Shown: positions 1 to 64,000 of the stretch, in pieces
Layout: each line of letters starts with the position of its first letter
Numbering within the stretch: the first letter of the stretch is position 1
Origin: Halanaeroarchaeum sp. HSR-CO
GTDB lineage: Archaea; Halobacteriota; Halobacteria; Halobacteriales; Halobacteriaceae
Length of the DNA: 64,000 nucleotides
Direction of reading: 5' to 3'
Assembly: GCF_024972755.1 (NCBI RefSeq)
Contig: NZ_CP087724.1
Location: 1,922,001-1,986,000, forward strand
Notes under the pieces: model-generated
Seen by the model: only the letters and a program-made list of their open reading frames with translations
What the model was told of the DNA's origin: nothing
Database searches by the model: none
Translations under genes and position numbers: made by a program

Positions 1-210
1 ACGCTCTCAGACGCGTTCGACGCGATCGAGATGGCCGTCGCAAACGGCTACGACCCGGTCATCTCCCACCGGAGCGGCGAAACCGAAGACGCAACGATCG
101 CCCACCTCGCCGTGGCGACGGACGCCCCGTACATCAAGACGGGTGCGGTCGGCGGCGAGCGAACCGCGAAGCTCAACGAACTCATTCGCATTGCCGAGGA
201 GGCACAATGA
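1..210 (+). CDS. eno: Enolase, C-terminal fragment (5' end outside window)
   Basis: Only the last 69 codons are inside the window. They carry the conserved enolase tail with a SHRSGETED motif and the [20 protein letters not shown] end, which in the family helps close the active site. Enolase interconverts 2-phosphoglycerate and phosphoenolpyruvate in the cytoplasm. The TGA stop overlaps the ATG of rpsB (ATGA), so the two are translationally coupled. Haloarchaea usually carry eno and rps2 at the end of a ribosomal-protein/RNA polymerase subunit operon, which fits. Confidence 0.93.
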
Positions 211-920
211 GCGAAAACGAACCAACAGACGACACCGACCTCGAGGCTCCCGACGACGCGGAACCGGCAGCCGAGCCGGACGCCGCCGAGGACGCGGAGC
301 CACAAGAACAGCCAGAGGACGTGATGGCCGACGAGGACGCCGACCTGCTGATTCCCGTCGAGGATTACCTCGGCGCCGGCGTCCACATCGGCACACAGCA
401 GAAGACCAAGGATATGGACCGGTTCATCCACCGCGTCCGTACCGACGGTCTGTACGTCCTCGACGTGAGTACGACAGACAGCCGCATCCGCACCGCGGCG
501 GACTTCCTCGCGAACTACGACCCGGAGCAGGTCCTGGTCACGTCCTCGCGACAGTACGGCCGATTCCCGGCCGAGAAGTTCGCCGAGGCGGTCGGCGCCC
601 GAGCGCGAACGGGTCGTTTCATCCCGGGCACGCTCACCAACCCGCAGTACGACGGCTACATCGAACCGGACGTCGTCGTGGTGACCGACCCCATCGGTGA
701 CGCGCAAGCCGTCAAGGAAGCCATCACCGTCGGCATCCCGGTCATCGCGATGTGCGACTCGAACAACTCCACGAGCAACGTCGACCTCGTCGTTCCGACG
801 AACAACAAGGGTCGACGCGCGCTCTCGGTCGTCTACTGGCTTTTGGCCAACGAGACCCTCGACCGCCGCGGGGCCGAACCCGCCTACGCGCTCGAGGATT
901 TCGAAGACGACGAACTCTGA
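207..920 (+). CDS. rps2: 30S ribosomal protein S2
   Basis: A 237-residue protein. The first ~45 residues are an acidic, low-complexity extension typical of haloarchaeal S2. The S2 fold follows, starting at [17 protein letters not shown] and including [11 protein letters not shown] and the [10 protein letters not shown] segment that are diagnostic for archaeal S2/Sa. It binds the 30S subunit near the mRNA exit. The start codon overlaps the enolase stop by ATGA, indicating one transcript. The following gene is convergent and only 37 bases away. Confidence 0.97.
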
Positions 921-957
921 TCCGGCGCGGAACGTCCTTTCTGCGGTCGCCGATCGA

Positions 958-1770
958 TCAGCGCCGGCTCACGACACCGAGCTGGTGGTCGAATCCCTCG
1001 AAGAAGGCGAGACGACGGTCGAACAGGGACCGCCCGCCGGTGAGCGGGAACTGGTCGGTGGCCCGGTCCATCTCGGCCGAGAGGAAGAGTGCCGCCGGTC
1101 CCGGACCGGACGACTCGAGGCGATCCAGGAGTGGCTCGTCGGTGGGCTCGGCGAGGACGAACGCCTGCTCGGGGAACCACGCCATCTCGCCGAAGTGGGT
1201 GTCCACGTCGGTCTCCGGTTCGGGGAGTCTGTACAGCCGGGCGAACTGCTCGATGGCCGACGCGAGGTCCCGAACGGCGATGACGACCCAGCCGACACCC
1301 GAAAGTGGACTGCCGTAGAGCTCCGAGTCCGGAACCCGATACTCCCTCGGCGTTCGGTCGGCGATCAGGAACGGAAGCACCTCGCGCTCGTCGGAGCCGA
1401 GAAAGCCCATGTCCCACTCGACGTGGGTACCGTCCGGCCGATCACGGCTCGCTCGCTGTGGGCCGTCGACCCGGACGTCGTGGGTGATGAACCGCTGGAG
1501 CTCGGTGTGGACGCTTCCGGTCTGGACACACCAGGCACAGGGACCGTCACCTGCCTCGATCGCCGCCGGCCAGAAACCGGGCTCGCCCTCGCCGGTCGCG
1601 GCGATGAGTTCGACGTACGTCCCATCCGGCAACGGGACGAGGGCCATCTCGGTCGCTCCGTCACCGTGGGTGCCGCCGTACATGGGCGCAAGCCCCACTC
1701 GTTCGAACCGGGCGATGGCCTCGTCGAGGTCGCGGACGGCGTAGGGGACGTGGTCGACGACGGGTCGCAT
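958..1770 (-). CDS. VOC (glyoxalase-like) domain protein
   Basis: A 270-residue protein beginning with HVPYAVRDLDEAIARFE, the beta-alpha start of a vicinal-oxygen-chelate module. A second such module starts near residue 165 (VGWVVIAVRDLASAIEQF). The closest pattern I know is the glyoxalase-like Glyoxalase_3 group; substrate unknown. I chose the start at 1770 over an upstream in-frame ATG at 1866 because the VOC strand begins there. A TATA-like box (CTTATCGG on the coding strand, ~1791-1800) lies about 26 nt upstream, suggesting a leaderless mRNA. It is divergent from mevalonate kinase and convergent with rps2, so it interrupts the usual rps2-mvk order. Confidence 0.75.
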   Translation of the reverse strand: MRPVVDHVPYAVRDLDEAIARFERVGLAPMYGGTHGDGATEMALVPLPDGTYVELIAATGEGEPGFWPAAIEAGDGPCAWCVQTGSVHTELQRFITHDVRVDGPQRASRDRPDGTHVEWDMGFLGSDEREVLPFLIADRTPREYRVPDSELYGSPLSGVGWVVIAVRDLASAIEQFARLYRLPEPETDVDTHFGEMAWFPEQAFVLAEPTDEPLLDRLESSGPGPAALFLSAEMDRATDQFPLTGGRSLFDRRLAFFEGFDHQLGVVSRR

Positions 1771-1829
1771 AGGCGACGATTCGCCGGCCAGACCGATAAG
1801 CGCCGGTGGTGCCCGTCGAAGCCGCATCC

Positions 1830-1837
1830 ATTTTAGT
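1830..1837 (+). promoter_or_regulatory. TATA-like box for the mevalonate kinase operon
   Basis: ATTTTAGT is centred about 26 nt before the ATG at 1859, the spacing expected for a leaderless archaeal transcript. It would drive mvk and the overlapping ipk. Confidence 0.5.
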
Positions 1838-1858
1838 GACCGGCGACCACCCATCGGT

Positions 1859-2845
1859 ATGGCCACCGCATCCGCCCCGGGAAAGGTCTACCTCTTCGGG
1901 GAGCACGCCGTCGTGTACGGCGAACCGGCCGTCCCCTGTGCCATCGAACGTCGGGCGACGGTGACGGTCGAGGAACGAGCGGACGACAGACTCCGAATCG
2001 ACGCCGAGGACCTCAGTCTCGACGGGTTCACGGTGGAGTTCAGCGGTTCGACCGACGAGAGTCCGTCCGTCGACGTCTCCGAGTCGCTACTCACCGCCGC
2101 GATGGGCTACGTGGACGCCGCGGTCGACCAGGCCCGTGACGCCGCGGACAGACCGAACGCGGGATTCGACGTGACCATCGACAGCGACATCCCTCTCGGA
2201 GCTGGGCTCGGTTCGTCGGCCGCGGTCGTGGTGGCCGGCATCGAGGCCGGTACCCGGGAACTCGGTGTGGAACTGTCCCGGGCGGAACTCGCCGAACGTG
2301 CCTATCAGGTCGAGCACGAGGTCCAGGATGGACAGGCGTCGCGGGCGGACACCTACTGCTCGACGATGGGTGGTGCCGTCCGGGTGGAGGGTGACCGCTG
2401 TGAAACCATCGAGGCGCCGGATCTCCCCTTCGTCGTGGGCTACGACGGGGGTGCGGGGGACACGGGCGAACTCGTCTCGGGTGTCAGGGCCCTCAAAGAC
2501 GAGTACGACTTCGCCGCGGACACCGTGACGGCCATCGGCGACATCGTCCGTCAGGGCGAGCGCGCCCTCGAGGCGGGCGACGTCGACGAACTCGGTCGGC
2601 TGATGGACTTCAACCACGGATTGCTCTCCGCGCTGGGCGTCTCCGCCCGGTCGCTGGACGCGATGGTGTGGGGCGCGCGCGAGGCGGGTGCGAAGGGGGC
2701 GAAGTTGACCGGCGCGGGTGGCGGCGGCTGTATCGTCGCCCTGGACGAATCGAGCGCAACGGAGACGGCCCTGGAGTACACGCCCGACTGCGAACAGGTG
2801 TTCCGCGCCCGGCTGGACAAGGAAGGGGTTCGGCTGGAACCATGA
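1859..2845 (+). CDS. mvk: Mevalonate kinase
   Basis: A 328-residue GHMP kinase that phosphorylates mevalonate with ATP in archaeal isoprenoid (lipid) synthesis. The N-terminus SAPGKVYLFGEHAVVYGEPA is the mevalonate kinase signature. The GHMP ATP loop PLGAGLGSSAAVVV lies near residues 111-124, and the C-terminal glycine-rich motif TGAGGGGCI near 288. Its TGA overlaps the ATG of the isopentenyl phosphate kinase gene, so the two sequential pathway enzymes are coupled. Confidence 0.96.
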   Translation: MATASAPGKVYLFGEHAVVYGEPAVPCAIERRATVTVEERADDRLRIDAEDLSLDGFTVEFSGSTDESPSVDVSESLLTAAMGYVDAAVDQARDAADRPNAGFDVTIDSDIPLGAGLGSSAAVVVAGIEAGTRELGVELSRAELAERAYQVEHEVQDGQASRADTYCSTMGGAVRVEGDRCETIEAPDLPFVVGYDGGAGDTGELVSGVRALKDEYDFAADTVTAIGDIVRQGERALEAGDVDELGRLMDFNHGLLSALGVSARSLDAMVWGAREAGAKGAKLTGAGGGGCIVALDESSATETALEYTPDCEQVFRARLDKEGVRLEP

Positions 2846-3585
2846 CCACGATTTTGAAACTCGGCGGCAGTGTCGTCACGAAAAAAGACAATCGCGAAAC
2901 GGTCGACGACGAGGCACTCTCCAGGGCGACGAGCGCCATCGCCGACGCCGGGGTCGACGACCTCGTGGTCGTCCACGGTGGCGGGTCGTTCGGCCATCCC
3001 AACGCGGCGGACCGCGACGTGAGTTCGGACAGCGGGACCCACGACACGGCGTCCATCCGTGCGATCCACCGGGCAATGGGCAGACTCGTGCGACGAGTCA
3101 CGGACGACCTCGGTGCTGCAGCGGTCCCCGCGGTCCCGGTTCGCCCCTTCTCGGCGGGCTATCGAACCGGCGAAGGCGACGTCGAACTGTACACCGATAG
3201 CGTCGAGACGATGCTCGAGGAGGGATTCGTCCCCGTCCTGCACGGCGACGTGTTCCCGACAGAGAAACGGGGCGCGACCATCGTCAGCGGGGACGAACTG
3301 GTCGTCGCGCTCGCGAAAGACCTCGACGCGGAGCGGGTCGGCCTGTGCTCGACCGTTCCGGGCGTCCTCGACGACGACGGCGACGTCGTTCCGCGTATCG
3401 AGCAGTATTCGGACGTGGCGGCGGTCCTCGGTGGAAGCGATTCCACCGACGTGACCGGTGGAATGGCCGCGAAGGTCCGAGCACTGCTCGATGCCGAGGT
3501 GCCTGCATCCATCTTCGGTCTGGGCGACCTCGAGGAGTTCCTGGCCGGTGGGGGTGCCGGTACGCTCGTTGGACCGGCCCCCTGA
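2842..3585 (+). CDS. ipk: Isopentenyl phosphate kinase
   Basis: A 247-residue amino-acid-kinase-fold protein converting isopentenyl phosphate to isopentenyl diphosphate, the last step of the archaeal alternative mevalonate pathway. Visible features are the N-terminal LKLGGSVVTKK phosphate loop, HGGGSFGHP with the His used by this family to select the substrate phosphate, and a C-terminal TGGMAAKV motif. An upstream in-frame start at 2668 was rejected because it lies inside mvk and precedes the kinase fold; the ATG at 2842 overlaps the mvk stop. Confidence 0.95.
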   Translation: MTTILKLGGSVVTKKDNRETVDDEALSRATSAIADAGVDDLVVVHGGGSFGHPNAADRDVSSDSGTHDTASIRAIHRAMGRLVRRVTDDLGAAAVPAVPVRPFSAGYRTGEGDVELYTDSVETMLEEGFVPVLHGDVFPTEKRGATIVSGDELVVALAKDLDAERVGLCSTVPGVLDDDGDVVPRIEQYSDVAAVLGGSDSTDVTGGMAAKVRALLDAEVPASIFGLGDLEEFLAGGGAGTLVGPAP

Positions 3586-3627
3586 CGGTTTCGGGGCGAC
3601 GGCCACCGGAAAGCGACAAACCCGCTC

Positions 3628-3784
3628 TTTTTAATAGATGGACACATACGTACCTGCAAAGAGGCCGTCGCGGGCGACAACGCGGCGGCGACCGACGGCT
3701 GCAAGACGCCGGGGACGCCGACGCCGAGCACGGGACGAGTTTCAGTACTGAGCGGGCCGCACAGCGGCTTTCAGTGATTCAACT
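3628..3784 (+). promoter_or_regulatory. RNase J promoter and long structured leader
   Basis: A strong TATA-like box TTTTTAATA sits at 3628-3636. Transcription would begin near 3658-3662, leaving a leader of ~125 nt before the ATG at 3785, long for a haloarchaeon. The leader holds a perfect 7-bp stem, GCCGTCG paired with CGACGGC (~3664 to 3703), and GC-rich repeats of GACGCCG. A 37-codon Arg-rich open frame (3638-3751) overlaps it but starts only 2 nt after the TATA box, so I treat this as untranslated leader. Confidence 0.5.
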
Positions 3785-5131
3785 ATGGAAATCGAAATCG
3801 CAACGATAGGCGGATACGAAGAGGTCGGACGGCAGATGACTGCCGTTCGAGCAGGAAGCGACGTCGTCATCTTCGACATGGGGCTCAACCTGTCGAAGGT
3901 GCTGATCCACGACAACGTGGAGACCGAGCGGATGCACAGCCTCGACCTGATCGACATGGGCGCCATCCCGGACGACCGCGTGATGTCCGAACTGGAGGGT
4001 GACGTGCAGGCCATCGTGCCGACGCACGGCCACCTCGACCACATCGGTGCCCTCTCGAAGCTCGCCCATCGGTACGACGCACCGATCGTCGCGTCGCCGT
4101 ACACCATCGAACTGGTGAAAGGGCAGATCGAGGGCGAACAGAAGTTCGGCGTCGACAACGATCTGGTCAAGATGTCGGGCGGCGAATCGATGGAGATCGG
4201 CGAGGGCCTCGAACTCGAGTTCGTCCACGTCACCCACTCCATCATCGACGCCATCAATCCGGTCCTCCACACGCCAGAGGGCGCAATCGTCTACGGCCTC
4301 GACAAACGCATCGACCACGATCCGGTCCTCGAGGACCCGATCGACATGAAGCGGTTCCGCGAGATCGGTCGCGAGGGCGAGGGCGTGCTCTGTTACATCG
4401 AGGACACCACGAACGCCTCGAAGAAGGGGCGCACGCCGAGCGAGTCGATGGCCCGGTTCCACCTCCGCGATACGATGAAGAGTATCGAGGATTACTCGGG
4501 CGGCATCGTCGCGACCACGTTCTCCAGTCACATCTCCCGCGTGAGCAGTCTCGTCGAGTTCGCCAAGGAGATCGGTCGCCAGCCCATCCTCCTGGGCCGG
4601 TCGATGGAGCACTACTCCGGGGCCGCCGAGCGCATGGGCTACGTGGACTTCCCCGACAACCTCGGGATGTTCGGTCACCGCAAGAGCGTCGACCGTGCGT
4701 TCAAGCGCATCATGAACGAGGGCAAGGGGAACTTCCTGCCCATCGTCACCGGCCACCAGGGGGAACCGCGCGCGATGCTCACCCGGATGGGCCGCGGCGA
4801 GACGCCCTTCGAACTGGAGAACGGTGACAAGGTCATCTTCTCGGCCCGCGTCATCCCCGAACCGACGAACGAGGGACAGCGCTATCAGGCCGAGAAGCTC
4901 CTCTCGATGCAAGGTGCGCGCATCTACGACGAGATCCACGTCTCCGGGCACCTGAGCCAGGAGGGCCACTACCAGATGCTGGACGCTCTCCAGCCCCAGC
5001 ACGTCATCCCGGCCCATCAGGACCTCAAGGGAATGGCCCCGTACGTCGACCTCGCCGAGAGCGAGGGCTACGAGATGGGGCGTGACCTGCACGTCACGCG
5101 GAACGGCAACCGCATCCAGCTCGTGGAGTGA
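3785..5131 (+). CDS. rnj: Ribonuclease J (metallo-beta-lactamase 5'-3' exoribonuclease)
   Basis: A 448-residue beta-CASP metallo-beta-lactamase nuclease. The catalytic zinc motif is HGHLDH at residues 81-86. Later metal and beta-CASP motifs include the SSHISR segment, SGHLSQEGH and the C-terminal PAHQD. Length and N-terminus ([15 protein letters not shown]) match archaeal RNase J, a 5'-3' exonuclease for RNA turnover. It lies between isoprenoid genes, an arrangement common in haloarchaea. Its stop is 1 nt before the idsA start, so the two share a transcript. Confidence 0.94.
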
Positions 5132-5132
5132 G

Positions 5133-6185
5133 ATGACCCCCGAAGCACGTGAACAGACGGTTCTCGAGGCGGTTCGGAAGCGACGCGAACTCGTCAACGA
5201 TGCCGTCGAAACGGACCTGCCGATCACCGAACCAGAGCGACTCTACGAGGCGTCGCGGTACCTCCTCGACGCCGGTGGGAAACGCCTTCGACCGGCGATG
5301 TTGCTACTCACGGGCGAGGCGATCCTCGACGTCGAACCACTAACTGAGGACTATCGTGACTTTCCGACACTCGTCGACGACGAACCGCCGATCGACCTGA
5401 TGAAGGCAGCGGTGAGCGTCGAGGTCATCCAGTCGTTCACGCTCATCCACGACGACATCATGGATCAGGACGAGATGCGCCGGGGCGTCCCGGCCGTCCA
5501 CGTCCAGTACGACCCCGAGACCGCCATCCTCGCCGGGGACACGCTCTACTCGAAGGCATTCGAGATCATGATCGAGTCGGGGGCGCCCCCGGACCGCGCC
5601 ATCGAGGCACTCGACACGCTCGCCTCGACCTGCACCCGCATCTGCGAGGGACAGTCCCTCGACGTGGACTTCGAGACCCGCCCGACGGTGGAGACCGACG
5701 AGTACCTGGACATGATCGATCGGAAGACGGCGGTGCTGTACGCTGCGTCATCAGCGATCCCCGCGATCCTGCTCGGTGCCGACGAGGAGACACAGCAGGC
5801 CCTCACCGAATACGGACGCACGGTCGGCAAGGCCTTCCAGATCCACGACGACGTCCTGGACCTCACGGTGCCGAGCGAGGACCTGGGCAAACAGCGCGGC
5901 AGCGACCTCGTCGAGGGCAAGCGAACGATCATCACGCTCCACGCGCGCGAGCACGGCGTCGACGTGGAGAACCTCGTCGAGGCCGAGACACCCGAAGCGG
6001 TCACCGAAGCGGCGATAACGGACGCGGTCGCCACCCTCGAAGACGCGGGAAGCATCGAGTACGCCCGGTCGCTCGCCAGCGAATACGTCGAAGAGGGGAA
6101 AGACTACCTCCAGGTGCTCCCCGACAGCGAAGCACGGACGCGACTCGAACAGGTCGCCGATTACCTGATCGACCGCGGCTACTGA
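5133..6185 (+). CDS. idsA: Geranylgeranyl (prenyl) diphosphate synthase
   Basis: A 350-residue trans-prenyltransferase that condenses isopentenyl diphosphate onto allylic primers for archaeal lipids. GGKRLRP binds diphosphate (residues 49-55). The first Asp-rich motif is DDIMD at 107-111 and the second DDVLD at 239-243. Phe102 is the fifth residue before the first motif, a position where Phe favours a C20 product in an archaeal GGPP synthase; product length is therefore inferred. The start at 5133 directly follows the rnj stop. Confidence 0.93.
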   Translation: MTPEAREQTVLEAVRKRRELVNDAVETDLPITEPERLYEASRYLLDAGGKRLRPAMLLLTGEAILDVEPLTEDYRDFPTLVDDEPPIDLMKAAVSVEVIQSFTLIHDDIMDQDEMRRGVPAVHVQYDPETAILAGDTLYSKAFEIMIESGAPPDRAIEALDTLASTCTRICEGQSLDVDFETRPTVETDEYLDMIDRKTAVLYAASSAIPAILLGADEETQQALTEYGRTVGKAFQIHDDVLDLTVPSEDLGKQRGSDLVEGKRTIITLHAREHGVDVENLVEAETPEAVTEAAITDAVATLEDAGSIEYARSLASEYVEEGKDYLQVLPDSEARTRLEQVADYLIDRGY

Positions 6186-6249
6186 GGACTCGCTCGACCG
6201 TTCTCGCGGTATCGGACGCTATTTCACCCAGGAATCGGTAGGAGTGGGT

Positions 6250-6696
6250 ATGAAACTGCGGCGACCGCGTCGGCCACGCCAGTTTCGGCTGGCCGACACC
6301 GCCCAGCAGGTCGTCGGCGGGTTCCTCCTCGCGGGGCCGTTCGTCGTGACCGAGGAAGTCTGGACGCTCGCGGCGAACATGTCGGTAGCCCAGGCGGTGG
6401 CGACGATCGCACTCGTGTTCGCCATCGGGTACGCGACCCTCTACAAAGCGGATACCACCCGCGACCAGGACGAAGAGGAGGAGATCGCCGGCATCCCGCT
6501 GCGGTTTATCTCACTGATGGGCGTCTCGTTCGGGTCCGTGGTCATTCTGGCACTGTTGTTCGGTGCGCCGGCGACGTTCATCGACACGGCGGAGACCGAC
6601 ATCGGCATCGCTCGGATCACGTTCAACGCGGTCAGTCTTGGATCCGTCTTCAGTGTCGTCGGTGCGGCGACGGCGGACAGCGTCTTCGCGAAGTGA
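6250..6696 (+). CDS. DUF2391-type membrane protein
   Basis: About 148 residues with a basic N-terminus (KLRRPRRPRQFRLADTAQQ) and roughly four hydrophobic segments (near 22-36, 44-61, 84-103 and 120-140). The pattern QVVGGFLLAGPFVVTEEVW matches my memory of the DUF2391 integral membrane family; function unknown. An in-frame GTG lies two codons upstream at 6244; I prefer the ATG at 6250. It is separated from idsA by 64 nt and may be a read-through partner. Confidence 0.7.
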   Translation: MKLRRPRRPRQFRLADTAQQVVGGFLLAGPFVVTEEVWTLAANMSVAQAVATIALVFAIGYATLYKADTTRDQDEEEEIAGIPLRFISLMGVSFGSVVILALLFGAPATFIDTAETDIGIARITFNAVSLGSVFSVVGAATADSVFAK

Positions 6697-6742
6697 GCGG
6701 GTGAAACGCACCCAGGAAGAGTCGCCCGTACACGGTTCGGCG

Positions 6743-7591
6743 CTAGCGGTCCAGCAGCGCCCGATCCGCGTCGTCCAGTTCGATACCCGTGGCAGCGACG
6801 TTTGCTTCGAGATGCCGAACGTCACCGGTGCCCGGAATCGGGAGCGTCACCTCGCTGTGATCGAGGACCCAGGCGAGGGCGATCTGGAAGACGCTCGCGT
6901 CGTGTTTCTCGGCGACCGTCTCGGCCGCCTCCCGGGCCTCGTCTTCGATGGACCCCCAGTTAAGCGGTGCGTACGGGATGAACCCGATTCCCGCGTCTTC
7001 ACAGGCCGCCAGGACGTCGTCGTGTTCGCGGTTGACGAAGCTGTACTCGTTCTGGACCGTCGCGACGTCGACGATGTCCCGAGCCGTCTCGAGCTGGTCC
7101 ACGGAGACGTTCGAGAGGCCGACGTGGCGTACGAGTCCCTCGTCCTGCAACTCGGCGAACGCGTGCACCGACGCCTCGAAGTCGGTGTCCGGGTCGGGGC
7201 GGTGGAACTGGTAGAGGTCGATCGCGTCCACGCCGAGGCGATCGATGCTGGTCAACGCCTGGTTCCTGATGTAGTCGGGGTCGCCGTGGGCGAGCCAGTC
7301 GCCGTCCCGGTTGCGGAGGATACCGGCCTTCGTCGCGACGACCAGGTCGTCGCGGGTCGCGTCGAGGGCTTCGCCGATCAGGCGTTCGGAGACACCTGGT
7401 CCGTAGGAGTCCGCCGTATCGATGAAGTTCACCCCCAGTTCGTCCGCCCGTCGGAGGACGTCCCGGGCACGCGGCTCGCTCGGCGGGCGACCGATGATGT
7501 CCTCGCCCGTGATGCGCATCGCGCCGAATCCGAGTCGGTTGACCGTGAGTTCGCCGCCGATGTCGAACGTGTCGCGCTCGTTTGCGGTCAC
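6743..7591 (-). CDS. Aldo/keto reductase
   Basis: A 282-residue NADPH-dependent AKR-fold oxidoreductase. It carries NFIDTADSYGPGVSE with the catalytic Asp and Tyr, VATKAG with the catalytic Lys, the QFHRPDP segment in the place of the active-site His motif, and the C-terminal PIPGTG cofactor loop. It starts with GTG at 7591 (MTANERDTFDIG). The substrate cannot be deduced. It is convergent with the DUF2391 gene and divergent from gltX. Confidence 0.9.
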   Translation of the reverse strand: MTANERDTFDIGGELTVNRLGFGAMRITGEDIIGRPPSEPRARDVLRRADELGVNFIDTADSYGPGVSERLIGEALDATRDDLVVATKAGILRNRDGDWLAHGDPDYIRNQALTSIDRLGVDAIDLYQFHRPDPDTDFEASVHAFAELQDEGLVRHVGLSNVSVDQLETARDIVDVATVQNEYSFVNREHDDVLAACEDAGIGFIPYAPLNWGSIEDEAREAAETVAEKHDASVFQIALAWVLDHSEVTLPIPGTGDVRHLEANVAATGIELDDADRALLDR

Positions 7592-7689
7592 AGCTGGAGT
7601 GTCGACCGGCAGGCCGAAAACACTGTGGGCGTCGGCAGGGCCGTGGGTCGAACCGTTCGAGTTTTCTCCCGCCCACGGGAAAGAGGGGT

Positions 7690-9447
7690 ATGGACCAGGA
7701 CCTCCGCGAGCGAATCCAGCGGGAGGCCGAACGGAACGCCCTCTTCAACGCCCTCAAACACGAGAGCGAGGCGCAGGTCGGCGCCATCATGGGCCCGTTA
7801 ATGGGCGAGAACCCGGACTTCCGCCAGCATGGCGACGAGATTGCCGGAATCGCTGCTCCCGTCGTCGAGCGGGTCAACGGGATGGACCCCGCCGAGCAGC
7901 GCGAACGGTTAGCCGAACTCGATCCCGACGCAGTCGAAGAGCTCGACGCCGAGGACGAAGAAGATGCAAGGACGCTCCCGGACCTGCCGAACGCCGAGGA
8001 GTACGACGAGGTCCGCATGCGACTGGCCCCGAATCCGAACGGCCCCTGGCATCTCGGCCACGCCCGCATGCCGGCAGTCATCGGGACCTACAAGGAGCGC
8101 TACGACGGCTCGTTCATCTGCCGGTTCGACGACACCGATCCGGAGACGAAGCGACCGGACCTCGACGCATACGACCAGATCCTCTCGGACATCGAGTACC
8201 TGGGATTCGAGCCAGACGACGTCGTCATCGCGAGCGACCGACTCGACACCTACTACGAGTATGCACGAGACCTCATCGAGAAGGGCGGCGCCTACACCTG
8301 TAGCTGTCCGGGCGAGGAATTCTCCGACCTGAAGAACGCGGGGGAGCCCTGTCCCCACCGAAGCAAAGACGTCGAGACGGTGAAAACGGAGTTCGAGTCC
8401 ATGGTCGAGGGGGAGTACGACTCGGGCGAGATGGTCCTCCGGGTCAAGACCGACATCGAGCACAAGAACCCCGCCCTCCGCGACTGGGTCGCCTTCCGGA
8501 TGATCGACGTCCCGCATCCCCGCGAGACGGCCGCCGACTACCGGTGTTGGCCGATGCTCGACTTCCAGTCGGGGATCGACGACCACCGCACCGGCGTCAC
8601 CCACATCATCCGTGGGATCGACCTGCAGGACTCCGCGAAGCGACAGGGCTTCGTCTACGACTACTTCGACTGGGAGTACCCCGAGGTCGTCCACTGGGGG
8701 CACGTCCAGATCGACGAGTACGACGTGACCATGAGCACCTCCACGATCAAGGAGCTCGTCGACGACGGGGCACTCGACGGCTGGGACGACCCGCGGGCCC
8801 CCACGCTCCAGAGCGTTCGTCGGCGCGGGATTCGCGGAGAAGCCATCGTCGACGCCATGATCGAACTGGGCACCTCCACGAGCAACGTCGACCTCTCGAT
8901 GTCGAGCATCTACGCGAACAACCGCGAACTGATCGACGACGAGACCGACCGTCGCTTCTTCGTCAGGACCGACTTCGACGCGCGGGGCGGGGACGCCGAG
9001 GACTCCTTCGACGCCGTCGAACTTCCCGTCGAGGGCGGTCCATCGACCGCCACGCCACTCTTCCATCCGGACCACGAGGATCGCGGGGAGCGCGAGATCC
9101 CGGTCGGAGACGCCGTCCTCCTGGAGGTTCGTGATCTCCCGGCGGTCGGCGATCTGGTCTGGCTCAAGGGATTCGGCGCCGTGCGATACGAAAACGAGCG
9201 CCTGGTCGCTACCGGCGACGACATCGACGTGGTGCGAGACGGCGATGTGGACGTAGTTCACTGGGTGCCAGCAGACGAGAGCGTCCCGGTCCGGATGCGA
9301 ACGACCGACGGCGACGTTCACGGCTTCGCGGAGCCGGGCGTCGGGGACGACGACCCCGACGCGATGGTGCAGTTCGTCCGCGTCGGCTTCGCTCGTATCG
9401 ACCGCCACGACGACGAGGAGACGGTCGCCTACTTCGCTCACAGGTAG
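7690..9447 (+). CDS. gltX: Glutamyl-tRNA synthetase, archaeal type
   Basis: A 585-residue class I synthetase charging tRNA-Glu (and, in archaea lacking GlnRS, tRNA-Gln for later amidation). An archaeal N-terminal helical extension (~100 residues, ends LPDLPNAEEYDEVRMRLAP) precedes the catalytic domain. The HIGH-type motif is HLGH in NGPWHLGHAR, and the KMSKS position reads MSTST, as in the archaeal/eukaryal GluRS group. The C-terminal half is the all-beta anticodon-binding region. Start at 7690 is the ATG before MDQDLRERIQRE. It overlaps the convergent DUF456 gene by 10 nt. Confidence 0.95.
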   Translation: MDQDLRERIQREAERNALFNALKHESEAQVGAIMGPLMGENPDFRQHGDEIAGIAAPVVERVNGMDPAEQRERLAELDPDAVEELDAEDEEDARTLPDLPNAEEYDEVRMRLAPNPNGPWHLGHARMPAVIGTYKERYDGSFICRFDDTDPETKRPDLDAYDQILSDIEYLGFEPDDVVIASDRLDTYYEYARDLIEKGGAYTCSCPGEEFSDLKNAGEPCPHRSKDVETVKTEFESMVEGEYDSGEMVLRVKTDIEHKNPALRDWVAFRMIDVPHPRETAADYRCWPMLDFQSGIDDHRTGVTHIIRGIDLQDSAKRQGFVYDYFDWEYPEVVHWGHVQIDEYDVTMSTSTIKELVDDGALDGWDDPRAPTLQSVRRRGIRGEAIVDAMIELGTSTSNVDLSMSSIYANNRELIDDETDRRFFVRTDFDARGGDAEDSFDAVELPVEGGPSTATPLFHPDHEDRGEREIPVGDAVLLEVRDLPAVGDLVWLKGFGAVRYENERLVATGDDIDVVRDGDVDVVHWVPADESVPVRMRTTDGDVHGFAEPGVGDDDPDAMVQFVRVGFARIDRHDDEETVAYFAHR

Positions 9448-9911
9448 GCGACAGCCAGCATCGCGAGCAGGATCGATCCCGTGAGGAGCGCCTGAATCAC
9501 CGCAGAGCTGAGAACGCCGATCACGGCGTAGCCGGCCGCGCGCAGACTCGCTTCCCTCGTCGCCCCGCGCGACAGTTCGAGGGCGAAGATCGTTCCCCCG
9601 ATTCCGACGACCAGACCGATCGGACCGGCGGGAACGAACAACACCATCCCCACGGCCGTCGCCAGAACGCTCGTCCGGAGCGTCGCGCCGCCAGCCTTCG
9701 CACCGACGATGCCGGCCACCCAGTCGACGGCCAGCGCCAGCAGACCGGTCAGCAGGAGGGCCGCCAGGACGAGCGGGCCCGGTCGGCCCGTCGCCCACCA
9801 GTAAGTGAGCACACCGACCATCGACACCGCGCCGGCGGGGATGACCGGGAGCACGCTCGCGACGACGCCGAGGACGAGCAGGGCGAATGCCACGACGACC
9901 AGCAGATCCAT
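9438..9911 (-). CDS. DUF456 family membrane protein
   Basis: A 157-residue, strongly hydrophobic protein with four to five predicted membrane spans and glycine-rich turns (VLPVIPAGAVSMVG, VDWVAGIVGAKAGGAT, PIGLVVGIGGT), the pattern of DUF456. Function unknown. I chose the ATG at 9911 because the first span begins immediately after it; longer open frame upstream overlaps tmcA. It lies 46 nt after tmcA on the same strand and is probably co-transcribed with it. Confidence 0.75.
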   Translation of the reverse strand: MDLLVVVAFALLVLGVVASVLPVIPAGAVSMVGVLTYWWATGRPGPLVLAALLLTGLLALAVDWVAGIVGAKAGGATLRTSVLATAVGMVLFVPAGPIGLVVGIGGTIFALELSRGATREASLRAAGYAVIGVLSSAVIQALLTGSILLAMLAVAYL

Positions 9912-9957
9912 GCCGAATACCAACGGGCCGACGAAGATGGCCGTGTCGGTCGACCGG

Positions 9958-12207
9958 TCACGGCCCGTAGCGGTCGCGGTCGTCGAGGAGCGCCTCGGGT
10001 GCATAAGCCTCGACGATCGGTCGGTAGGCGTCGCCGAGCGCACGCATCGCGGCCGAGGTTCCGTGATAGCCCAGACGGTCCACGACGGTCTCCCACGAGT
10101 GTCCCTGAAGTACTTTGGTGACGAGCAGCCGCTCCTCGCGCTCGGAGAGCAGCTCGGACGAACCGGCGACGAGGTAGTGAAGGGCCAGTCGCTCGAAGGG
10201 GCCGGGATCGACGCTGTAGAGCGCGGGGCCGTAGGCCGCGCCGACGACGAGTCGCCACTGGTGGGCCGACAGCGACTGGATACGCGTCCCCGCGTCGGCG
10301 GCACTCGCCCGGAGCACGAACCGAACAACGTCTGCGTCGACGTCTCGGAGGACGTCTGTCAGTTGCGGTCCGATCCGCTCTACGAACCACTCCGTGTGGC
10401 GGTCGTGGAGACGGTCGCCAGCAGCCGACAGCGGATCGAACATGATGACCGAGTACTCACCACTCGTCGCGTTCCGGGTCGTCGAGAGATGAACGGTCGA
10501 GAAACCGTTCTGCGCCCAGAACCTGACGAGCCGTGGCGTCGCCCCGAAACCGGTGCCGATCCAGTCCCGGTCGTCGAACTCGGCACGGATCTCCTCCAGC
10601 AGGCGAGAGCCGAACCCACGGTCCCGGACGGCGGCGTGGGTGGCGATCCGCATCACCCGCATCCCGACCGGTTCGCCGGCCGACTCGTCTCGCAACTGGC
10701 TCATCAGCACGTCCGGAATCATGTTGCCACGGATGCGACCGCCCTCGTACACGGCCGCTCGCGTCTCGGCATCGAGTCCGCCTTCACGCGCCAGCAGCGC
10801 GACGCTGACGACGTGTCCATCCACCAGGAGCGCGCGGACGGAGAGGTTCGGGGCATCGAGCAGCCGTGCGAGGTCGTTCGGTTCCGTGCGATAGTGCGCC
10901 GAGACGAGGAGGCCGAAGGCCTCCCTGAGAAGCCATTCGTCGGCCAGCAACGCGTCGGTGGTCAGGACCCGATAGGTCGCCGTGGGCGGCTGCGCGTCCT
11001 CGACGAGCGGGTCGACGGCCGGTCTGGCATCGAGAAGGAGGGCGTTGAACGCCCACACCTCGACCGGATCGCCCGGGGCGTAGCGGATTGGTTCGGCCAT
11101 CCGAACCTCGTGGACGGCGTGGTCGCTCTCGGCAAGTCGGTCCCGAAACCGGACGTCGAAGCCCCGACCGGCGCCCTCGTACCCGTGGACGGTCGTCGTG
11201 AATCCGACCCGGGAGGCGTCGAGGAACGACTCCAGTCTGCGTACCGGCAGCGCCGCTGCTTCGTCCACCAGGACCACGTCAGGGTCCTCGGGGAGGGTCG
11301 TCGCTCGTGCTGGTCGTTCGAACCGAACGCGACCCCCGGTCGTCGTCTCGAGCACCCGCGGGCGAGGCTCGGCCGGGTCGCCGGCCAGTACCTCCAGCGT
11401 CGAGCCCAGTCTGCTGGCCCGCTCGAAGACGGCCGCCGCACTCCGGTAGTTCGGTGCGGTCACGAGGACGTCCTCGCCGGCAGCCGCGAAACTACCCGCG
11501 GCGAGGCCTGCCGCGCTCGATTTCCCGCGGCCTCGGTCGGCCTCGACGACGACCGCCGTCGACTCCTGCCGCAGGTTCTCGAGGGTCGAGAGGGCCGCTA
11601 TCTGGTCCTGTGTGCGACAGGCGACAAAGGCGTCCCGGGGAAACGTTGGCGAGGGTGGGACCTCCAGCGACCGCGTCGCTGGACGGGGTGCGGAGTGGGT
11701 CAACCCATCGGCGAGGAGTCGATTTTCGTCGACGTCGACGATAGCAATGCCACGATGGGTGCGGAGTGTCCGAACCAGCCGCTCGCGGAACCGCCCCCCG
11801 ACGTCGTCGACCGCCGCTGGCGGGACTGCGAGATACTCGTCGAACTCGTCCCGTCGGTTCGGCCACTCCTCGAGTGGGGGGACCACGAGGACGAGGAGGC
11901 CGCCGCCGTCGACGGTCCCGACGACCCGACCCAGGGCGTTGGGCCGACACGTCTCGTGGCAGTCGAGGACGATGGCCCCACGGGTCGTCCCGAGGAGTGA
12001 GTCGGTCGCGGACTGGCGAACCGTGTCGAACTGCGTGCCATCCCCAGTTCCGACCGCCGTGACGGATTCGCGGGGAATACCGGCTGCCTCGATTGCGCGT
12101 TCCGCCGCGCGATGACCGCCCGTTCGGTCGCCGGCGAGGACGAGGACACGGCGCTCGTCCGTCCGTCTCGCCTCGGCCCGAAGATCGGTGGCCACCTCGC
12201 GGAGCAT
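9958..12207 (-). CDS. tmcA: tRNA(Met) cytidine acetyltransferase TmcA
   Basis: A 749-residue enzyme making N4-acetylcytidine in RNA (wobble C of elongator tRNA-Met; in archaea also many rRNA sites). Domain order: N-terminal DUF1726-like region (1-~170), a RecD-like helicase domain with Walker A ADRGRGKSS (~residue 229) and VDEAAALP as Walker B, a GNAT acetyltransferase domain (~400-580, with the GMRVMRIATHAAVRDRGFGSRLLEE acetyl-CoA region partly visible), then a helical C-terminal tail. Start at 12207 gives the expected length. Confidence 0.94.
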   Translation of the reverse strand: MLREVATDLRAEARRTDERRVLVLAGDRTGGHRAAERAIEAAGIPRESVTAVGTGDGTQFDTVRQSATDSLLGTTRGAIVLDCHETCRPNALGRVVGTVDGGGLLVLVVPPLEEWPNRRDEFDEYLAVPPAAVDDVGGRFRERLVRTLRTHRGIAIVDVDENRLLADGLTHSAPRPATRSLEVPPSPTFPRDAFVACRTQDQIAALSTLENLRQESTAVVVEADRGRGKSSAAGLAAGSFAAAGEDVLVTAPNYRSAAAVFERASRLGSTLEVLAGDPAEPRPRVLETTTGGRVRFERPARATTLPEDPDVVLVDEAAALPVRRLESFLDASRVGFTTTVHGYEGAGRGFDVRFRDRLAESDHAVHEVRMAEPIRYAPGDPVEVWAFNALLLDARPAVDPLVEDAQPPTATYRVLTTDALLADEWLLREAFGLLVSAHYRTEPNDLARLLDAPNLSVRALLVDGHVVSVALLAREGGLDAETRAAVYEGGRIRGNMIPDVLMSQLRDESAGEPVGMRVMRIATHAAVRDRGFGSRLLEEIRAEFDDRDWIGTGFGATPRLVRFWAQNGFSTVHLSTTRNATSGEYSVIMFDPLSAAGDRLHDRHTEWFVERIGPQLTDVLRDVDADVVRFVLRASAADAGTRIQSLSAHQWRLVVGAAYGPALYSVDPGPFERLALHYLVAGSSELLSEREERLLVTKVLQGHSWETVVDRLGYHGTSAAMRALGDAYRPIVEAYAPEALLDDRDRYGP

Positions 12208-12297
12208 CGTCGAGTTGTTCAGACGGCGCCCGCAAGACCGTTTCCCCTCGCCGCTGGGGCCTGTCGCCCCGTCGCACGCCGCAGGGGTTTGGACACG

Positions 12298-12415
12298 CTT
12301 TTAAGCACGGGAAACGCAGTGACGTGTACACCCTGCGAGGGTCGATGATGCTCCCAGCCCCAGGACCACTCACGGCGGGGGAGCGCAAGCCCGTTCGTAG
12401 GAATTAGGAGAAACC
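12298..12415 (+). promoter_or_regulatory. L7Ae operon promoter, structured leader and Shine-Dalgarno
   Basis: A TATA-like box CTTTTAAG lies at 12298-12305. The predicted start near 12328 leaves ~88 nt of leader. The leader can fold with GCTCCC (12350-12355) against GGGAGC (12379-12384) and an outer CGAGGG/CCC..TCG stem, separated by an asymmetric internal loop that includes GATGA. A good Shine-Dalgarno AGGAG (12406-12410) sits 5 nt before the ATG. L7Ae is known to autoregulate through a kink-turn leader in another archaeon, but a canonical kink-turn is not clear here. Confidence 0.45.
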
Positions 12416-12778
12416 ATGCCAGTATACGTAGACTACGACGTCCCAGCGGACCTCCAGGAACGAGCGCTCGAGGCGCTCGAGGTGGCCCGCGACACCGGTC
12501 GCATCAAGAAAGGAACGAACGAGACGACGAAGGCCATCGAGCGGGGCAACGCCCTGCTCGTCGTGGTCGCCGAGGACGTCTCTCCCGAGGAGATCGTCAT
12601 GCACATCCCCGAACTCGCCGACGAGAAGGGGATCTCGACGGTCTTCGTCGAGGCACAGGACGAGCTCGGCGCCGCCGCCGGCCTCGAGGTCGGCAGCGCG
12701 GCCGCCGCCATCACCGACGCCGGCGAGGCGGAGGAGGACGTCGAGGACATCGCCACGAAGGTCGAGGACCTGCGGTAA
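12416..12778 (+). CDS. rpl7ae: 50S ribosomal protein L7Ae
   Basis: A 120-residue L7Ae protein that binds kink-turns in 23S rRNA and, in archaea, in box C/D and H/ACA guide RNPs and RNase P. Diagnostic segments are the [19 protein letters not shown]-binding helix and [17 protein letters not shown]. The C-terminal ~20 residues are acidic. It is the first gene of the L7Ae-S28e-L24e-Ndk operon, with tight spacing of 9 nt to the next gene. Confidence 0.97.
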
Positions 12779-12787
12779 CCCAGAACC

Positions 12788-13012
12788 ATGAGCGCGGAAG
12801 AACAAACGGAGGGCTCGACGCCCGCCGAGGTCATCGAGGTCGTGGGAAAGACGGGGATGCACGGCGAAGCGATGCAGGTGAAATGTCGCATCCAGGAAGG
12901 ATCGAACCAGGGCCGCATCATCACGCGCAACGTCCTCGGCCCCGTGCGGGTCGGCGACGTGATCCAGCTGCGTGAGACGGCCCGCGAAGCCGACTCCATC
13001 GGAGGCCAATAA
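12788..13012 (+). CDS. rps28e: 30S ribosomal protein S28e
   Basis: A 74-residue protein with the OB-fold S28e core ([19 protein letters not shown], then [18 protein letters not shown]) and a conserved acidic/hydrophobic end. A ~12-residue acidic extension precedes the core. It belongs to the archaeal/eukaryal 30S subunit. The stop TAATG overlaps the start of L24e (shared base 13012), so translation is coupled. Confidence 0.97.
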
Positions 13013-13194
13013 TGCCACAGACACGTCAGTGCGACTATTGTGGATCCGACATCGAGCCCGGCACGGGCACGATGTACGTCTACAACGACGGTCGGACGAT
13101 GTACTTCTGCTCCTCGAAGTGCGAGAAGAACGCCGACCTGGGCCGCGAAGCCCGGGACGTCGAGTGGACCGAAGAGGCGCGGAGCGGCGAATAA
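13012..13194 (+). CDS. rpl24e: 50S ribosomal protein L24e
   Basis: A 60-residue zinc-binding ribosomal protein. Cysteines CDYCGSDI and CSSKCEKN form the C2-C2 zinc site of the L24e/TRASH-like fold, with [12 protein letters not shown] between them. It is coupled upstream to S28e and downstream to ndk by TAATG overlaps. Confidence 0.96.
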
Positions 13195-13655
13195 TGAGCA
13201 AAGAACGCACCTTCGTGATGGTGAAGCCCGACGGCGTCCAGCGTGGCCTGATCGGTGAGATCATCGGGCGATTCGAAGACCGTGGACTGAAACTGGTCGG
13301 CGGGAAGTTCATGCAGATCGACCGTGACCTCGCCGAGGAACACTACGGCGAGCACGAGGACAAGCCCTTCTTCGACGACCTCGTCGAGTTCATCACGGCC
13401 GGTCCCGTCATGGCGATGGTCTGGGAGGGCCAGGACGCGACCCAGCAGGTCCGTACCATGATGGGCGAGACCGACCCCGCCGAGTCCGCGCCAGGCACCA
13501 TCCGCGGCGACTTCGGACTCGACCTGGGTCGGAACGTCATTCACGGCTCCGACACCGAACCCGGCTCCAACGGGCGCGAGATCGAGTTGTTCTTCGACGA
13601 CGAGGAACTGCTCGATTACGAGCGCATCGACGAAGCCTGGCTGTACGAAGACTGA
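13194..13655 (+). CDS. ndk: Nucleoside diphosphate kinase
   Basis: A 153-residue enzyme that transfers the gamma phosphate of ATP to NDPs through a phospho-histidine. Visible are the N-terminal [29 protein letters not shown] and the catalytic-His motif NVIHGSDT. Family length is typical. The start at 13194 overlaps the L24e stop; a longer frame from 12972 was rejected because it runs through L24e. It is the last gene of the ribosomal operon, as in many archaea. Confidence 0.96.
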
Positions 13656-13706
13656 CGGCGGCCATTCGGACCGACGTTTTTGTGTCATCGCACCGAACAG
13701 CCACGC

Positions 13707-14219
13707 ATGGACTTCGCAGTCGTCCAGGGAGACATCGCGGCACAGTCGGCGGACTGCCTGGTCAACGCCGCCGGGACCAGCCTCCGGATGGGGTCGGGTG
13801 TCGCCGGTGCGCTCCGCCGCGGAGCGAACGGCCCCATCAACGAGGCGGCGATGGAGAGGGGGCCGGTCGAGCTCGGCGAGGTCGCCATCACCGACGCCTT
13901 CGATCTGGACGCCGACTACGTCGTTCACGCGGCCGCGATGCCCCACTACGGGGACGGCAAAGCGACCGAAGCGAGCATCCGAGCGGCGACCAGGAACGCA
14001 CTCTCGACGGCCGACGAATTGGGGTGTGAGTCGCTGGTCATCCCGGCGCTCGGGTGTGGCGTCGCGGGCTTCGACCTGGCGGACGGAGCGCGACTGATTT
14101 GCGAGGAGATAGCCGACTTCTCGGGCGAGACGCTCTCGGACGTCCGGTTCATCGGCTACAGCGACGAGGAGATCGAGACCATCGAAGGAGTGGCCGAAGC
14201 GGTTCGTGGACCGGCGTGA
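13707..14219 (+). CDS. Macrodomain protein (ADP-ribose / O-acetyl-ADP-ribose hydrolase family)
   Basis: A 170-residue single macrodomain. It has VVQGDIAAQSADCLVNAA near the start, the glycine-rich MGSGVAGALRRGA loop, DYVVHAAAM, and the VIPALGCGVAGF phosphate loop. Family members bind ADP-ribose and many remove it or deacetylate O-acetyl-ADP-ribose; which activity applies is unknown. The catalytic Asn is present in LVNAAGT. It starts 51 nt after ndk with a T-rich promoter-like stretch (GTTTTTGTG) between, so it may be separately transcribed. Confidence 0.9.
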   Translation: MDFAVVQGDIAAQSADCLVNAAGTSLRMGSGVAGALRRGANGPINEAAMERGPVELGEVAITDAFDLDADYVVHAAAMPHYGDGKATEASIRAATRNALSTADELGCESLVIPALGCGVAGFDLADGARLICEEIADFSGETLSDVRFIGYSDEEIETIEGVAEAVRGPA

Positions 14220-14244
14220 GAGACGGTCGGTGGTCGATTGCTCG

Positions 14245-15555
14245 TCAGGCGTCGAGGCGCTCCGATCGGAATTGCTCCGGATGCCGTCGTTTCCGCACGA
14301 AGAGCACCATCGAACTCAGGAACGCCACGGCAACGGCGACGGTGGTGATAGCGAACGCCACACGATAGCCGAACTCGGTGTAGACGACCGTCCCGCCGAC
14401 GATATCGCCGGTCCGATAGCGATCGAGGGCCACACCCATCAGGGGCGGGAGAGCGGTTGCCCCGAAAAAGCCCGCCGCGTTGACGGTCGCGGTGGCGACC
14501 CCGCTCACCGCGGCGGGATACTTCTCCTTGACGATGGGGAGCGCCAGCACGATGAACCCGAGACCGGTCCCGGTCAGGAAGTACGTGAGGGCGACGACGG
14601 CAAGCGGTGGCTTCCCGGTGATGGGGACGACGGCGAGAGTCACCACGAACAGTCCGAGCCCTGCGGCCATCGGAAGGAACCGCCGCCCGATCCGGTCCGA
14701 TAGCCAGCCGACGGTCGGCGAACCGACGAGCATCCCGACCGATCCGAGGAGCGTGAAGTACGAGGCAGTGGTGACGTCGAGACCGTAGACCACAACGAGG
14801 TACGGAACACCCCACAGTCCGATGATCGTCAGGACGGTACCCATCCCCGAGAAGAAGACGATCGACAGGAGCCACTGGTCGACGTCGCCGAGGAGCGTGC
14901 GGATGTAGGCGCCGGTCGCAGAAAGCGAGATGGCGGGCTGTTCGGGGACGTTCCTGATCGGTTCGAGGCCGGCAGCAGCGGGCGAACGTCTCGCGAGGCC
15001 GAAGACGGCGACACCCGCGGCGAACCCGAAAAGCGCCAGCCCGAAGACCGTCGGTCGCCAGCCGAACCGGCCGACGGCGACCGCCAGTGGCGTCGTCGAG
15101 AAGATGGCACCCAGGCCAGCGACGCCGGCGGTCAGCCCGGTCATCATCCCGAATTCGTCGGTCCGGAACCAGTTGGCGCTGAACCGCAAAATGGAGATGA
15201 AGATGACGCCACTCCCGAGGCCGGTGAGTGCCCGCGAGAGGAAGGCGACGAGATAGCCGTCGCTCAGTGTGAAACAGATAGCGCCCACGCTCAACACGAA
15301 CGCGCCTCCGGCACCGATGTACCGCGGGCCGTACCGGTCGGCCATCACGCCCGTCGGTATCTGGACGATAGCGTAGATGACGAAGAAGGAGGCGTGCAAC
15401 GTCCCCAGCTGGGCTGCCGAGATGGCGAAATCCGCGGTCAACTGTTCGGAGAGAACGGCCGTGGAGAGCCGATGGATGTTGACGAGCAGGAAGACGAGCG
15501 CCAGCGCCCCCCAGGCGAGCCAGCGTCGGTTCCTGGTATCAGTCAACAGACGCAC
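14245..15555 (-). CDS. MFS transporter
   Basis: A 436-residue protein with about 12 hydrophobic segments. The MFS loop 2-3 signature appears as GVMADRYGPRYIGAGG, with a matching GWLSDRIGRRFLPM in the second half. The sequence resembles OFA/sugar-phosphate/anion-type MFS carriers, but the substrate cannot be assigned. The start is GTG at 15555 before RLLTDTRNRRWLAWG. It is convergent with the macrodomain gene (25 nt). Confidence 0.9.
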   Translation of the reverse strand: MRLLTDTRNRRWLAWGALALVFLLVNIHRLSTAVLSEQLTADFAISAAQLGTLHASFFVIYAIVQIPTGVMADRYGPRYIGAGGAFVLSVGAICFTLSDGYLVAFLSRALTGLGSGVIFISILRFSANWFRTDEFGMMTGLTAGVAGLGAIFSTTPLAVAVGRFGWRPTVFGLALFGFAAGVAVFGLARRSPAAAGLEPIRNVPEQPAISLSATGAYIRTLLGDVDQWLLSIVFFSGMGTVLTIIGLWGVPYLVVVYGLDVTTASYFTLLGSVGMLVGSPTVGWLSDRIGRRFLPMAAGLGLFVVTLAVVPITGKPPLAVVALTYFLTGTGLGFIVLALPIVKEKYPAAVSGVATATVNAAGFFGATALPPLMGVALDRYRTGDIVGGTVVYTEFGYRVAFAITTVAVAVAFLSSMVLFVRKRRHPEQFRSERLDA

Positions 15556-15608
15556 GACAACTATTTGCGATGAACGCTGGTTAACGATTGTGGTGGGACC
15601 TATCCCCG

Positions 15609-15917
15609 ATGAAGAGCCGTGTATTCGCCCGAGTGGCCAGAGCAGTCATACGGAAGACCACCGACAGCATCGAGAAGGCTCGGAGCACGACGAACCTCGT
15701 CGGGCCCACCGACGGTATCGAGGAGTACTCAACGGAATCCATCGACGAACGGTCTTTCGAAGACGCCGACTGGAACGACGGAACCGGATCGACGAGACCG
15801 ATACGGCTCGAACCGGATCGACGAGACCGATACGGCTCGAACCGGGCCGTTACAGGACGTCGTGAACGGCCTCGGTCAGGATATCCAGACCCGTGGCCGC
15901 CTGCTCGTGGGTCATGA
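15609..15917 (+). CDS. Small hypothetical ORF carrying a 29-bp duplication
   Basis: An open frame of 102 codons starting [15 protein letters not shown], then an acidic stretch typical of haloarchaeal proteins. No family recognised. It runs through a 29-bp tandem duplication (15781-15845) and 68 nt into the convergent aminotransferase gene. If one repeat copy is removed the frame becomes 75 codons and stops at 15865, just inside the neighbour's end, a more normal arrangement. It may therefore be a recently altered gene or not a gene at all. No convincing TATA box or Shine-Dalgarno is visible upstream. Confidence 0.35.
15781..15845. repeat. 29-bp tandem duplication (2.2 copies)
   Basis: The unit begins GAACCGGATCGACGAGACCG and ends ATACGGCTC. 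Copies lie at 15781-15809 and 15810-15838 and are identical, followed by the first 7 bases of a third. The period of 29 is not a multiple of three, so it shifts any reading frame across it. Perfect identity suggests a recent event (or an assembly artefact). Confidence 0.9.
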
Positions 15918-17193
15918 CCATCGGCGGAAGGAGACGGAGCGTGCTGCTGTACTTGCCCGCCGTCCAGACGAGGATACCGCGCTCGAACGCCCGCGTCTGG
16001 ATCGTCTGGACGGTCTCTTTCATCGGCTGTCCGTCGTCGTCACGAAGTTCCATCCCGATGAACAGTCCCTTGCCCCTGACGTCTACGATCGACGACTCGT
16101 CTTCTGCGATCTCGCGAAGTCGTGACCGAATGTATTCGCCCAGTTCCGTCGCGTGTTGGAGCAGGTCGTGCTCTTCGATGTACTCGATGGCTCGGAGGCC
16201 GCCGACCATCGCGGGTACGTGTCCCCGGAAGGTGCCGACGTGGCCACCCGGTCCCCAGGTGTCGAGCGATTCGTCGTAGAGCATCGCTCCGATCGGCAAG
16301 CCGGCACCGCCGATCCCCTTCGCCATGGTTATCGCGTCCGGCGTGACGTCGAAGTGGTCGCTGCCCCACCACTCGCCGGTCCGGCCCAGCCCCGACTGGA
16401 TCTCGTCGACGATCAGCGGGACGTCGTTGTCGTCCGCGAGGTCGCGCAAGCCCGGCAAGAAATCCGCGGGTGGGACGACGACGCCGCCCTCGCCCTGGAT
16501 CGGTTCGACCCAGATACCGGCCGGATTACTGAGTCCGCCATACGGGTCCTCCAGTATCGACTGGACCTCGTCGAGGGCGAACTGGACCTCCGTATCCGTC
16601 CGTGGATAGGGCGCGTGCACGACGTCCGCCAGGAGTGGCGCGTAATCGCGTTTGTACTTCTTCCCGGCAGTCAAACTTCCTGCGCCGGCGGTCGTCCCGT
16701 GATAGGCACCGCGGAACCCGATGAGCCCGGACCCACCGGTGTGCTGTTTGGCCAGTTTGATCGAGCCCTCGATGGCGTCACTCCCGGAGGGACCGCCGAA
16801 GATGACCTTGCTATTGCCGCTCAGATTCCCGGGCGCGATCGCATCGAGTTTCTCGATGAGTTCGATGCGAGCCTCGGTCGGGAAATCGATCGTATGCACG
16901 ACCTTGTCGATCTGTTCGTGGACGGCGGAGAGGACGTACGGATTCGAATGACCGACGTTCAACACGCCGATTCCAGCGAAGAAGTCCAGATACGTGTTCC
17001 CGTCCACGTCTCGCAGCGTGGCGCCCTTCGCTTCGTCGATACCGATGGGAATCCGACGCGGATAGGCGACCGCGTTGCTGTCGATCTCCTTTTGCCGGTC
17101 GACGAGTTGGCGTGATCGACGGCCCGGTGCGTCGTCGACGCTCGGAGCGTCGTCGAAATGCAGCTCGTGGATGGATGGAGAGTGTGCTGGCAT
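15850..17193 (-). CDS. Class III (PLP-dependent) aminotransferase
   Basis: A 447-residue aminotransferase of the ornithine/GABA aminotransferase group. Seen are [21 protein letters not shown], the [10 protein letters not shown] segment, [23 protein letters not shown] with the cofactor Asp, and [14 protein letters not shown] with the Schiff-base Lys. Substrate is uncertain: archaeal relatives include ornithine aminotransferase, amino-acid racemases and GABA-type enzymes. Start ATG 17193 has a TATA box 32-38 nt upstream. It is divergent from an Lrp gene, suggesting amino-acid-responsive control. Confidence 0.9.
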
Positions 17194-17224
17194 CCGTTCT
17201 CTATTCGAAAGAGGTGCAACAATG

Positions 17225-17231
17225 GTTATAA
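17225..17231 (-). promoter_or_regulatory. TATA box of the class III aminotransferase
   Basis: TTTATAA on the minus strand, about 35 nt before the ATG at 17193, gives a very short or absent leader. The sequence around it is AT-rich against a GC-rich background. Confidence 0.55.
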
Positions 17232-17404
17232 ATCTTGTTGATAATCCCATAGAAGAATCGTATTTCGTCAACATACATTTTTGTCCGATCGGTTCGGATA
17301 GTACCCGACCCCCGTTGCCAGCATAGACCATCTGGCCATACGATGCGCGATACGACCCGTCCGAACACGGGCCTGCAAAGCGGGACACGGCGAGTATCGC
17401 CCCT

Positions 17405-17415
17405 CCCCCCCCCCC
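17405..17415. repeat. Run of 11 cytosines in the divergent promoter region
   Basis: Eleven uninterrupted C residues, preceded by CCCT, lie 15 nt before the lrp TATA box. The opposite strand is poly-G. Such runs are rare in coding-dense archaeal DNA and prone to slippage. Confidence 0.9.
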
Positions 17416-17429
17416 ACTCGGACGGCGAA

Positions 17430-17437
17430 AGTTTATC
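17430..17437 (+). promoter_or_regulatory. TATA-like box of the Lrp regulator gene
   Basis: AGTTTATC is centred about 32 nt before the ATG at 17466, next to the C11 run. Confidence 0.5.
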
Positions 17438-17465
17438 ACTCACTCCTGGAATATCACCTATCAAG

Positions 17466-17966
17466 ATGGAAGAAGAGTTAGACGTCGACCAAAAAGACCT
17501 GGACATTTTGGCCGCGATTGGAACGCGGAAGGCGACGAGCTCGAAGGAGATCAGCGACGAGACGGGGATTCCGAAGTCGACGGTCCATTATCGGATCCAA
17601 CAGCTCCGCGAGATGGGGGTACTGAAAAACGACCTCTTCGAACTCGACCTGGAGAAGGTCGGCCTCTCGGTCACCGTGATCTCTGAGGTGTTCGCCGAAT
17701 TCGAGGAGGGCTATCACACGAGTATCGGCGAGAAACTCGCGGCCGTCGAAGGCGTCAACCAGGTCTACTTCACGATGGGGGAGACCGACTTCGTAGTCAT
17801 CTCACACCTTCACGACCGCGAGATGGTCAAACGACTGGTCGAGGACTTCGAGGCTATCGATGGCATCCAGAAGACGAGTTCGAAGTTCGTCATCGAACCG
17901 GTCAAACACGCCGAGTTCCCCATCGCCGATTTCGACGCCGAGACGATCTACGAGATGCTGGACTGA
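17466..17966 (+). CDS. Lrp/AsnC family transcriptional regulator
   Basis: A 166-residue regulator. The N-terminal winged helix-turn-helix spans ~5-60 (LDILAAIGTRKATSSKEISD, then IPKSTVHYRIQQLREMGVL as the recognition helix). The C-terminal RAM/effector domain follows with VISEVFAEFEEGYH and the GETDFVVISHL strand. The arrangement divergent to a class III aminotransferase suggests it senses an amino acid and controls that gene and itself. The ATG at 17466 is preferred over upstream in-frame starts because of the TATA position and the HTH start. Confidence 0.92.
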   Translation: MEEELDVDQKDLDILAAIGTRKATSSKEISDETGIPKSTVHYRIQQLREMGVLKNDLFELDLEKVGLSVTVISEVFAEFEEGYHTSIGEKLAAVEGVNQVYFTMGETDFVVISHLHDREMVKRLVEDFEAIDGIQKTSSKFVIEPVKHAEFPIADFDAETIYEMLD

Positions 17967-18001
17967 CGGGGCGTCGTGGTGGGACGGAAACGCGAAGGAT
18001 A

Positions 18002-18274
18002 TCACGGTGCGGAATCGGAGAGTTCGAGTTCGACTCCACCGATGAGACTCGCCGCTGCGTTGTAGAGTATCGCCGTCACCCCGCCCACGATGACGCCTCC
18101 GAGGAGGCTCCCGACGGTGGACGACAGCAATTCCGGTAGCCCGGGGAACGGTCCCCCGAGGATGCCCGTCGCGATCCAGGCGAGGGTGATGATAAGGCCC
18201 CACAGGAACCCGATGCCGCCGACAACCTTCGCCAGGGAGATGACGTCGATCCGTTCGACTGTTCGGGGGTGCAT
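18002..18274 (-). CDS. Small membrane protein, haloarchaeal hypothetical
   Basis: A 90-residue protein with two to three hydrophobic segments: VVGGIGFLWGLIITLAWIA (residues ~17-36) and TVGSLLGGVIVGGVTAILYN (~53-72), and a short acidic tail. No family recognised. A TATA-like box CTTTATCAA (coding strand) at 18296-18304 lies about 26 nt before the ATG, indicating a leaderless mRNA. The upstream neighbour on the same strand is another small membrane protein. Confidence 0.65.
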   Translation of the reverse strand: MHPRTVERIDVISLAKVVGGIGFLWGLIITLAWIATGILGGPFPGLPELLSSTVGSLLGGVIVGGVTAILYNAAASLIGGVELELSDSAP

Positions 18275-18318
18275 GGGGATAAAATGGTTGGTAATTTGAT
18301 AAAGGTGGTGGTCGGTTC

Positions 18319-18588
18319 TCACCGCGAGGCCCGGTAGATTGCGGCGACCACCACGGCCAGGCCGTAGAGGTAGCCGGCCCGATAGACGTCGAACAGAGGC
18401 CGGGCGAAAGGCGGTGTAAGGGCGGTCTGGATGACGTCGAAACCCACGAGCAAGATGTGGCCGGGGATCTGGAGAAGCCGATGGTCGGCGACCAGCGCGA
18501 TCCAGACCACTGCGAGCACCCCGAGATACGCCGCGAGCACGTCGCGACCGACGAATACCCGATATGTCCACTCCCGCCAGTCACTCAT
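18319..18588 (-). CDS. Small membrane protein, haloarchaeal hypothetical
   Basis: An 89-residue protein beginning MSDWREWTYRVFVGRDVLAA with hydrophobic stretches at ~18-35, ~42-60 and ~70-85. No family recognised. It precedes the 90-residue membrane gene by 44 nt, and follows the methionine synthase pair by 60 nt on the same strand. Confidence 0.65.
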   Translation of the reverse strand: MSDWREWTYRVFVGRDVLAAYLGVLAVVWIALVADHRLLQIPGHILLVGFDVIQTALTPPFARPLFDVYRAGYLYGLAVVVAAIYRASR

Positions 18589-18648
18589 ACGGGAACGCCG
18601 TGGAGGACGGCGAAAAAGGCGCCGGTTACTCGGCTGTCAATCGGCCGG

Positions 18649-19701
18649 TTACTCGGCGGCGGGGACGTCGATTTCGCCCGCGTCGAGTTCGGCTTCGATC
18701 TCCCGGGCGGCCTGGACCATGTTTGCCATCTTCTGGTAGGCGACTTCCCGAGGTAGGAGTTTGAGCCCACAGTCCGGGCTGACCGTTAGCTGTTCCGGCG
18801 GGACGATCTCGAACCCACGAGTGATGTTCTCTTTGATCTCTTCGACCGACTCGACGGTCGCGTCGTGGACGTCGACGACGCCCATCGCGAGGTCTTTCGT
18901 GAACTCGGGTTCGGTAAAGACCTCGACCTGTTCGAAGTCACCGTTGGCCAGTTCGAGGTCGAGTTCGTCGACCGGGAAGTCGAGCATCTCGGGGTAGATA
19001 CGCGAGTAGTCGCCGTAGCAGACGTGTAGGCCGAGGCGGACGTCGTCCGGAATGCCGTCGGCGATGCGTTCCAGGGTCTCACCGACGATGGCGTGGTCGT
19101 CGGGCGTGGTCGCGAGCGCCGGTTCGTCGATCTGGATGTACGTCGCCCCCGCCTCGACGAGTTTCTCGATCTCGAGGTTGACCAGGTCTGCGAGTTCGTT
19201 CGCCAGTTCGGCGTCGTCCTCGTAGACCTCGTTGAAACTCCAGGAGGCCAGCGTGTACGGACCGGTAATGGGCACCTTGACGGGGCGGCCAGCCACGTCG
19301 TCGGTGAACTCGAACTCGTCGACCAGCCAGGTCTCGTCGTACTCTACCTCGTCGACGACCGATGGCTTATCGAAGTAGTTGTGCCCCCAGACCTTCACCG
19401 GCCCGTTGAACTCGTACCCACAGATGCGGTGGGCGAAGTACTCGACCATCTCGTTGCGGCGCATCTCGCCGTCCACGACGACGTCGAGGCCCGAGCGCTC
19501 GTGTTCTTCGGTGATGAGGCGGGCGGCGTCGTCTTTGGCCTCCGCCCAGGCGTCCTCGTCGAAATCCGCGTCGGCGTCCTCGAAGAGTTGGCGGGCGCGG
19601 TCGTGCCACTTGGGTTTCGGGTAACTCCCGACGACGGTCGTCAGCAGGAAGTGGTCGTTCGGGTGATCAGCCGGTCGGAACTGACTGCGGGTGTCCGTCA
19701 T
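18649..19701 (-). CDS. metE2: MetE-type methionine synthase, catalytic-domain subunit (zinc ligands intact)
   Basis: A 350-residue protein equivalent to the C-terminal catalytic domain of cobalamin-independent methionine synthase; the N-terminal folate-binding half is absent, as in archaeal core enzymes. The zinc ligands are all visible: His226 and Cys228 in GLHVCYG, Glu250, and Cys311 in SPDCGLK. Substrate-site motifs ITGPYTLASWS and IDEPAL are present. It transfers a methyl group to homocysteine; the donor (corrinoid protein or folate) is unknown. Its ATG overlaps the TGA of the upstream paralogue, so both are made together. Confidence 0.9.
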   Translation of the reverse strand: MTDTRSQFRPADHPNDHFLLTTVVGSYPKPKWHDRARQLFEDADADFDEDAWAEAKDDAARLITEEHERSGLDVVVDGEMRRNEMVEYFAHRICGYEFNGPVKVWGHNYFDKPSVVDEVEYDETWLVDEFEFTDDVAGRPVKVPITGPYTLASWSFNEVYEDDAELANELADLVNLEIEKLVEAGATYIQIDEPALATTPDDHAIVGETLERIADGIPDDVRLGLHVCYGDYSRIYPEMLDFPVDELDLELANGDFEQVEVFTEPEFTKDLAMGVVDVHDATVESVEEIKENITRGFEIVPPEQLTVSPDCGLKLLPREVAYQKMANMVQAAREIEAELDAGEIDVPAAE

Positions 19702-20693
19702 TCGTTCACCCCCAGGTCGGCGGCTGCGGCGAGTGCGCCGAGTTTGTCTTCGAAGCGGTTCACGGGGAGGTAGAACAGTTCGGTATTGCTGGTGACGTAC
19801 ACGGTGTCGAAATCCTGGGCTGGCGGCGTCTGCTGGTCGACCCACTCGACCCGTTCGACGATGGTTTCGGGCTCCTCGACGAGCGTATTCTGCCCGTCGA
19901 TGACGCCGAGAGCGATGTCGTCTTTGGTCCCGTACTCGGCGACGAGGTCGATGCTCGCCTCGTGGTCCGAGACGAGGTCGTAGCCGATGGCGTCGACGTC
20001 GGCGTCGAGCAGGTGGGCGTGGACAGTCTCCTCGAGGGCGCCCCAGTAGGTCTGGACGACGACCGGGACGTCGATGGCGTCCGCGACGGCGTCGATCGCC
20101 TGGCTGACCCGTTCGTCCTCGCCCTCACCGGGCGGGTTCGTGACGAGCGACGGTTCGAGGAGGAACAGCGACTCGACGGCCGCCGGGAAGGCCTCTACCT
20201 CGGCGGCGAGGAAGTCGGTCACCGCGTCGAGGAAGACCGCGTCGTCCTCGTAGTACTCGTCGGTCGCCAACTCGGCGAGGGTGTACGGGCCGGGCGCGAC
20301 CGCCTGCAAGTCGTCGGTCAGCGCAGAAGCGGCCTCGAGTTCGGCGGCCATGTCCCCGTCCGGAGTCAACTCGCCGCGGACGATCGGATCGCGATAGAAG
20401 TTGTTGTTGTCGAAGTAGCGCACGATACCGCCGGTCTCCACGTTCTCGTGGACGACGAGCGGGTGGGCGAGCATGTCGTCCCAGCGCGCCTGGCCCTCGA
20501 CCACGAGGTCGAGTCCGGCCGCCGCCTGGGTGTCGATCAGTTCGGTGCGAACGTCCTCGTAGACGGCGACGATGTCGTCGTCTTCGTCACCGCTGATCAT
20601 GTCGCCTCGCTGGTGACCCTTCAAGTCGGAGAGAGTCTCCTTCGCGTCGTCCGGAAGCGGATAGAGCCCCGGCGTCGTCGCGAGTAATTGCAT
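19698..20693 (-). CDS. metE1: MetE-like protein lacking zinc ligands (partner subunit)
   Basis: A 331-residue protein that aligns along its length with the downstream MetE subunit: APGPYTLAELA matches GPYTLA, LFLLEPSLV matches IDEPAL, GVIDGQNTLVE matches GVVDVHDATVE. The zinc-binding residues are replaced: the His and Cys positions are Gln214 and Tyr216, Glu becomes Asp239, and the PDCGLK Cys becomes Thr304. It is therefore unlikely to activate homocysteine itself and may position the methyl donor or act structurally. A TATA box lies ~30 nt upstream. Often annotated metE N-terminal-like or MetE family. Confidence 0.85.
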   Translation of the reverse strand: MQLLATTPGLYPLPDDAKETLSDLKGHQRGDMISGDEDDDIVAVYEDVRTELIDTQAAAGLDLVVEGQARWDDMLAHPLVVHENVETGGIVRYFDNNNFYRDPIVRGELTPDGDMAAELEAASALTDDLQAVAPGPYTLAELATDEYYEDDAVFLDAVTDFLAAEVEAFPAAVESLFLLEPSLVTNPPGEGEDERVSQAIDAVADAIDVPVVVQTYWGALEETVHAHLLDADVDAIGYDLVSDHEASIDLVAEYGTKDDIALGVIDGQNTLVEEPETIVERVEWVDQQTPPAQDFDTVYVTSNTELFYLPVNRFEDKLGALAAAADLGVNE

Positions 20694-20719
20694 GTGAGAA
20701 GAGGTAGGGCAATCACGCT

Positions 20720-20729
20720 CTTTAATATT
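20720..20729 (-). promoter_or_regulatory. TATA box of the methionine synthase operon
   Basis: AAATATTAAA on the minus strand lies ~27-36 nt before the ATG at 20693; the flanking 40 bases are unusually AT-rich. Confidence 0.55.
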
Positions 20730-20765
20730 TTCTTTCCCAGATAATGAGCATAAGTAATCCCACCC

Positions 20766-21341
20766 TCACGCCACGAGTTTCAGGACGACCAGTGTCTCGA
20801 ACGGGAACGACGTCTCGTCGAGAAGCACCGACGAGAACCCACGCTGTCCAGCCCGTTTAACGACGGCCTCGATGCCGGTGAGGGTGCTCACGAGGAGGTA
20901 GACGCGCCCATCGGGCGCGAGCACCCGACCGACGGCGTCCAGGAACGGGTCGATGACGGCGCGGCCCGATTCGCCACCGGTCAGCGCCACCTCCACCCAG
21001 TCGTCGCGGGCCGCGTCGTCGTCTGCGGGGAGGTACGGAGGGTTGAAGGTGACCACATCGAAGACCCCGTCGGCGAACGGGGACACGAGATCCGCGCGGA
21101 CGGCCTCGATACCGGCCGCTACGGCACGGCGACAGGCGTGGGGGTTCAGGTCCGACCCGACGACCCGCGACCCCGCCTCGTCTCGAATCCGGGCGCCGAC
21201 GTACCCGGACCCAGTTCCGACGTCGAGGACCAGGTCGCTCGCGTCGACGTCCGCGACGACGACGTCCGCCAGCAGCATCGAATCCTCGGCCGGTTCGTAG
21301 TAGTCGGTCTCGATGCCGCGCCGGTCGGCGAGGTCCGTCAT
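20766..21341 (-). CDS. HemK2/Mtq2-type N5-glutamine methyltransferase
   Basis: A 191-residue SAM-dependent methyltransferase. VLDVGTGSGYVGA is motif I and FNPPYLPADDD carries the NPPY motif that methylates a glutamine or similar amide nitrogen. Short length and EPAEDSMLLAD near the N-terminus match the archaeal/eukaryal HemK2 (Mtq2) group, which methylates the GGQ of release factor aRF1. Its ATG overlaps the TGA of ksgA (ATGA), placing it last in the L21e-Rpo4-DUF655-KsgA group. Confidence 0.9.
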   Translation of the reverse strand: MTDLADRRGIETDYYEPAEDSMLLADVVVADVDASDLVLDVGTGSGYVGARIRDEAGSRVVGSDLNPHACRRAVAAGIEAVRADLVSPFADGVFDVVTFNPPYLPADDDAARDDWVEVALTGGESGRAVIDPFLDAVGRVLAPDGRVYLLVSTLTGIEAVVKRAGQRGFSSVLLDETSFPFETLVVLKLVA

Positions 21342-22162
21342 CCGATATCGCCAGCGACCGTGGCGATCCTGGCGAACGCGGCCGGTTCGAGCGCGTCGGG
21401 TCGGCGAGAAAGCAGCGACTCGTCGAGCGCCTCGACGACGGCGTCGGGGTCGCTGAGACCGGAGATATGGGCGGTGTTGCGGATGGCGTTTCGCACCGTC
21501 TTGCGGCGCTGGGTGAACATCGCCTTCACCAGCAGAAGGAACGCATCCTCGTCGGGGACGCGATATTCGGGATCTCGGGGCGTCAACCGGACGACGACCG
21601 AATCGACCGCCGGCTGTGGGTCGAAGGCCGCCGGCGGCACTGGCTCGACGACCTCGACGGTCGCGTAGTGCTGGGCTGCCACGGAGAGTCGGCCGTACTC
21701 CGCGGTCCCGGGGTCGGCGGCCATCCGTTCGCCGACCTCCTTCTGGAACATCAACACCGCGGGGTTGCGCGTCGGTAGCAGGCGGAAGGTGACCTCCGTG
21801 GAAACGCCGTACGGAAGATTGGAGATGCAGGTCGTATACTCGGGGAAATCGACCGACAGCGCGTCTCCCTGGACGACCGTCAACCGGCCCTCGTCGACCG
21901 CCGTGGCGAACTCGGACCGTACGAAGGTGGCGAAGTCGGCGTCGCGCTCGACGACCGTCACCTGGTCGGCGACCGCGAGCAAGCGGTCGGTCAGCGCACC
22001 CGTCCCCGGACCGATCTCGAGGACGTGCGAGGTGTCGAAGTCGTCGGCGTACGTCGGAATGCGATCGAGGACGCGGTCGTCGACGAGGAAGTGCTGATCC
22101 CGACGCGGATCGCCACGGCCCGCCCGGGCGATCAGATCGTCGGGGTCGCGACGGCGAGACAT
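21338..22162 (-). CDS. ksgA: 16S rRNA adenine dimethyltransferase KsgA/Dim1
   Basis: A 274-residue enzyme that dimethylates two adjacent adenines at the 3' end of 16S rRNA during 30S maturation. The features are RRDQHFLVDDRVLDRI, motif I LEIGPGTGALTDRLL, acidic motif II ERD, and NLPYGVSTEVTFRLL as catalytic motif IV. The C-terminal helical domain includes FTQRRKTVRNA. It starts 33 nt after DUF655 and overlaps the HemK2 gene. Confidence 0.95.
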   Translation of the reverse strand: MSRRRDPDDLIARAGRGDPRRDQHFLVDDRVLDRIPTYADDFDTSHVLEIGPGTGALTDRLLAVADQVTVVERDADFATFVRSEFATAVDEGRLTVVQGDALSVDFPEYTTCISNLPYGVSTEVTFRLLPTRNPAVLMFQKEVGERMAADPGTAEYGRLSVAAQHYATVEVVEPVPPAAFDPQPAVDSVVVRLTPRDPEYRVPDEDAFLLLVKAMFTQRRKTVRNAIRNTAHISGLSDPDAVVEALDESLLSRRPDALEPAAFARIATVAGDIG

Positions 22163-22195
22163 TAGCCGTTCGTAGCGGGCGAGGCCTGATACCGC

Positions 22196-22774
22196 TTACG
22201 AGCGAACGAAGAGACGGTACTTGAGGTCCTCACCCTCGCGGATCTCCTCGAGGATGCGGTCGCTGATGGTCCCCATCGGGTCGTGGAGTCCGTCCACCTG
22301 CTCGTCCAGTTGTTCGAAGGTCTCGAAGGGCTGGCGTTTGCGCCGTTCGAGGATCGTATCGCGTAGTTTGTCCCCGATACCCGGCAGGATGTTGAGTTGA
22401 TGCAGTCGGAGGGAAACGGGCTGGGCCTCGTTGAAGAAGTCGACGAAGCGTCGCTCGTTGTCCTCCACGATCTCCTCGACGACGTACTCGAGTTCGGACC
22501 GGGCGCCGTCGGTCAGCCCATCGTAGTCGATCTGCCGCCCACGGTCGATCCCTTCCTCGAAGGCGGGTCGGATGGCGACGCGGTCACCGATCGAGATGTC
22601 CGCGTCGTCGGTCAACGTCATTTCGAAGAGTGCGAACGTATCTTCGCCGACTGCGTAGGCGACCGGCGATCGGCGATACTGCGGCTCGTCGGCGTCACTT
22701 CGCCCGTGGGCGAGGACGTCGAGGACGACCGCGTACTCGCGGTCGTCTGCGTCAGACCCGTCACTGTCGCTCAT
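22196..22774 (-). CDS. DUF655 family RNA/DNA-binding protein
   Basis: A 192-residue DUF655 protein. Its C-terminal part contains a helix-hairpin-helix (LHQLNILPGIGDKLRDTILE), and the N-terminal part an OB-like beta region (EYAVVLDVLAHGR). Function unknown; genes of this family commonly sit between Rpo4 and KsgA in archaea, as here. It has its own TATA-like box (CTATTAAG, minus strand, 22798-22805) ~27 nt before the ATG, so it can be transcribed independently of rpo4. Confidence 0.88.
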   Translation of the reverse strand: MSDSDGSDADDREYAVVLDVLAHGRSDADEPQYRRSPVAYAVGEDTFALFEMTLTDDADISIGDRVAIRPAFEEGIDRGRQIDYDGLTDGARSELEYVVEEIVEDNERRFVDFFNEAQPVSLRLHQLNILPGIGDKLRDTILERRKRQPFETFEQLDEQVDGLHDPMGTISDRILEEIREGEDLKYRLFVRS

Positions 22775-22828
22775 GGCTGTGCGTACGCCGAGCGGCCACT
22801 TAATAGATGCCCCAGTTGGCCGGCGCGG

Positions 22829-23185
22829 TCAGGCGTATTTGGCGACGATGTCGAGAATCTCGTCGAGTTCGTCGCCAGAGAGGGCGTAGCGTTCCTGGGC
22901 GAAGACGGCGCGGAGTTCCGTCCGCGATTGCGGGAGGAGGTCGGCGATCTTGAACGCGACCTTGGTGTCGACCGTCTCCAGCGCGGCGAGTTCCTCGACG
23001 AGGTCGACCGACTCCTCGGGGTCGAGGACGGCAAAGCGCTGAGAGTGCTCGATGGCCCGAGCCAGTTCGTACCGAAGCTCCCGTTCCTCGTCGAGTGCCC
23101 GTTCGCTCTCGACGTCGGCGAGCAGCTCTTTGGCCTCCGAGACCGTCACGAACTCCTCGTCGACCGTCTCCTTGAAGATCGTCAT
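22829..23185 (-). CDS. rpo4: RNA polymerase subunit Rpo4 (RpoF)
   Basis: A 118-residue Rpb4 homologue. It pairs with Rpo7 to form the stalk of archaeal RNA polymerase. The C-terminal HRDC-like domain is recognisable (KIADLLPQSRTELRAVFAQE, DELDEILDIVAKY). It begins 4 nt after the L21e stop and is transcribed with it, an arrangement conserved in archaea. Confidence 0.94.
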   Translation of the reverse strand: MTIFKETVDEEFVTVSEAKELLADVESERALDEERELRYELARAIEHSQRFAVLDPEESVDLVEELAALETVDTKVAFKIADLLPQSRTELRAVFAQERYALSGDELDEILDIVAKYA

Positions 23186-23188
23186 GGG

Positions 23189-23482
23189 TCAGTCCTGCTG
23201 AGCCTGCAGGTGAGCGGGGATGGCGAAGAGGGTCTTGTCCTTGCCGCGGTCCGTGATGGCGATCTTGTACGCCCGACCCTGCTGTTCGATGATCTCGCCC
23301 GTCTGGCCGTTGAATCGCGGATGGAAGCGACCATCGGGAACGCTCGGATCGATGTGGAGGTGTACCTTCTGGCCGGCCTCGAAGGTCTCGACGGACCGCT
23401 GTGGCGGGGACGTCCCACGCTCTCGCGGTCGGTTAGAGAGCTTCTTGCGTGTGCTGTTGAGGGGTCCGTTGGAACTCGGCAT
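23189..23482 (-). CDS. rpl21e: 50S ribosomal protein L21e
   Basis: A 97-residue SH3-fold ribosomal protein: PSSNGPLNSTRKKLSNRPRE at the N-terminus, VHLHIDPSVPDGRFHPRFNG and the QTGEIIEQQGRAYKI core identify L21e. The ATG at 23482 follows a TATA box by ~33 nt. It is the first gene of the operon continuing through rpo4. Confidence 0.96.
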   Translation of the reverse strand: MPSSNGPLNSTRKKLSNRPRERGTSPPQRSVETFEAGQKVHLHIDPSVPDGRFHPRFNGQTGEIIEQQGRAYKIAITDRGKDKTLFAIPAHLQAQQD

Positions 23483-23510
23483 AGTCGTACAACTCTCTAC
23501 CAGCGAGGAA

Positions 23511-23521
23511 GTTATAAAAGG
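23511..23521 (-). promoter_or_regulatory. TATA box of the L21e-Rpo4 operon
   Basis: CCTTTTATAAC on the minus strand, a near-ideal archaeal TATA box with purine/C-rich flanks, centred ~33 nt before the ATG at 23482. Confidence 0.65.
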
Positions 23522-23573
23522 CACGTTCCCGTCCGCTCGGCGCGGACCACGGAACCGGGCCGGGGAGGAATAT

Positions 23574-24197
23574 TCACGTCCGGAGGTACCCGATGGCTTC
23601 CTCGTCGGATACCTGGGTGAAATCGCGGTAGTGGGCGCCGATGGCGCCGAAACTCCGCGGCTGCTCCACAACCACGACCGCGTCAGCCTCGTCTCGGAGG
23701 TCGCGGACGGTCTCTGGCGGTCCGACGGGGACGCCGACCACGACCCCACTTGCCCCCTGGTTCCGAACGGCACGGATGCTCGCCTTCATCGTCGCTCCCG
23801 TCGCGATGCCGTCGTCGACGATGGCGACCCGTTTCCCCTCGATGGCCGGGGGCTCGCGTCCCTCACGATACGTCGCCTCCTTCTCTGCAGCCACCGACAT
23901 CGCCCGTTTGCGCTCCTCGTCGACATACGAGTCGGCCACGCCCAGTCGGTCGATCAGTTCGTCGTTCAGCCAGACAGTCCCGTCCGACGCCGCCGCGCCG
24001 ATGGCGAGTTCGGGGTTGCGCGGTGCACCGAGTTTCTTCGCCGCGATGACATCGAGCGGGACATCGAAGGCGTCGGCGACGGCTCTGGCTGCCGGTAATC
24101 CACCGCGGGGAACGCCGAGAACCAGGTCCAGGGGTAGTGCGTCTGCCTCCATCAGCTCCGCCAGCTGGTGCCCAGCGGTGACCCTATCTTGAAACAT
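23574..24197 (-). CDS. Phosphoribosyltransferase domain protein
   Basis: A 207-residue type I PRTase-fold protein. The PRPP loop is VDDGIATGATMKAS, and the N-terminal part has LVLGVPRGGLPAARAVADAF. The inserted AAKKLGAPRNPELAIGA region is typical of the stand-alone PRTases that are not classic nucleobase enzymes; substrate unknown. The ATG at 24197 (MFQDR) is preferred to one 3 codons upstream. It is separated from L21e by 91 nt and convergent with nothing nearby. Confidence 0.85.
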   Translation of the reverse strand: MFQDRVTAGHQLAELMEADALPLDLVLGVPRGGLPAARAVADAFDVPLDVIAAKKLGAPRNPELAIGAAASDGTVWLNDELIDRLGVADSYVDEERKRAMSVAAEKEATYREGREPPAIEGKRVAIVDDGIATGATMKASIRAVRNQGASGVVVGVPVGPPETVRDLRDEADAVVVVEQPRSFGAIGAHYRDFTQVSDEEAIGYLRT

Positions 24198-24277
24198 ACA
24201 TAACACTACGTGGCGAAAGCCATCAAACCCGGTGGCGACCCGACAGAGACCGTCCCGACTACCGCGATCGGCCCCGA

Positions 24278-24646
24278 CTACCGCGACGGAACCGGTCGGG
24301 GGCGGGTTGCGGGGAACTCCTCCGCGATGGCGGCCAGGTGCTCATCGCACAACCTGACAGTCGCCTCGTCGATGGCGAACGTGACCTCGTTGAGCACCGC
24401 ACCGTCGTCCGTGGTGCGGGCGACGGGTCGCCAGATGGGGATGGCGACGTGACCGTCGCGGTCACAGAGGATACAGCCCTCGCGGGCCTCGAAGAAGCCT
24501 CGTTCGAGGGTGCGGCCGAACTCCTCGCGCTCGCACTCCCGACAGAGGGCGCCGACGACACGCTCGTCGACGACATCGACGACTGCCCGGTGGTAGCCGC
24601 CGTCACGGCCACAGACGACACAGTTCGTAGTTTCTTCCATCCCCAT
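24278..24646 (-). CDS. Small cysteine-rich (zinc-finger-like) haloarchaeal protein
   Basis: A 122-residue protein with pairs CVVC, CREC, CILC and CDEH, which could bind two zinc ions (residues ~9-40 and ~60-100). Between them lie GYHRAVVDVVDERVVGALC and a hydrophilic acidic section. No named family recognised. A TATA box CTTTATA (minus strand, 24681-24687) lies ~38 nt upstream of the ATG at 24646; an alternative ATG is at 24640. Confidence 0.65.
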   Translation of the reverse strand: MGMEETTNCVVCGRDGGYHRAVVDVVDERVVGALCRECEREEFGRTLERGFFEAREGCILCDRDGHVAIPIWRPVARTTDDGAVLNEVTFAIDEATVRLCDEHLAAIAEEFPATRPRPVPSR

Positions 24647-24735
24647 CACGGCGTCGATGCTACGATTTCGGGGTCCGAGATATAAAGATGATGACCGCCG
24701 TGGAAGTGATTCCAACTGACGATTTCGGCCCGATT

Positions 24736-25020
24736 TCAGACGGTGAACAGGTGTCCCGCAGTCGGTACCGAAAAGAGTCCGATACGCGCACCGGCGTCGA
24801 GCCACGCGTGGCCGTAGGAGAACGCAGCCAGTGCGTTGACGAGATCGTCGTCTTCCCGGAAGTGCCGCCCGTCCGCCAGATACGAGCGCGCCATCTCCTC
24901 GTATTCGGTGGCCGCCTCGCCGAGCGGCGTCTCCGGTGGGGCGGTCACTTCGGCGGCGTCGAGGGCTTCGGTGAGCAGTCGCTCGTAGCGGTCGGTCTTC
25001 TCCTCGAGGTCGGCGGGCAT
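24736..25020 (-). CDS. DUF357 family protein
   Basis: A 94-residue helical protein: MPADLEEKTDRYERLLTEAL, then MARSYLADGRHFREDDDLVNALAAFSYGHAWLDAG, a pattern of the archaeal DUF357 family. Function unknown. An in-frame ATG at 25035 is possible, but homologues begin at the ADLEEKT segment. It is divergent from trxB. Confidence 0.8.
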   Translation of the reverse strand: MPADLEEKTDRYERLLTEALDAAEVTAPPETPLGEAATEYEEMARSYLADGRHFREDDDLVNALAAFSYGHAWLDAGARIGLFSVPTAGHLFTV

Positions 25021-25129
25021 AGCCACACCCAGCACCCGGTCGCCCCTAAGCGTTCGTGTCCGGCGACTGGACCCGGCGAGACCGCCCTGGGGGACAAGCT
25101 AATTACGGGTCTCTGAGCAACTAGATGGC

Positions 25130-26221
25130 ATGGAACACACGGATTCGTCGCGAGCGGTACCGGACGGCGGTGCCGAGGTCGAGCACCGACGCCTCCTCAT
25201 CGTCGGCTCCGGCATCGCCGCACTCACCGCGGGCATCTACGCCGGTCGGTCCAACAACGAACCGCTGCTCTTCCAGGGAGACGAGCCAGGTGGACAGTTG
25301 ACGCTGACGACCGAGGTCGACAACTACCCGGGCTTCCCGGACGGCATCAACGGCTCCGACCTGATCAATCGGATGAAAACACAGGCCCAGAAGTTCGGGA
25401 CCCAGGTCGAACACGGCATCGTCGAGACCATCGACGACAGCTCGCGTCCGTTCGAGATCACACTCTCGAACGGTGACGTCTACACCGCCGACGCAGTCAT
25501 CGTCGCCAGTGGTGCAAGCGCCCGCACCCTCGGCATCCCGGGTGAAGAGACCCTAATGGGGTACGGCGTCTCGACGTGTGCGACCTGCGACGGGGCGTTC
25601 TTCCGGGACGAAGACATGCTCGTCGTCGGCGGCGGTGACGCCGCGATGGAGGAGGCGACGTTCCTCACGAAGTTCGCGGACACGGTGTACATCGCCCATC
25701 GCCGCGAGAACTTCCGGGCCGAGGACTACTGGATCGACCGGGTCATGGAGCAGGTCGAGGCCGGCGACATCGAACTGCTGAAGAACACCGAGGCGGTCGA
25801 GATCCACGGCTCCCAGGCGGACGGCGTGGACCACGTGAGTCTGGTCCGCCACCACGATAGCCACCCGACCGACAAACTCGAGGACCCCGAGACCGCCGAC
25901 GAGGTCGAGCACTTCGACATGGACGTCGGCGCGGTCTTCCTGGCCATCGGCCACACGCCCAATACCGACTTCCTCGAAGGGACCGGCGTCGAACTCGACG
26001 ACGAGGGGTATCTCCTCACGAAAGGCGGGCGCGGTGGCGGCCAGACACGGACAGACGTCGAGGGTATCTTCGGCGCGGGCGACGTGGTCGATTTCCACTA
26101 CCAGCAGGCGGTCACGGCGGCCGGGATGGGGAGTCAGGCCGCCATCGACGCGGACGACTGGCTCGAGACGGCCGACCTCGGTGACGTTTCCGGCGAGACG
26201 CGTGCCACAGCGGACGACTGA
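25130..26221 (+). CDS. trxB: Thioredoxin reductase
   Basis: A 363-residue FAD/NAD(P)H disulfide reductase. The FAD Rossmann motif is IVGSGIAALTAGIYAGR, the redox-active disulfide is CATC in STCATCDGAFF, the NAD(P)H motif is VVGGGDAAMEEA, and the C-terminal GIFGAGDVVDFHYQQ positions FAD. It keeps thioredoxin reduced. An N-terminal ~20-residue acidic extension precedes the FAD domain. A TATA-like AGCTAATTAC lies ~30 nt before the start. Confidence 0.94.
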   Translation: MEHTDSSRAVPDGGAEVEHRRLLIVGSGIAALTAGIYAGRSNNEPLLFQGDEPGGQLTLTTEVDNYPGFPDGINGSDLINRMKTQAQKFGTQVEHGIVETIDDSSRPFEITLSNGDVYTADAVIVASGASARTLGIPGEETLMGYGVSTCATCDGAFFRDEDMLVVGGGDAAMEEATFLTKFADTVYIAHRRENFRAEDYWIDRVMEQVEAGDIELLKNTEAVEIHGSQADGVDHVSLVRHHDSHPTDKLEDPETADEVEHFDMDVGAVFLAIGHTPNTDFLEGTGVELDDEGYLLTKGGRGGGQTRTDVEGIFGAGDVVDFHYQQAVTAAGMGSQAAIDADDWLETADLGDVSGETRATADD

Positions 26222-26267
26222 GTCCGGAAAACAGTGGTTTCTTGTCCGGTCGGACGAACCCGGTACC

Positions 26268-26555
26268 ATGGCAACTGACCGACTGACGGTATCCCTCGAC
26301 GTCGACGGCGAATCGGACGAGATCGAACTCCCAGCAGACCTCGTGGACCTCTTCCGCGAGGAAGCAGACGAGACCGACGCCGAGATCGTCGGCGACATGG
26401 TCGTCATGGCCTTCGCGGAGCGTGCCCACGCCATCGTCCACCACGGGCACGGCGACGATGACGAGGAACTCGAAGCGATCGAGTCGGACGCGATGGACGT
26501 CTTCGAGGAGCGCTTCGGGATGACCTACGGCGAGGCCACCGGCCACTCCCACTGA
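26268..26555 (+). CDS. Haloarchaeal hypothetical protein, acidic
   Basis: A 95-residue strongly acidic protein with a His-rich central HAIVHHGHGDDDEE and a His-rich C-terminus (TGHSH). The first 30 residues form a beta pattern (DRLTVSLDVDGESDEIELPA). No function assigned; it may bind metal, judged only from the His clusters. It follows trxB by 46 nt on the same strand. Confidence 0.7.
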   Translation: MATDRLTVSLDVDGESDEIELPADLVDLFREEADETDAEIVGDMVVMAFAERAHAIVHHGHGDDDEELEAIESDAMDVFEERFGMTYGEATGHSH

Positions 26556-26578
26556 TACCGACGCACCCAGTCTTCCGT

Positions 26579-27259
26579 CTATCGACTCTCGCCAGCGTCG
26601 GCGACGTCGTATTCCAGGACCACGCCGTCGTCCAGTCGTTCGACCGACTGGAGGTCGAGGTCGGGGAACTCCGCGACGAATCCCTCGCCGTCGGCCAGCG
26701 TCGGCGCATCACGGCCCCCGACGAGCATCGACCCGACGTAGACCGTCAGTTCGTCGACAAGGTCGTCCTCGAAGAGCGAGAAGATGAGTTCGCCGCCGCC
26801 CTCGGCCATGATCGTCTCAACGCCCGCTGCCGCCAGTTCGTTACAGGCCGCGGAGAGATCGACACGATCGGTCCCCGCGACGATGACGGTTGCGCCGCCC
26901 TCCTCGAGCGAGCGCAGGTGATCGGTGGGCGTCGCCTCGGTCACGAGGACGAAGGTTTCGGCGTCGTCGTCGAGGATGGTGGCATCCGGCGGGGTTCGGG
27001 CGTGCGAGTCGGCGACGATTCGCGCGGGGTGGGGTGATTGCCCGGCATCCCTTCGACGGGCCACGAGCGACTCGTCGTCCAGGGTCAACGACGGGTCGTC
27101 GGCCAGGACCGTTCCGACACCGACCATCACCGCGTCGGCCGAGGCGCGCAGGCGGTCGACGCGCGCGAAGTCCTCGGGACCGCTGATACGAAGTTGCTCG
27201 CGCTCCCGAGAGGCGAGTTTTCCGTCCACGCTCACGGCGGCGTTGACGACGACGTGCAT
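26579..27259 (-). CDS. 2,5-diamino-6-ribosylamino-pyrimidinone 5'-phosphate reductase
   Basis: A 226-residue RibD-C-terminal-type reductase acting in archaeal riboflavin/F420 precursor synthesis. Recognised by VVVNAAVSVDGKLA at the N-terminus, the NADPH-binding AGVETIMAEGGGELIF, and VGVGTVLADDPSLT. It uses NAD(P)H to reduce the ribosyl sugar to ribityl. It begins 100 nt from the divergent RPA gene. Confidence 0.9.
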   Translation of the reverse strand: MHVVVNAAVSVDGKLASREREQLRISGPEDFARVDRLRASADAVMVGVGTVLADDPSLTLDDESLVARRRDAGQSPHPARIVADSHARTPPDATILDDDAETFVLVTEATPTDHLRSLEEGGATVIVAGTDRVDLSAACNELAAAGVETIMAEGGGELIFSLFEDDLVDELTVYVGSMLVGGRDAPTLADGEGFVAEFPDLDLQSVERLDDGVVLEYDVADAGESR

Positions 27260-27328
27260 ACGAACAGTTCAGATGACGCGACCATACTCGTTTCGACCGC
27301 CACACGACCGCGACCCAGCCCACGAACC

Positions 27329-27335
27329 TTTTACC
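27329..27335 (+). promoter_or_regulatory. TATA-like box of the RPA operon
   Basis: TTTTACC ends ~24 nt before the ATG at 27359, consistent with a leaderless mRNA for the rpa-rpap-rpe operon. Confidence 0.5.
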
Positions 27336-27358
27336 GCCGGTCTGCGAAGGGAACGACG

Positions 27359-28627
27359 ATGGAAATCGAATCTCATGCCGAGGATCTCGCCTCCGACCTC
27401 GGCGTCGACAAAACGGAGGTCAAAGAGGACCTGGAGAACCTGCTCGCCTACAGCGTGCCCATCGACGAAGCGAAGCAGAGTCTCCGACGAAAATACGGTG
27501 GTGGAGACGGCGACGGGAGTGCTCCCTCGGCGACGGCCATCCACGATATCACGACCGAGAGCGGCTCGGCGACCGTTACCGTGACAGTGCTCACCGTCGG
27601 CACCAGACGCATCCAGTACCAGGGCGACGATCACGTCATCCGCGAGGGTGCCGTCGCCGACGAGAGCGGGCGGATATCCTACACCGCCTGGGACGACTTC
27701 GACGTCGAACCGGGCGATACGGTCACTATCGGTAACGCCTCCGTCCGCGAGTGGGAGGGGAAACCGGAGTTGAACATCGGGGAGCACACCTCCGTGAGCG
27801 TCGCCGACGAGACGCTCTCGATCCCCCACGAGGTCGGTGGCGACACGCTGCTTCGTGACCTCGAGCCGGGCGACCGCGGCCGCAACGTGGAGGTGCAGGT
27901 GCTCGACGTCGAATCGCGGACGATCGACGGCCGGGACGGGAAGACGGACATCCTCTCGGGCGTCCTCGGCGACGAAACGGCCAGACTGCCGTTCACCGAC
28001 TGGGACCCCCACGACGCCATCACCGACGGGGCTTCGCTCCGGCTCGAGAACGTCTACGTGCGGGAGTTCAGGGGCGTTCCCTCCGTGAACGTCTCCGAGT
28101 TCACCGAGGTGAGCGTCCTCGACGACGGCGTCGAACCCGGTGGCCCGACCGAACTGCCCATCCGGGATGCGGTCGACAGTGGCGGCGTCTACGACGTCGC
28201 ACTCGCCGGGAACATCATCGAGATTCGGGACGGCTCGGGGCTCATCCAGCGATGTCCCGAGTGCGGCCGCGTCGTCCAGAAGGGACAGTGTCGCCAGCAC
28301 GGCGCCGTCGAAGGCGAGGACGACCTCCGCGTGAAGGCCATCCTGGACGACGGAACGGGGACGGTGACCGTCATCCTCGACGACGAACTGACCGAGGTCG
28401 TCTACGGCGGCGACGTCGATGACGCACGCGAACAGGCCCGCGACGCGATGGACCAGTCGGTCGTCGCCGACACCATCGCCGACGAACTCGTCGGGTACGA
28501 GTACCGGGTGCGCGGGCACCTGAGCGTCGACGACTTCGGGTCGAACCTCGAAGCGACCGAGTTCGAACGGTCCCAGGACGACCCGGCCGAACGGGCGAAC
28601 GCCCTGCTCGAGGAGGCACAGCCATGA
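27359..28627 (+). CDS. rpa1: Replication protein A (single-stranded DNA-binding, OB-fold)
   Basis: A 422-residue RPA large-subunit homologue. At least three OB folds are visible, starting near residues 60, 166 and 264 (AIHDITTESGSATVTVTVL, LLRDLEPGDRGRNVEVQVL, LPIRDAVDSGGVYDVALAG). A zinc site lies in the third: Cys299, Cys302, Cys311 and His314 (CPECG..QCRQH). It coats ssDNA in replication and repair. Its TGA overlaps the ATG of the RPA-associated protein, matching the rpa1-rpap1-rpe operon known from Haloferax. Confidence 0.92.
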   Translation: MEIESHAEDLASDLGVDKTEVKEDLENLLAYSVPIDEAKQSLRRKYGGGDGDGSAPSATAIHDITTESGSATVTVTVLTVGTRRIQYQGDDHVIREGAVADESGRISYTAWDDFDVEPGDTVTIGNASVREWEGKPELNIGEHTSVSVADETLSIPHEVGGDTLLRDLEPGDRGRNVEVQVLDVESRTIDGRDGKTDILSGVLGDETARLPFTDWDPHDAITDGASLRLENVYVREFRGVPSVNVSEFTEVSVLDDGVEPGGPTELPIRDAVDSGGVYDVALAGNIIEIRDGSGLIQRCPECGRVVQKGQCRQHGAVEGEDDLRVKAILDDGTGTVTVILDDELTEVVYGGDVDDAREQARDAMDQSVVADTIADELVGYEYRVRGHLSVDDFGSNLEATEFERSQDDPAERANALLEEAQP

Positions 28628-30159
28628 GCGGCGAACGGCCCCAGCGAGAGGTCGCCTACCGCCTCTTCGCGGCGGAGTTCGAGGACAGCGACTTCACCTA
28701 CGCCGAGAGCGACGAGGAGCGTGCCCCGAACTACGTCGTCACCCCAACCGGTGCACGGGTCAACCGAGTGTTCGCCGTCGGCGTCCTGACGGAGCTAGAG
28801 CAGGTTAGCGACGACGTCCTTAGAGCCAGGATCGTAGACCCGACCGGCGCGTTCGTCGTCTACGCGGGCCAGTACCAGCCCGAGGCACTGGCGTTCTTCG
28901 AGCGCACGGACCCGCCGGAGTTCGTCGCCGTGACGGGCAAGGCACGGACCTTCCAGCCGGACGACTCGGACATCGTCTACACCTCCATCCGCCCGGAGAG
29001 CGCCAACAGGGTCACGGCGGAGACCCGCGACCGCTGGGTCGTCCAGACCGCCGAGCAGACCATCGACCGGATCGAGACGTTCGCCGGGGCGCTCGACATG
29101 GCCGAGCGTGGCGACGCCCTGGCCGAGGCGCTCGAACGCCGCGGCATCCAGCCAGGACTCGCCGCCGGCATCCCGAAGGCGATAGACCAGTACGGGACGA
29201 CGACCGGCTACCTCGCCGAGATCCACCGCGTCGCACTCGACGCCGCCCGCGTCGTGGCGAACGAACTCGACGAAGTCGAGGCGCCGACGCTCGCTCCAGA
29301 CGAGGGAGCCGACGTCGACCTCGGATTCGAGTACTCCCTCCAGGCGCCCGAATACGCCGTCGAAGACGACGAATCGGCCGACACGTCGGAAGCAACGGCG
29401 GACGAGACGGCAGCTGAGACTGAAGCAGTCGCCACGATGGACACCCAGTCTCAAACGGATACGGAAGCCGAGGCCGAAACGGAGGAAACCGAGGCCGCAG
29501 CGGTTGAAGCCGAGGCCCCAAAGCAGGAGTCCTCGACCGACGAACCGGTCGAAGAGGCCTCGGCAGATGTCGGTGAAACCGAAGCGCACCGTTCCGAAGC
29601 TGCATCAGACGAGGACGCCGCCGAGACGACCGAGCCAGAAGCCGAGGAGGAGGTCGGGTCCCTCGAAGACCCGGACGAGATGTACGAACTCTCCGAGGAG
29701 GAACGCGAGGAGGTCAAATCGGAGTTCGGGGTGGATTTCGCTACCGGTAACGAGGTAGACTCCGCCGGGGAAGCGGGCATCGAGACGCCCGAACCCGAGG
29801 AGCCAGTTGATACATCGGAGGCGGAGCCGGTGACCCAGACGGAGCCAGAGTCATCCTCCACAGCGACCGAACCGGACTCCGAGTCGGAACCCGACGATAC
29901 GGCCGGCGACGAATCTGACGCCAAGCCAGCGGCGGCGGAAGCGAAGACCGACGAAGCCGAAGATATCGACCTCGAAGACGTGGTGGTCGAGACGATGGGC
30001 GAACTGGACGACGGCGACGGCGCTCCCCGCGACGAACTGGTGAAGCAGGTCGTCGAGGAGCATGGCGTCGGAACGGACGCCGTCGAGGACGCCATCCAGG
30101 ACGCGCTGATGGGCGGTCGGTGCTACGAACCGTCCGATGACCGTATCACGCCCATCTGA
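28624..30159 (+). CDS. rpap1: RPA-associated protein (COG3390)
   Basis: A 511-residue protein. Residues 1-~230 are the conserved RPA-associated region (REVAYRLFAAEFEDSDFTY, VNRVFAVGVLTELEQV, PTGAFVVYAGQYQPEA). A ~210-residue acidic, low-complexity linker follows, rich in Glu, Ala, Thr, Ser and Asp. The C-terminal ~55 residues form a winged-helix-like domain (DELVKQVVEEHGVGTDAVEDAIQD) resembling that of Rpa32. It partners Rpa1 to make the ssDNA-binding complex. The linker is long for the family and probably disordered. Confidence 0.9.
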   Translation: MSGERPQREVAYRLFAAEFEDSDFTYAESDEERAPNYVVTPTGARVNRVFAVGVLTELEQVSDDVLRARIVDPTGAFVVYAGQYQPEALAFFERTDPPEFVAVTGKARTFQPDDSDIVYTSIRPESANRVTAETRDRWVVQTAEQTIDRIETFAGALDMAERGDALAEALERRGIQPGLAAGIPKAIDQYGTTTGYLAEIHRVALDAARVVANELDEVEAPTLAPDEGADVDLGFEYSLQAPEYAVEDDESADTSEATADETAAETEAVATMDTQSQTDTEAEAETEETEAAAVEAEAPKQESSTDEPVEEASADVGETEAHRSEAASDEDAAETTEPEAEEEVGSLEDPDEMYELSEEEREEVKSEFGVDFATGNEVDSAGEAGIETPEPEEPVDTSEAEPVTQTEPESSSTATEPDSESEPDDTAGDESDAKPAAAEAKTDEAEDIDLEDVVVETMGELDDGDGAPRDELVKQVVEEHGVGTDAVEDAIQDALMGGRCYEPSDDRITPI

Positions 30160-30905
30160 TGGCGCTGGTCGACCCGATCCGCGACGCACCGGCGGCGACC
30201 GCCGACCTCGGCGACGAGACGGCACTCGTGGTGGCGGACTACCACGCGGGCGTCGAGGAACAACTCCGCCGCGACGGCGTCGAGATACAGAGCCGTGGGC
30301 CCCAGCGACGCGAACGAGTGCGGTCGCTCGTCGACCGGACCGACGCTGACCGGGTCGTGTTTCTCGGTGATCTCGGGAACCACATCGGTGAGCCGAGTGG
30401 CGCAGAACTCGAGGAACTCATGGACCTCGAACACGACCTCAGAGACATCGACGTCACGCTCGTCCCCGGCAACCACGACGGCCGCCTGGGGGACGTCCTC
30501 GATTTCGAGGTCGCGAACGGCGACGGCGTGGTCATTGGCTCGGTCGGCTTCGTGCACGGGCACTCGTGGCCGAGCGAGGGGGTCCTCGAGGCCGACGTGC
30601 TGGCGGTCGGTCACGAACATCCGACCGTCAGGCTGGCCGACGAGGTCGGCGGCAGTCGGATCGAGCGCGTCTGGTTGCGGGGCCCGCTCTCCGCCGACCC
30701 GTTCGACGACCGAATGGACAGCGAGGACGGCCCCGCAATCGACGGCGACATTGTGGTCTTCCCCGCGTTCAACGACCTCGTCGGCGGGACGTGGGTCAAC
30801 GTCGACGAGCAGGAGTTCCTCTCGCCGTTCCTGCCGGCCGCATCGCCGGACGCCGACGCCTACCTGCTCGACGGCACCCGTCTCGGCCCGTACTGGTCGG
30901 TCTGA
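30159..30905 (+). CDS. rpe: Metallophosphoesterase of the RPA operon
   Basis: A 248-residue calcineurin-like phosphoesterase. All four metal motifs are visible: VADYHAG (Asp-His), FLGDLGN, VPGNHDG and GHEHP. Relatives occur as the third gene of rpa operons in haloarchaea (Rpe). The in vivo substrate is unknown. The start overlaps the rpap1 stop (TGATG), indicating coupled translation. The lhr helicase begins 63 nt downstream. Confidence 0.92.
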   Translation: MALVDPIRDAPAATADLGDETALVVADYHAGVEEQLRRDGVEIQSRGPQRRERVRSLVDRTDADRVVFLGDLGNHIGEPSGAELEELMDLEHDLRDIDVTLVPGNHDGRLGDVLDFEVANGDGVVIGSVGFVHGHSWPSEGVLEADVLAVGHEHPTVRLADEVGGSRIERVWLRGPLSADPFDDRMDSEDGPAIDGDIVVFPAFNDLVGGTWVNVDEQEFLSPFLPAASPDADAYLLDGTRLGPYWSV

Positions 30906-30968
30906 GGTGTGTCCGCCCGTCACACGGAGCAATGGGCTTAACCCGGCCTCCCGGGTACTAGGGCGGTG

Positions 30969-33794
30969 ATGAGCGGGACGACGGGGGCCGACGCGTTCGC
31001 GTCTCTCGGACAGCCAGTCCGGGACGCCCTCTCCGAGCGGGGATTCGATCGCCCCACGGAGCCACAGCGTCGGGCCATCCCGCCGATCGCAGACGGCCAC
31101 GACGCACTCGTTGTCGCCCCGACGGGGACCGGGAAGACGGAGACGGCGATGTTGCCGATCTTCGACGCACTCGTCGAATCCAGCCCCGACGGGTTCGGGG
31201 CACTCTACATTACCCCGCTGCGAGCGCTCAACCGCGACATGCGCGAACGCCTCGACTGGTGGGCCGACGCGCTCGACCTCGACGTCGACGTTCGCCACGG
31301 CGATACGACCGACTACCAGCGACAGAAGCAGGCCAACGATCCGCCCGACGTCCTCGTGACGACTCCCGAGACCCTCCAGGCGATGCTCACCGGATCGAAG
31401 CTCCGGACGGGGCTCGAATCGGTCGACCACGTCGTCGTCGACGAGGTGCACGAACTCGCCGCATCGAAGCGGGGGGCGCAGTTGACCATCGGCCTCGAGC
31501 GCCTCCGCGAACTCGCCGGACCGTTCCAGCGGGTCGGTCTCTCCGCGACCGTCGGTGACCCCAAAGAGGTCGGCAAGTTCCTCACGGGCGACCGTGGCTG
31601 CACCATCGTCGAGGTCGACGTGACGAGCAAGATCGACTTCCGCGTCCTGGAACCGGAGATCCGGGCCGAGGACGAAGATCTGGCGTCGAAGCTACTGACC
31701 TCGGCGACCATGGCGAGTCACGTCCGCACCATCCGGGACATCGTCGAGGACAACGACTCGACGCTGATCTTCGTCAACACGCGCCAGACCGCCGAAGCCC
31801 TGGGCTCGCGGTTCAACGAGATCGGGGCGAACATCGGCGTCCACCACGGGTCGCTCTCGAAGTCCGCCCGCATCGAGGTCGAAGAGCAGTTCAAAGCGGG
31901 CGACCTCGACGCGCTGCTGTGTACCTCCTCGATGGAACTCGGCATCGACGTCGGGCGGATCGACCACGTCGTACAGTACGCGAGTCCACGGGAGGTCGCC
32001 AGACTGCTCCAGCGCGTCGGCCGTGCCGGACACCGCCAGGACCAGGTCTCGAAGGGTACGATCGTCACCGGCCACCCCGACGACACGATGGAGGCGCTCG
32101 CCATCGCCCGGCGGGCCTACGCCGGCGAGGTCGAGGACGCGAACATCCACCACGGGAGTCTGGACGTCGTCGCGAACCAGATCGTCGGTCTCGTCATGGA
32201 CGAGGGGACCGTCTCGGGGCGCCGAGCGTTCGAGATCGTCACCCGGGCGTACCCGTTCCGCGATCTTGCGGAGGAGACGTTCAAGCAGGTCGTCCGGGAG
32301 GTCAACCGGAATCACGTCGTGTGGCTGGACGAGGAGGCAGACCGCATCCAGAAGTCGGGGGGCACCTGGCAGTACTACTACGCCAACCTCTCGATGATCC
32401 CCGACGAGGAGACCTACGAGGTGTACGACATCGCACGGGGACAACAGATCGGGACCCTGGACGAACGCTTCGTGGTCAACTTCGCCGAACCGGGCGCGAC
32501 CTTCGTCCAGCGCGGGGAGATGTGGCGCATCGCCGAGATCGACGAGGAGAAAGACCGCGTGGAGGTCTCGCCGATCGAGGACCCCTCGGGGGAGGTTCCC
32601 TCCTGGGTCGGCCAGGAGATACCGGTTCCGTACGAGGTCGCCCAGGAGGTCGGGCAGATGCGCTCGGTCGCCGGCCCCCAGATCGAATCCGGTGCAACTG
32701 CCCCCGCGGTGGGTCGGGATTTCGCCACCCGATATCCAGCCGACGAGGCGACGGCCACCGCGGCCATCGAAGGGATCGAGAACCACGTCGATGCCGAGGC
32801 GCCGGTGCCCACCGACGCGGACCTCGTCGTCGAGTCCCAGGGCCGGAGCATCGTCGTCAACGCCTGTTTCGGACACGAGACGAACGAGACGCTCGGCAGA
32901 CTCCTGGCCGCCCTCATCGGCCAGCGCACGGGATCCTCGGTCGGCGTCGACGTCGACCCGTACCGAATCGAACTGGAGGTTCCACAGGGCATCCGCGCCC
33001 CGGACGTCGTCGACGTCCTCGAATCGACCGACCCCGACCACGTGGGACCGCTCCTCGAGTTGAGCCTCAAACGGTCGGATACGCTCAAGTTTACCCTCTC
33101 GCAGGTCGCCGCCAAGTTCGGCGCCCTCAAGCGCTGGCGTGGTGGCGATGCCATCTCCCTCGACCGCGTCATGGCCGCCCTCGAGGACACCCCGATGTAC
33201 GACGAGGCCGTCCGAGAGGTATTCCACGAGAATCTCGACGTCGGGCGGGCGAGTGCGGTGCTCGAACGGATCCAGAATGGCGAGATAACCGTCGAACGAC
33301 ACGGCGGTCGGACGCCCATCGGCGTCTCCGGGCGGTCGAGCGGGAAAGAGTTGTTGACCCCCGAGAACGCCGACGCGAGCGTGGTCAACGCGGTCCGCGA
33401 GCGCATCAAGGACGACCGCGTGAAGCTCTTCTGTGTGCACTGTCGGGACTGGGAGCAGGAGACGAAGGTCCGTCGCGTCCCCGAGCAACCCCAGTGTCCG
33501 CACTGCGAATCGACCCGGATCGCCGCGCTCAGCCCGTGGGCCGGCGAGGTCGTCACCGCGGTCAGGGCCGACGAGAAGGACGACGAGCAAGAGCACCTGA
33601 CCGAGCGGGCGGTCCGGAACGCAAGCATCGTCCAGAGTCACGGCAAGAAGGCGGTCATCGCCCTCGTCGCCCGTGGCGTCGGCCCCCAGAACGCCGCCCG
33701 CATCATCAATCGCCACCGCGAGGACGAGGACGACTTCTACCGCGACATCCTGGAACGCGAGCGCGAGTACGCCCGGACCAAGGCGTTCTGGTGA
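30969..33794 (+). CDS. lhr: Lhr-family ATP-dependent helicase
   Basis: A 941-residue superfamily 2 helicase. Walker A is APTGTGKTE (residues ~49-57), Walker B DEVHEL, motif III LSATVGD, and the QRVGRAGH motif VI lies in the second RecA domain. The Lhr-specific winged helix and beta-barrel regions follow, and a zinc ribbon (CVHC..CPHC) near residue 820-845. Family members are 3'-5' DNA helicases in repair. The ATG at 30969 is preceded by an in-frame GTG at 30966. The location directly after rpa-rpap-rpe suggests a repair role. Confidence 0.92.
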   Translation: MSGTTGADAFASLGQPVRDALSERGFDRPTEPQRRAIPPIADGHDALVVAPTGTGKTETAMLPIFDALVESSPDGFGALYITPLRALNRDMRERLDWWADALDLDVDVRHGDTTDYQRQKQANDPPDVLVTTPETLQAMLTGSKLRTGLESVDHVVVDEVHELAASKRGAQLTIGLERLRELAGPFQRVGLSATVGDPKEVGKFLTGDRGCTIVEVDVTSKIDFRVLEPEIRAEDEDLASKLLTSATMASHVRTIRDIVEDNDSTLIFVNTRQTAEALGSRFNEIGANIGVHHGSLSKSARIEVEEQFKAGDLDALLCTSSMELGIDVGRIDHVVQYASPREVARLLQRVGRAGHRQDQVSKGTIVTGHPDDTMEALAIARRAYAGEVEDANIHHGSLDVVANQIVGLVMDEGTVSGRRAFEIVTRAYPFRDLAEETFKQVVREVNRNHVVWLDEEADRIQKSGGTWQYYYANLSMIPDEETYEVYDIARGQQIGTLDERFVVNFAEPGATFVQRGEMWRIAEIDEEKDRVEVSPIEDPSGEVPSWVGQEIPVPYEVAQEVGQMRSVAGPQIESGATAPAVGRDFATRYPADEATATAAIEGIENHVDAEAPVPTDADLVVESQGRSIVVNACFGHETNETLGRLLAALIGQRTGSSVGVDVDPYRIELEVPQGIRAPDVVDVLESTDPDHVGPLLELSLKRSDTLKFTLSQVAAKFGALKRWRGGDAISLDRVMAALEDTPMYDEAVREVFHENLDVGRASAVLERIQNGEITVERHGGRTPIGVSGRSSGKELLTPENADASVVNAVRERIKDDRVKLFCVHCRDWEQETKVRRVPEQPQCPHCESTRIAALSPWAGEVVTAVRADEKDDEQEHLTERAVRNASIVQSHGKKAVIALVARGVGPQNAARIINRHREDEDDFYRDILEREREYARTKAFW

Positions 33795-33846
33795 ACCGTT
33801 TTCCGCCTCGGGTGCCCTGCGGGCACCTCTCGGCGCAAAAACGGTC
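33795..33846. terminator. Nested hairpin between convergent lhr and DICT genes
   Basis: Three stems nest on one axis: ACCGTTTT (33796-33803) with AAAACGGT (33839-33846), CGCC (33805-33808) with GGCG (33833-33836), and GGTGCC (33812-33817) with GGCACC (33823-33828). Symmetry and the T/A-rich outer arms suit a bidirectional terminator for the two convergent genes. Confidence 0.6.
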
Positions 33847-33857
33847 ATGAAAAAGGC

Positions 33858-33880
33858 CGGGAGCGCTCCGCGCTCCCGGT
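33858..33880. terminator. Perfect 10-bp GC hairpin
   Basis: CCGGGAGCGC (33858-33867) pairs fully with GCGCTCCCGG (33871-33880) over a 3-nt loop, after an A5 run. On the minus strand the stem is followed by GGCC and a T5 run, so it resembles an intrinsic-type terminator for the DICT gene. Confidence 0.55.
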
Positions 33881-33924
33881 ACGACGTGGAATCTCACACA
33901 CCTTCACCGCCTGGAACGGCAAAC

Positions 33925-34695
33925 TCAGAGATGCTCTTCGAGATAGCGGTTGATCTGACCGACGCGATCGTCCTGGAACGTCCAGTGACCACGCCAGGCC
34001 CCCCGCCCATGGTCGTGGGCCAGAAACGCAGCACTCACCCCCTCGTCGGCCGACCGGAACACGACGAACCAGTTCCGAAGGAAGTCCTCGGTATACCCAC
34101 CATGCATCGTCGTCCCCAGCGACGCCGGCGGCGTCCAGTCCGGCCGGCCGTAGACGTGGACGTCGACGTCGGTGTCCGCGAGATGATCGTAGACGGCGCG
34201 GGTGTGGCCTTCATCGGCCAGCTGGAGGCGGGACAGTCGCTGGAATCCCGCCCGCAACTGTCCGTCACCGACTTCGATCGCTCTGGCCTCGATGTGGCGG
34301 CTGATCGTGGTGAACAACAGCTTCAGCGACGAGTCGTCCGGTCCGGCGGCGGCGAAGGGAACTTCGTCCAGTTCGCCGAGAACCGAGGGCAACGCGACCG
34401 ATTCGAGTGATTCGGCCGAGCCAGTCCGGATCATCGTGTCGACCTCGGCGATGGCATCGATCAGTTTCCAGGTAGGCGAGGCGGTGACCACCTCCTCGTT
34501 ATGGAAGAGAAAGAGCGTCTCCTGGTCAACGTCGGGGACTTCGAGATGCGAGACATCGACTGTATTGCTGTCGAACAGCGTGTCGACGTCCGCCGTCGAG
34601 AGCCATTCGGTTCCCGGATGCGCGACGACGAGTTCGTATTCGAGCCAGTCCGGTGGGAGGAACGCCGCCAGTGAATCGACGTGAGCGCTCGTCAT
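33925..34695 (-). CDS. DICT-domain sensory protein
   Basis: A 256-residue protein that resembles the DICT domain family, a putative sensor domain known in bacteria and haloarchaea. The middle contains SSLKLLFTTISRHIEARAIE; the end has WFVVFRSADEGVSAAFLAHDHG. No DNA-binding or kinase domain is attached. The start ATG 34695 is uncertain: a TATA-like box ~120 nt upstream would start the mRNA near an in-frame ATG at 34806 that stops after 11 codons. Confidence 0.65.
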   Translation of the reverse strand: MTSAHVDSLAAFLPPDWLEYELVVAHPGTEWLSTADVDTLFDSNTVDVSHLEVPDVDQETLFLFHNEEVVTASPTWKLIDAIAEVDTMIRTGSAESLESVALPSVLGELDEVPFAAAGPDDSSLKLLFTTISRHIEARAIEVGDGQLRAGFQRLSRLQLADEGHTRAVYDHLADTDVDVHVYGRPDWTPPASLGTTMHGGYTEDFLRNWFVVFRSADEGVSAAFLAHDHGRGAWRGHWTFQDDRVGQINRYLEEHL

Positions 34696-35006
34696 GGCTC
34701 GCTTCTGCCCCGAGTGCTCGTGCAACCTCCAACCGTCCGGTGAACGAGAAGCGTATCCAGGCCAGTCGAATCAGCCGTGTTCGCCCTCCCGGAGATTCTG
34801 TGACATGACACACCCATAATAGCCGATTGAATGGATCGCACGCTAAAATTTGTGGCACCCGTTACACCGACGAAGTACCGTCCACCACCGGAGGCAGGTT
34901 CAAATACCAGCACCGGTCCACCGCCGACCATGCTCTGACCGTCGTGGCGGGCCGGGCCGCGGGTGCGCGAGACACCGGTCCGCAATGGAAGCGTCTCGCC
35001 TGTTCG
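34696..35006. other. Non-coding interval, 311 nt
   Basis: The DICT promoter region lies at its left end: CTATTATG (minus strand, ~34814-34822) looks TATA-like, followed by a short frame of 11 codons (minus strand, from 34806) ending TGA and in frame with the DICT start. The right part (34860-35006) is GC-rich downstream sequence of the HAD gene with no gene I can support. Confidence 0.5.
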
Positions 35007-35666
35007 CTATTCCTCGCCGTCGACGAGGGTCAGCAGCCGATCTCGCAGTTGCTCGGGCGTTTCCACGACCTCGTCGGCCGGCGAGTGGTCGATTCCGTCG
35101 TGGGCACTCGCAGCATACGCGATAGTGTACGCACCGGACGCCACAGCGGCAGCCACCCCGTTTTCGGAGTCCTCGACGACGACCATCTCCGACGGGTCGA
35201 CGTCGAGTTCCGCGGCGATCCGTTCGTAGAGGTCGGGTTCGGGTTTGCCGGGGACTGGCTCGTCCGCGGCGCTCAGGACGGCGTCGAAACGACCCTCGAG
35301 GTCGTTCGACTCGAAGACGATGTCGATCCACCGGGGGTACGAGGAGGTGCAGACGCCGAGTGGGACCTGGCGCTCCTCGAGCGCGTCGAGCATGTCGTGA
35401 AAGCCTGGCATGAGGTCCGCCCGGGCGTAGACGGACTCCGCCTTCGAGTCGAACAGGGCGAAATATTCCTCGCGGTCGACGAGCAGGTCGTACTCCGCCG
35501 TGAGCATATCGTACTGCTCGTGGACGTTGATGCCCGTGATGTCGTGGGGGTCCACGTCGTGGCCCTCGGGGAGCGCCGCCGCGAGGATCTCCGCTTCCTC
35601 TTCGATCCAGTACTGCTCAGTATCCACGATGACGCCGTCCATGTCGAAGACGACCGCTGGGACCAT
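35007..35666 (-). CDS. HAD-superfamily hydrolase (beta-phosphoglucomutase-like)
   Basis: A 219-residue HAD phosphatase with a helical cap. Motif I FDMDGVIVDT carries the nucleophile Asp, motif II is GVCTSSY, motif III GKPEPDLY with Lys, and motif IV VVEDSENGV. The family acts on small phosphate esters; substrate unknown. It starts with ATG at 35666, 51 nt after the Cdc48 stop on the same strand. Confidence 0.88.
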   Translation of the reverse strand: MVPAVVFDMDGVIVDTEQYWIEEEAEILAAALPEGHDVDPHDITGINVHEQYDMLTAEYDLLVDREEYFALFDSKAESVYARADLMPGFHDMLDALEERQVPLGVCTSSYPRWIDIVFESNDLEGRFDAVLSAADEPVPGKPEPDLYERIAAELDVDPSEMVVVEDSENGVAAAVASGAYTIAYAASAHDGIDHSPADEVVETPEQLRDRLLTLVDGEE

Positions 35667-35717
35667 GTGCGCATCTTCACCGCCGATGCCCGAGTAGCTA
35701 TCGTCTCTGTACTCCCG

Positions 35718-37817
35718 CTACCGGGCGATCGCGTCGACAGTCGCCATCGCCTCGCGGAAGTGCTCCATCCCGATCGTGACCGACTGGTCGTCCGTGTCTC
35801 CGGCGGCTTCCCGCCGCTCGGCGACGTCCCTGATCGCACGCATCGCGGCCCGACGGACGAGCGCCGCGACGTCCGCACCCGTATAGCCGGCGAGATCCGC
35901 GGCGATGGCCTCGAGGTCGACGTCCGCTGCCAGTGGCTTCTCGCGAGCGTGCACCCGGAGAATCTCGAGCCGTCCCTCCCGGTCGGGTTCGGGCACCTCG
36001 ACGTGTTCCTCGAGTCGCCCGGGCCTGAGCAGGGCCGGATCGAGTGCGTCCTTGCGGTTGGTCGCAGCGAGGACGACGAGATTCGGGTCATCCGCGGCCG
36101 AATCCATCTCGGTGAGGAGCTGTGAGACCACCCGTTCGCTCACCTCGTGGCTTCCGCCCCCACGTGCCCCGGCGATGGCGTCGATCTCGTCGAAGAAGAC
36201 GATGGCCGGCGCTGCCTGTCGAGCGCGTTCGAACACCGATCTGACGGCGCGTTCGGACTCCCCCACGTAGCGGTCCAGGATCTCGGGACCGGCGACCCGG
36301 ATGACGTTGACGCCGCTTTCGTGGGCGATGGCGCGAGCGAGCATCGTCTTGCCGGTGCCGGGCGGCCCATAGAGCAGGACCCCGGTAGGCGGTTCCGTGG
36401 ACGCGGCCTCGAAGAGGTCGCCGTGAGTCAGTGGCCACTCGACGGCCTCCCGGAGCGACGCCTTCGCCGCGTCGAGCCCACCGATGTCGTCAAAGGACGT
36501 CTCCGGTAGTTCGGCGACGTACTCGCGCATGGCCGATGGCTCGACGCCGGAGAGCGCGCGTTCGAAATCGCGTCGCGTCACTTCCACGTCCCACGTCCCC
36601 GCCTCGCGACCACGTCTGAGAGCGTACATGGCGGCCTCGGCGACGAGCGCTCTGAGGTCCGCCCCCACGAAGCCGTGGGCGCGCTCGGCGATCCGTTCGA
36701 TGTCGACGTCGTCGGCGAGCGGCGTCCCGCGCGTATGGATCTGGAGGATCTCCGTACGGCCCACTGCATTTGGGACGCCGACCTCGACCTCGCGGTCGAA
36801 TCGTCCCGGTCGGCGCAGCGCGGGATCGATGGCGTCGACACGGTTCGTCGCGCCGATGACGACGACCTCGCCACGAGACTCGAGACCGTCGAGCAGCGAG
36901 AGCAACTGGGCGACGATGCGACTCTCCATGTCCCCGCCGTCCTCGCGTTTCGGTGCGACCGCGTCGATCTCGTCGAAGAAGACGATGCTCGGGGCCTGCG
37001 CTTCGGCCTCCTCGAATATCTCTCTGAGCCGTTCTTCGGACTCGCCCTTGTACTTTCGAACGATCTCCGGGCCCGAGATATTCTCGAAGTGGGCGTCGGC
37101 CTCGTTAGCCACTGCCCGCGCGATGAGCGTCTTGCCGGTCCCCGGCGGGCCGTGCATCAGGATGCCCTTCGGCGGTTCGATCCCTAGCCGGTGGAAGACC
37201 CCCGGGTCGGAGAGCGGCAGTTCCACCAGCTCCCGGACCTGCTCGAGTTCCTCGTCGAGACCCCCGATGTCCTCGTAGGTGAGGCCGACGGAGTCGGGTG
37301 CCGACGACGTGCGCTCTTCGGGCTCGGTGATGACCACCGATGTGGATTCGGTGACCCGAACGGGTCCCGACGGCTCGGTCTCCCGGACCTGGAACTCGCC
37401 CAGGTCGCCCAGACCCTCGACTTTCACGCGCTCTCCGGTAGAGACGGGCCGGTCCAGAAGTGCCCGCTTCACGACCGGTTCGATCGCGGCCGCATCTCTC
37501 GACTGGGCGACCGTCGGCGAGACCACCACTTCGGTAGCTCGTTCGGCGGTCGCCGGCGAGAGTCGCGCCGCCTCGCCGACCGAGATCCCGGCGTTGGCAC
37601 GGATCTGCCCGTCCGCGCGGAAGGCGTCCGCGTCGAGGTCGGAACGACCCGGCCAGACCGTCGCGACCGTCGAGCGCCGACCGTCGATCCGGACGATCTC
37701 ACCGCTCAACACGCCGAGGTCTCGCATCAACGCCCTGGAGAGGCGAACCGTGCCCCGGCCAGCGTCGCGTGGATGAGCTTCCAGCACGCGTGCCTGGCGA
37801 CCGCGACCGTCTTGCAT
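35718..37817 (-). CDS. cdc48: Cdc48-family AAA+ ATPase (VAT-like)
   Basis: A 699-residue double-AAA protein. The N-terminal double-psi barrel (~1-160) is followed by domain D1 (Walker A GPPGTGKT ~ residue 225, DEID in Walker B) and D2 (GPPGTGKT ~490). Second-region-of-homology arginines lie in ATNR and RRPGRFDRE. It unfolds proteins for degradation or disassembly. Two Cdc48 paralogues are common in haloarchaea. The start at 37817 (MQDGRGRQARV) is preferred over an ATG nine codons upstream. Confidence 0.92.
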   Translation of the reverse strand: MQDGRGRQARVLEAHPRDAGRGTVRLSRALMRDLGVLSGEIVRIDGRRSTVATVWPGRSDLDADAFRADGQIRANAGISVGEAARLSPATAERATEVVVSPTVAQSRDAAAIEPVVKRALLDRPVSTGERVKVEGLGDLGEFQVRETEPSGPVRVTESTSVVITEPEERTSSAPDSVGLTYEDIGGLDEELEQVRELVELPLSDPGVFHRLGIEPPKGILMHGPPGTGKTLIARAVANEADAHFENISGPEIVRKYKGESEERLREIFEEAEAQAPSIVFFDEIDAVAPKREDGGDMESRIVAQLLSLLDGLESRGEVVVIGATNRVDAIDPALRRPGRFDREVEVGVPNAVGRTEILQIHTRGTPLADDVDIERIAERAHGFVGADLRALVAEAAMYALRRGREAGTWDVEVTRRDFERALSGVEPSAMREYVAELPETSFDDIGGLDAAKASLREAVEWPLTHGDLFEAASTEPPTGVLLYGPPGTGKTMLARAIAHESGVNVIRVAGPEILDRYVGESERAVRSVFERARQAAPAIVFFDEIDAIAGARGGGSHEVSERVVSQLLTEMDSAADDPNLVVLAATNRKDALDPALLRPGRLEEHVEVPEPDREGRLEILRVHAREKPLAADVDLEAIAADLAGYTGADVAALVRRAAMRAIRDVAERREAAGDTDDQSVTIGMEHFREAMATVDAIAR

Positions 37818-37892
37818 GCTCGAAGGGAGGGCGCACCGGAGCAAAAGGATGGCGGGGTAACGCCTATGCCATCGGCAGGCGGATTATCATGT

Positions 37893-38027
37893 ATGGTCGA
37901 GGAAACCGAACGGGACGACATGACGTGGTACAAATGCGAGAAATGTGGGCTGATGTTCGACGACCCGGACGACGCGAAAAAACACGAGGAGAACTGCGAT
38001 GCCGAAGAACCGTCGTACCTCCAGTGA
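37893..38027 (+). CDS. Zinc-finger micro-protein (44 aa)
   Basis: A 44-residue protein with a C2HC-type zinc motif: Cys-x2-Cys in YKCEKCGLMF, then His and Cys in AKKHEENC, the look of a truncated C2H2-type finger. The N-terminus and C-terminus are acidic. A TATA-like GATTATC lies ~35 nt before an internal ATG at 37920, which may be the real start. It ends one base before the convergent DUF5796 gene. Function unknown, haloarchaeal. Confidence 0.7.
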   Translation: MVEETERDDMTWYKCEKCGLMFDDPDDAKKHEENCDAEEPSYLQ

Positions 38028-38456
38028 CTACTCCTCGGGGAGCAGTTCGAACTTGCGTTCGCCCATCTCGTCCTCCTCGAACACGAAGACCCGGCCACCG
38101 GCCGTCTCCGGGTCTGCCTCGACTTCGATTGCGTAGCCGTCGAGCGTGACCGTCACACCCGGGAATAGTTCCTCGGTCTCCCCCTTGTCCAACATGACGC
38201 GGCCGACGCCACTGGATTCGAGGATCTCGGCCTCGGTCTTGCGTTCGTTGACGTAGGTCAACATCCCCTCAGTGTCGTCGCCATTCGTCACGAGTACCTG
38301 GACGTCCTTGCCCGGCCGCGTCCGTAGCGTCCCGTGGACCGTCTCCGGGACCCCGTTGTAGAACGCCCGGCGACCGTCGCAGTAGGTCACGTAGATGCCC
38401 TCCTCGGCGAGCGAAATGTCGAGTGTATCCGGTGGGACCTCCGTACGGAGACTCAT
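38028..38456 (-). CDS. DUF5796 haloarchaeal protein
   Basis: A 142-residue protein. N-terminus SLRTEVPPDTLDISLAEEGIYVTYCDGRRAFY and TVTLDGYAIEVEADPETA match my memory of DUF5796, a halobacterial family of unknown function. It is beta-rich and acidic. It is convergent with the zinc-finger micro-protein (adjacent stops) and divergent from aroK. Confidence 0.75.
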   Translation of the reverse strand: MSLRTEVPPDTLDISLAEEGIYVTYCDGRRAFYNGVPETVHGTLRTRPGKDVQVLVTNGDDTEGMLTYVNERKTEAEILESSGVGRVMLDKGETEELFPGVTVTLDGYAIEVEADPETAGGRVFVFEEDEMGERKFELLPEE

Positions 38457-38550
38457 CGGGTGGAGTTCGCACTAAATCGTAAAAAGCCCGCCGCTTGACC
38501 CCGCTTGCCAGGACCGCCACGTGTAAGTGCAACATTGTGGAATGAGCACC

Positions 38551-39399
38551 ATGGACGGTCGTGCCGAAGCACCAGCGGCCGGAACGGTGCTCAATGCCCT
38601 CGCCACCGGCACCGGGTCCGCGTTCGCCATCGACGAGTACGTGCGCGCATCGGTCTCCCTCGGCGGGTCGACCATCGACGGGTCGGTCGACGGGGTTCCG
38701 GACGCCGACACGCGCCTCATCGAGCGAAGCGCCGAACTGGTCATCGACGAGTTCGGCAACGAGCAGGGAGCCAGCGTCGAGACCGACTCGGCTGTGCCGA
38801 TGGCATCCGGCCTGAAGAGCTCCAGTGCCGCGGCGAACGCCGTGGTCCTGGCGACCCTCGACGCCCTCGGTGCCCTCGAGGCCGTGACCAGGGAGGACGC
38901 CGCCAGGATCGGGGTCGCGGCGGCACGAGACGTCGGCGTGACGGCAACCGGTGCCTTCGACGACGCGAGCGCGAGCATGCTGGGCGGCGTGACGGTGACG
39001 AACAACGACCAGGATGCCCTCCTGGTCCGCGACGAGGTGGACTGGGACGTGGTGGTGTGGACGCCCCCCGAGCAGGCGTTCAGTGCCGACGCGGACGTCG
39101 AGCGGTGTCGCCACGTTGCACCGATGGCCGACCTGGTGGCGGAACTGGCACTCGCCGGTCGATATGAGACGGCGATGACCGTCAACGGGTTCGCGTTCGC
39201 CGCCGCCCTGGACCAACCGGCAGCACCGATGGTCGAGGCGCTCCCGATGGCCGACGGCGTCTCCCTGTCCGGGACGGGGCCGAGTTACGTCGCCGTCGGG
39301 GACCGCGAAAAACTCGCGCCCGTCGTCGACGTCTGGGAGGACCGGCCGGGAACCGTCATCGAAACGACCACGCAGACGAACGGGGCAGGACCGATATGA
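38551..39399 (+). CDS. aroK: Archaeal shikimate kinase (GHMP type)
   Basis: A 282-residue GHMP kinase that phosphorylates shikimate; archaea use this fold instead of the bacterial AroK. Recognised by GRAEAPAAGTVLNALATGTG, the ATP motif VPMASGLKSSSAAANA (~ residue 85-100) and LSGTGPSYVAV. The start at 38551 is chosen because relatives begin with a short residue run before GRA; an in-frame ATG at 38542 is an alternative. Its TGA overlaps the chorismate mutase ATG. Confidence 0.92.
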   Translation: MDGRAEAPAAGTVLNALATGTGSAFAIDEYVRASVSLGGSTIDGSVDGVPDADTRLIERSAELVIDEFGNEQGASVETDSAVPMASGLKSSSAAANAVVLATLDALGALEAVTREDAARIGVAAARDVGVTATGAFDDASASMLGGVTVTNNDQDALLVRDEVDWDVVVWTPPEQAFSADADVERCRHVAPMADLVAELALAGRYETAMTVNGFAFAAALDQPAAPMVEALPMADGVSLSGTGPSYVAVGDREKLAPVVDVWEDRPGTVIETTTQTNGAGPI

Positions 39400-39701
39400 C
39401 AGAGACAAACGACGACCAGACCTCACAGCAGGACCGCTCGCTCGACGAACTCCGCCAGGAGATCCAGGACATCGACCGCGACATCGTCGAGCTCATCGCC
39501 CGACGGACCTACGTCGCCGACGCCATCGCCGAGGTCAAATCCGAACGGAACCTGGCAACGACCGACGAGGCCCAGGAACAGGCCGTGATGGACCGGGCCG
39601 GCGAGAACGCGAAACGGTTCGACGTGGATTCGAACCTTGTCAAGGCCATCTTCCGGCTCCTCATCGAGTTGAACAAGATCGAACAGCGCGAGAATCGGTG
39701 A
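39396..39701 (+). CDS. aroQ: Chorismate mutase (AroQ type)
   Basis: A 101-residue helical enzyme that rearranges chorismate to prephenate. The N-terminal helix has LDELRQEIQDIDRDIVELIARR with the Arg that binds substrate, and the C-terminal helix ends LVKAIFRLLIELNKIEQ. A ~12-residue acidic extension starts the protein. The start overlaps the aroK stop (ATGA), coupling two steps that are separated in the pathway by AroA and AroC. Confidence 0.93.
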   Translation: MTETNDDQTSQQDRSLDELRQEIQDIDRDIVELIARRTYVADAIAEVKSERNLATTDEAQEQAVMDRAGENAKRFDVDSNLVKAIFRLLIELNKIEQRENR

Positions 39702-39712
39702 GTGGAGCGGGC

Positions 39713-41614
39713 TCAGTTGACGCTCTTCGAGAGTTCTGCCCCTGCTTTGAACTTCACTGTATCAGAGGCGCTCGCACGCGTGTAGTGGACGATTGGTGCG
39801 GTCAAATGGGTAACTCGACAGACGAACGTGTTCTCCGCGTCACCATCGTCTCCACTTTCGGTTTTCGACCGCCCCGGTCGCTTTCGAAGGATGATGTCTT
39901 CGCCCGCTGCTTCCGAAAGGACCCCTTCGGCGACCGCATCCGATACCGTCCCGTCGAACAGTCGCGCTCCGCGTCGCTGTCGGTCCCCCGATAGGTGGCG
40001 AGCCATCACGTCACCGTAGCCATCACCGTCCACATCACCAGCGTCAACACCGATGACTTCCGTGGGACTGCCCACAGCCACGAGTGTGACCGAATTCTCG
40101 TAGAGGCTGCCATCGTCGATGACCCATCCACCCGTGTAGATGTACTGGTCGGCGTGTTTACAGCGACGCACGTACAACAAGGCGGGGAACGGCGACGGGC
40201 AATCCGGTGGCGCGACCATAACCGGGCAGACGAGTGTCGACGTGGCCCCGTTGTCACCGCTTTCAGGGCCCCAATCGTCGAAGTCCGCGGGTTCGGGAGC
40301 CGACCCGTCAGCACTGACGGCGAGGGCGGGCGTCGTCTCTGTCGCCTGTGGCGGGTCGTTCTGGACGTGAACGGTGGTCGTCCCGTTACCGTCTGACGTT
40401 TCGAGATGGATGTCCGTGTCGACGGGTTCCGAGACGGCAGAGCGGAACGCGTCGGCGTTGTACAGGGTACTGTCGTCGCCGGGGTTCATCAGTCCCGGCC
40501 TGTTGAGCGCGTTCTCACCACCGACCGCCGATCCCTCGTAGAGCGGGCTCGTGTTGCCGTTTCCGCTCGCGAGCGTGTGCTTCCCCCATGCGTAGACGTG
40601 CCCATCGTCGTCGGCTCGACCAGTCACGTACTCGATGATGCGGCGAGGCGTGAGTTCGTCGACGAGCGCGACGTTTCCGGCGGAGAGACGAGCGTCGGGG
40701 ACGGTGACGGTGAACTGCTCGCTGAGTACGGGTTCACCAGCGAGGTACTCGTAGAGTGCACCGATCACTTCGGCGCTGGCTCCAGTCAACGCCTGTAGAC
40801 GAGGGTTACTGACGGATCCTTCTGAACCGTCGTCCAGCGACGATTCGAGGAGTGTGATGTCCGCTTCGACGATCACTCGGACGTCTTCAACGGCGTCACT
40901 GGCGGCGTCCCACTCGCCGTTCTCGACGTGCGCTGCCGCCTGCCGAGTCAGTCCGGCGCGGTGATCTGCGTGTTCTCGGACGGTTACGCACACGTCCCCG
41001 GAGCAGCGTTCGAGCGTCGCCCGCACGTTTTCGATTGTCTCACCCATGACTGCGATGCCACGCCGCCCCGTGCGTGCGGAACGCTTACTGATGGAATCCG
41101 CTGCGGCGTTCGTTTGAGAGAGAAGGTGGTGTTCCAGGTCCAGTGCGTGCGAGCGAGCTTCGACGGCGTCGTCGAGTCCGTCAGCGTCTGCGTCGGCGTC
41201 GTCCGGTCCGCGGATAGTCGATCTGTTGCTCCGAGTATTGTTGTAGTTGGCGCGGGTGTTTCCACCGGCGTCGGCGCCGGTGTAGTCGAAACAACAGGTG
41301 GCTGCGATACCGGTTGTGGTTACCCACGCTTCGAGTTCGATTTCGTCGGAAATCGGTCCGACAGCTGCGGAGACAGTTGGGGCCAATTTGTACACGGTGG
41401 GGTCGCCTGTAGGTGATGGGCCCGTATACTCGCCCATCCCAGCGAACGGCGCTGCTGGCGATGTACCCGTGTTCGTCGTCGCGCTTGCGAGCCTGCCGAG
41501 GCATCCACTGAGTGCACCAACCGCCACGAGACTGCTCGCTGCGAGTATCTGTCGACGGGTCGTTCCAGCAGCCGACAGTCTTCGCTCCACCCTGTGCGTT
41601 CTTTTTACGGCCAT
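39713..41614 (-). CDS. Tat-exported lipoprotein with calcium-binding-like repeats, function unknown
   Basis: A 633-residue secreted protein. The N-terminus has a twin-arginine motif (TTRRQILAASSLVAVGAL) followed by the lipobox LSGC, so it should be Tat-exported and lipid-anchored. A thrombospondin-type acidic loop (DADADADGLDD) lies near residue 125, and a VDAGDVDGDGYGDV FG-GAP/EF-hand-like loop near residue 550. The sequence contains more Ser, Thr, Asn and Cys than its neighbours. I recognise no family. ATG 41614 lies ~31 nt after a TATA-like TCTTATG. Confidence 0.7.
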   Translation of the reverse strand: MAVKRTHRVERRLSAAGTTRRQILAASSLVAVGALSGCLGRLASATTNTGTSPAAPFAGMGEYTGPSPTGDPTVYKLAPTVSAAVGPISDEIELEAWVTTTGIAATCCFDYTGADAGGNTRANYNNTRSNRSTIRGPDDADADADGLDDAVEARSHALDLEHHLLSQTNAAADSISKRSARTGRRGIAVMGETIENVRATLERCSGDVCVTVREHADHRAGLTRQAAAHVENGEWDAASDAVEDVRVIVEADITLLESSLDDGSEGSVSNPRLQALTGASAEVIGALYEYLAGEPVLSEQFTVTVPDARLSAGNVALVDELTPRRIIEYVTGRADDDGHVYAWGKHTLASGNGNTSPLYEGSAVGGENALNRPGLMNPGDDSTLYNADAFRSAVSEPVDTDIHLETSDGNGTTTVHVQNDPPQATETTPALAVSADGSAPEPADFDDWGPESGDNGATSTLVCPVMVAPPDCPSPFPALLYVRRCKHADQYIYTGGWVIDDGSLYENSVTLVAVGSPTEVIGVDAGDVDGDGYGDVMARHLSGDRQRRGARLFDGTVSDAVAEGVLSEAAGEDIILRKRPGRSKTESGDDGDAENTFVCRVTHLTAPIVHYTRASASDTVKFKAGAELSKSVN

Positions 41615-41641
41615 ATGTGTGTGGTACAGAGTCCCACACAG

Positions 41642-41648
41642 CATAAGA
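41642..41648 (-). promoter_or_regulatory. TATA-like box of the lipoprotein gene
   Basis: TCTTATG on the minus strand centred ~31 nt before the ATG at 41614. Confidence 0.4.
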
Positions 41649-41840
41649 CTTCTTAGGAAAACCGAGGTGGCGATGTCGCGAGGGAAGCGCTGCACTCGTC
41701 GGTCGGTTCCTCACGAGAACCACGACGCGCTGGGCAGTTCGGTCCACCAGTCGAGACGAACTCGATCGAACAGGGCCAAAATCGGTACCGACGGTCGTCA
41801 CCGTTTTCGAACAATCACACCGTCGTTTGACAGCCAGTCC

Positions 41841-41846
41841 ATTTAT
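41841..41846 (+). promoter_or_regulatory. TATA box of the SDR gene
   Basis: ATTTAT (in CCATTTATCCC) is ~27 nt before the ATG at 41871, consistent with a leaderless mRNA. Confidence 0.55.
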
Positions 41847-41870
41847 CCCGACGGCACCCGCGGTATCGCC

Positions 41871-42575
41871 ATGGGAGACCAGCGTGTGGCGATCGTGACT
41901 GCCGCAGGACAGGGAATCGGTGAAGCGTGTGCGAGCCGTCTCGCCGACGACGGATACACACCGGTGTTGCTCTCGAAATCGGGGGCGGCGATCGACGTCG
42001 CCGAGGACCTCGGCGGTGTCGGGTTCGAGGGAGACGTCACCGATCCGGACGATCTCGCTACCCTCGTCGAGGCTACCGTCGACCGGTTCGGTCGGGTCGA
42101 CGCGGTCGTCAACAATACTGGCCATCCGGCCACCGGCGATCTGCTCGAGATCGACGACGAGGCGTGGCACGCCGGCCTCGACCTCGTGCTGTTGAACGTG
42201 GTCCGCCTGGCGAGACTCGTCACGCCGGTCATGCGTGAACAGGATGGCGGCGCGTTCGTGAACATCTCGACGTTCTCCGCGTTCGAACCGAGCGCCGACT
42301 TCCCGGTCTCGTCGGTGCTCAGAGCCGGCCTGGGCAGTTTCACGAAGCTCTTTGCCGACCGGTATGCCGCGGCGGGGATCCGGATGAACGCCGTGCTCCC
42401 GGGGTTCGTGGAAACCTACGAGGTGGACGAGAAGACACGCGAATCGATACCGATGAACCGACCGGCGACTCGCGAAGAGATAGCGGACGTGGTCGGATTC
42501 CTCCTCTCGCCGGCCGCCGGCTACGTCACCGGACAGAACGTCCGGGTGGACGGCGGCCTCACGCAGTCGGTCTGA
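41871..42575 (+). CDS. SDR family protein lacking the catalytic Tyr-Lys pair
   Basis: A 234-residue Rossmann-fold SDR. The NAD(P) loop is TAAGQGIGEAC, NNTG matches the NNAG motif, and VRVDGGLTQSV ends the fold. The expected YxxxK is replaced by Ser147..Arg151 (SSVLRAG). This SxxxR pattern occurs in some ketoacyl-reductase-like SDR subgroups whose activity is not established. The substrate cannot be stated. Convergent with the frameshifted gene 42579-42979. Confidence 0.8.
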   Translation: MGDQRVAIVTAAGQGIGEACASRLADDGYTPVLLSKSGAAIDVAEDLGGVGFEGDVTDPDDLATLVEATVDRFGRVDAVVNNTGHPATGDLLEIDDEAWHAGLDLVLLNVVRLARLVTPVMREQDGGAFVNISTFSAFEPSADFPVSSVLRAGLGSFTKLFADRYAAAGIRMNAVLPGFVETYEVDEKTRESIPMNRPATREEIADVVGFLLSPAAGYVTGQNVRVDGGLTQSV

Positions 42576-42578
42576 CCG

Positions 42579-42979
42579 CTATCGGGGTCGCTCCTCGCGG
42601 TCCCGGGGCACGATCCCCAGCGCCGCGAGAACGTAGACGAGACCCACCAGCCGCGTCGCGGTCCCAACGCCGCGACGTACCTCGATATCGTCGGCATTCG
42701 CGTACCCGGCGCGGAGCGCGAAATCGACCGTCCGCCCCGGCGCGAGGAGCATCACCAGTCCTAACACGCCGAGGAGCCCGCGGGATCCAGTCGGTGCCGA
42801 TTTCCCCGTTCGAAGACCCACAGGAAGGTTAGGCCCTCCAGGCGGGCGAGTTGCGTGACACCGCGTCGAAGCCGTGCATCGCCCGAGTTTCGGAGTGCGA
42901 TGCGTTCGACGACGTCGATGAACCGCCCCGGAGTCAGGAACTCCAGCAGGGCGACCACCGAGTATGGATTCGTGTCCAT
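42579..42979 (-). pseudogene. Frameshifted two-module small membrane protein gene
   Basis: Two overlapping frames together make a ~132-residue protein. Frame A begins MDTNPYSVVALLEFLTPGRF (ATG 42979, TATA-like box ~31 nt upstream) and continues as RLRRGVTQLARLEGLTFLWVFERG. It then runs out of frame at an uninterrupted G4A3 run (C4 on the plus strand, 42804-42807). Frame C resumes with KSAPTGSRGLLGVLGLVMLLAPGRT and continues to the stop at 42579. Modules A and C are alike (LLEFLTPGRFIDVVERIAL versus MLLAPGRTVDFALRAGY). One lost G restores the frame. Confidence 0.75.
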
Positions 42980-43031
42980 ATCCCAATAATTCTCACTGGG
43001 GTGCAAAAAAGCTACCCGGCGGTGGTCGGCG

Positions 43032-43799
43032 TCAGTACGAGTTGGCCAGACGGTCGAGTTCGTCGTGGCGCCGTGTCGAGTGCGGAGCGGTGAGCGGCGA
43101 GACGCTGATGACACCGTCCATGATCGCTTTTCTATCGGTCCCCTCCCCATCGGAGAAGGAGTCGTGTTCCATCAGTTGCCAGATGTTGTCCTGGAGGGTC
43201 ACCGTCTCGCCGTCGTGGTTGGCCGTCATGTCGTAGACGCTGGACGGCGACGTGATTCGCATCTCCGTCTTGCCGTTCTCCGGGGCCGGCGCGTTCACGT
43301 TGAGGTAGTCGGCCTGGTCGAAGACGTCCCCGTCGAGGGCCTGATCGACGAGATACCGGGTCGCGCGCACCGCCTCGTCGTACTCCTCGGGGTCGGGTTC
43401 CGACTTCCATCGGTCACCCGGCAGGTACAGCGAGGTCGCGATGGCGGGCACCCCGAAGTAGGCGGCTTCGACGGCTGCGCTCACGGTTCCCGACCGGCCG
43501 AGGACGTACATCCCGAGGTTCGCACCCTGGTTGACGCCGGCCACGACGATGTCGGGCGACGGGCCCAGCGCCTCGATACCGGCGATGACGCAGTCCACCG
43601 GGGTGCCGTCGAGTGCGTACCCGAGTTCGTGGTCCTGTACGCGCGCCTCGCTCGACGTGGCGCGCCCGACGGCGGACCTGTTGTCGGCGGGGGCGACGAC
43701 AGTCACATCGCCGACGTCGGACAGTCCGTCGGCGAGCGCCCGGATACCCGGACTGTCGATACCGTCGTCGTTCGTCAGGAGGATCGTCGGCGAGTCCAT
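43032..43799 (-). CDS. surE: 5'/3'-nucleotidase SurE
   Basis: A 255-residue phosphatase acting on nucleoside monophosphates. N-terminal ILLTNDDGIDSPGIRALADGL holds the metal-binding Asp pair; VVAPADNRSAVGRAT and VVAGVNQGANLG are family motifs. It is last in a same-strand group with tyrA and the Rsm22-like gene, 49 nt after the latter. Start at 43799 fits the family length. Confidence 0.93.
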   Translation of the reverse strand: MDSPTILLTNDDGIDSPGIRALADGLSDVGDVTVVAPADNRSAVGRATSSEARVQDHELGYALDGTPVDCVIAGIEALGPSPDIVVAGVNQGANLGMYVLGRSGTVSAAVEAAYFGVPAIATSLYLPGDRWKSEPDPEEYDEAVRATRYLVDQALDGDVFDQADYLNVNAPAPENGKTEMRITSPSSVYDMTANHDGETVTLQDNIWQLMEHDSFSDGEGTDRKAIMDGVISVSPLTAPHSTRRHDELDRLANSY

Positions 43800-43848
43800 C
43801 TGTCTGCACTGGGTGGTCCGACCGCAAAAGCCCACCGCCCCCGTCCGA

Positions 43849-45249
43849 TCACACCGGGTCGACGATGGTCTCCTCGTCGACGACCAGGTTGTAGGCACCC
43901 TCGTCGTCGTTCCAGAGCACGAGCACCCGTTCGAAGGAGAGCAGGTCACCATACGCCGCCTCCAGAAGGGGCCGGTTGAGTGCCGTCTCGTTCACCAGCA
44001 CCGCGAAGTGGCGCTCGCGTTCACTCCCGTCGCTGACGGTGTAAAGCGGGTGGCCGTCGTCCGAGAGGTCCCGCGAGAGCTTCGCCACGAGGACGTCGAG
44101 TCGGTCGGTCACGTGGCGGTCGGTCTCGGCGAGTTTCGTGACGGGTCTCGCGTCGGCAGCCACGTCGAACCGGCGAAGGCCGTCCCGCCGGAGAAACGAG
44201 TACGAGAACTTCACCGAGGTGTGCGTGAACTCCTCGGGACGGTCCGCCTCGGCGGCGAGGCGGGTCTGGAACGACGGCGGGGTGACGGCCGGGCGTTCGT
44301 CGAACGACCAGATATCGACGTCTGGGCGCTCGTCCGGCCAGAGACGGACCATCGGGGCATAGACCGTCGCACCCCCCGCTTCGAGGCGCCGCTCCACAGA
44401 CCGGAGACCGAGACTCGTGTTGCGGTCGGCGGGTGCGATGGCGACCATCGTTCCATCCTCGGACAGCGAGTCGAGGTATTCGTCAGCGACGTCGACCGGA
44501 TCGTCGAGTTCGCTCAAGACGTTGCTGAAGAGCACGAGGTCGTAGGGGCCCTCCGTGTCGAAGGCCTCCGCCGTCTCCCGATGGATCTCCCAGTGGAAGT
44601 TCTGACCGGTCGTCTCGAGAAGGGGTTCCAGCACGGTGACCGCCGCGCTCGGTTCGAGAGCGTGATACTCGACCAGTGCTGGTTCGGAGCCGTCCGGGTC
44701 GATCAGGTCGTGCAGGCCGAGTGCCGGGCCGCCGACGCCGGCGCCCACGTCGAGGACGCGAAGCGATCGGTCGAGTCGTCCATCCCGGGCAAGGTCCCAG
44801 AGGACGTACTGTGCGGTCGCGTAGTAGGCGGGGAGATGGTAGATCGCATACCCCAGGGCCACGTCCTCGTCGTACTCGACCGGATGCTGCCGGTAGTAAT
44901 CGGCCTTGAATCGGCGGATCGTCTCACGGAGCTGCGCCCCCGATTCGCCGGTTGCCCAGTGTCGGCCATCGCGGTCGAGCAGCAGGTCCTCGACCACCGA
45001 GACGTACTGCTGGGGTACTTCGGTCACGCTCTCGAACGTGGGACGGATCGGCCCCGCCTCGGGGGGCCGGAACGTCCCGTCGGGATACTCGACCAACCCC
45101 AGGGAGCCCGCCTCCTCGCGCAGGATTCTGCGGACGACCCGGGCATCCGGCCGACCCTCGACGTACTCGCGGATCTCGTCGGGATCGATCGGTCTGACGT
45201 TCCGAAGGTACCTGGCCGCGTCGCGGACGGCGGATCGATCAACGGGCAT
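43849..45249 (-). CDS. Rsm22-like SAM-dependent methyltransferase
   Basis: A 466-residue class I methyltransferase resembling the mitochondrial-ribosome Rsm22 group. Residues 1-~155 are a helical N-terminal region; motif I VLDVGAGVGGPALG follows, then FSNVLSELDDPVDVADEYL. A C-terminal region includes a Phe/Tyr-rich TSVKFSYSFLRRDGL. RNA methylation is likely by family, but the target is unknown. The start overlaps the tyrA end by 11 nt, showing shared transcription. Confidence 0.8.
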   Translation of the reverse strand: MPVDRSAVRDAARYLRNVRPIDPDEIREYVEGRPDARVVRRILREEAGSLGLVEYPDGTFRPPEAGPIRPTFESVTEVPQQYVSVVEDLLLDRDGRHWATGESGAQLRETIRRFKADYYRQHPVEYDEDVALGYAIYHLPAYYATAQYVLWDLARDGRLDRSLRVLDVGAGVGGPALGLHDLIDPDGSEPALVEYHALEPSAAVTVLEPLLETTGQNFHWEIHRETAEAFDTEGPYDLVLFSNVLSELDDPVDVADEYLDSLSEDGTMVAIAPADRNTSLGLRSVERRLEAGGATVYAPMVRLWPDERPDVDIWSFDERPAVTPPSFQTRLAAEADRPEEFTHTSVKFSYSFLRRDGLRRFDVAADARPVTKLAETDRHVTDRLDVLVAKLSRDLSDDGHPLYTVSDGSERERHFAVLVNETALNRPLLEAAYGDLLSFERVLVLWNDDEGAYNLVVDEETIVDPV

Positions 45250-45964
45250 CGTCGTAGAGGGCTGCGAACGCCTCCCGGTCCGCGTCGGCGATTTGGCTGG
45301 CGGCCGCCGCTATCGCTTCTGCGCCGTCGAAGACGTCCTGGATGTCCGCGTAGACGCCGGGCGTTCCACCGGTCACCCGGTCCCTGAGAGCCTCGAGGTC
45401 TGCGAACACGGGCGTGGAGAGCTCGTCGGGAACTTCCTCCGCGGCGAGTCCGAACGCGAGGATGGCGGCGTGGGTTCGACCCTGAATCGTCCGCATCGCC
45501 TCGTCGTGTTCCGTGGCGCTCACCGTGACGAGTTCGTTGTCCGCGGCCTCGAACGCCGCGGTGAGGGCGTCGGTCGTCGGTCCGCCCTCGCCGGTCGAAA
45601 CGGCGATGCGACCCGGAGCGTGTTCCGGGGCGAACAGCGGATGATAGCTGACACGCTCGAGGTCGGGGGCGACCGATGCCATCACGTCGAGCGGCGCCTC
45701 CATCGAGCCCGTACAGTCGACCAGCGCTCGATTCGCCCGATCTGCCTGGGTCTCGATCACATCGGTCGCGGCCCGCATCGGAACGGCGACGCAGACGACG
45801 TCGAAGGTCTGGTCTCCATCGAGGGGGACCGCCCGAGCGTCGGACCGCTCGGCTGCCGCGTTCACGGCTGCGTCCTCGTCTGCGTCTGCAAACGCGACGG
45901 GGCCGTCCAGGACCGTCGCGACCCAGCGGCCGACGGCACCGGCACCGACGATGAGCACGTCCAT
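45239..45964 (-). CDS. tyrA: Prephenate dehydrogenase
   Basis: A 241-residue NAD(P)-dependent enzyme making 4-hydroxyphenylpyruvate in tyrosine synthesis. N-terminal MDVLIVGAGAVGRWVATVL is the Rossmann loop. VSYHPLFAPE with the conserved His lies near residue 106-115, and the C-terminal helical domain has the RTIQGRTHAAILAFG segment. An upstream TTG at 45970 is an alternative start. It begins the tyrA-rsm22-surE group. Confidence 0.9.
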   Translation of the reverse strand: MDVLIVGAGAVGRWVATVLDGPVAFADADEDAAVNAAAERSDARAVPLDGDQTFDVVCVAVPMRAATDVIETQADRANRALVDCTGSMEAPLDVMASVAPDLERVSYHPLFAPEHAPGRIAVSTGEGGPTTDALTAAFEAADNELVTVSATEHDEAMRTIQGRTHAAILAFGLAAEEVPDELSTPVFADLEALRDRVTGGTPGVYADIQDVFDGAEAIAAAASQIADADREAFAALYDDAR

Positions 45965-46020
45965 CGCCAACTCCTACCCGGGGGTCCGGCAAAAGAATTC
46001 GCTTGTGTGACGGCGGATCC

Positions 46021-46989
46021 TCAGGGGCGCAATACGACCTTCCCCGTGGATTCCCGGTCCTCGATGAACTGCTGGGCCGTGGCAGCCTCCTCGAGGTCGA
46101 ATTCCCGTCCGACGATGACCGACAGGGCGCCGGATTCGAGTCGCTCCGTCAGTTTCGGGACCGCCTGGAGGACCCGTGTCGGATCGCGCGCCATCGCCTG
46201 CCCGAGGTGGTAGCCGATTACCGTATGGTTGTTGAACAGGAGATCGCTCGTGTTGGGACGACCGGGTTCACCGGAGGCGGCCCCGAAGGAGACCATCCGG
46301 CCGAAGTGAGAGAGCGCTTTCAGACTCGCCGTAGTCGTCTCGCCACCGATACCGTCGAGCACGAGGTCCACGCCGTCTTCGGTCCTGTCCCGAACCTGCT
46401 CGACGAAATCCGCCGCCGTGTACTGGATGGGATGATCACAGCCGAGGTCGGCGGCGAGCTCCAGCTTTTCGGGCGTCGAAGCGGTCCCGAAGACGATCGC
46501 CCCTGCGGCGTCCGCAAGCTGGACGGCGGCGGTTCCGACGCCGCCGGCCGCCGCGTGGATCAGGACGGATTCGTCAGATTCCAGCCCGCCCCACTCGAAG
46601 AGGCAGTTGTGGGCCGTGAGGAACTGCACGGGGAACCCTGCCCCCTCGGCGAAGGACATCCCCTCGGGCAGGTCGAACAACCCGGCCGCGTTGGCGAGGG
46701 CGTACTCCGCGTACCCGCCCGTCTCGGCGAATCCCATGACCTCGTCGCCCACGTCACGACCGACGCCCTCACCGACGGCGTCGACGACCCCCGCAACCTC
46801 CAGACCGGGGACGTACGGCGGACGGGGACCGCCCTGGTAGTGGCCCCGCCGCTGCATGATATCCGCGAAATTGATCCCCGCCGCCCTGACCGCGACGCGG
46901 ACCTCGCCTGGCCCCGGGTCGGGGACGTCTCGGTCGACGGTCTCCAGTACCTCGCTGTCGCCGTACTCCGTCACCGCTACCGCTCGCAT
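46021..46989 (-). CDS. Zinc-independent quinone oxidoreductase (MDR family)
   Basis: A 322-residue medium-chain reductase of the NADPH:quinone oxidoreductase type. Typical motifs are GINFADIMQRRGHYQG, GDEVMGFAETGGYAEYAL, the Rossmann HAAAGGVGTAAVQLA, and SFGAASG. No zinc-binding Cys set is present, so it is the QOR class. It starts at 46989 (MRAVAVTEYGDSEVL); an upstream start at 47019 adds an Arg-rich leader. It is 56 nt from tyrA. Confidence 0.92.
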   Translation of the reverse strand: MRAVAVTEYGDSEVLETVDRDVPDPGPGEVRVAVRAAGINFADIMQRRGHYQGGPRPPYVPGLEVAGVVDAVGEGVGRDVGDEVMGFAETGGYAEYALANAAGLFDLPEGMSFAEGAGFPVQFLTAHNCLFEWGGLESDESVLIHAAAGGVGTAAVQLADAAGAIVFGTASTPEKLELAADLGCDHPIQYTAADFVEQVRDRTEDGVDLVLDGIGGETTTASLKALSHFGRMVSFGAASGEPGRPNTSDLLFNNHTVIGYHLGQAMARDPTRVLQAVPKLTERLESGALSVIVGREFDLEEAATAQQFIEDRESTGKVVLRP

Positions 46990-47062
46990 ACCCGCCGATT
47001 CGCGACCCCGACGCATCAATGCAGGGGCCGTGGTGGGAGCGACCGCGGACCCGGTGTGGCGG

Positions 47063-48757
47063 TCAGTCGTAGACGAGCACGTCCACGACGTCGACGCCCT
47101 CGTGCTGTATCGCGTCCTGTACCGTCGATTCGAGTTCGTCCGGCGTCTCTACGCGATGGCCGCGCGCGCCGTGGCTCTCGGCGTTCGTAACGAGGTTCAC
47201 CGGCGGATCGAAGTCCATCCCCACGAAGTTACGGTCGTCCGCCTCGCCGCCGAACAGCTGGAGGGCGTTGTCCTTCAGGATGCGGTAGTTGCGGTTGTCC
47301 GGAACGACGACGGTGAGGGCCAGATCCGCCCGGACCGCACTATAGATGGCCTGAGGGTAGTAGAGGTACGACCCATCGCCGACGTACCCGACGACGTCTC
47401 GCGGCTCGTCCCTGAGTGATTCCGCCAGGGCCGCGCCGACCGAGGCCGGGAGGCCGTACCCGAGGCCACCGCCCTTGTTGGAGATGAACTGCTCGGGTTC
47501 CATCTCGAACCGGAGCAAGAGTGGATACTTCGCGGTGACTCCCTCGTCGACGAGGAACGCGTCGCCGGCGACCGTCGAGAGCGCGTCGACGAGCTGATGT
47601 TTCCCCACGCGGGTCTCGCCCTCCGGGCGTTCGTCCACGCCCATCGATTCGATGGTCGGTTCGAGGGACTCCGTGAGTCGTCGCACCCGCTCGACACGTC
47701 GCTCACGTTCGTCGGCACCGATTCGATCCCGCAAAATTTCTGCGAGTCGTTCCAGGACGAGGGCCGGATCGCCGACGACAGCGGCGTCGGCGGGGTGGTT
47801 CTTTCCGATCTCCCAGTGGTCCTCGCCGACGTGGACGACTGTGGTTTCGGGGTCGAGCAGGTCCCCCTCGTGCGGCAGGAGGGTAGTGTGTGTCGAGGTA
47901 CCGACGAAGACGACCACGTCGCCGTCGACGAGTAGCCGGGCCACGTCCTCCCTGGGCGGAATGTGAGAGACCCAGAGGTCGTGACGAGTGGGGAACGTGA
48001 CCTCGCAGGCGAGCATCTCTCCGTGGACCCTGGCGCCGGCAGCTTCGGCGAACGAGACGGCGGCCTCGACGCCACCGCGGGTTCGGGCCACCGCGTCGCC
48101 TAGCACCAGAATCGGGTCACCGGCCGTCGCGATCAGGTCGGCGGCATGGCCGATCTGCTGGGGGTCACCACCGCCGGCGTTCGGGATGGGGCCGAGTGGT
48201 TCGATCGCATCGGGTTCGGTCGGAGACCGCATCACGTCCGCCGGGAGCGCGAGGAAGACTGGACCGGTCGGCGGCGTGAGCGCGACGCGGACCGCACGCC
48301 GGAGCATCGTCGGTAACGCGGCCACGTCCAGGACCTCGTCGCTCCACTTGGTGAACTGATCGACCAACCGTTCCAGGTCGCCGTGCAGGATCGGCTCTTC
48401 GTGGCGGAAATCACGCTCGTGATTGCCCGCCGTGACGACCACCGGGGCGCCCGTGAAACTCGCGGCGTAAACGTTCCCGATACCGTGTGCGAGCCCCGGC
48501 GTGATGTGGAGGTTGACGACGCCGACCGGATTGATAGATTCGTCGTGATGGGCGTGGTAACGGCGGGTCTGAGCGTATCCCGCGGCCATCCCGACGGCGA
48601 TGTCCTCATGCAACCCCAACACGTACTCCAGGTCGCTGTCCCCGAGCGCCTCGAGGACCGGGAGTTCGGTCGTGCCGGGATTGCCGAAGACGTGGTCGAC
48701 GCCGTACCGTTCGAGCGCATCGACGAACAGGTCGGCGCCCGTGTATTCCGCTGTCAT
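47063..48757 (-). CDS. Thiamine diphosphate-dependent enzyme, acetolactate synthase/benzoylformate decarboxylase-like
   Basis: A 564-residue TPP enzyme. N-terminal [14 protein letters not shown] is typical of benzoylformate decarboxylase-like proteins, and [16 protein letters not shown] supplies the Glu that activates thiamine. The TPP-binding motif [15 protein letters not shown]...NN-like [11 protein letters not shown] lies near the C-terminus. It is not the anabolic IlvB (no regulatory neighbour). Product unknown. The start at 48757 is the first ATG with the family N-terminus. Confidence 0.88.
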
Positions 48758-48826
48758 GGTCGATGGTGCGGTGGGAGCGGGCAAAAAAACTGTGCCGTCA
48801 CAGTACTGAACACCAGCCGTGGCGTC

Positions 48827-49999
48827 TCAGACGACCAGATCCTCGGGGTAGTCGGTCAGGTTCTCGTACCCGTCCGCGGTCACGACCACGATGTCCTCGA
48901 TCCTGACGCCGCCGATGGCGGGGTCGTACAGCCCAGGTTCGATAGTGATGACGTGTCCGGGTTCGAGTTCCTCGCCGTTCCGGCCGATCCGCGGTCGCTC
49001 GTGGACCTCGAGGCCGACGCCGTGACCGGTACTGTGGATGTACCCGCGGTCGGTCCCCTCGTCGGTTCGGAGCGTCGGGTAGCCGGCAGCCTCGTAGACC
49101 TCGCACGCCGCATCGTGGACCGCCTCGCCGGTGACCCCTGGTTCGACGGCGTCGAGGGCGGCCGCCTTCGCCGCCCGGGTCAGTTCGTGGAACTCGGCTA
49201 CCTCGTCGCTCGGCGTTCCGCGAAGGAACGTTCGCGTCATGTCGGAATGATAGCGCGTCGTCTTGTCCCGGGGGAAGATGTCGACGATGACGGGGTCGTC
49301 GACGTGGATCGGCCCGCTACCGCGGTCGTGGGGTACGGCGGCATCGGTACCCGAGGCGACGATCGTCTCGTCGAGGGCACAGCCATGTTCGAGCAGCGTC
49401 GTCTCGATGGCCCGCCGGACCCGCTCGCTCGTCAGCGGTTCGCCGTCCGCCTGGAGGACGCCGTCCTCGACCGTGGCCTCGGCGATGAGCCGCTCCGCTT
49501 CGGCCATCGCCGCCTCGTTGGCCCGCTGGGCTTCCTGGATGGACGCTATCTCCGTCTCGGTCTTGACCGCACGCGTCCGTTCGACGGCGTCCGCCGAATC
49601 CGGCTCGACCCGCACGCCGAGGTCACGGAGGTTGTCGGCCGTTTCCAGTGGGAACCGGGCGTTGGTCGATACCGACGTCACGTCGAACTCCTCGAGAAAG
49701 GCGACGATGGCCCGGGCCCGCCCTCCCTTCGAGCCGTACTCGTCGTCGAGGTCCCGCCGGTCGTAATCGGGAAACTGCCGGACATCGTCCGCTCGACTCT
49801 CGACCCGGGCGCGCCCGTACTCCATCGAGGAGACGAGGAGCGCGGTCCGATCGGGGGTGTAGAGCGTGAGAAACGGGTCCGGTGCGTCGAAGCCGGACAG
49901 GTAGCGCTGATCGGCGAGTGTCGCGTCCGCGTCGAGGAGATGCCCGTCGAGGCCCCGGTTGGCGAGGGCCTCGTCGAGTCGAGAGAAGTCGACGTCCAT
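48827..49999 (-). CDS. M24 family metallopeptidase (Xaa-Pro dipeptidase-like)
   Basis: A 390-residue pita-bread-fold protein. Residues ~1-130 form a creatinase-like N-terminal domain. The metal ligands are visible as VDIFPRD and HSDMTRTF (Asp), [12 protein letters not shown] (His), ITIEPGLYD (Glu), and VRIEDIVVV (Glu). The first Asp motif reads DIFPRD rather than the usual DxG, a mild variant. The start at 49999 precedes the [12 protein letters not shown] segment. It is divergent from aroA. Confidence 0.9.
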
Positions 50000-50077
50000 A
50001 CCCCGAGATGCGCTCCCTTCGACCAAAATCCCACCGTCTCCGGAACCCTATTGAGGATACCGGTCGCAGTCACTGCC

Positions 50078-51361
50078 ATGGACATCACTGTCACACGATC
50101 GACGGTCGCGGGCCGTGCCCGTGCCCCGCCGTCGAAGAGTTACACTCACCGCGCCATCCTCGCGGCGGGCTATGCCGAGGGGGCGCTGGTCCGGCAGGGG
50201 CTCGTCAGTGCCGACACGCGCGCCACCATGCGCGCGGTCGAGCACTTCGGCGGGAACGTCACGAATCGAGATGGCGTGCTCGACATCGAGGGCTTCGACG
50301 GGCGACCGTCGGTCCCGGCGGACGTGATCGACTGTGCCAACAGCGGCACGACGATCCGACTCGCGACCGCGGCCGCCGCACTCGCCGATGGAACGACCGT
50401 CCTCACGGGGGACGAATCGCTTCGCTCGCGACCGCACGGACCGCTCCTCGACGCCGTCGGCCAACTCGACGGCACGGCTCGTAGCACCCGGGGGAACGGG
50501 CAGGCGCCGCTCGTCGTCGACGGGCCGATCACCGGGGGGACCGTCGAGATCCCCGGCGACGTCTCCTCGCAGTTCATCACCGCCCTGCTCATGGCGGGGG
50601 CAGTCACCGAGAAGGGCGTGGACGTCTCGTTGACGACGGCGCTCAAGTCCTCACCGTACGTCGACATCACCCTCGACGTCCTCTCGACGTTCGGGGTGAC
50701 GGCCCGCCGAACGAGCGACGGGTATTCGGTCCCGGGCGACCAGTTCTACGAGCCGACGGACGGCGAGTACACCGTTCCCGGCGACTTCTCGTCGGCCTCG
50801 TACCTGCTCGCTGCAGGAGCGGTGGCCGGCGACGACGAGGTCGTCGTCACCGGCGCATTCCCCAACCCGCAGGGAGACACGGCCATCGTCGATATCCTGA
50901 GAGACATGGGCGCGGACATCGAGTGGAACGAGGCCGACGGTGTCGTTCGCGTTCGGCGCTCCGACCTGTCAGGGACGACAGTCGACGTCGGCGACACACC
51001 CGACCTGCTCCCGACCGTGGCGGTGCTCGGGGCAGTCGCCGACGGAACGACGCGGATCGAGAACTGCGAGCACGTCCGGTACAAGGAGACAGACCGGGTG
51101 ACGGCCATGGCCGAAGCACTGACTGCGATGGGAGCCTCCGTAGCGGAAGAACGCGACGTACTCACCATCCACGGTGGCGAGACCGACCTGGAGGGAACGC
51201 GTGTCGATGGTCGGGCCGACCACCGGATCGTCATGTCCCTCGCCGTGGCAGGACTCGTCGCCGATGGCGAGACGACCATCGCTGGCGCCGAACACGTCGA
51301 CGTCTCCTTCCCCGATTTCTTCGACCTCCTCTACGAGCTGGGTGCGACAGTCGACGAGTAA
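50078..51361 (+). CDS. aroA: 5-enolpyruvylshikimate-3-phosphate synthase
   Basis: A 427-residue EPSPS joining shikimate 3-phosphate and PEP. It starts [21 protein letters not shown], which carries the phosphate-binding Lys-Ser. [14 protein letters not shown] and [10 protein letters not shown] bind substrates, and VRYKETDR holds the catalytic acid near residue 330. A long upstream open frame is rejected as an extension since it crosses the divergent M24 gene. Co-directional with aroC (63 nt). Confidence 0.96.
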
Positions 51362-51424
51362 GCCAGGGACCGTCGGTTGCATCGACTGCAACACCTAAAT
51401 GTACCGCGCGCAGATGCACTCACA

Positions 51425-52582
51425 ATGAACGGCAACCGTTTCGGCCGCCTCTTCCAGGTGACGACCTACGGCGAGAGCCACGGCCCGGCCATGGGCGTCG
51501 TCGTCTCCGGCGTCCCGGCCGGCCTCGAACTCGACGAGGCGGACATCCAGCGCGAACTCGACCGGCGAAAGCCGGGCCAATCGAAGATGACCACCAGCCG
51601 CGACGAACCCGACGCGGTACGTATCAGGAGCGGTCTCCAGGACGGCGTGACGACCGGAACGCCGATCGGCCTGACGATCCAGAACAAAGACGCGAGGTCG
51701 GGGAAGTACGAACCCTTCATCACCGCACCCCGCCCGAGCCACGGCGATTTCACCTACTCGGCGAAGTTCGGGACGCGAAACTGGGGCGGTGGTGGTCGCT
51801 CATCGGCCCGCGAGACGGCCAACTGGGTCGCCGCTGGCGCCATCGCGAAACGGATCCTCGCGACCCAGGACGTCGAGGTCGCCGCGCACGTCAACCAGAT
51901 CGACGACATCGAGTCCCCGCCGGTCGATTTCGAGGAGATACGAGAGCACGCAGACGACAACGTCGTTCGCTGTGCTCACCCCGAGACCGCCGAGCAGATG
52001 CGAGAGCGCGTCGAGGCGTACCAGCGTAAGGGCGATTCAATCGGCGGGTCGGTCTACTTCGAAACGCGTGGCGTCCCCCGTGGTCTGGGGGCCCCGCGCT
52101 TCGACAGCCTCGAGGCACGACTCGGCCAGGGCATGCTGGCCATCCCCGCGACGACGGCCTTCGAGTTCGGCCTTGGGCGGGAGGCCAGGGAGTACGCGGG
52201 CATCGAACGGAACGACGAGTGGACCTTCGACGAGTCTGGCGATCCAGTCCCCGCCGAGAACGACCACGGCGGGGTCCAGGGTGGCATCACGACGGGACAA
52301 CCGATCTACGGCGAAGTGACCCTCCACGCACCGACCTCGATTCCGAAAGAACAGCAGACGGTCGACTGGGAGACCGGCGAGGAGAAGACGGTGCAGGTGA
52401 CCGGGCGACACGACCCCGTGCTCCCACCCCGTGCCGTCCCGGTGGTCGAGGCGGTCCTGGCCATCACCCTGGTCGACTTCATGCTTCTCGGTGGTCGTCT
52501 CAATCCCGACCGGCTGGACGGTCGGGTCGGGGAGTACGACACCGACTACCACCCCAGTAACCCCCGCGACGCGGACGAATAG
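51425..52582 (+). CDS. aroC: Chorismate synthase
   Basis: A 385-residue FMN-dependent enzyme producing chorismate. Diagnostic are NRFGRLFQVTTYGESHGPAMG, the GRSSARETANWVAAG segment and GGVQGGITTGQPI with catalytic residues. The C-terminal part has HDPVLPPRAVPVVEA. It follows aroA and completes the shikimate pathway with the aroK/aroQ pair 12 kb upstream. Confidence 0.96.
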   Translation: MNGNRFGRLFQVTTYGESHGPAMGVVVSGVPAGLELDEADIQRELDRRKPGQSKMTTSRDEPDAVRIRSGLQDGVTTGTPIGLTIQNKDARSGKYEPFITAPRPSHGDFTYSAKFGTRNWGGGGRSSARETANWVAAGAIAKRILATQDVEVAAHVNQIDDIESPPVDFEEIREHADDNVVRCAHPETAEQMRERVEAYQRKGDSIGGSVYFETRGVPRGLGAPRFDSLEARLGQGMLAIPATTAFEFGLGREAREYAGIERNDEWTFDESGDPVPAENDHGGVQGGITTGQPIYGEVTLHAPTSIPKEQQTVDWETGEEKTVQVTGRHDPVLPPRAVPVVEAVLAITLVDFMLLGGRLNPDRLDGRVGEYDTDYHPSNPRDADE

Positions 52583-52623
52583 CAAACGAGTTAGGGGACC
52601 CGGTACGACGTTCACGACAATTC

Positions 52624-54375
52624 ATGGGAGATACCGCACTGGCTTCCCTCCTGTCCCCGAACCGCGTGGCCGTCGTCGGTCGAGACGACCCAGCCGTGGC
52701 CGCGTCCGCCATCGGTGATTCGAAGACCTTCGACCCGAAGACGCTGGCCGAGACCGGTCGGCACGACTGGTTCGTCGGCACTGACCTCGCCATCGTCACC
52801 ACGACGACCGGCATCGAGTCGACGGTCGCCACGCTCGTCGACAACGGTGTCGGGAGCGTTCTCGTCACGGTCCCGGTCGAGGACCCGCGTTGGTTCGAAC
52901 TCGTCGAGGTCGCCGCCGCTGGCGACGTCGACCTCGTCGGTCCAGACGCAGCCCTCGTCGTCCCCGACCTGGGTCTCCAGGCGAACGTCGACGAGTCAAT
53001 CGAGGACGGTGCTATCGCCCTCGTCGGCGAGGACCCACAGACGATCCGCTCGCTGCTCGCAGAAGCGACGTATCGCGAGATCGGCTTCTCGACGGTTCTG
53101 GCGACCGGCCGTCACGCCACAGTCCGCCCGGCGGACGCGATCACTGCCTTGGGGGCGGACGATGACACCAGCGTCGTCCTCGCACGACCCGAACGCATCG
53201 ACCGTTCGTTCTACCAGGCGGCATCCACGCTCTCATCGGGGATGGCACTCGCCGTCCACGCGCCGAAGTGGGCGTGTGTGGACGATCCCATCGACGCGGG
53301 TTCGCTCGGGACGATCGATCCGGCAGACCTCCGGAACGCGGTACTCGAACAGGCCGGCGTCCTCCGGGTCGATTCCGTCGACCGGGTGCTCGACCTCGCC
53401 CCCGCACTCGCCGAACAGCCACTTCCCGAGGGCGACGACGTCGTCATCGTCTCGAACGCTGGGGGGCCGGGGGTGATGGCCACCGACGCGGTGGGCGTCT
53501 CTCGGCTCTCGATGGCCGAACTCTCCGAGGAGACCGTCGAACGACTCGAGGCCGCCATCCCGGACCGGGCCTACGCCCGTAATCCACTCGATCTGCTCGC
53601 GGACTCCGATATCGACGTGTTCAGCGACGTCCTGGATGCAGTACTGACCGATCAGGACGTCGACGCAGCGGTCGTCATCTCGGCGCCGAACCCGTTGTTC
53701 ACCTTCGAGGAGATGGCGGAGAACGTCGCGTCGGCGCGATCGGAGCACGAATCGCCGGTCGTCACGGCGCTCATGGGCGGCGAGAGCACCCAGGCGGCCG
53801 CCTCCCGGTTGCGGGCCGTCGGGATTCCGAACTACTTCGACCCGTTCCAGGCCGTGGCGGTGTTGAGCGCCCTGGCCGACCAGCGAGACGCGGCGGCACG
53901 ACGCGAGACGGAACCCGCATCGTCCGCCCCGATACCGGTCGGCGAGGTCAGGACGGCCATCGATGCCGGTGACGGGGCCCGCGCTGTACTCGCGGCCGCG
54001 GGACTCACCGGTGACCGTCCGGATGACGGTGTCGACGTTTCGATCGTCGCCCGAGATCTCCCCCACATCGGACCGGTGGTCGCCGTCGGGATCGCGGAGT
54101 ACGCCCCGGTGTTGAACGACGTTGCCCTCCGGGTCAGCCCCACCAGCGGGGACGAGGTACGGTCGATGTTCGACGATCTCCGAGCATCCCAGTTACTCAA
54201 GGGGGCCCGCGGGACGGAGGCCGTCGACGTCGATACCCTGGTCGACGCGGTTCTGCGGATCGCCGCCATCCCGGTGGCATTCCCGGCAGTCGATACGGTC
54301 GACGCCACGGTACGCGCATCCGAGAGCGGGGTCGGCGTGACGGACGCCGGCCTCGACCTCGGCGATCACCAGTAG
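52624..54375 (+). CDS. Degenerate ADP-forming acyl-CoA synthetase-like protein
   Basis: A 583-residue relative of ADP-forming acetyl-CoA synthetase. The N-terminal CoA-binding Rossmann region (SLLSPNRVAVVGRDDPAVAAS, DLAIVTTTTGIESTV) and a second CoA-ligase region with IVSNAGGPGVMATDAV are clear. The phospho-His loop motif (SGRS..SHTG in true enzymes) is replaced by LSSGMALAVHAPKWA with no matching His context. The C-terminal ATP-grasp part is a short remnant (EVRTAIDAGDGARAVLAAAGL ... FDDLRASQLLKGARGTEAV). It may be inactive or regulatory. Confidence 0.8.
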   Translation: MGDTALASLLSPNRVAVVGRDDPAVAASAIGDSKTFDPKTLAETGRHDWFVGTDLAIVTTTTGIESTVATLVDNGVGSVLVTVPVEDPRWFELVEVAAAGDVDLVGPDAALVVPDLGLQANVDESIEDGAIALVGEDPQTIRSLLAEATYREIGFSTVLATGRHATVRPADAITALGADDDTSVVLARPERIDRSFYQAASTLSSGMALAVHAPKWACVDDPIDAGSLGTIDPADLRNAVLEQAGVLRVDSVDRVLDLAPALAEQPLPEGDDVVIVSNAGGPGVMATDAVGVSRLSMAELSEETVERLEAAIPDRAYARNPLDLLADSDIDVFSDVLDAVLTDQDVDAAVVISAPNPLFTFEEMAENVASARSEHESPVVTALMGGESTQAAASRLRAVGIPNYFDPFQAVAVLSALADQRDAAARRETEPASSAPIPVGEVRTAIDAGDGARAVLAAAGLTGDRPDDGVDVSIVARDLPHIGPVVAVGIAEYAPVLNDVALRVSPTSGDEVRSMFDDLRASQLLKGARGTEAVDVDTLVDAVLRIAAIPVAFPAVDTVDATVRASESGVGVTDAGLDLGDHQ

Positions 54376-54566
54376 GGAGTCGCAGTCGACCGCGACGCGA
54401 CGATCCCCGTTCCGACGATGGCGACCATCACCAGTGCAACGACGCCGAGCGAGAGCGAGGCCCCGGCCGAGAACGTGAAAGCCGGGGGCAACGCGAGTGC
54501 CACCTCGATGGCCCAGACGGCGATACCGAACGTCGCGAGGACCGCGAGTACGGGAACGAGTCGCAT
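54366..54566 (-). CDS. Two-span small membrane protein
   Basis: A 66-residue protein with two hydrophobic segments (LVPVLAVLATFGIAVWAIEVAL, ~3-24, and LGVVALVMVAIVGTGIVAS, ~40-58). Its end overlaps the 3' end of the convergent acyl-CoA synthetase-like gene by 10 nt. No family recognised. Confidence 0.6.
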   Translation of the reverse strand: MRLVPVLAVLATFGIAVWAIEVALALPPAFTFSAGASLSLGVVALVMVAIVGTGIVASRSTATPYW

Positions 54567-54614
54567 GTACCGTCGTTCGACCGGCGGATAGATAAATCCG
54601 CCCGGAACCCGCGC

Positions 54615-54623
54615 AGTTAAAGG
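54615..54623 (+). promoter_or_regulatory. TATA-like box upstream of the DUF2064 leader ORF
   Basis: AGTTAAAGG is ~28 nt before the ATG of the 13-codon ORF at 54647, implying transcription starts at or just before that ATG. Confidence 0.5.
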
Positions 54624-54646
54624 CGATACGGGCCCGACGGCCCACC

Positions 54647-54688
54647 ATGTTCGCTCCCCGTCCGCAGCCCGGAGGTGCATCGCGGTGA
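54647..54688 (+). CDS. 13-codon leaderless leader ORF coupled to DUF2064
   Basis: Encodes MFAPRPQPGGASR and ends in TGA overlapping the GTG start of the next gene (GTGA). It starts where the TATA box would place the transcript 5' end. Inside it lies a strong Shine-Dalgarno GGAGGTG (54671-54677), 7 nt before the GTG. This looks like a leader peptide or coupling device rather than a functional protein. Confidence 0.45.
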   Translation: MFAPRPQPGGASR

Positions 54689-55443
54689 CCGTCGTCGTCG
54701 CGCTCGTCGACCCGCCGAGAGAGGGGGTCGTCCTGCCGACCGTCGTCGAAAAAACGGCGTTGTCTGCCGCCGACGGCGTCGCACTCTACGAGGCCATGCT
54801 CGCCGACTTCTTCGCCGTGACCGCGGAGGCGAACGTCGACGTCCTCGTGAACTATCCATCCCAGGACATGCTCCCGGACGGCCAGGACGGCAACCCCGAA
54901 GCCGAGATCCGTTCGGTCGCAACACGGGCACTCGACGCGGAGGACCTCACCGACGTCCGGTACGAAGTGCAGGTCGGATCGACCCCGTCGGCCAGAATCG
55001 GAAACGCGCTCACCCACCTTCTCCGCGACGAAGGCGAGACCTCTGCGGTCTTCGTCGACCACCGCGTCCCCTTCCTCGAGCGGTCGGTCATCGACCAGGC
55101 GGCGATCAAACTCCGTCGTAGCGAGACGGTCGTCGGCCCGGCAGCGGCCGGCGACGTCTTCCTCGCAGGTTTCAAGGAACCGATCGACTTCGCGGATATC
55201 TTCGACGGCGTCCCCATCGAGAACGTGGTCTCGAGGACCGTCGAGGATGGCTACGCCGCCGACTTCGTCCGGCGACGCGAGGTCGTCGCCACGCCACGGG
55301 ACCTCAAAACGGTCGTCTCGCTCCTTCGCGCACGTCAGATGGCGGACAAACGGGTCGCGACCCACACGACCGCCGCGGTCGACAAACTAGGATTGCGGGT
55401 CGAAGATGGAGACCTGGTCGTCTCGGAAAGAGACAGTCGGTAG
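54685..55443 (+). CDS. DUF2064 (TIGR04282-like) glycosyltransferase-fold protein
   Basis: A 252-residue protein of the DUF2064 family, a nucleotidyl/glycosyltransferase-like fold. It shows VVVALVDPPREGVVLP at the N-terminus, VFVDHRVPFLERSVIDQA in the position of the metal-binding region, and TVVGPAAAGDVFLAGF. Start is GTG at 54685, supported by the Shine-Dalgarno GGAGGTG 7 nt upstream; no in-frame ATG fits. Function unknown. Confidence 0.82.
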   Translation: MTVVVALVDPPREGVVLPTVVEKTALSAADGVALYEAMLADFFAVTAEANVDVLVNYPSQDMLPDGQDGNPEAEIRSVATRALDAEDLTDVRYEVQVGSTPSARIGNALTHLLRDEGETSAVFVDHRVPFLERSVIDQAAIKLRRSETVVGPAAAGDVFLAGFKEPIDFADIFDGVPIENVVSRTVEDGYAADFVRRREVVATPRDLKTVVSLLRARQMADKRVATHTTAAVDKLGLRVEDGDLVVSERDSR

Positions 55444-55529
55444 GTCGGCGGCGAATCCCCGTTTCGAAATCGCCATCTACGAGAAGAATTCCCCCCCCCA
55501 TCACGAAACGGCGTCATCGGCGAGTGGGA

Positions 55530-55742
55530 CTATTCCAGATACCCCAAATCTCGGAGGTTGTCGAGTAACGCCTCGTCCTCGACGGATTCCTCGACGAGTT
55601 CGTCGAGGCTCTCCCGCCGGTCTTCGACCACGGAGAGGAGTTGTCGCGCGCTCCGGAGTTTGTAATGAACCTCGGTATCGCCCGTTTCAGCGATCGATGC
55701 TTCCAGTAGATCGTCGATCGTGTCGAGAGTCGATTTCGCCAT
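55530..55742 (-). CDS. Small helical protein, 70 aa
   Basis: A 70-residue acidic helical protein beginning MAKSTLDTIDDLLEASIAE and rich in coiled-coil-like heptads (ARQLLSVVEDRRESLDELVEES). No family recognised. The TATA box TATTTATC (minus strand, in the window 55764-55776) is ~28 nt before the ATG, so the mRNA is leaderless. Confidence 0.65.
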   Translation of the reverse strand: MAKSTLDTIDDLLEASIAETGDTEVHYKLRSARQLLSVVEDRRESLDELVEESVEDEALLDNLRDLGYLE

Positions 55743-55763
55743 ACGTCTAGTACCGACCAACAT

Positions 55764-55776
55764 TTGATAAATAATC
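55764..55776 (-). promoter_or_regulatory. TATA box of the 70-aa protein gene
   Basis: GATTATTTATCAA on the minus strand, a very good archaeal TATA box, ~28 nt from the ATG at 55742. Confidence 0.6.
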
Positions 55777-55941
55777 GTTTCGAGCCAATATTCCATCGAG
55801 TGTCCCACAAATCGGCGAACGTATGGGCGATAAGTTCCGCTTCAGGTCGATTGTACGAATTATCCGATATTTGTCTGGCACCAGAATCGAAACGCGAGCA
55901 ATCGATAGGCCTTAGAATGGCCGGACGATAGGTGAAATCGT

Positions 55942-56025
55942 GGTGAGGTAGCGAAGCGGCCCACCGCGCCTGCCTTGAGAGCAGGTGGCTTTCGAGCCTC
56001 AGGGGTTCAAATCCCCTCCTCACCG
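55942..56025 (+). tRNA. tRNA-Ser (anticodon UGA)
   Basis: Acceptor stem GGTGAGG/CCTCACC (55942-55948 with 56018-56024), discriminator G at 56025. Anticodon stem CCTGC/GCAGG encloses the loop CTTGAGA with anticodon TGA at 55976-55978. The T arm is AGGGG-TTCAAAT-CCCCT, and a long variable arm (TGGCTTTCGAGCCTC region) marks a class II tRNA. CCA is not encoded. It reads UCA codons. Confidence 0.93.
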
Positions 56026-56136
56026 TTTTCCGAGCGGCCTGCGAGGAAAACGTGAGAGGGATTTGAACCCTATCAGACGCAGCGGTCGAACGGAGTGAGA
56101 CCGACCGTCTGATTTCGGTTCATACTCCCCTCCACA
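56026..56136. repeat. Inverted copy of tRNA 3' end plus hairpin
   Basis: The sequence GGAAAACGTGAGAGGG.. (56045-56071) is the reverse complement, with a few single-base gaps, of the tRNA-Ser T arm, acceptor 3' half and trailing GTTTTCC (56003-56031). The two arms make a ~27-bp imperfect hairpin. A second hairpin follows: TCAGACG (56073-56079) with CGTCTGA (56106-56112). It may be an attachment-site remnant or a tRNA terminator. No integrase is nearby. Confidence 0.65.
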
Positions 56137-56216
56137 CCGTGTACTGCACGAACAGTGGTCGGCCGACGATTGTGGGTTCCACACGAAGACCGACCGCAAA
56201 AAAGCAGGGTCGCCGA

Positions 56217-56429
56217 TCAGGCTTCGGGGGCCGGCAAGAACAACTTCGAGACCCCGAGGAGCATGAAGACGATAAATCCGAGCAGGACCAAATAGCCTCT
56301 GATGATCGGATAGAACAACGGACACTCTCCCGTCACGGTAAGGACGAATCCCAGTACGGGGAGTCCGAGAACGATCAGACCGCCGCCGAGGAGCATCGCA
56401 AGTTTGTCGATCGTGGTTAGTGTTGACAT
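56217..56429 (-). CDS. Two-span small membrane protein
   Basis: A 70-residue protein with two hydrophobic helices (IDKLAMLLGGGLIVLGLPVLGF and YLVLLGFIVFMLLGVSKLFL) joined by TVTGECPLFYPIIRGY. It lies 18 nt after a DoxX family gene on the same strand and is probably its operon partner. No named family. Confidence 0.68.
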   Translation of the reverse strand: MSTLTTIDKLAMLLGGGLIVLGLPVLGFVLTVTGECPLFYPIIRGYLVLLGFIVFMLLGVSKLFLPAPEA

Positions 56430-56447
56430 AGTGTATTCACCTCGTAG

Positions 56448-56972
56448 TTACCCCATGAGCAAGCGTGCCCAGCGGTTCTGTGCCCAGTTCATCGACTCGA
56501 GGTACTGATCGATGCCGAAGACGCGGCCTGCGCCGAAGACGGCCAGCGTCATGAACAGTAACATCGCTGCTATCTCGATGGAGAAGGCACCGGCGGCCCA
56601 GTCCGCGTTCGTAAAGTAGAAAAATCCCATCAGGAGGGCGCCGAAGAACGATGCCAGGCGGACGAACCCGCCGAAGATGAGACCGACGCCGATGAGGAGC
56701 TCCCCGACGGGAACCATGAAGTTCGTGACGGCAAGGAGGGGGCCGGTGTTGCCGACGAAGACGAGGAGCGGTTCGAGAACGGTTCCGGCGCTCCCCTGGA
56801 GGAGGTATCCAGAGGCGTCGAAGGGCCAGTCGAGTATTTTCGTCAGTCCCGAGCGGAAGATATACCACCCGGTGAGGATCCTCACGAACGCGAGCCAGTA
56901 GGCAGCCCATGGCGCGCTGAATCGGAGCGAGACATCGCTACCGAAGACGGTTGTGTTGATTTCTTGGGTCAT
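56448..56972 (-). CDS. DoxX family membrane protein
   Basis: A 174-residue protein with four hydrophobic segments and the DoxX features: AFVRILTGWYIFRSGLTKIL near the N-terminus, FMVPVGELLIGVGLIFGG, and a FNADW-type stretch FFYFTNADWAAGAF. DoxX/DoxD proteins act in thiosulfate:quinone oxidoreductases or other redox roles; the role here is unknown. TATA-like ATATTTATG (minus, ~57014) lies ~40 nt upstream. Confidence 0.85.
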   Translation of the reverse strand: MTQEINTTVFGSDVSLRFSAPWAAYWLAFVRILTGWYIFRSGLTKILDWPFDASGYLLQGSAGTVLEPLLVFVGNTGPLLAVTNFMVPVGELLIGVGLIFGGFVRLASFFGALLMGFFYFTNADWAAGAFSIEIAAMLLFMTLAVFGAGRVFGIDQYLESMNWAQNRWARLLMG

Positions 56973-57186
56973 GGAACGTCACCACTACACCGAATGAGTA
57001 GACGGACGGGGCATAAATATCCTTGAGCCTGTTTTCGTCGGATAGGGATTCGTCTTTCAGAAAGGTCCGTACTGAAATTATGTCAGGCGAATATCGTTAC
57101 GCATCGCCGAGATCGTGACGTCGGGCTGCTCTGGGAATGCGGCGAGGAGAGTAACGGTTTTGGGGATTCCCGACCACCGTTCGTGC

Positions 57187-57507
57187 ATGGCAGACACGAC
57201 CGCTCAGGATTGGCCACACGATCCGGACGGCGAGAAGGGGAGCGAGGGCATGCGTAACTTCGACATGGCGGTGCTGTCCAAGATGGTCGAAGAGGACGAG
57301 TTCCCACTCCAGAAGGCGGAGTTCGTCGAGGAGTTCGGCGACTGGCCGGTCCGCATCAACCACAAGACGGTCGTCAGCGTCGCAGACATCTTCGAGGACG
57401 TCGAAGAGGAGTCCTTCGAGAACAAAGTGGAGTTCCACCGGTCAGTCGGGCGTGCCATCAGGAAGACCGGGCTCTGGGAGTACATGCCGGACGCCGAACC
57501 AGCCTGA
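57187..57507 (+). CDS. Haloarchaeal hypothetical (DUF5789-like)
   Basis: A 106-residue acidic protein: MRNFDMAVLSKMVEEDEFPLQ, then KAEFVEEFGDWPVRINHKTVVSVADIF. My recollection of DUF5789 fits, with low certainty. It may form a small alpha/beta fold. Its end abuts (1 nt) the convergent uridine kinase. Confidence 0.65.
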   Translation: MADTTAQDWPHDPDGEKGSEGMRNFDMAVLSKMVEEDEFPLQKAEFVEEFGDWPVRINHKTVVSVADIFEDVEEESFENKVEFHRSVGRAIRKTGLWEYMPDAEPA

Positions 57508-58125
57508 TCAGGACCGCAGCTCGGTCAGCACCTTCTCCTGGAGTACTTCGACAGCGATCCGGTTCGCCCCCTCGGGGATGATGATGTCGGCGTCTTTCTT
57601 CGTCGGTTCCACGAACTGTTCGTGCATTGGCTTCACCGTCGAGAGGTACTGCTGCATGACCCCTTCGAGTTCGCGCCCCCGTTCGACGACGTCACGGCGG
57701 ATCCGACGCAGGATGCGCACGTCGGCGTCCGTCTCGACGTAGAGGTGGAGATCCAGCATCTCGTTCAACGCGTCGTCGTACAGGGCGAGGATACCCTCGA
57801 GAACGATGACGTCGGTCGGCTCCACGTGGATCGTCTCCTCCTTTCGGACGTGGTTCTCGAAGTCGTACCGGGGCATCTCGACGGGTTGACCCGAGAGGAG
57901 CGTATCGAACTGCTCGCGGAGGAGTTCCCACTCGAACGCCGACGGGTGGTCGTAGTTGACCTCGACGCGTTCCTCGAAGGGAAGATGGCTCAGGTCCTCG
58001 TAGTAGTTGTCGAGCGGGACGAGTGTGATCGCCTCGCCGACCCGGTCTGTTATCTCTCGAGCGACGGTGGTCTTTCCCGCACCCGTTCCACCGGCGATGC
58101 CGATGGCGAACGAGGGGATTTTCAT
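57508..58125 (-). CDS. udk: Uridine kinase
   Basis: A 205-residue P-loop kinase phosphorylating uridine and cytidine. Walker A is GGTGAGKTTVA (residues ~11-21), LDNYYEDLSHLPFEER holds the catalytic Asp and Tyr, and VIVLEGILALYD follows. Start at 58125 is preferred to one 44 codons upstream because the core begins MKIPSFAIGIAGG. A TATA-like box GAGATATTTTG (minus, 58150-58158) is ~28 nt away. Confidence 0.93.
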   Translation of the reverse strand: MKIPSFAIGIAGGTGAGKTTVAREITDRVGEAITLVPLDNYYEDLSHLPFEERVEVNYDHPSAFEWELLREQFDTLLSGQPVEMPRYDFENHVRKEETIHVEPTDVIVLEGILALYDDALNEMLDLHLYVETDADVRILRRIRRDVVERGRELEGVMQQYLSTVKPMHEQFVEPTKKDADIIIPEGANRIAVEVLQEKVLTELRS

Positions 58126-58149
58126 TACGAGAACTGCGAACAGTACGCC

Positions 58150-58158
58150 AAAATATCT
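58150..58158 (-). promoter_or_regulatory. TATA-like box of the uridine kinase gene
   Basis: GATATTTTG on the minus strand, ~28 nt before ATG 58125. Divergent from the CBS protein gene at 58260. Confidence 0.45.
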
Positions 58159-58259
58159 CCCGTTTTCGGCCGACGAGACCCAATCATACACTATTGTCCC
58201 CCTCCCGGCATAAGCGTGCCGGGGATAGCTTTTAGCATCGATACCGGGTACTACCAACC

Positions 58260-58808
58260 ATGGCCGAGTTGACCCTCAGAGACGTGATGACCCGGGATTT
58301 CGTCGGCGTCTCCGAGTCGGACACCGTCCACGGAGCCGTGACGGTGATGCGCAAAGAAGGCGTTCAGGACGCCGTGGTCCTCCGGGGTCGTGAACCGGTC
58401 GGCACCATCACCGCAGGAGACATCCTCGACCTGCTCGTCGAGGGCAAGGACACGGAGACGACCACGGTCGACGAGGTGATGCAACGAGACGTACCCACAC
58501 TTGGGTCCGACGCAGCGCTCGGCGACGTCGCCACGAAGATGCTCTCCACGAATTCGGACCTGATCCTGGTCGCGAACAACGACGACGTCCTGGGCGTCAT
58601 CACGGCCAGCGAACTGGCACGATACACGTGGGGACGCCCCGACGGTCCAGAAGCGGAGCGCGCCGTAGAAGAGAACGTCACGAACCCAAACACGACAACC
58701 GAGGAGGGATACTCGAATCAGAGCATCTGCGAGGCGTGTGGCTCGCTCTCCCGTGACCTCGTGAACGTCAACGGCCAGTTGCTCTGTCCGGACTGCCGAG
58801 AGATGTAA
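58260..58808 (+). CDS. CBS-domain protein with C-terminal zinc ribbon
   Basis: A 182-residue protein with two CBS motifs (LTLRDVMTRDFVGVSESDT, ~4-55; TTVDEVMQRDVPTLGSDAAL, ~68-125). A linker follows, then a zinc ribbon with CEAC and CPDC (~155-178). CBS pairs bind adenine nucleotides, and the ribbon may bind DNA, RNA or a partner. It is on the same strand as pgk, 74 nt upstream. Confidence 0.85.
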   Translation: MAELTLRDVMTRDFVGVSESDTVHGAVTVMRKEGVQDAVVLRGREPVGTITAGDILDLLVEGKDTETTTVDEVMQRDVPTLGSDAALGDVATKMLSTNSDLILVANNDDVLGVITASELARYTWGRPDGPEAERAVEENVTNPNTTTEEGYSNQSICEACGSLSRDLVNVNGQLLCPDCREM

Positions 58809-58882
58809 ATGGCCGACGATCGAGGGGAGCGGAACCCGCGAAAGAAACGCTTTTGCCACCGCCAAATCAGGACCAATTCGAA

Positions 58883-60082
58883 ATGGGATTTCAGACCCTC
58901 GACGATCTGACGGTCGCAGGCCGCGCGGTCGGTGTCCGGGTCGACATCAACAGTCCGCTCGACGAGAACGCCGAGCTGGCCGACGACGCGCGGCTCCGGG
59001 CCCACGTCGATACGCTGTCTGAACTCCTCGAAAGGGACGGCCGGGTCGCGATCCTGGCCCACCAGGGGCGACCGGGCGGCGACGAGTTCGAGGGGCTCGC
59101 CCCACACGCAGAACGACTCGACGAACTGCTCGACGCACCGGTCGGGTTCACGGATACGACCTTCTCGGGAGCCGCTCGAGACGCCATCGACGACCTGCCG
59201 GACGGTGAGGCTATCGTCCTCGAGAACACTCGATTCTACAGCGAGGAGTATATGGAATTTGGCCCCGCTCGAGCGGCCCAGACGCATCTCGTCACCCGGC
59301 TCTCCCCCCACCTGGATGCGTTCGTCAACGACGCGTTCGCGGCGGCCCACAGGTCCCAGCCATCGATGGTCGGCTTCGCCCACGCGTTGCCGGCGTACGC
59401 GGGCCGTGTCATGCAACGGGAGATCGAAATCCTCGGGAACGTCGACGAGACGCCCACACCGAGGGCCTACGTCGTCGGGGGCGCCAAGATTCCCGATTCG
59501 ATGACGGTGATTCGACACAGTCTCGAACAGGGACTCGCGGACCAGATCCTGACGACCGGTCTCGTGGCCAACGTCTTCATGCTCGCAGCGGGTCACGACC
59601 TCGGCGATGGATCCGCCGACATCATCTACGAACGTGGTCATTGGGAAGAGATCGATAGGGCTGCCGACCTGCTCGAGGCCTATCCAGAGAAAATCCACCT
59701 GCCGACCGATGTGGCCATCGAGCGGGATGGCACCCGGGTCGAGATCGCCGTCGAGGACCTCCCGCCGACCACCGACGAAGCCATCAAGGACATCGGAACA
59801 GGGACGGTCGAATCCTATCGTGAGCGACTAAAGACCGCTGGCACCACGATACTCAACGGGCCCGCCGGTGTCTTCGAAGAGCCGTCGTTCCAGGCCGGGA
59901 CGAGGGAGCTCTTCCAGGTGGTGGCCGATGCGGGATTCAGTATCGTGGGCGGTGGCGATACCAGCGCGGCCGTGCGGCGCTTCGGGATCGACGGCTTCGA
60001 TCACATCTCGACGGGTGGCGGCGCGGCCCTTCGGTTGCTCACCGGCGAGGAACTCCCCGCGATAGCGGTTCTCGAACAGTGA
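58883..60082 (+). CDS. pgk: Phosphoglycerate kinase
   Basis: A 399-residue PGK, converting 1,3-bisphosphoglycerate and ADP to 3-phosphoglycerate and ATP. Key segments: RVDINSPLDE (substrate Asp/Asn), LAHQGRPGG, ENTRFYSEE with the catalytic Arg, FVNDAFAAAHRSQPS, VVGGAKIPDS and the C-terminal GGGDTSAAV loop. It is encoded in the normal glycolytic/gluconeogenic role. The GTG of the next gene overlaps its stop (GTGA). Confidence 0.95.
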   Translation: MGFQTLDDLTVAGRAVGVRVDINSPLDENAELADDARLRAHVDTLSELLERDGRVAILAHQGRPGGDEFEGLAPHAERLDELLDAPVGFTDTTFSGAARDAIDDLPDGEAIVLENTRFYSEEYMEFGPARAAQTHLVTRLSPHLDAFVNDAFAAAHRSQPSMVGFAHALPAYAGRVMQREIEILGNVDETPTPRAYVVGGAKIPDSMTVIRHSLEQGLADQILTTGLVANVFMLAAGHDLGDGSADIIYERGHWEEIDRAADLLEAYPEKIHLPTDVAIERDGTRVEIAVEDLPPTTDEAIKDIGTGTVESYRERLKTAGTTILNGPAGVFEEPSFQAGTRELFQVVADAGFSIVGGGDTSAAVRRFGIDGFDHISTGGGAALRLLTGEELPAIAVLEQ

Positions 60083-60561
60083 CCGAGACACGAGTCGAGG
60101 CGGCGACGATGGACGACGTCGATGCCGTCACGGCTCACTGGGTCGCTCTCGTCGAGGGACAACGCGAGTACGGCGCCCACCTGCGGGGTGCCGAGAACGA
60201 ATCGGCCGCGAGATCGATCATCGAACAGTACGTCCACGCCGCTGGACTCGGCGTCGCGCGGGGCCACGACGGAACGACCGTTGCCGGGTTCGTCATGTTC
60301 CACGTCGAACGAGGGCTGTACGAACAGGACGTGCGACGAGGGATCGTGGAGAACGTCTACGTCGCTCCACGCCACCGCGGCGATGGATTCGGTTCCGCGT
60401 TACTGGAGTACGCCGAAGAGGGACTCGAAGACGAGGGGGTAGACGTACTCTCCCTCTCGGTACTCGTGGGAAATGAACGGGCTCGAGACTGGTACGAAGA
60501 CCGGGGATACAGTCCACACCGCGTCACACTCGAACGCCCGGTCGGTGACGGAGACACCTGA
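60079..60561 (+). CDS. GNAT family N-acetyltransferase
   Basis: A 160-residue GNAT protein beginning with GTG that overlaps the pgk stop. The acetyl-CoA loop is VENVYVAPRHRGDGFGSALLEYAEEGL, where HRGDGFGSALL is the R/Q-x-x-G-x-G/A core. The substrate is unknown. Overlap with pgk shows translational coupling. It is convergent with a CBS protein. Confidence 0.88.
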   Translation: MTETRVEAATMDDVDAVTAHWVALVEGQREYGAHLRGAENESAARSIIEQYVHAAGLGVARGHDGTTVAGFVMFHVERGLYEQDVRRGIVENVYVAPRHRGDGFGSALLEYAEEGLEDEGVDVLSLSVLVGNERARDWYEDRGYSPHRVTLERPVGDGDT

Positions 60562-60987
60562 TCAGTCCTCCGACCACCGAGATCGGTCCGATTCGAGACG
60601 GTGGGCCTCCCCGATGAGTTCGGAGTGATGGAGCACCACGTCGGTCATCGTGACGATCCCCACCACGTCGAATTCCGCGGTTATCGGGAGTTTCTTGATG
60701 CCGTGATCGGTCATCGTTCGGATTGCCTTCCGGACGGTCATGTCGGGAGACCCGGTGACGAGGTCGCCGGTCATCGCCCCCGAGATGGGGATATCCGTCA
60801 ACGGCCGTTCGGTCTTCGCGGCGGCGAGCAACGCGTCGGTCTCGGTACAGATACCGCTCGGTACCCCATCCCGTTCGACGATGACACTCCCGACGCCCGA
60901 CCGAAGCATCGAGACGACGGCGGCCTGGAGTGACGCGTCGGCATCGATGGTGACGACGTCCCTCGTCATGATGTCCTCGATCAGCAT
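60562..60987 (-). CDS. CBS-domain protein
   Basis: A 141-residue protein of two CBS motifs (LIEDIMTRDVVTIDADASLQ, ~1-55; ISGAMTGDLVTGSPDMTVRK, ~68-122) with a short polar tail. Probably an adenine-nucleotide sensor with no effector domain. Its stop follows the GNAT gene directly. The start at 60987 is preferred over upstream ATGs as it begins the first CBS motif. Confidence 0.85.
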   Translation of the reverse strand: MLIEDIMTRDVVTIDADASLQAAVVSMLRSGVGSVIVERDGVPSGICTETDALLAAAKTERPLTDIPISGAMTGDLVTGSPDMTVRKAIRTMTDHGIKKLPITAEFDVVGIVTMTDVVLHHSELIGEAHRLESDRSRWSED

Positions 60988-61104
60988 ACACCGACGTTCG
61001 GCGGACGTCGGTTTCAAGCTAGCCGTCGGGTGGGTAGCGGTGTACATTCGTCTCCGGCACAATCGGGAGCCAGTCCGAAGGATTTCGTCGATCGTCGTGT
61101 AAGG

Positions 61105-61113
61105 ATTTATTAT
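61105..61113 (+). promoter_or_regulatory. TATA box of the 32-aa zinc-ribbon gene
   Basis: ATTTATTAT is ~27 nt before the ATG at 61136 and indicates a leaderless transcript for a micro-protein. Confidence 0.6.
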
Positions 61114-61135
61114 TCGTCGAAGTATTGGTCGGACT

Positions 61136-61234
61136 ATGACCTGCCCACGCTGTGAAGCGGCACTCGCCAACGTCCAGGGATATCGCCACTGCTCGACCTG
61201 CGGTCACGTCAGCGGACCGACCGTCGACGGGTAG
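61136..61234 (+). CDS. 32-aa zinc-ribbon micro-protein
   Basis: The peptide MTCPRCEAALANVQGYRHCS continues TCGHVSGPTVDG. It has two CxxC knuckles (CPRC and CSTC) 13 residues apart, as in zinc ribbons. A strong TATA box places the transcript start at the ATG. Similar tiny zinc proteins are known in haloarchaea. Function unknown. It is too short for routine gene callers. Confidence 0.7.
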   Translation: MTCPRCEAALANVQGYRHCSTCGHVSGPTVDG

Positions 61235-61265
61235 TTCGACAGCACGTCGGGAGAGAAGGGACCGT

Positions 61266-61652
61266 TTATTCCACCTCGGCCTCGAGGATCTCCTCGAGTG
61301 CCGAGGCGATCTCCTCCGATCGGTTGATGGTCAGACTGTCGAGTGTGACGAAGACACCGTGTCCCCCACGGATGACACGGGTCAAGAACCCGTTGTCGAA
61401 CCGGCGGACCGTGAACGTGTAGTTGCCGAGTTCGGAGCCGCGGTAATCCTCTGCTGCGTCGAATCCGAGAGTCTCGTGCTCGACGAACGCCCCGAGATCC
61501 GCGTCCTGGGTCAGGTCGGAGCGGAGATAGATCTGCTCGAAGTCACTTCGATTGAAGTACGTAACACTCCGGACGTCGTCACCAGCCGCAGTGCGGCAGG
61601 CAGACGTGATCTGTGATGCCAAGCCCTCCGGTGCCAGTTCTGCCGATGCCAT
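61266..61652 (-). CDS. Haloarchaeal hypothetical, 128 aa
   Basis: A 128-residue acidic protein beginning MASAELAPEGLASQITSACRT, with SDFEQIYLRSDL and GGHGVFVTLDSLTINRSEEIA, a mixed alpha/beta pattern. No family firmly recognised. A TATA-like ACGTATTTGG (minus, 61677-61686) precedes the ATG by ~30 nt. It is convergent with the 32-aa zinc-ribbon gene. Confidence 0.65.
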   Translation of the reverse strand: MASAELAPEGLASQITSACRTAAGDDVRSVTYFNRSDFEQIYLRSDLTQDADLGAFVEHETLGFDAAEDYRGSELGNYTFTVRRFDNGFLTRVIRGGHGVFVTLDSLTINRSEEIASALEEILEAEVE

Positions 61653-61749
61653 AATGTGTGGTACAATGTGACACCCCAAATACGTACTGGTCGTACCGAT
61701 TGAGAACCGATGACGGAAAGCGTAAAGCCGCCAGCCGAGTACCACGACC

Positions 61750-62754
61750 GTGGCGAAACCCCTTCGATTCCGACACTCGCGTCGAGGCTGGTCGCCAGCG
61801 CAGGTTCGAGACCAGCTCTATCGCGACCTCGACGCAAACCTGGGAGCGGACCAGGGAGACCCCTGGTACCGCCCACCGTCCGGATACGAAGGGGTACGAT
61901 TCGAGATGGACAACGGCGATATCGCGTTGTTCGCGTACTCGGACTCGGAGGCGTTCTGGCTCGGAAACACGGAGACGCCGAGCGCACTCTGGAGAACCGA
62001 TAAGTTCGCGTTCGACGAAGTCCCCTACCAGCTATCCCGGTGGGCCCAACGGGAACTGCTGGCCCAGTTATACGACGAATCGCCGTGGCTGGAACCCTAC
62101 CCGCACGTCTCCTGGTTCTTCCTGCCGGTATTCCTCTCGAAGGACGGGCGTGAGTCCTCCCGCGAGTTCTTCTCGACGCATGCTGCAGGCTTTCCCGATG
62201 CCGAACCGGAGAGCGCGCTGGAGCTCTACGAGTCGATCCTCGGGACCGGCGCGCTCGATCAGTATCGGTACACGATGGCCGGCAAATTGGGGACGTCGCC
62301 GGTTCTGGACCGGACCAGGATGGCGAGTGCGATGGCGGAGTTCAACACGGCCAAACTCCTGCTGGACAACGGCTACGATATCGAACCCGAGGCCCCCGTC
62401 TCGACGGGACACTCCATCGACTACCGAGCAGAGGGCGAACAGTCTGTCACACTGGTAGAGGTCACCCGACCGGCTCCGATCCATCGGCGGCAGGCCTCAC
62501 ACCCCGTCGCAGCCGTCCGCGACACCGCAGAGACGAAGGTCAACGGGCAACTGGACGACCACGCCGGTGGGGTGACGCTGTTCGTCGATTGTTCGGGCTT
62601 CCGGGACGACGACTGGGCGACGGTCCGCGACGAGCGACCCGACGTTCGACACCGACCCGCAGTCGTCTATCGGATGCGTCCGGACGGGTACGTCGAGGGG
62701 TATACGAAAGGCGCCGTACCCCTCGATATTCAGACAATTACCCTGCGGAACTGA
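61750..62754 (+). CDS. DUF5784 haloarchaeal protein
   Basis: A 334-residue protein matching my recollection of the halobacterial DUF5784. The C-terminal third contains MAEFNTAKLLLDNGYDIEPE, then SIDYRAE and VTLVEVTRP: a Glu-Asp-Glu spacing reminiscent of PD-(D/E)XK nucleases, but without the lysine (EVT). The start GTG at 61750 is the first start before AKPLRFRHSRRGWSP. Function unknown. Confidence 0.7.
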   Translation: MAKPLRFRHSRRGWSPAQVRDQLYRDLDANLGADQGDPWYRPPSGYEGVRFEMDNGDIALFAYSDSEAFWLGNTETPSALWRTDKFAFDEVPYQLSRWAQRELLAQLYDESPWLEPYPHVSWFFLPVFLSKDGRESSREFFSTHAAGFPDAEPESALELYESILGTGALDQYRYTMAGKLGTSPVLDRTRMASAMAEFNTAKLLLDNGYDIEPEAPVSTGHSIDYRAEGEQSVTLVEVTRPAPIHRRQASHPVAAVRDTAETKVNGQLDDHAGGVTLFVDCSGFRDDDWATVRDERPDVRHRPAVVYRMRPDGYVEGYTKGAVPLDIQTITLRN

Positions 62755-62859
62755 CAGCAACGACCATTATAGTTCTGTAAACCACGAGCCGGCGGAGGGG
62801 TCTCTAGTGCTGTATGATACCACGTTACAGATGGCGGCATATCTGACACGGTTCCGTGT

Positions 62860-62868
62860 CTTTAAGTG
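62860..62868 (+). promoter_or_regulatory. TATA-like box of the HEWD gene
   Basis: CTTTAAGTG is centred ~28 nt before the ATG at 62892. Confidence 0.5.
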
Positions 62869-62891
62869 CCGTGACTACAATCCACACAGTG

Positions 62892-63059
62892 ATGAACGCG
62901 CAGATCCGATCCCCCTCACATCGATCGTGTGTACGATGTGGGCGCGAGGAACACTACGACGAGAATGCGAACAGCTGGCAGGTAGCCGAAACGGTCGGGG
63001 ACGTCTATTGCATCCACTCCTGGGATATCACCGGCGAGTTCACACCGGTCGTGCAGTGA
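62892..63059 (+). CDS. HEWD family protein (55 aa)
   Basis: A 55-residue protein beginning MNAQIRSPSHRSCVRCGREE, with CVRC and a lone Cys before IHSWDITGEF, which corresponds to the HEWD signature of this haloarchaeal family (here H-S-W-D). It may bind zinc through CVRC and the later Cys/His. Leaderless start at 62892. It overlaps the convergent HTH gene by 20 nt. Confidence 0.7.
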   Translation: MNAQIRSPSHRSCVRCGREEHYDENANSWQVAETVGDVYCIHSWDITGEFTPVVQ

Positions 63060-63264
63060 CGAATCGGTCTTCTTCTCGTCGCACGAGTCCCCGCTCTCGA
63101 AGCGTCTTCAACACGCTGTAGAGCGTGAGCGCTCCGAGGTCAAGGTCCGCTTTCAGGTCCGCCAGCGTCGCTCCCTCGGACTGGACGAGGTACAGATAGA
63201 CGAGTTTGCCGCGAGGGGACTGCAGTTCACCGGGGAGTGGTTTCGGCGTCTGTCGGATGGACAT
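63040..63264 (-). CDS. Small winged-helix protein (TrmB/MarR-like)
   Basis: A 74-residue protein that is almost only a winged helix-turn-helix: LQSPRGKLVYLYLVQSEGAT, DLKADLDLGALTLYSVLKTL (recognition helix) and LRERGLVRREEDRFVTARPV (wing). It resembles TrmB/MarR-type stand-alone DNA-binding domains. A TATA box CTTTTATTAT (minus, 63294-63303) is ~30 nt from the ATG. It is likely a transcription regulator of unknown target. Confidence 0.75.
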   Translation of the reverse strand: MSIRQTPKPLPGELQSPRGKLVYLYLVQSEGATLADLKADLDLGALTLYSVLKTLRERGLVRREEDRFVTARPV

Positions 63265-63293
63265 GTCGTCGATTGTAGTTTCGATTTTCGACG

Positions 63294-63303
63294 ATAATAA
63301 AAG
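63294..63303 (-). promoter_or_regulatory. TATA box of the small winged-helix gene
   Basis: CTTTTATTAT on the minus strand, ~30-39 nt before the ATG at 63264. Confidence 0.6.
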
Positions 63304-63339
63304 CTTCCAACGACGGTAGTCGAACCCCCTGTCTTTACG

Positions 63340-63861
63340 ATGGGCCCCGAACAATCGTGTACCGTGCCCAAACGGCGTCACGAACGGCTCTCCCGTCACG
63401 CGACGGGCGACAGCCAGAACTCGCTGTGGAACTGGCCCGATGCCAAGTCACCGGTGGTTGTCGCCAGGAACTACGCCGCCATCGTCCTGGCGCGTCACTC
63501 TCCGAGCCTCCGGGTGAAAAACTGGCTCTACCGTCGACTCGGGATGACCGTCGGTGACGGCGTCTCGTGGGGACTCGAGGCAACGCCAGACGTCTTCTGG
63601 CCGGAGTTAATCACGATAGAAGATCACGCGATCGTGGGCTACGATGCGACGATACTCTGCCACGAGTTCCTCCAGAACGAGTACCGGACTGGCGAGGTAA
63701 CGATCGGTGAACACGCAATGATCGGGGCCGGCGCGATCGTTCTCCCGGGCGTCAGGGTCGGTGCCGGCGCATCGGTAGCGGCGAATTCGCTCGTGACCGA
63801 GGACGTGCCGGCGGGAGAGACGGTCGCCGGCGTTCCGGCTGCGCCGATCGCGGACGATTAA
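63340..63861 (+). CDS. Hexapeptide-repeat acyltransferase (LbetaH)
   Basis: A 173-residue protein with a helical N-terminal part and a left-handed beta-helix: [20 protein letters not shown], then [33 protein letters not shown], and the usual VAGVPAAPI end. His in CHEF and EHAM could serve as the catalytic base. It probably transfers acetyl/acyl groups to a sugar or amine; substrate unknown. An internal GTG at 63364 is an alternative start. Its stop overlaps the MscS gene by 4 nt. Confidence 0.85.
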
Positions 63862-64000
63862 TCTCGTATCAGTGTGGCGCCGTCACGGACGACGAGGTGG
63901 TTCGGAACGATGTACTCGTGTCCATCCGCTTCGATATACGTGACGAAGACGTCCACCTCCTGGACGACGCCCTCCCGCTCCCCGACGGCGATGCGATCGC
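63858..64000 (-). CDS. Mechanosensitive channel MscS, C-terminal fragment
   Basis: The minus strand at the end of the window encodes [20 protein letters not shown], then [24 protein letters not shown] and a TAA stop at 63858-63860. This is the conserved MscS middle beta domain (GDRI..G..G.V..I..R.T.I...DG....PN). The 5' part lies outside the window, so start and length are unknown. It is convergent with the acyltransferase and overlaps it by 4 nt. Confidence 0.8.

Follow-up and report, generated by a model that had tools for sequence, protein, structure and literature searches.

Two adjacent genes of Halanaeroarchaeum sp. HSR-CO very probably encode a split cobalamin-independent methionine synthase (MetE), that is, a co-translated 1:1 complex that would transfer the methyl group of 5-methyltetrahydrofolate (5-methyl-THF) to homocysteine and would be supplied with methyl-THF by a Mer-type reductase. 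They are located in a stretch of 64,000 nucleotides that was analysed as a whole and is called the window below (Table 1). The assignment is based on the upstream protein, P0001, because it matches the Meth_synt_1 family, groups with the N-terminal halves of MetE, and shares a Tyr and an Asp with them. The pair as such is not new, it has already been described as split MetE (Price et al., 2021). An earlier note on this DNA had proposed an obligate pair with a zinc-free subunit on the donor side, which docks the methyl donor or a corrinoid protein and replaces a missing half of MetE. The conserved pairing held, and a role of the zinc-free subunit on the side of the methyl donor is probable, but corrinoid docking and the replacement of a missing half had to be given up.

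Table 1. Features of the split MetE locus; positions are those of the window.
Feature	Positions	Strand	Basis or remark
First subunit of split MetE, P0001, 331 aa	19698..20693	-	PF08267 match, tree, AF2 model
Second (catalytic) subunit of split MetE, P0002, 350 aa	18649..19701	-	PF01717, NF003317, residues
ATGA start/stop overlap of the P0001 and P0002 genes	19698..19701	-	read from both ORFs
TATA-type element GAAAATATTAAA	20721..20732	-	28 nt 5' of the first ATG
Second conserved element GKCATTNCNTA, between TATA and start	20705..20716	-	information content, 69 aligned promoters

Gene pair, promoter and methyl supply

The two open reading frames (20693-19698 and 19701-18649, minus strand) and their ATGA overlap are located as the earlier note had placed them. 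The TATA box that it had seen before the first gene was also found. The exact 12-mer GAAAATATTAAA has a single occurrence in the genome, and its TATTA core is present at 69 of 69 distinct haloarchaeal loci. From its distance to the start codon a near-leaderless transcript is predicted. The whole promoter region (20705-20732) is very strongly conserved at the 69 loci, with AG-AAATATTAAA and, at a constant distance from it, GKCATTNCNTA. The latter could function as an operator or as a proximal part of the promoter.

P0002 matches PF01717 (Meth_synt_2) with 201 bits and the catalytic family NF003317 with 538.8 bits (cut-off 406). The alignment confirmed that P0002 has the zinc set His226, Cys228, Glu250, and Cys311, and that these columns are occupied by Gln214, Tyr216, Asp239, and Thr304 in P0001. 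Like fused MetE, P0002 keeps the pterin-stacking Trp154 (E. coli W561) and the catalytic His279 (E. coli H694), and the homocysteine ligands S433, E484, and D599 are conserved. P0002 would thus form the catalytic barrel, in which the four zinc ligands hold Zn2+, homocysteine is activated as thiolate, Trp154 holds the pterin, and His279 acts as proton donor. P0001 would represent the other barrel, which covers the catalytic barrel in fused MetE and contributes to the binding of methyl-tetrahydrofolate. Co-translation via the ATGA overlap is expected to yield the complex in which the methyl group is moved. The PF1268 and PF1269 subunits of Pyrococcus furiosus have been reported to form a complex, and methyl-THF or another methyl-pterin has been predicted as the donor of split MetE (PMC7857596).

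The one-carbon carrier of haloarchaea is tetrahydrofolate, and HVO_1937, a Mer homologue, has been proposed as the methylene-THF reductase (PMC8305020). A methylenetetrahydrofolate reductase of the MTHFR/MetF type was not found in the genome of Halanaeroarchaeum, and therefore an F420-dependent Mer-type reductase is the probable source of methyl-THF. The genome contains a Mer-like match of 310.7 bits, which is below the curated cut-off of 348.7. What the sequences show directly is the homology, the residues, the pairing, and the conserved promoter. From these we infer complex formation, methyl-THF as the donor, and Mer as its source.

A MetE-like thiol methyltransferase that uses another acceptor, with methionine being made otherwise, is a very unlikely reading of the pair. 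It is true that no biochemically characterised haloarchaeal split MetE was found in the literature. However, the ligands of homocysteine are in place, and besides the pair no system of the methionine synthase type was found in the genome. The MetH homocysteine domain PF02574 (S-methyl_trans) was found in none of nine genomes searched, including that of Halanaeroarchaeum itself. Most of the Halobacteria and Thermoprotei that have split MetE have been described to possess no other methionine synthase, and for Halobacteria this was reported in 73 proteomes (Price et al., 2021; PMC7857596).

The upstream protein as the N-terminal half of MetE

P0001 scores higher with PF08267 (Meth_synt_1, 61.0 bits) than with PF01717 (32.1 bits), and the PF08267 match covers the profile positions 107-311 only. 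This score alone was not relied upon. Since both domains are related by descent, and since P0002 gives a weak match to Meth_synt_1 as well (51.8 bits), a tree was built. It comprised 73 sequences, i.e., first and second archaeal subunits, both halves of 13 fused MetE, seven stand-alone homologues (see below), and two MesA-type methanogen enzymes (NF002119). A branch with a support of 100/100 sets apart the 19 archaeal first subunits and the 13 N-terminal halves of MetE, without exception. Within this group the first subunits are paraphyletic to the N-terminal halves of MetE, and as the respective forks are weakly supported, no claim is made on whether the split or the fused form is ancestral.

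The residues are in agreement with the tree. At the columns of Cys643 and Glu665 the N-terminal halves of 13 of 13 fused MetE have Tyr and Asp, and nearly all first subunits agree with them (Tyr in 35/37, Asp in 37/37). Therefore, the absence of zinc ligands is normal for an N-terminal half. The loss that the earlier note had pointed out in P0001 is real, but it is not particular to this protein. P0001 also has no cysteine at all, so that an alternative zinc site with Cys ligands, which would have spoken against the zinc-free character of the upstream protein, was ruled out. At the column of E. coli K117 it has Arg92, and Arg is found there in 37 of 37 first subunits. The folate-tail segment of the E. 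coli enzyme (R17-E18-L19-K20) is partly kept, with Lys18-Glu19 and then no Lys. An AF2 model of P0001 had a pLDDT of 93.8, and the 14 best PDB matches in a fold search with this model were all MetE, whereby the table does not give which half was aligned. The top match was 1xpg, MetE of T. maritima with bound methyl-THF.

Could P0001 instead be a separately arisen degenerate copy of the catalytic protein, which docks a corrinoid protein or another non-folate donor? The organism lacks MetF, and among the NCBIfam models the catalytic family NF003317 is the one with which P0001 scores best (102 bits, far under the cut-off, compared to 64 bits with fused MetE). In our reading of the sequences the tree resolves this preference, since it places P0001 in the clade of the MetE N-terminal halves, and the Tyr and Asp columns are common to both. 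In addition, P0002 has retained the Trp and the His of the pterin site, and the haloarchaeal carrier is tetrahydrofolate (PMC8305020). A degenerate copy is thus a very unlikely explanation. As judged from sequence relationships, P0001 is the N-terminal, folate-side half of MetE and not a degenerate helper. Because P0001 is homologous to this half, no half of MetE is missing that it could replace, in contrast to what the earlier note had assumed. Docking of a corrinoid protein by P0001 was likewise ruled out by the tree and the residues. The zinc-free gene can be used as an ordinary folate-side MetE half in haloarchaeal gene names and pathway models.

Conserved pairs and stand-alone catalytic homologues

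A search with P0001 as query yielded a match in 389 of 391 genomes of Halobacteria. In three of them (G318, G359, G366) the sole match was weak (E 2e-8 to 7e-12) and was attributed to cross-recognition of the catalytic paralogue. These three were discounted, and therefore the first subunit is counted in 386 of 391 genomes. The loci revealed 82 distinct pairs, all of them on the same strand, with a gap or overlap of at most 4 nt in 79 and an overlap of exactly 4 nt in 55 cases. Thus, the pairing expected by the earlier note is conserved, and the upstream gene is not absent from most genomes with the downstream gene. In view of these numbers and of the promoter core at 69 of 69 loci, it can be practically dismissed that both genes are relics without a needed function, or that independent genes became neighbours by chance, although genomes with a single gene exist (one with the first subunit only, G018, and four with a stand-alone homologue only).

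Some genomes contain more than one copy. Several whole pairs are present in G222 (three, C2, C3, and C8) and in G380 (C4 and C6), and in both genomes the copies have always been duplicated as complete pairs. Three genomes that seemed to have one subunit (G307, G346, G366) were set aside, because their matches are at contig ends; G366 has a catalytic fragment at such an end. In G018, rated 99% complete, a first subunit was found without a catalytic partner, and its locus (L050) has other genes downstream. This looks like a real orphan or a decaying half of an enzyme.

Stand-alone homologues of the catalytic subunit were observed in anaerobic or soda-lake haloarchaea. Those in G001 and G007 (genus g2, same family) and in G318 and G359 (genus g80, possibly Halalkaliarchaeum) are 48-50% identical to P0002. 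In these four well-assembled genomes no first subunit was found, neither beside the stand-alone gene nor apart from it. A search of named contigs revealed the closest relative in a Halodesulfurarchaeum assembly (L110; 84% identity over 270 residues) and further homologues in two soda-lake assemblies, a Halomicrococcus plasmid, and Haloarculaceae H-GB1-1, the last two in addition to a normal pair. One of the soda-lake assemblies (G518, a partial genome) has a divergent match to the first subunit, and none was found in the second one or in Halodesulfurarchaeum, both of which are partial genomes. For Halodesulfurarchaeum formicicum a single methionine synthase is listed, HTSR_1805 (PMC5437934).

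Seven stand-alone sequences form one clade (100/100), which is sister to the haloarchaeal catalytic subunits. They have retained the ligands of zinc and the homocysteine ligands S433, E484, and D599. However, W561 is replaced by Phe and H694 by Gln in 7/7 aligned proteins (including loci L046, L112, L083, L111, L113, and L227), whereas Trp and His are kept in 27/27 split catalytic subunits and in 13/13 fused MetE. Five stand-alone-type proteins (L046, L047, L111, L112, and a near-identical group) score under every NCBIfam cut-off. The loss of the first subunit is thus accompanied by that of the pterin residues and, in part, by corrinoid genes (see below), and this pattern supports the view that the upstream gene encodes the folate-side subunit.

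Genes of corrinoid systems are found near the stand-alone gene in one complete genome and two soda-lake assemblies. At L111 (4236-10328) the gene for MttB comes first in a row, then the stand-alone gene, then those for an activator of the RACo type and a B12-binding protein with two domains. At L113 (391-10279) the neighbours encode EtfAB, a DAO-GcvT protein, a ferredoxin, RACo, and DUF1638. At L227 (6320-16592, G359) two Etf-like genes, called from their sequence, as well as genes for DAO-GcvT, RACo, DUF1638, and MTHFR are located within about 10 kb. The linkage exists in some lineages only, because the stand-alone gene adjoins ATP synthase genes in G007, G001, and L110, and no corrinoid gene was recognised near it in L112 and L236. 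In G001 the genes for a B12-binding protein, RACo, MtrH, and MTHFR are clustered at a distance of at least about 70 kb from the stand-alone gene.

MTHFR (PF02219) was detected in 5/5 genomes with a stand-alone gene (G001, G007, G318, G359, G371) versus 1/15 others, and, in a set of genomes that is not a random sample, in 3/3 versus 1/14 genera. The exception is G014, which carries a fused MetE. Of the 20 haloarchaea in this comparison, the 14 without MTHFR presumably depend on a reductase of the Mer type. For the distribution of the corrinoid genes (RACo, MtrH, B12-binding proteins) MTHFR serves as a proxy only.

Taken together, protein sequence and gene neighbourhood suggest that the donor has been switched from methyl-folate to methyl-corrinoid. 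We see an even chance that the catalytic half of split MetE has become, in anaerobic haloarchaea, a stand-alone synthase fed by a methyl-corrinoid protein. This would be a fifth folate-independent family, one that arose within the haloarchaea when the folate-side subunit was lost. It is only for the stand-alone homologue that corrinoid use is suggested, and the upstream subunit is lacking in most of the genomes concerned. This case is located outside the 64,000-nt window and may be new, as far as checked; a description of such a donor switch was not found in the open-licence literature. If true, a haloarchaeal methionine synthase would have swapped its methyl donor by shedding the folate subunit, the genomes with both forms would be persisting intermediates, and a direct genetic test of the role of the folate-side subunit would be at hand.

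Comparison with known systems

Fused MetE (TIGR01371; E. coli, T. maritima) consists of the same two barrels, with the catalytic and the pterin residues in the catalytic half and, as in P0001, Tyr and Asp in the other half. In contrast to the single chain of fused MetE, two chains are present here. Further differences are Arg instead of K117 and a residue other than Lys at the K20 column in P0001, and Thr instead of E605 in P0002. A fused bacterial-type MetE of 766 aa exists besides the split pair in one haloarchaeon (L189, G014), as has been reported for Haloquadratum walsbyi. Single-domain bacterial MetE-like proteins near the catalytic half of fused MetE, which score just under the NF003317 cut-off, were observed in Rokuibacteriota and Dormibacteraeota (L117, L119).

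The core methionine synthases MesA-MesD have a catalytic barrel homologous to P0002. However, they are folate-independent and have no N-half partner, whereas P0002 has the adjoining and conserved P0001. The two MesA-type proteins in our tree lack W561 and H694 (Ala and Ser), and P0002 keeps both. MetH differs by its PF02574 homocysteine domain, which is absent from all of the nine genomes mentioned above.

The greatest likeness is that to split MetE of the PF1268/PF1269 type, which has two adjacent genes, a Meth_synt_1-like and a Meth_synt_2 protein, and the zinc set in the second protein only. P0002 is a catalytic subunit of less than 400 aa with Meth_synt_2 and the HCEC zinc set. P0001 is a partner of less than 400 aa that scores higher with Meth_synt_1 than with Meth_synt_2 and is, by the tree, homologous to the N-terminal half of MetE, and the genes are adjacent in diverse genomes, as exemplified by the 82 distinct pairs. 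There is no difference of substance to the enzymes described by Price et al. (2021), and the pair of Halanaeroarchaeum is a member of this family.

Follow-up and report, generated by a model that had tools for sequence, protein, structure and literature searches.

A gene-less family of tandem units anchored at haloarchaeal tRNA genes and its putative, partly decayed member behind tRNA-Ser(UGA)

Integron cassette arrays consist of small tandem units that turn over as whole units, and their attC sites are imperfect palindromes with cores at the ends and a variable middle. Repeats of a different kind occur at the tyrT locus of Escherichia coli (rtT RNA), where 178-bp tandem repeats each contain the last 19 bp of the tRNA. 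The haloarchaeal arrays described here resemble the rtT repeats in that they stand in tandem behind a tRNA and carry copies of its 3′ end, whereas the rtT repeats belong to one bacterial gene; we know of no rtT-like family that spans a class, contains an inverted copy, and shares modules. The likeness to integron arrays and to attC, as these are generally described, would be one of layout only: the units behind the tRNAs are gene-less, appear to dock in T-loops, and have core letters that differ from those of attC.

Integrases target the T-loop and 3′ end of tRNA genes, and the portion of the account of archaeal integrases used here (PMC8371274) describes att blocks that duplicate the tRNA gene between T-loop and 3′ end and leave an intact tRNA, as in our arrays. 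Unlike such att sites, the arrays have neither integrase nor cargo, occur at many tRNAs at once, and are built of tandem units of ~100 nt, each with a shared inner module and an inverted copy. The small mobile elements of Haloquadratum, palindrome-associated elements and MITEs among them, are likewise short, protein-less, hairpin-bearing haloarchaeal repeats, some of them linked to transposons, and the excerpted description (PMC3119063) reports no tRNA-end copies in them. These elements are defined there by transposon-related or terminal inverted repeats, whereas the ends of the array units are host tRNA sequence; the target-independent terminal inverted repeats of a MITE are absent, and the unit ends follow the host tRNA instead. 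Casposons, which integrate at tRNA 3′ ends, and CRISPR arrays, which grow with duplication of a target block, are similar in these respects as far as the relevant part of the source goes (PMC4046053). In contrast to both, the tRNA arrays lack terminal inverted repeats and a linked Cas1 or PolB, and their content is conserved rather than made up of spacers.

We analyzed a 64,000-nt stretch of the genome of Halanaeroarchaeum sp. HSR-CO, referred to as the window. The tRNA-Ser(UGA) gene that anchors the array lies on the plus strand at 55942–56025 according to Rfam (RF00005, 56 bits) and at 55941–56026 according to ARAGORN. Its positions 54–73, from the start of the T-loop to the discriminator base (56006–56025, plus strand), are the stretch that is duplicated. 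An earlier note on this DNA had pointed out that the 3′ end of the tRNA and its trailer recur in reverse 13 nt downstream and that a second hairpin is present. The inverted copy (56045–56067, minus strand) indeed comprises the trailer and tRNA positions 73–54; its reverse complement aligns with 56006–56031 (positions 54–73 plus trailer) without a mismatch, at the cost of three gaps of one base each, giving a score of 17, compared with a best score of 12 among 5094 control stretches of the window. The region includes a perfect inverted pair of 13 nt, and the 13-nt distance between the arms is as claimed. By fold and sequence, the T-rich trailer and the inverted copy pair as a hairpin (TTTTCC ... 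GGAAAA), here called H1, at 56026–56050 on the plus strand. It is followed on the same strand by an M2-type inner hairpin module (56068–56118; module types are defined below) that consists of CCCT, a ATCAGACG stem, an inner hairpin, CGTCTGAT, and TTCGG. The second hairpin was found here, with 56072–56079 predicted to pair with 56106–56113.

The 3′ end of the unit is closed by a direct but degenerate copy of positions 54–73 of the tRNA (56119–56139, plus strand), which the earlier note had overlooked and which gives the key to the unit. This copy differs from the tRNA by one insertion and two substitutions (score 14, with a maximum of 11 among the 5094 window controls), and it pairs with the inverted copy, so that the second hairpin is closed. 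The 114-nt unit as a whole has a folding z of −4.3 relative to shuffled sequences. We tentatively read it, with confidence just short of even, as an old member, partly decayed, of a family of gene-less, tRNA-anchored tandem units in haloarchaea that would be turned over by recombination at the T-loop.

A search of 55700–56500 with Rfam gave nothing but the tRNA above the gathering score; matches to mir-605 and sX4 were far below theirs and were set aside as chance likeness between hairpins. Open frames cross such arrays, an example being the ORF over 56020–56325. About 1 kb with other frames (56140–57114; e.g., 56448–56972, minus strand) separates the array from the ORF at 57115–57507, and the gene behind the corresponding array in the same-genus genome G093 begins, by eye, like this ORF.

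Throughout the family, the order within a unit is trailer hairpin H1, inverted T-arm, inner module, and a copy of positions 54–73 of the unit's own tRNA. Most units measure 90–190 nt, with up to seven repeats. Behind tRNA-Gly(UCC), seven tandem modules are spaced by 105–111 nt, and tandem units can be near-identical. A few module families, for which the names M1 to M4 were coined in this analysis, recur behind unrelated tRNAs. M1 is made up of TCAGGGA, a hairpin, and GACCGTGG; M2 of CCCT, a stem of ~5 nt, NCG, an inner hairpin, CGT, the stem, three bases, and GG; M3 of GACCGAGGTTCTGCG ... CGCAGGTTCTCGG; and M4 of CACGCGA ... TCGCCATCGGG. The unit at tRNA-Ser(UGA) in the window is M2-like. The stems of the modules covary. 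In M2, for which 13 distinct stems were available from 31 units parsed by a regular expression (out of 139 units), the fraction of Watson–Crick positions was 0.77, compared with 0.35 after shuffling (shuffle maximum 0.64). The foot pairs of M1, taken from 96 distinct hairpins, were Watson–Crick in 0.95 and 0.92 of the cases, compared with 0.69 and 0.34 after shuffling, and G–T pairs made up only 0.03 each. The ends of a unit form a folded imperfect palindrome (inverted T-arm, module, T-arm) that has complementary cores, a variable middle, and covarying stems.

The apical loops often have the form C-GNA-G (CGAAG, CGCAG, and CGGAG being the commonest; raw count, modules in L036–L045 and L260–L379), which we take to be a very stable DNA mini-hairpin. 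In L036, two of the seven tRNA-Gly(UCC) units (~1855–1920 and 2077–2145) have dense changes only in H1 and the inverted arm, with module and direct copy identical to those of their neighbours; these clusters look like local rewriting rather than point mutation.

The direct copies match their own tRNA. We compared the flanks of all 43 tRNAs in the Rfam RF00005 list of the own genome (G000), and near-exact copies of a tRNA's own last 20 nt were found downstream of 21 of the 43 and upstream of none. In three other genomes, namely G093 and, from another genus of the same family, G001 and G007, the own 20-nt end recurs downstream of 23/42, 19/43, and 22/42 tRNAs, respectively, and upstream of none. 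Allowing up to five mismatches in 22 nt, and counting up to six copies, an own-end copy was present downstream at 22/43 and upstream at 1/43 tRNAs, a count that scores Ser-UGA and Gly-GCC as negative although their units are visible. With up to two mismatches within 700 nt, the numbers were 19/43 downstream and 0/43 upstream, and cross-pairings between different tRNAs gave 11 of 1806. None of 20000 permutations matched the direct copies to tRNAs as well as the real pairing; the inverted copies follow their own tRNA too, more weakly (1 of 20000 permutations as good). A search of the genome, which the earlier note had suggested, was fruitful when done with the unit, as relatives appeared behind other tRNA genes, each with the 3′ end of that tRNA.

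The same holds across the class for M1. Of the matches with at least 800 nt of upstream sequence, 102/107 lie behind a tRNA on the same strand. There were 114 matches in all, of which nine had no same-strand ARAGORN tRNA within 700 nt, leaving 105 near-tRNA matches (five of these nine were listed, among them L116, which has a tRNA-like sequence just upstream that ARAGORN missed). Of the 105, 87 end in the 3′ end of their own tRNA, compared with seven for a random other tRNA.

The orientation on the tRNA's strand (102/107), the covarying stems, and the T-rich trailer with H1 would also fit a transcribed RNA element that helps to terminate transcription, aids 3′ processing, or regulates its own tRNA in antisense; in Haloferax volcanii, transcription can end at hairpins, according to the part of the source used (PMC7237163). 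We regard such a role as improbable. About half of the tRNAs have no units, and the number of units varies between near relatives; a terminator needs no 20-nt copy of a tRNA end; G–T foot pairs are few (0.03); and the joint fold predicted for tRNA and unit has the T-arm paired to the inverted copy, at the expense of the cloverleaf. No box motif of guide RNAs was seen in the units by eye. The earlier note had held that, if the structure were found downstream of many unrelated tRNAs without islands, it would be a type of terminator. The structure does recur in just this way, but a terminator type does not follow, because the units carry their own tRNA's 20-nt 3′ end and vary as wholes between relatives. 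An intrinsic terminator was rejected for a similar reason, as a hairpin and a T-run leave the own-tRNA copies and the fixed letters of the modules unexplained.

The edges of the duplicated block were determined from 97 of the 105 near-tRNA records, after removal of duplicates and of records in which T54 was not clear. At positions 62–73, direct copy and own tRNA agree in 0.78–0.97 of the records, compared with 0.26–0.70 for another tRNA, and at position 57 the values are 0.99 and 0.76. At position 51 and the bases right before it, the match is the same as in the control, and positions 74–76 differ slightly. By this pattern of own versus control matches over the 97 records, the start of the block falls between positions 52 and 57, with T54 as the simplest choice, and its end is the discriminator base, position 73. 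The inverted copy follows its own tRNA at 57 and 62–65 and is out of register over the acceptor. Directly behind position 73, the sequence varies between tRNAs, and no common left end was seen there. Reverse transcription with the inverted tRNA 3′ end as primer site was considered and set aside, the block containing position 57.

A fixed 20-nt duplication that always matches the local tRNA is what staggered cuts would directly give if a Cas1-like enzyme (of casposase or CRISPR type) or another transposase cut at the T-loop and 3′ end and inserted a hairpin fragment, and casposons insert at tRNA 3′ ends, as stated in the part of the source drawn upon (PMC4046053). Even so, we judge target-site duplication very improbable. 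There is no conserved left end or pair of terminal inverted repeats, the sequence after position 73 differing between tRNAs; the inserts come from few module families and are not free spacers; and the inverted copy is left unexplained. More generally, simple insertion does not explain why the inverted copy matches each host tRNA.

M1 with T-arm ends was found in 238 of 391 genomes of the haloarchaeal class, covering 66 of 86 genera, and the reversed M1 pattern, used as control, was absent among the matches listed. A stricter form of M1 matched 52 of the 81 genomes in the window's order and none of 311 other genomes of the phylum. The M2 pattern occurs in 219/391 genomes and 60/86 genera of the class, with few control matches. 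A scan of named genomes gave at least 120 stretches; all of the 80 listed are haloarchaeal by title save one “Euryarchaeota archaeon,” and the genera include Halorubrum, Natrinema, Haloarcula, and others, as well as Haloferax sulfurifontis, whose M1 match (L176) stands behind a tRNA. When the M1 core was searched without T-arm ends in the own genome, 10 of the 11 matches were at arrays by place. The viral_contigs search yielded one match, an array behind tRNA-Glu, and the plasmid collection yielded one weak match; with these two matches, an origin from viruses or plasmids was rejected. The viral match (L239:13744–13920, an IMG/VR contig) has an M1 unit and a further, degenerate one at its tRNA-Glu; the contig possibly stems from the host or from the border of a provirus.

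This spread bears on a reading without a dedicated recombinase, in which template switching at the quasi-palindromes of tRNA 3′ end and trailer produces the units, after which homologous recombination and gene conversion between copies multiply, remove, and swap them. Fold-back copying makes direct copies of a stretch alternate with inverted ones, hairpins lying in between, tandem units can be near-identical as at tRNA-Gly(UCC), tRNA-Val genes with the same 3′ end have whole units in common, and no enzyme is linked to the arrays. Modules with fixed letters behind unrelated tRNAs in 66/86 genera are not accounted for by ad hoc fold-back, and the edges at the T-loop and position 73 are constant across tRNAs; we consider this reading possible but rather unlikely.

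Comparison of relatives shows that units are present or absent as wholes. G001 and G007 share 41 orthologous tRNA sites, of which 14 are without copies in both genomes; at 19 of the remaining 27, unit counts differ. At seven of the 27 sites, the tRNA-adjacent DNA of one genome equals the DNA behind a copy in the other (one of these cases is marginal, with its score at the threshold). Seven of the 27 have no common segment, and gain and loss are therefore indistinguishable there. A clean filled/empty pair is found at tRNA-Glu(CTC), where G001 has a 102-bp unit and G007 has none, with the same DNA behind. At tRNA-Ser(UGA), G093 has three units, the third of which is the one seen in the window: H1, module, and end are the same, apart from scattered changes. 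Units 1 and 2 are missing from the window's genome, and the joint lies exactly at the end of block 54–73. In 17 of 44 arrays, the first copy matched the tRNA end better than the last copy did; it matched worse in nine and equally well in 18, and these sequence comparisons do not establish insertion next to the tRNA. A stretch CCCACTTTTTCCGAGGGGCTG...CTTGGGGAAAAAGACCGC repeats behind several tRNA-Gly genes (L313 and L333 in G001; L277 and L297 in G007), and the same unit H1 occurs at two tRNA-Gly genes with differing T-loops.

The earlier note had also suggested that the structure at this tRNA-Ser(UGA) may be the scar of a past integration or of an att site that inverts. The att-site part of this idea stands insofar as block 54–73 has sharp edges at the T-loop and the discriminator base, such as T-loop integrases leave. 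The duplicated tRNA 3′ end with its T-loop edge would fit a single island, as would the few arrays without a tRNA body, where it is as though an island or rearrangement had intervened. Two such arrays, L180:988–1110 and L125:2230–2300, have a decayed tRNA 3′ end, H1, module, and copy, and an island or rearrangement may have displaced their tRNA bodies. As an account of the locus, a single past island nevertheless deserves hardly any credence: units mostly of 90–190 nt, repeated up to seven times, stand behind about half of the tRNAs in four genomes and class-wide, with modules common across genera, and neither an island nor an integrase adjoins the tRNA-Ser array. An island in a related strain, for which the earlier note had advised looking, did not appear, as G093 carries the same unit as the third of three and is free of islands in the compared stretch. 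With units at about half of the tRNAs and no islands there, the single-island scar was rejected as the main reading.

The family reading that we favour, with turnover at the T-loop, would work as follows. Units would enter and leave at the T-loop through the action of a site-specific recombinase, which would most likely be of the tyrosine type and come from the host or from passing elements. The palindrome that the inverted T-arm, the module, and the T-arm make up may serve as a folded recombination site. Because each new unit would carry a 3′ end that matches, the tRNA would stay intact while the old 3′ end is displaced downstream. Recombination between the homologous 20-nt copies probably contributes as well, through loss and reordering and through exchange between tRNAs that share a 3′ end; by itself, homologous recombination can add or remove identical 20-nt repeats and could explain much of the turnover. 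That T-loops are docking sites at which protein-less, integron-like cassettes continually replace the last 20 bases of the tRNA is conceivable, although we hold this part of the reading to be rather unlikely. The region of docking would be the one that integrases use, to judge from the excerpted account (PMC8371274). The recombinase search behind the comparison with integrons covered PF00589 in general and gave nine matches in this genome, all farther than 8 kb from the array tRNAs and none linked to the arrays, in keeping with the earlier statement that no integrase gene is close. The units themselves contain no integrase gene or cargo.

No published description of these arrays was found in the open-access literature searched. 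For annotation, the arrays call for caution, as duplicated tRNA ends may pass for island borders and open frames cross the units. If the reading is true, tRNA genes across the haloarchaeal class host a turnover of tiny structured units that duplicate the most conserved part of the tRNA, which would amount to new recombination-driven or mobile DNA that is tied to essential genes and has no protein of its own. The arrays would then offer a setting in which to ask why tRNA genes attract integration and whether archaea have folded DNA sites of the integron type.
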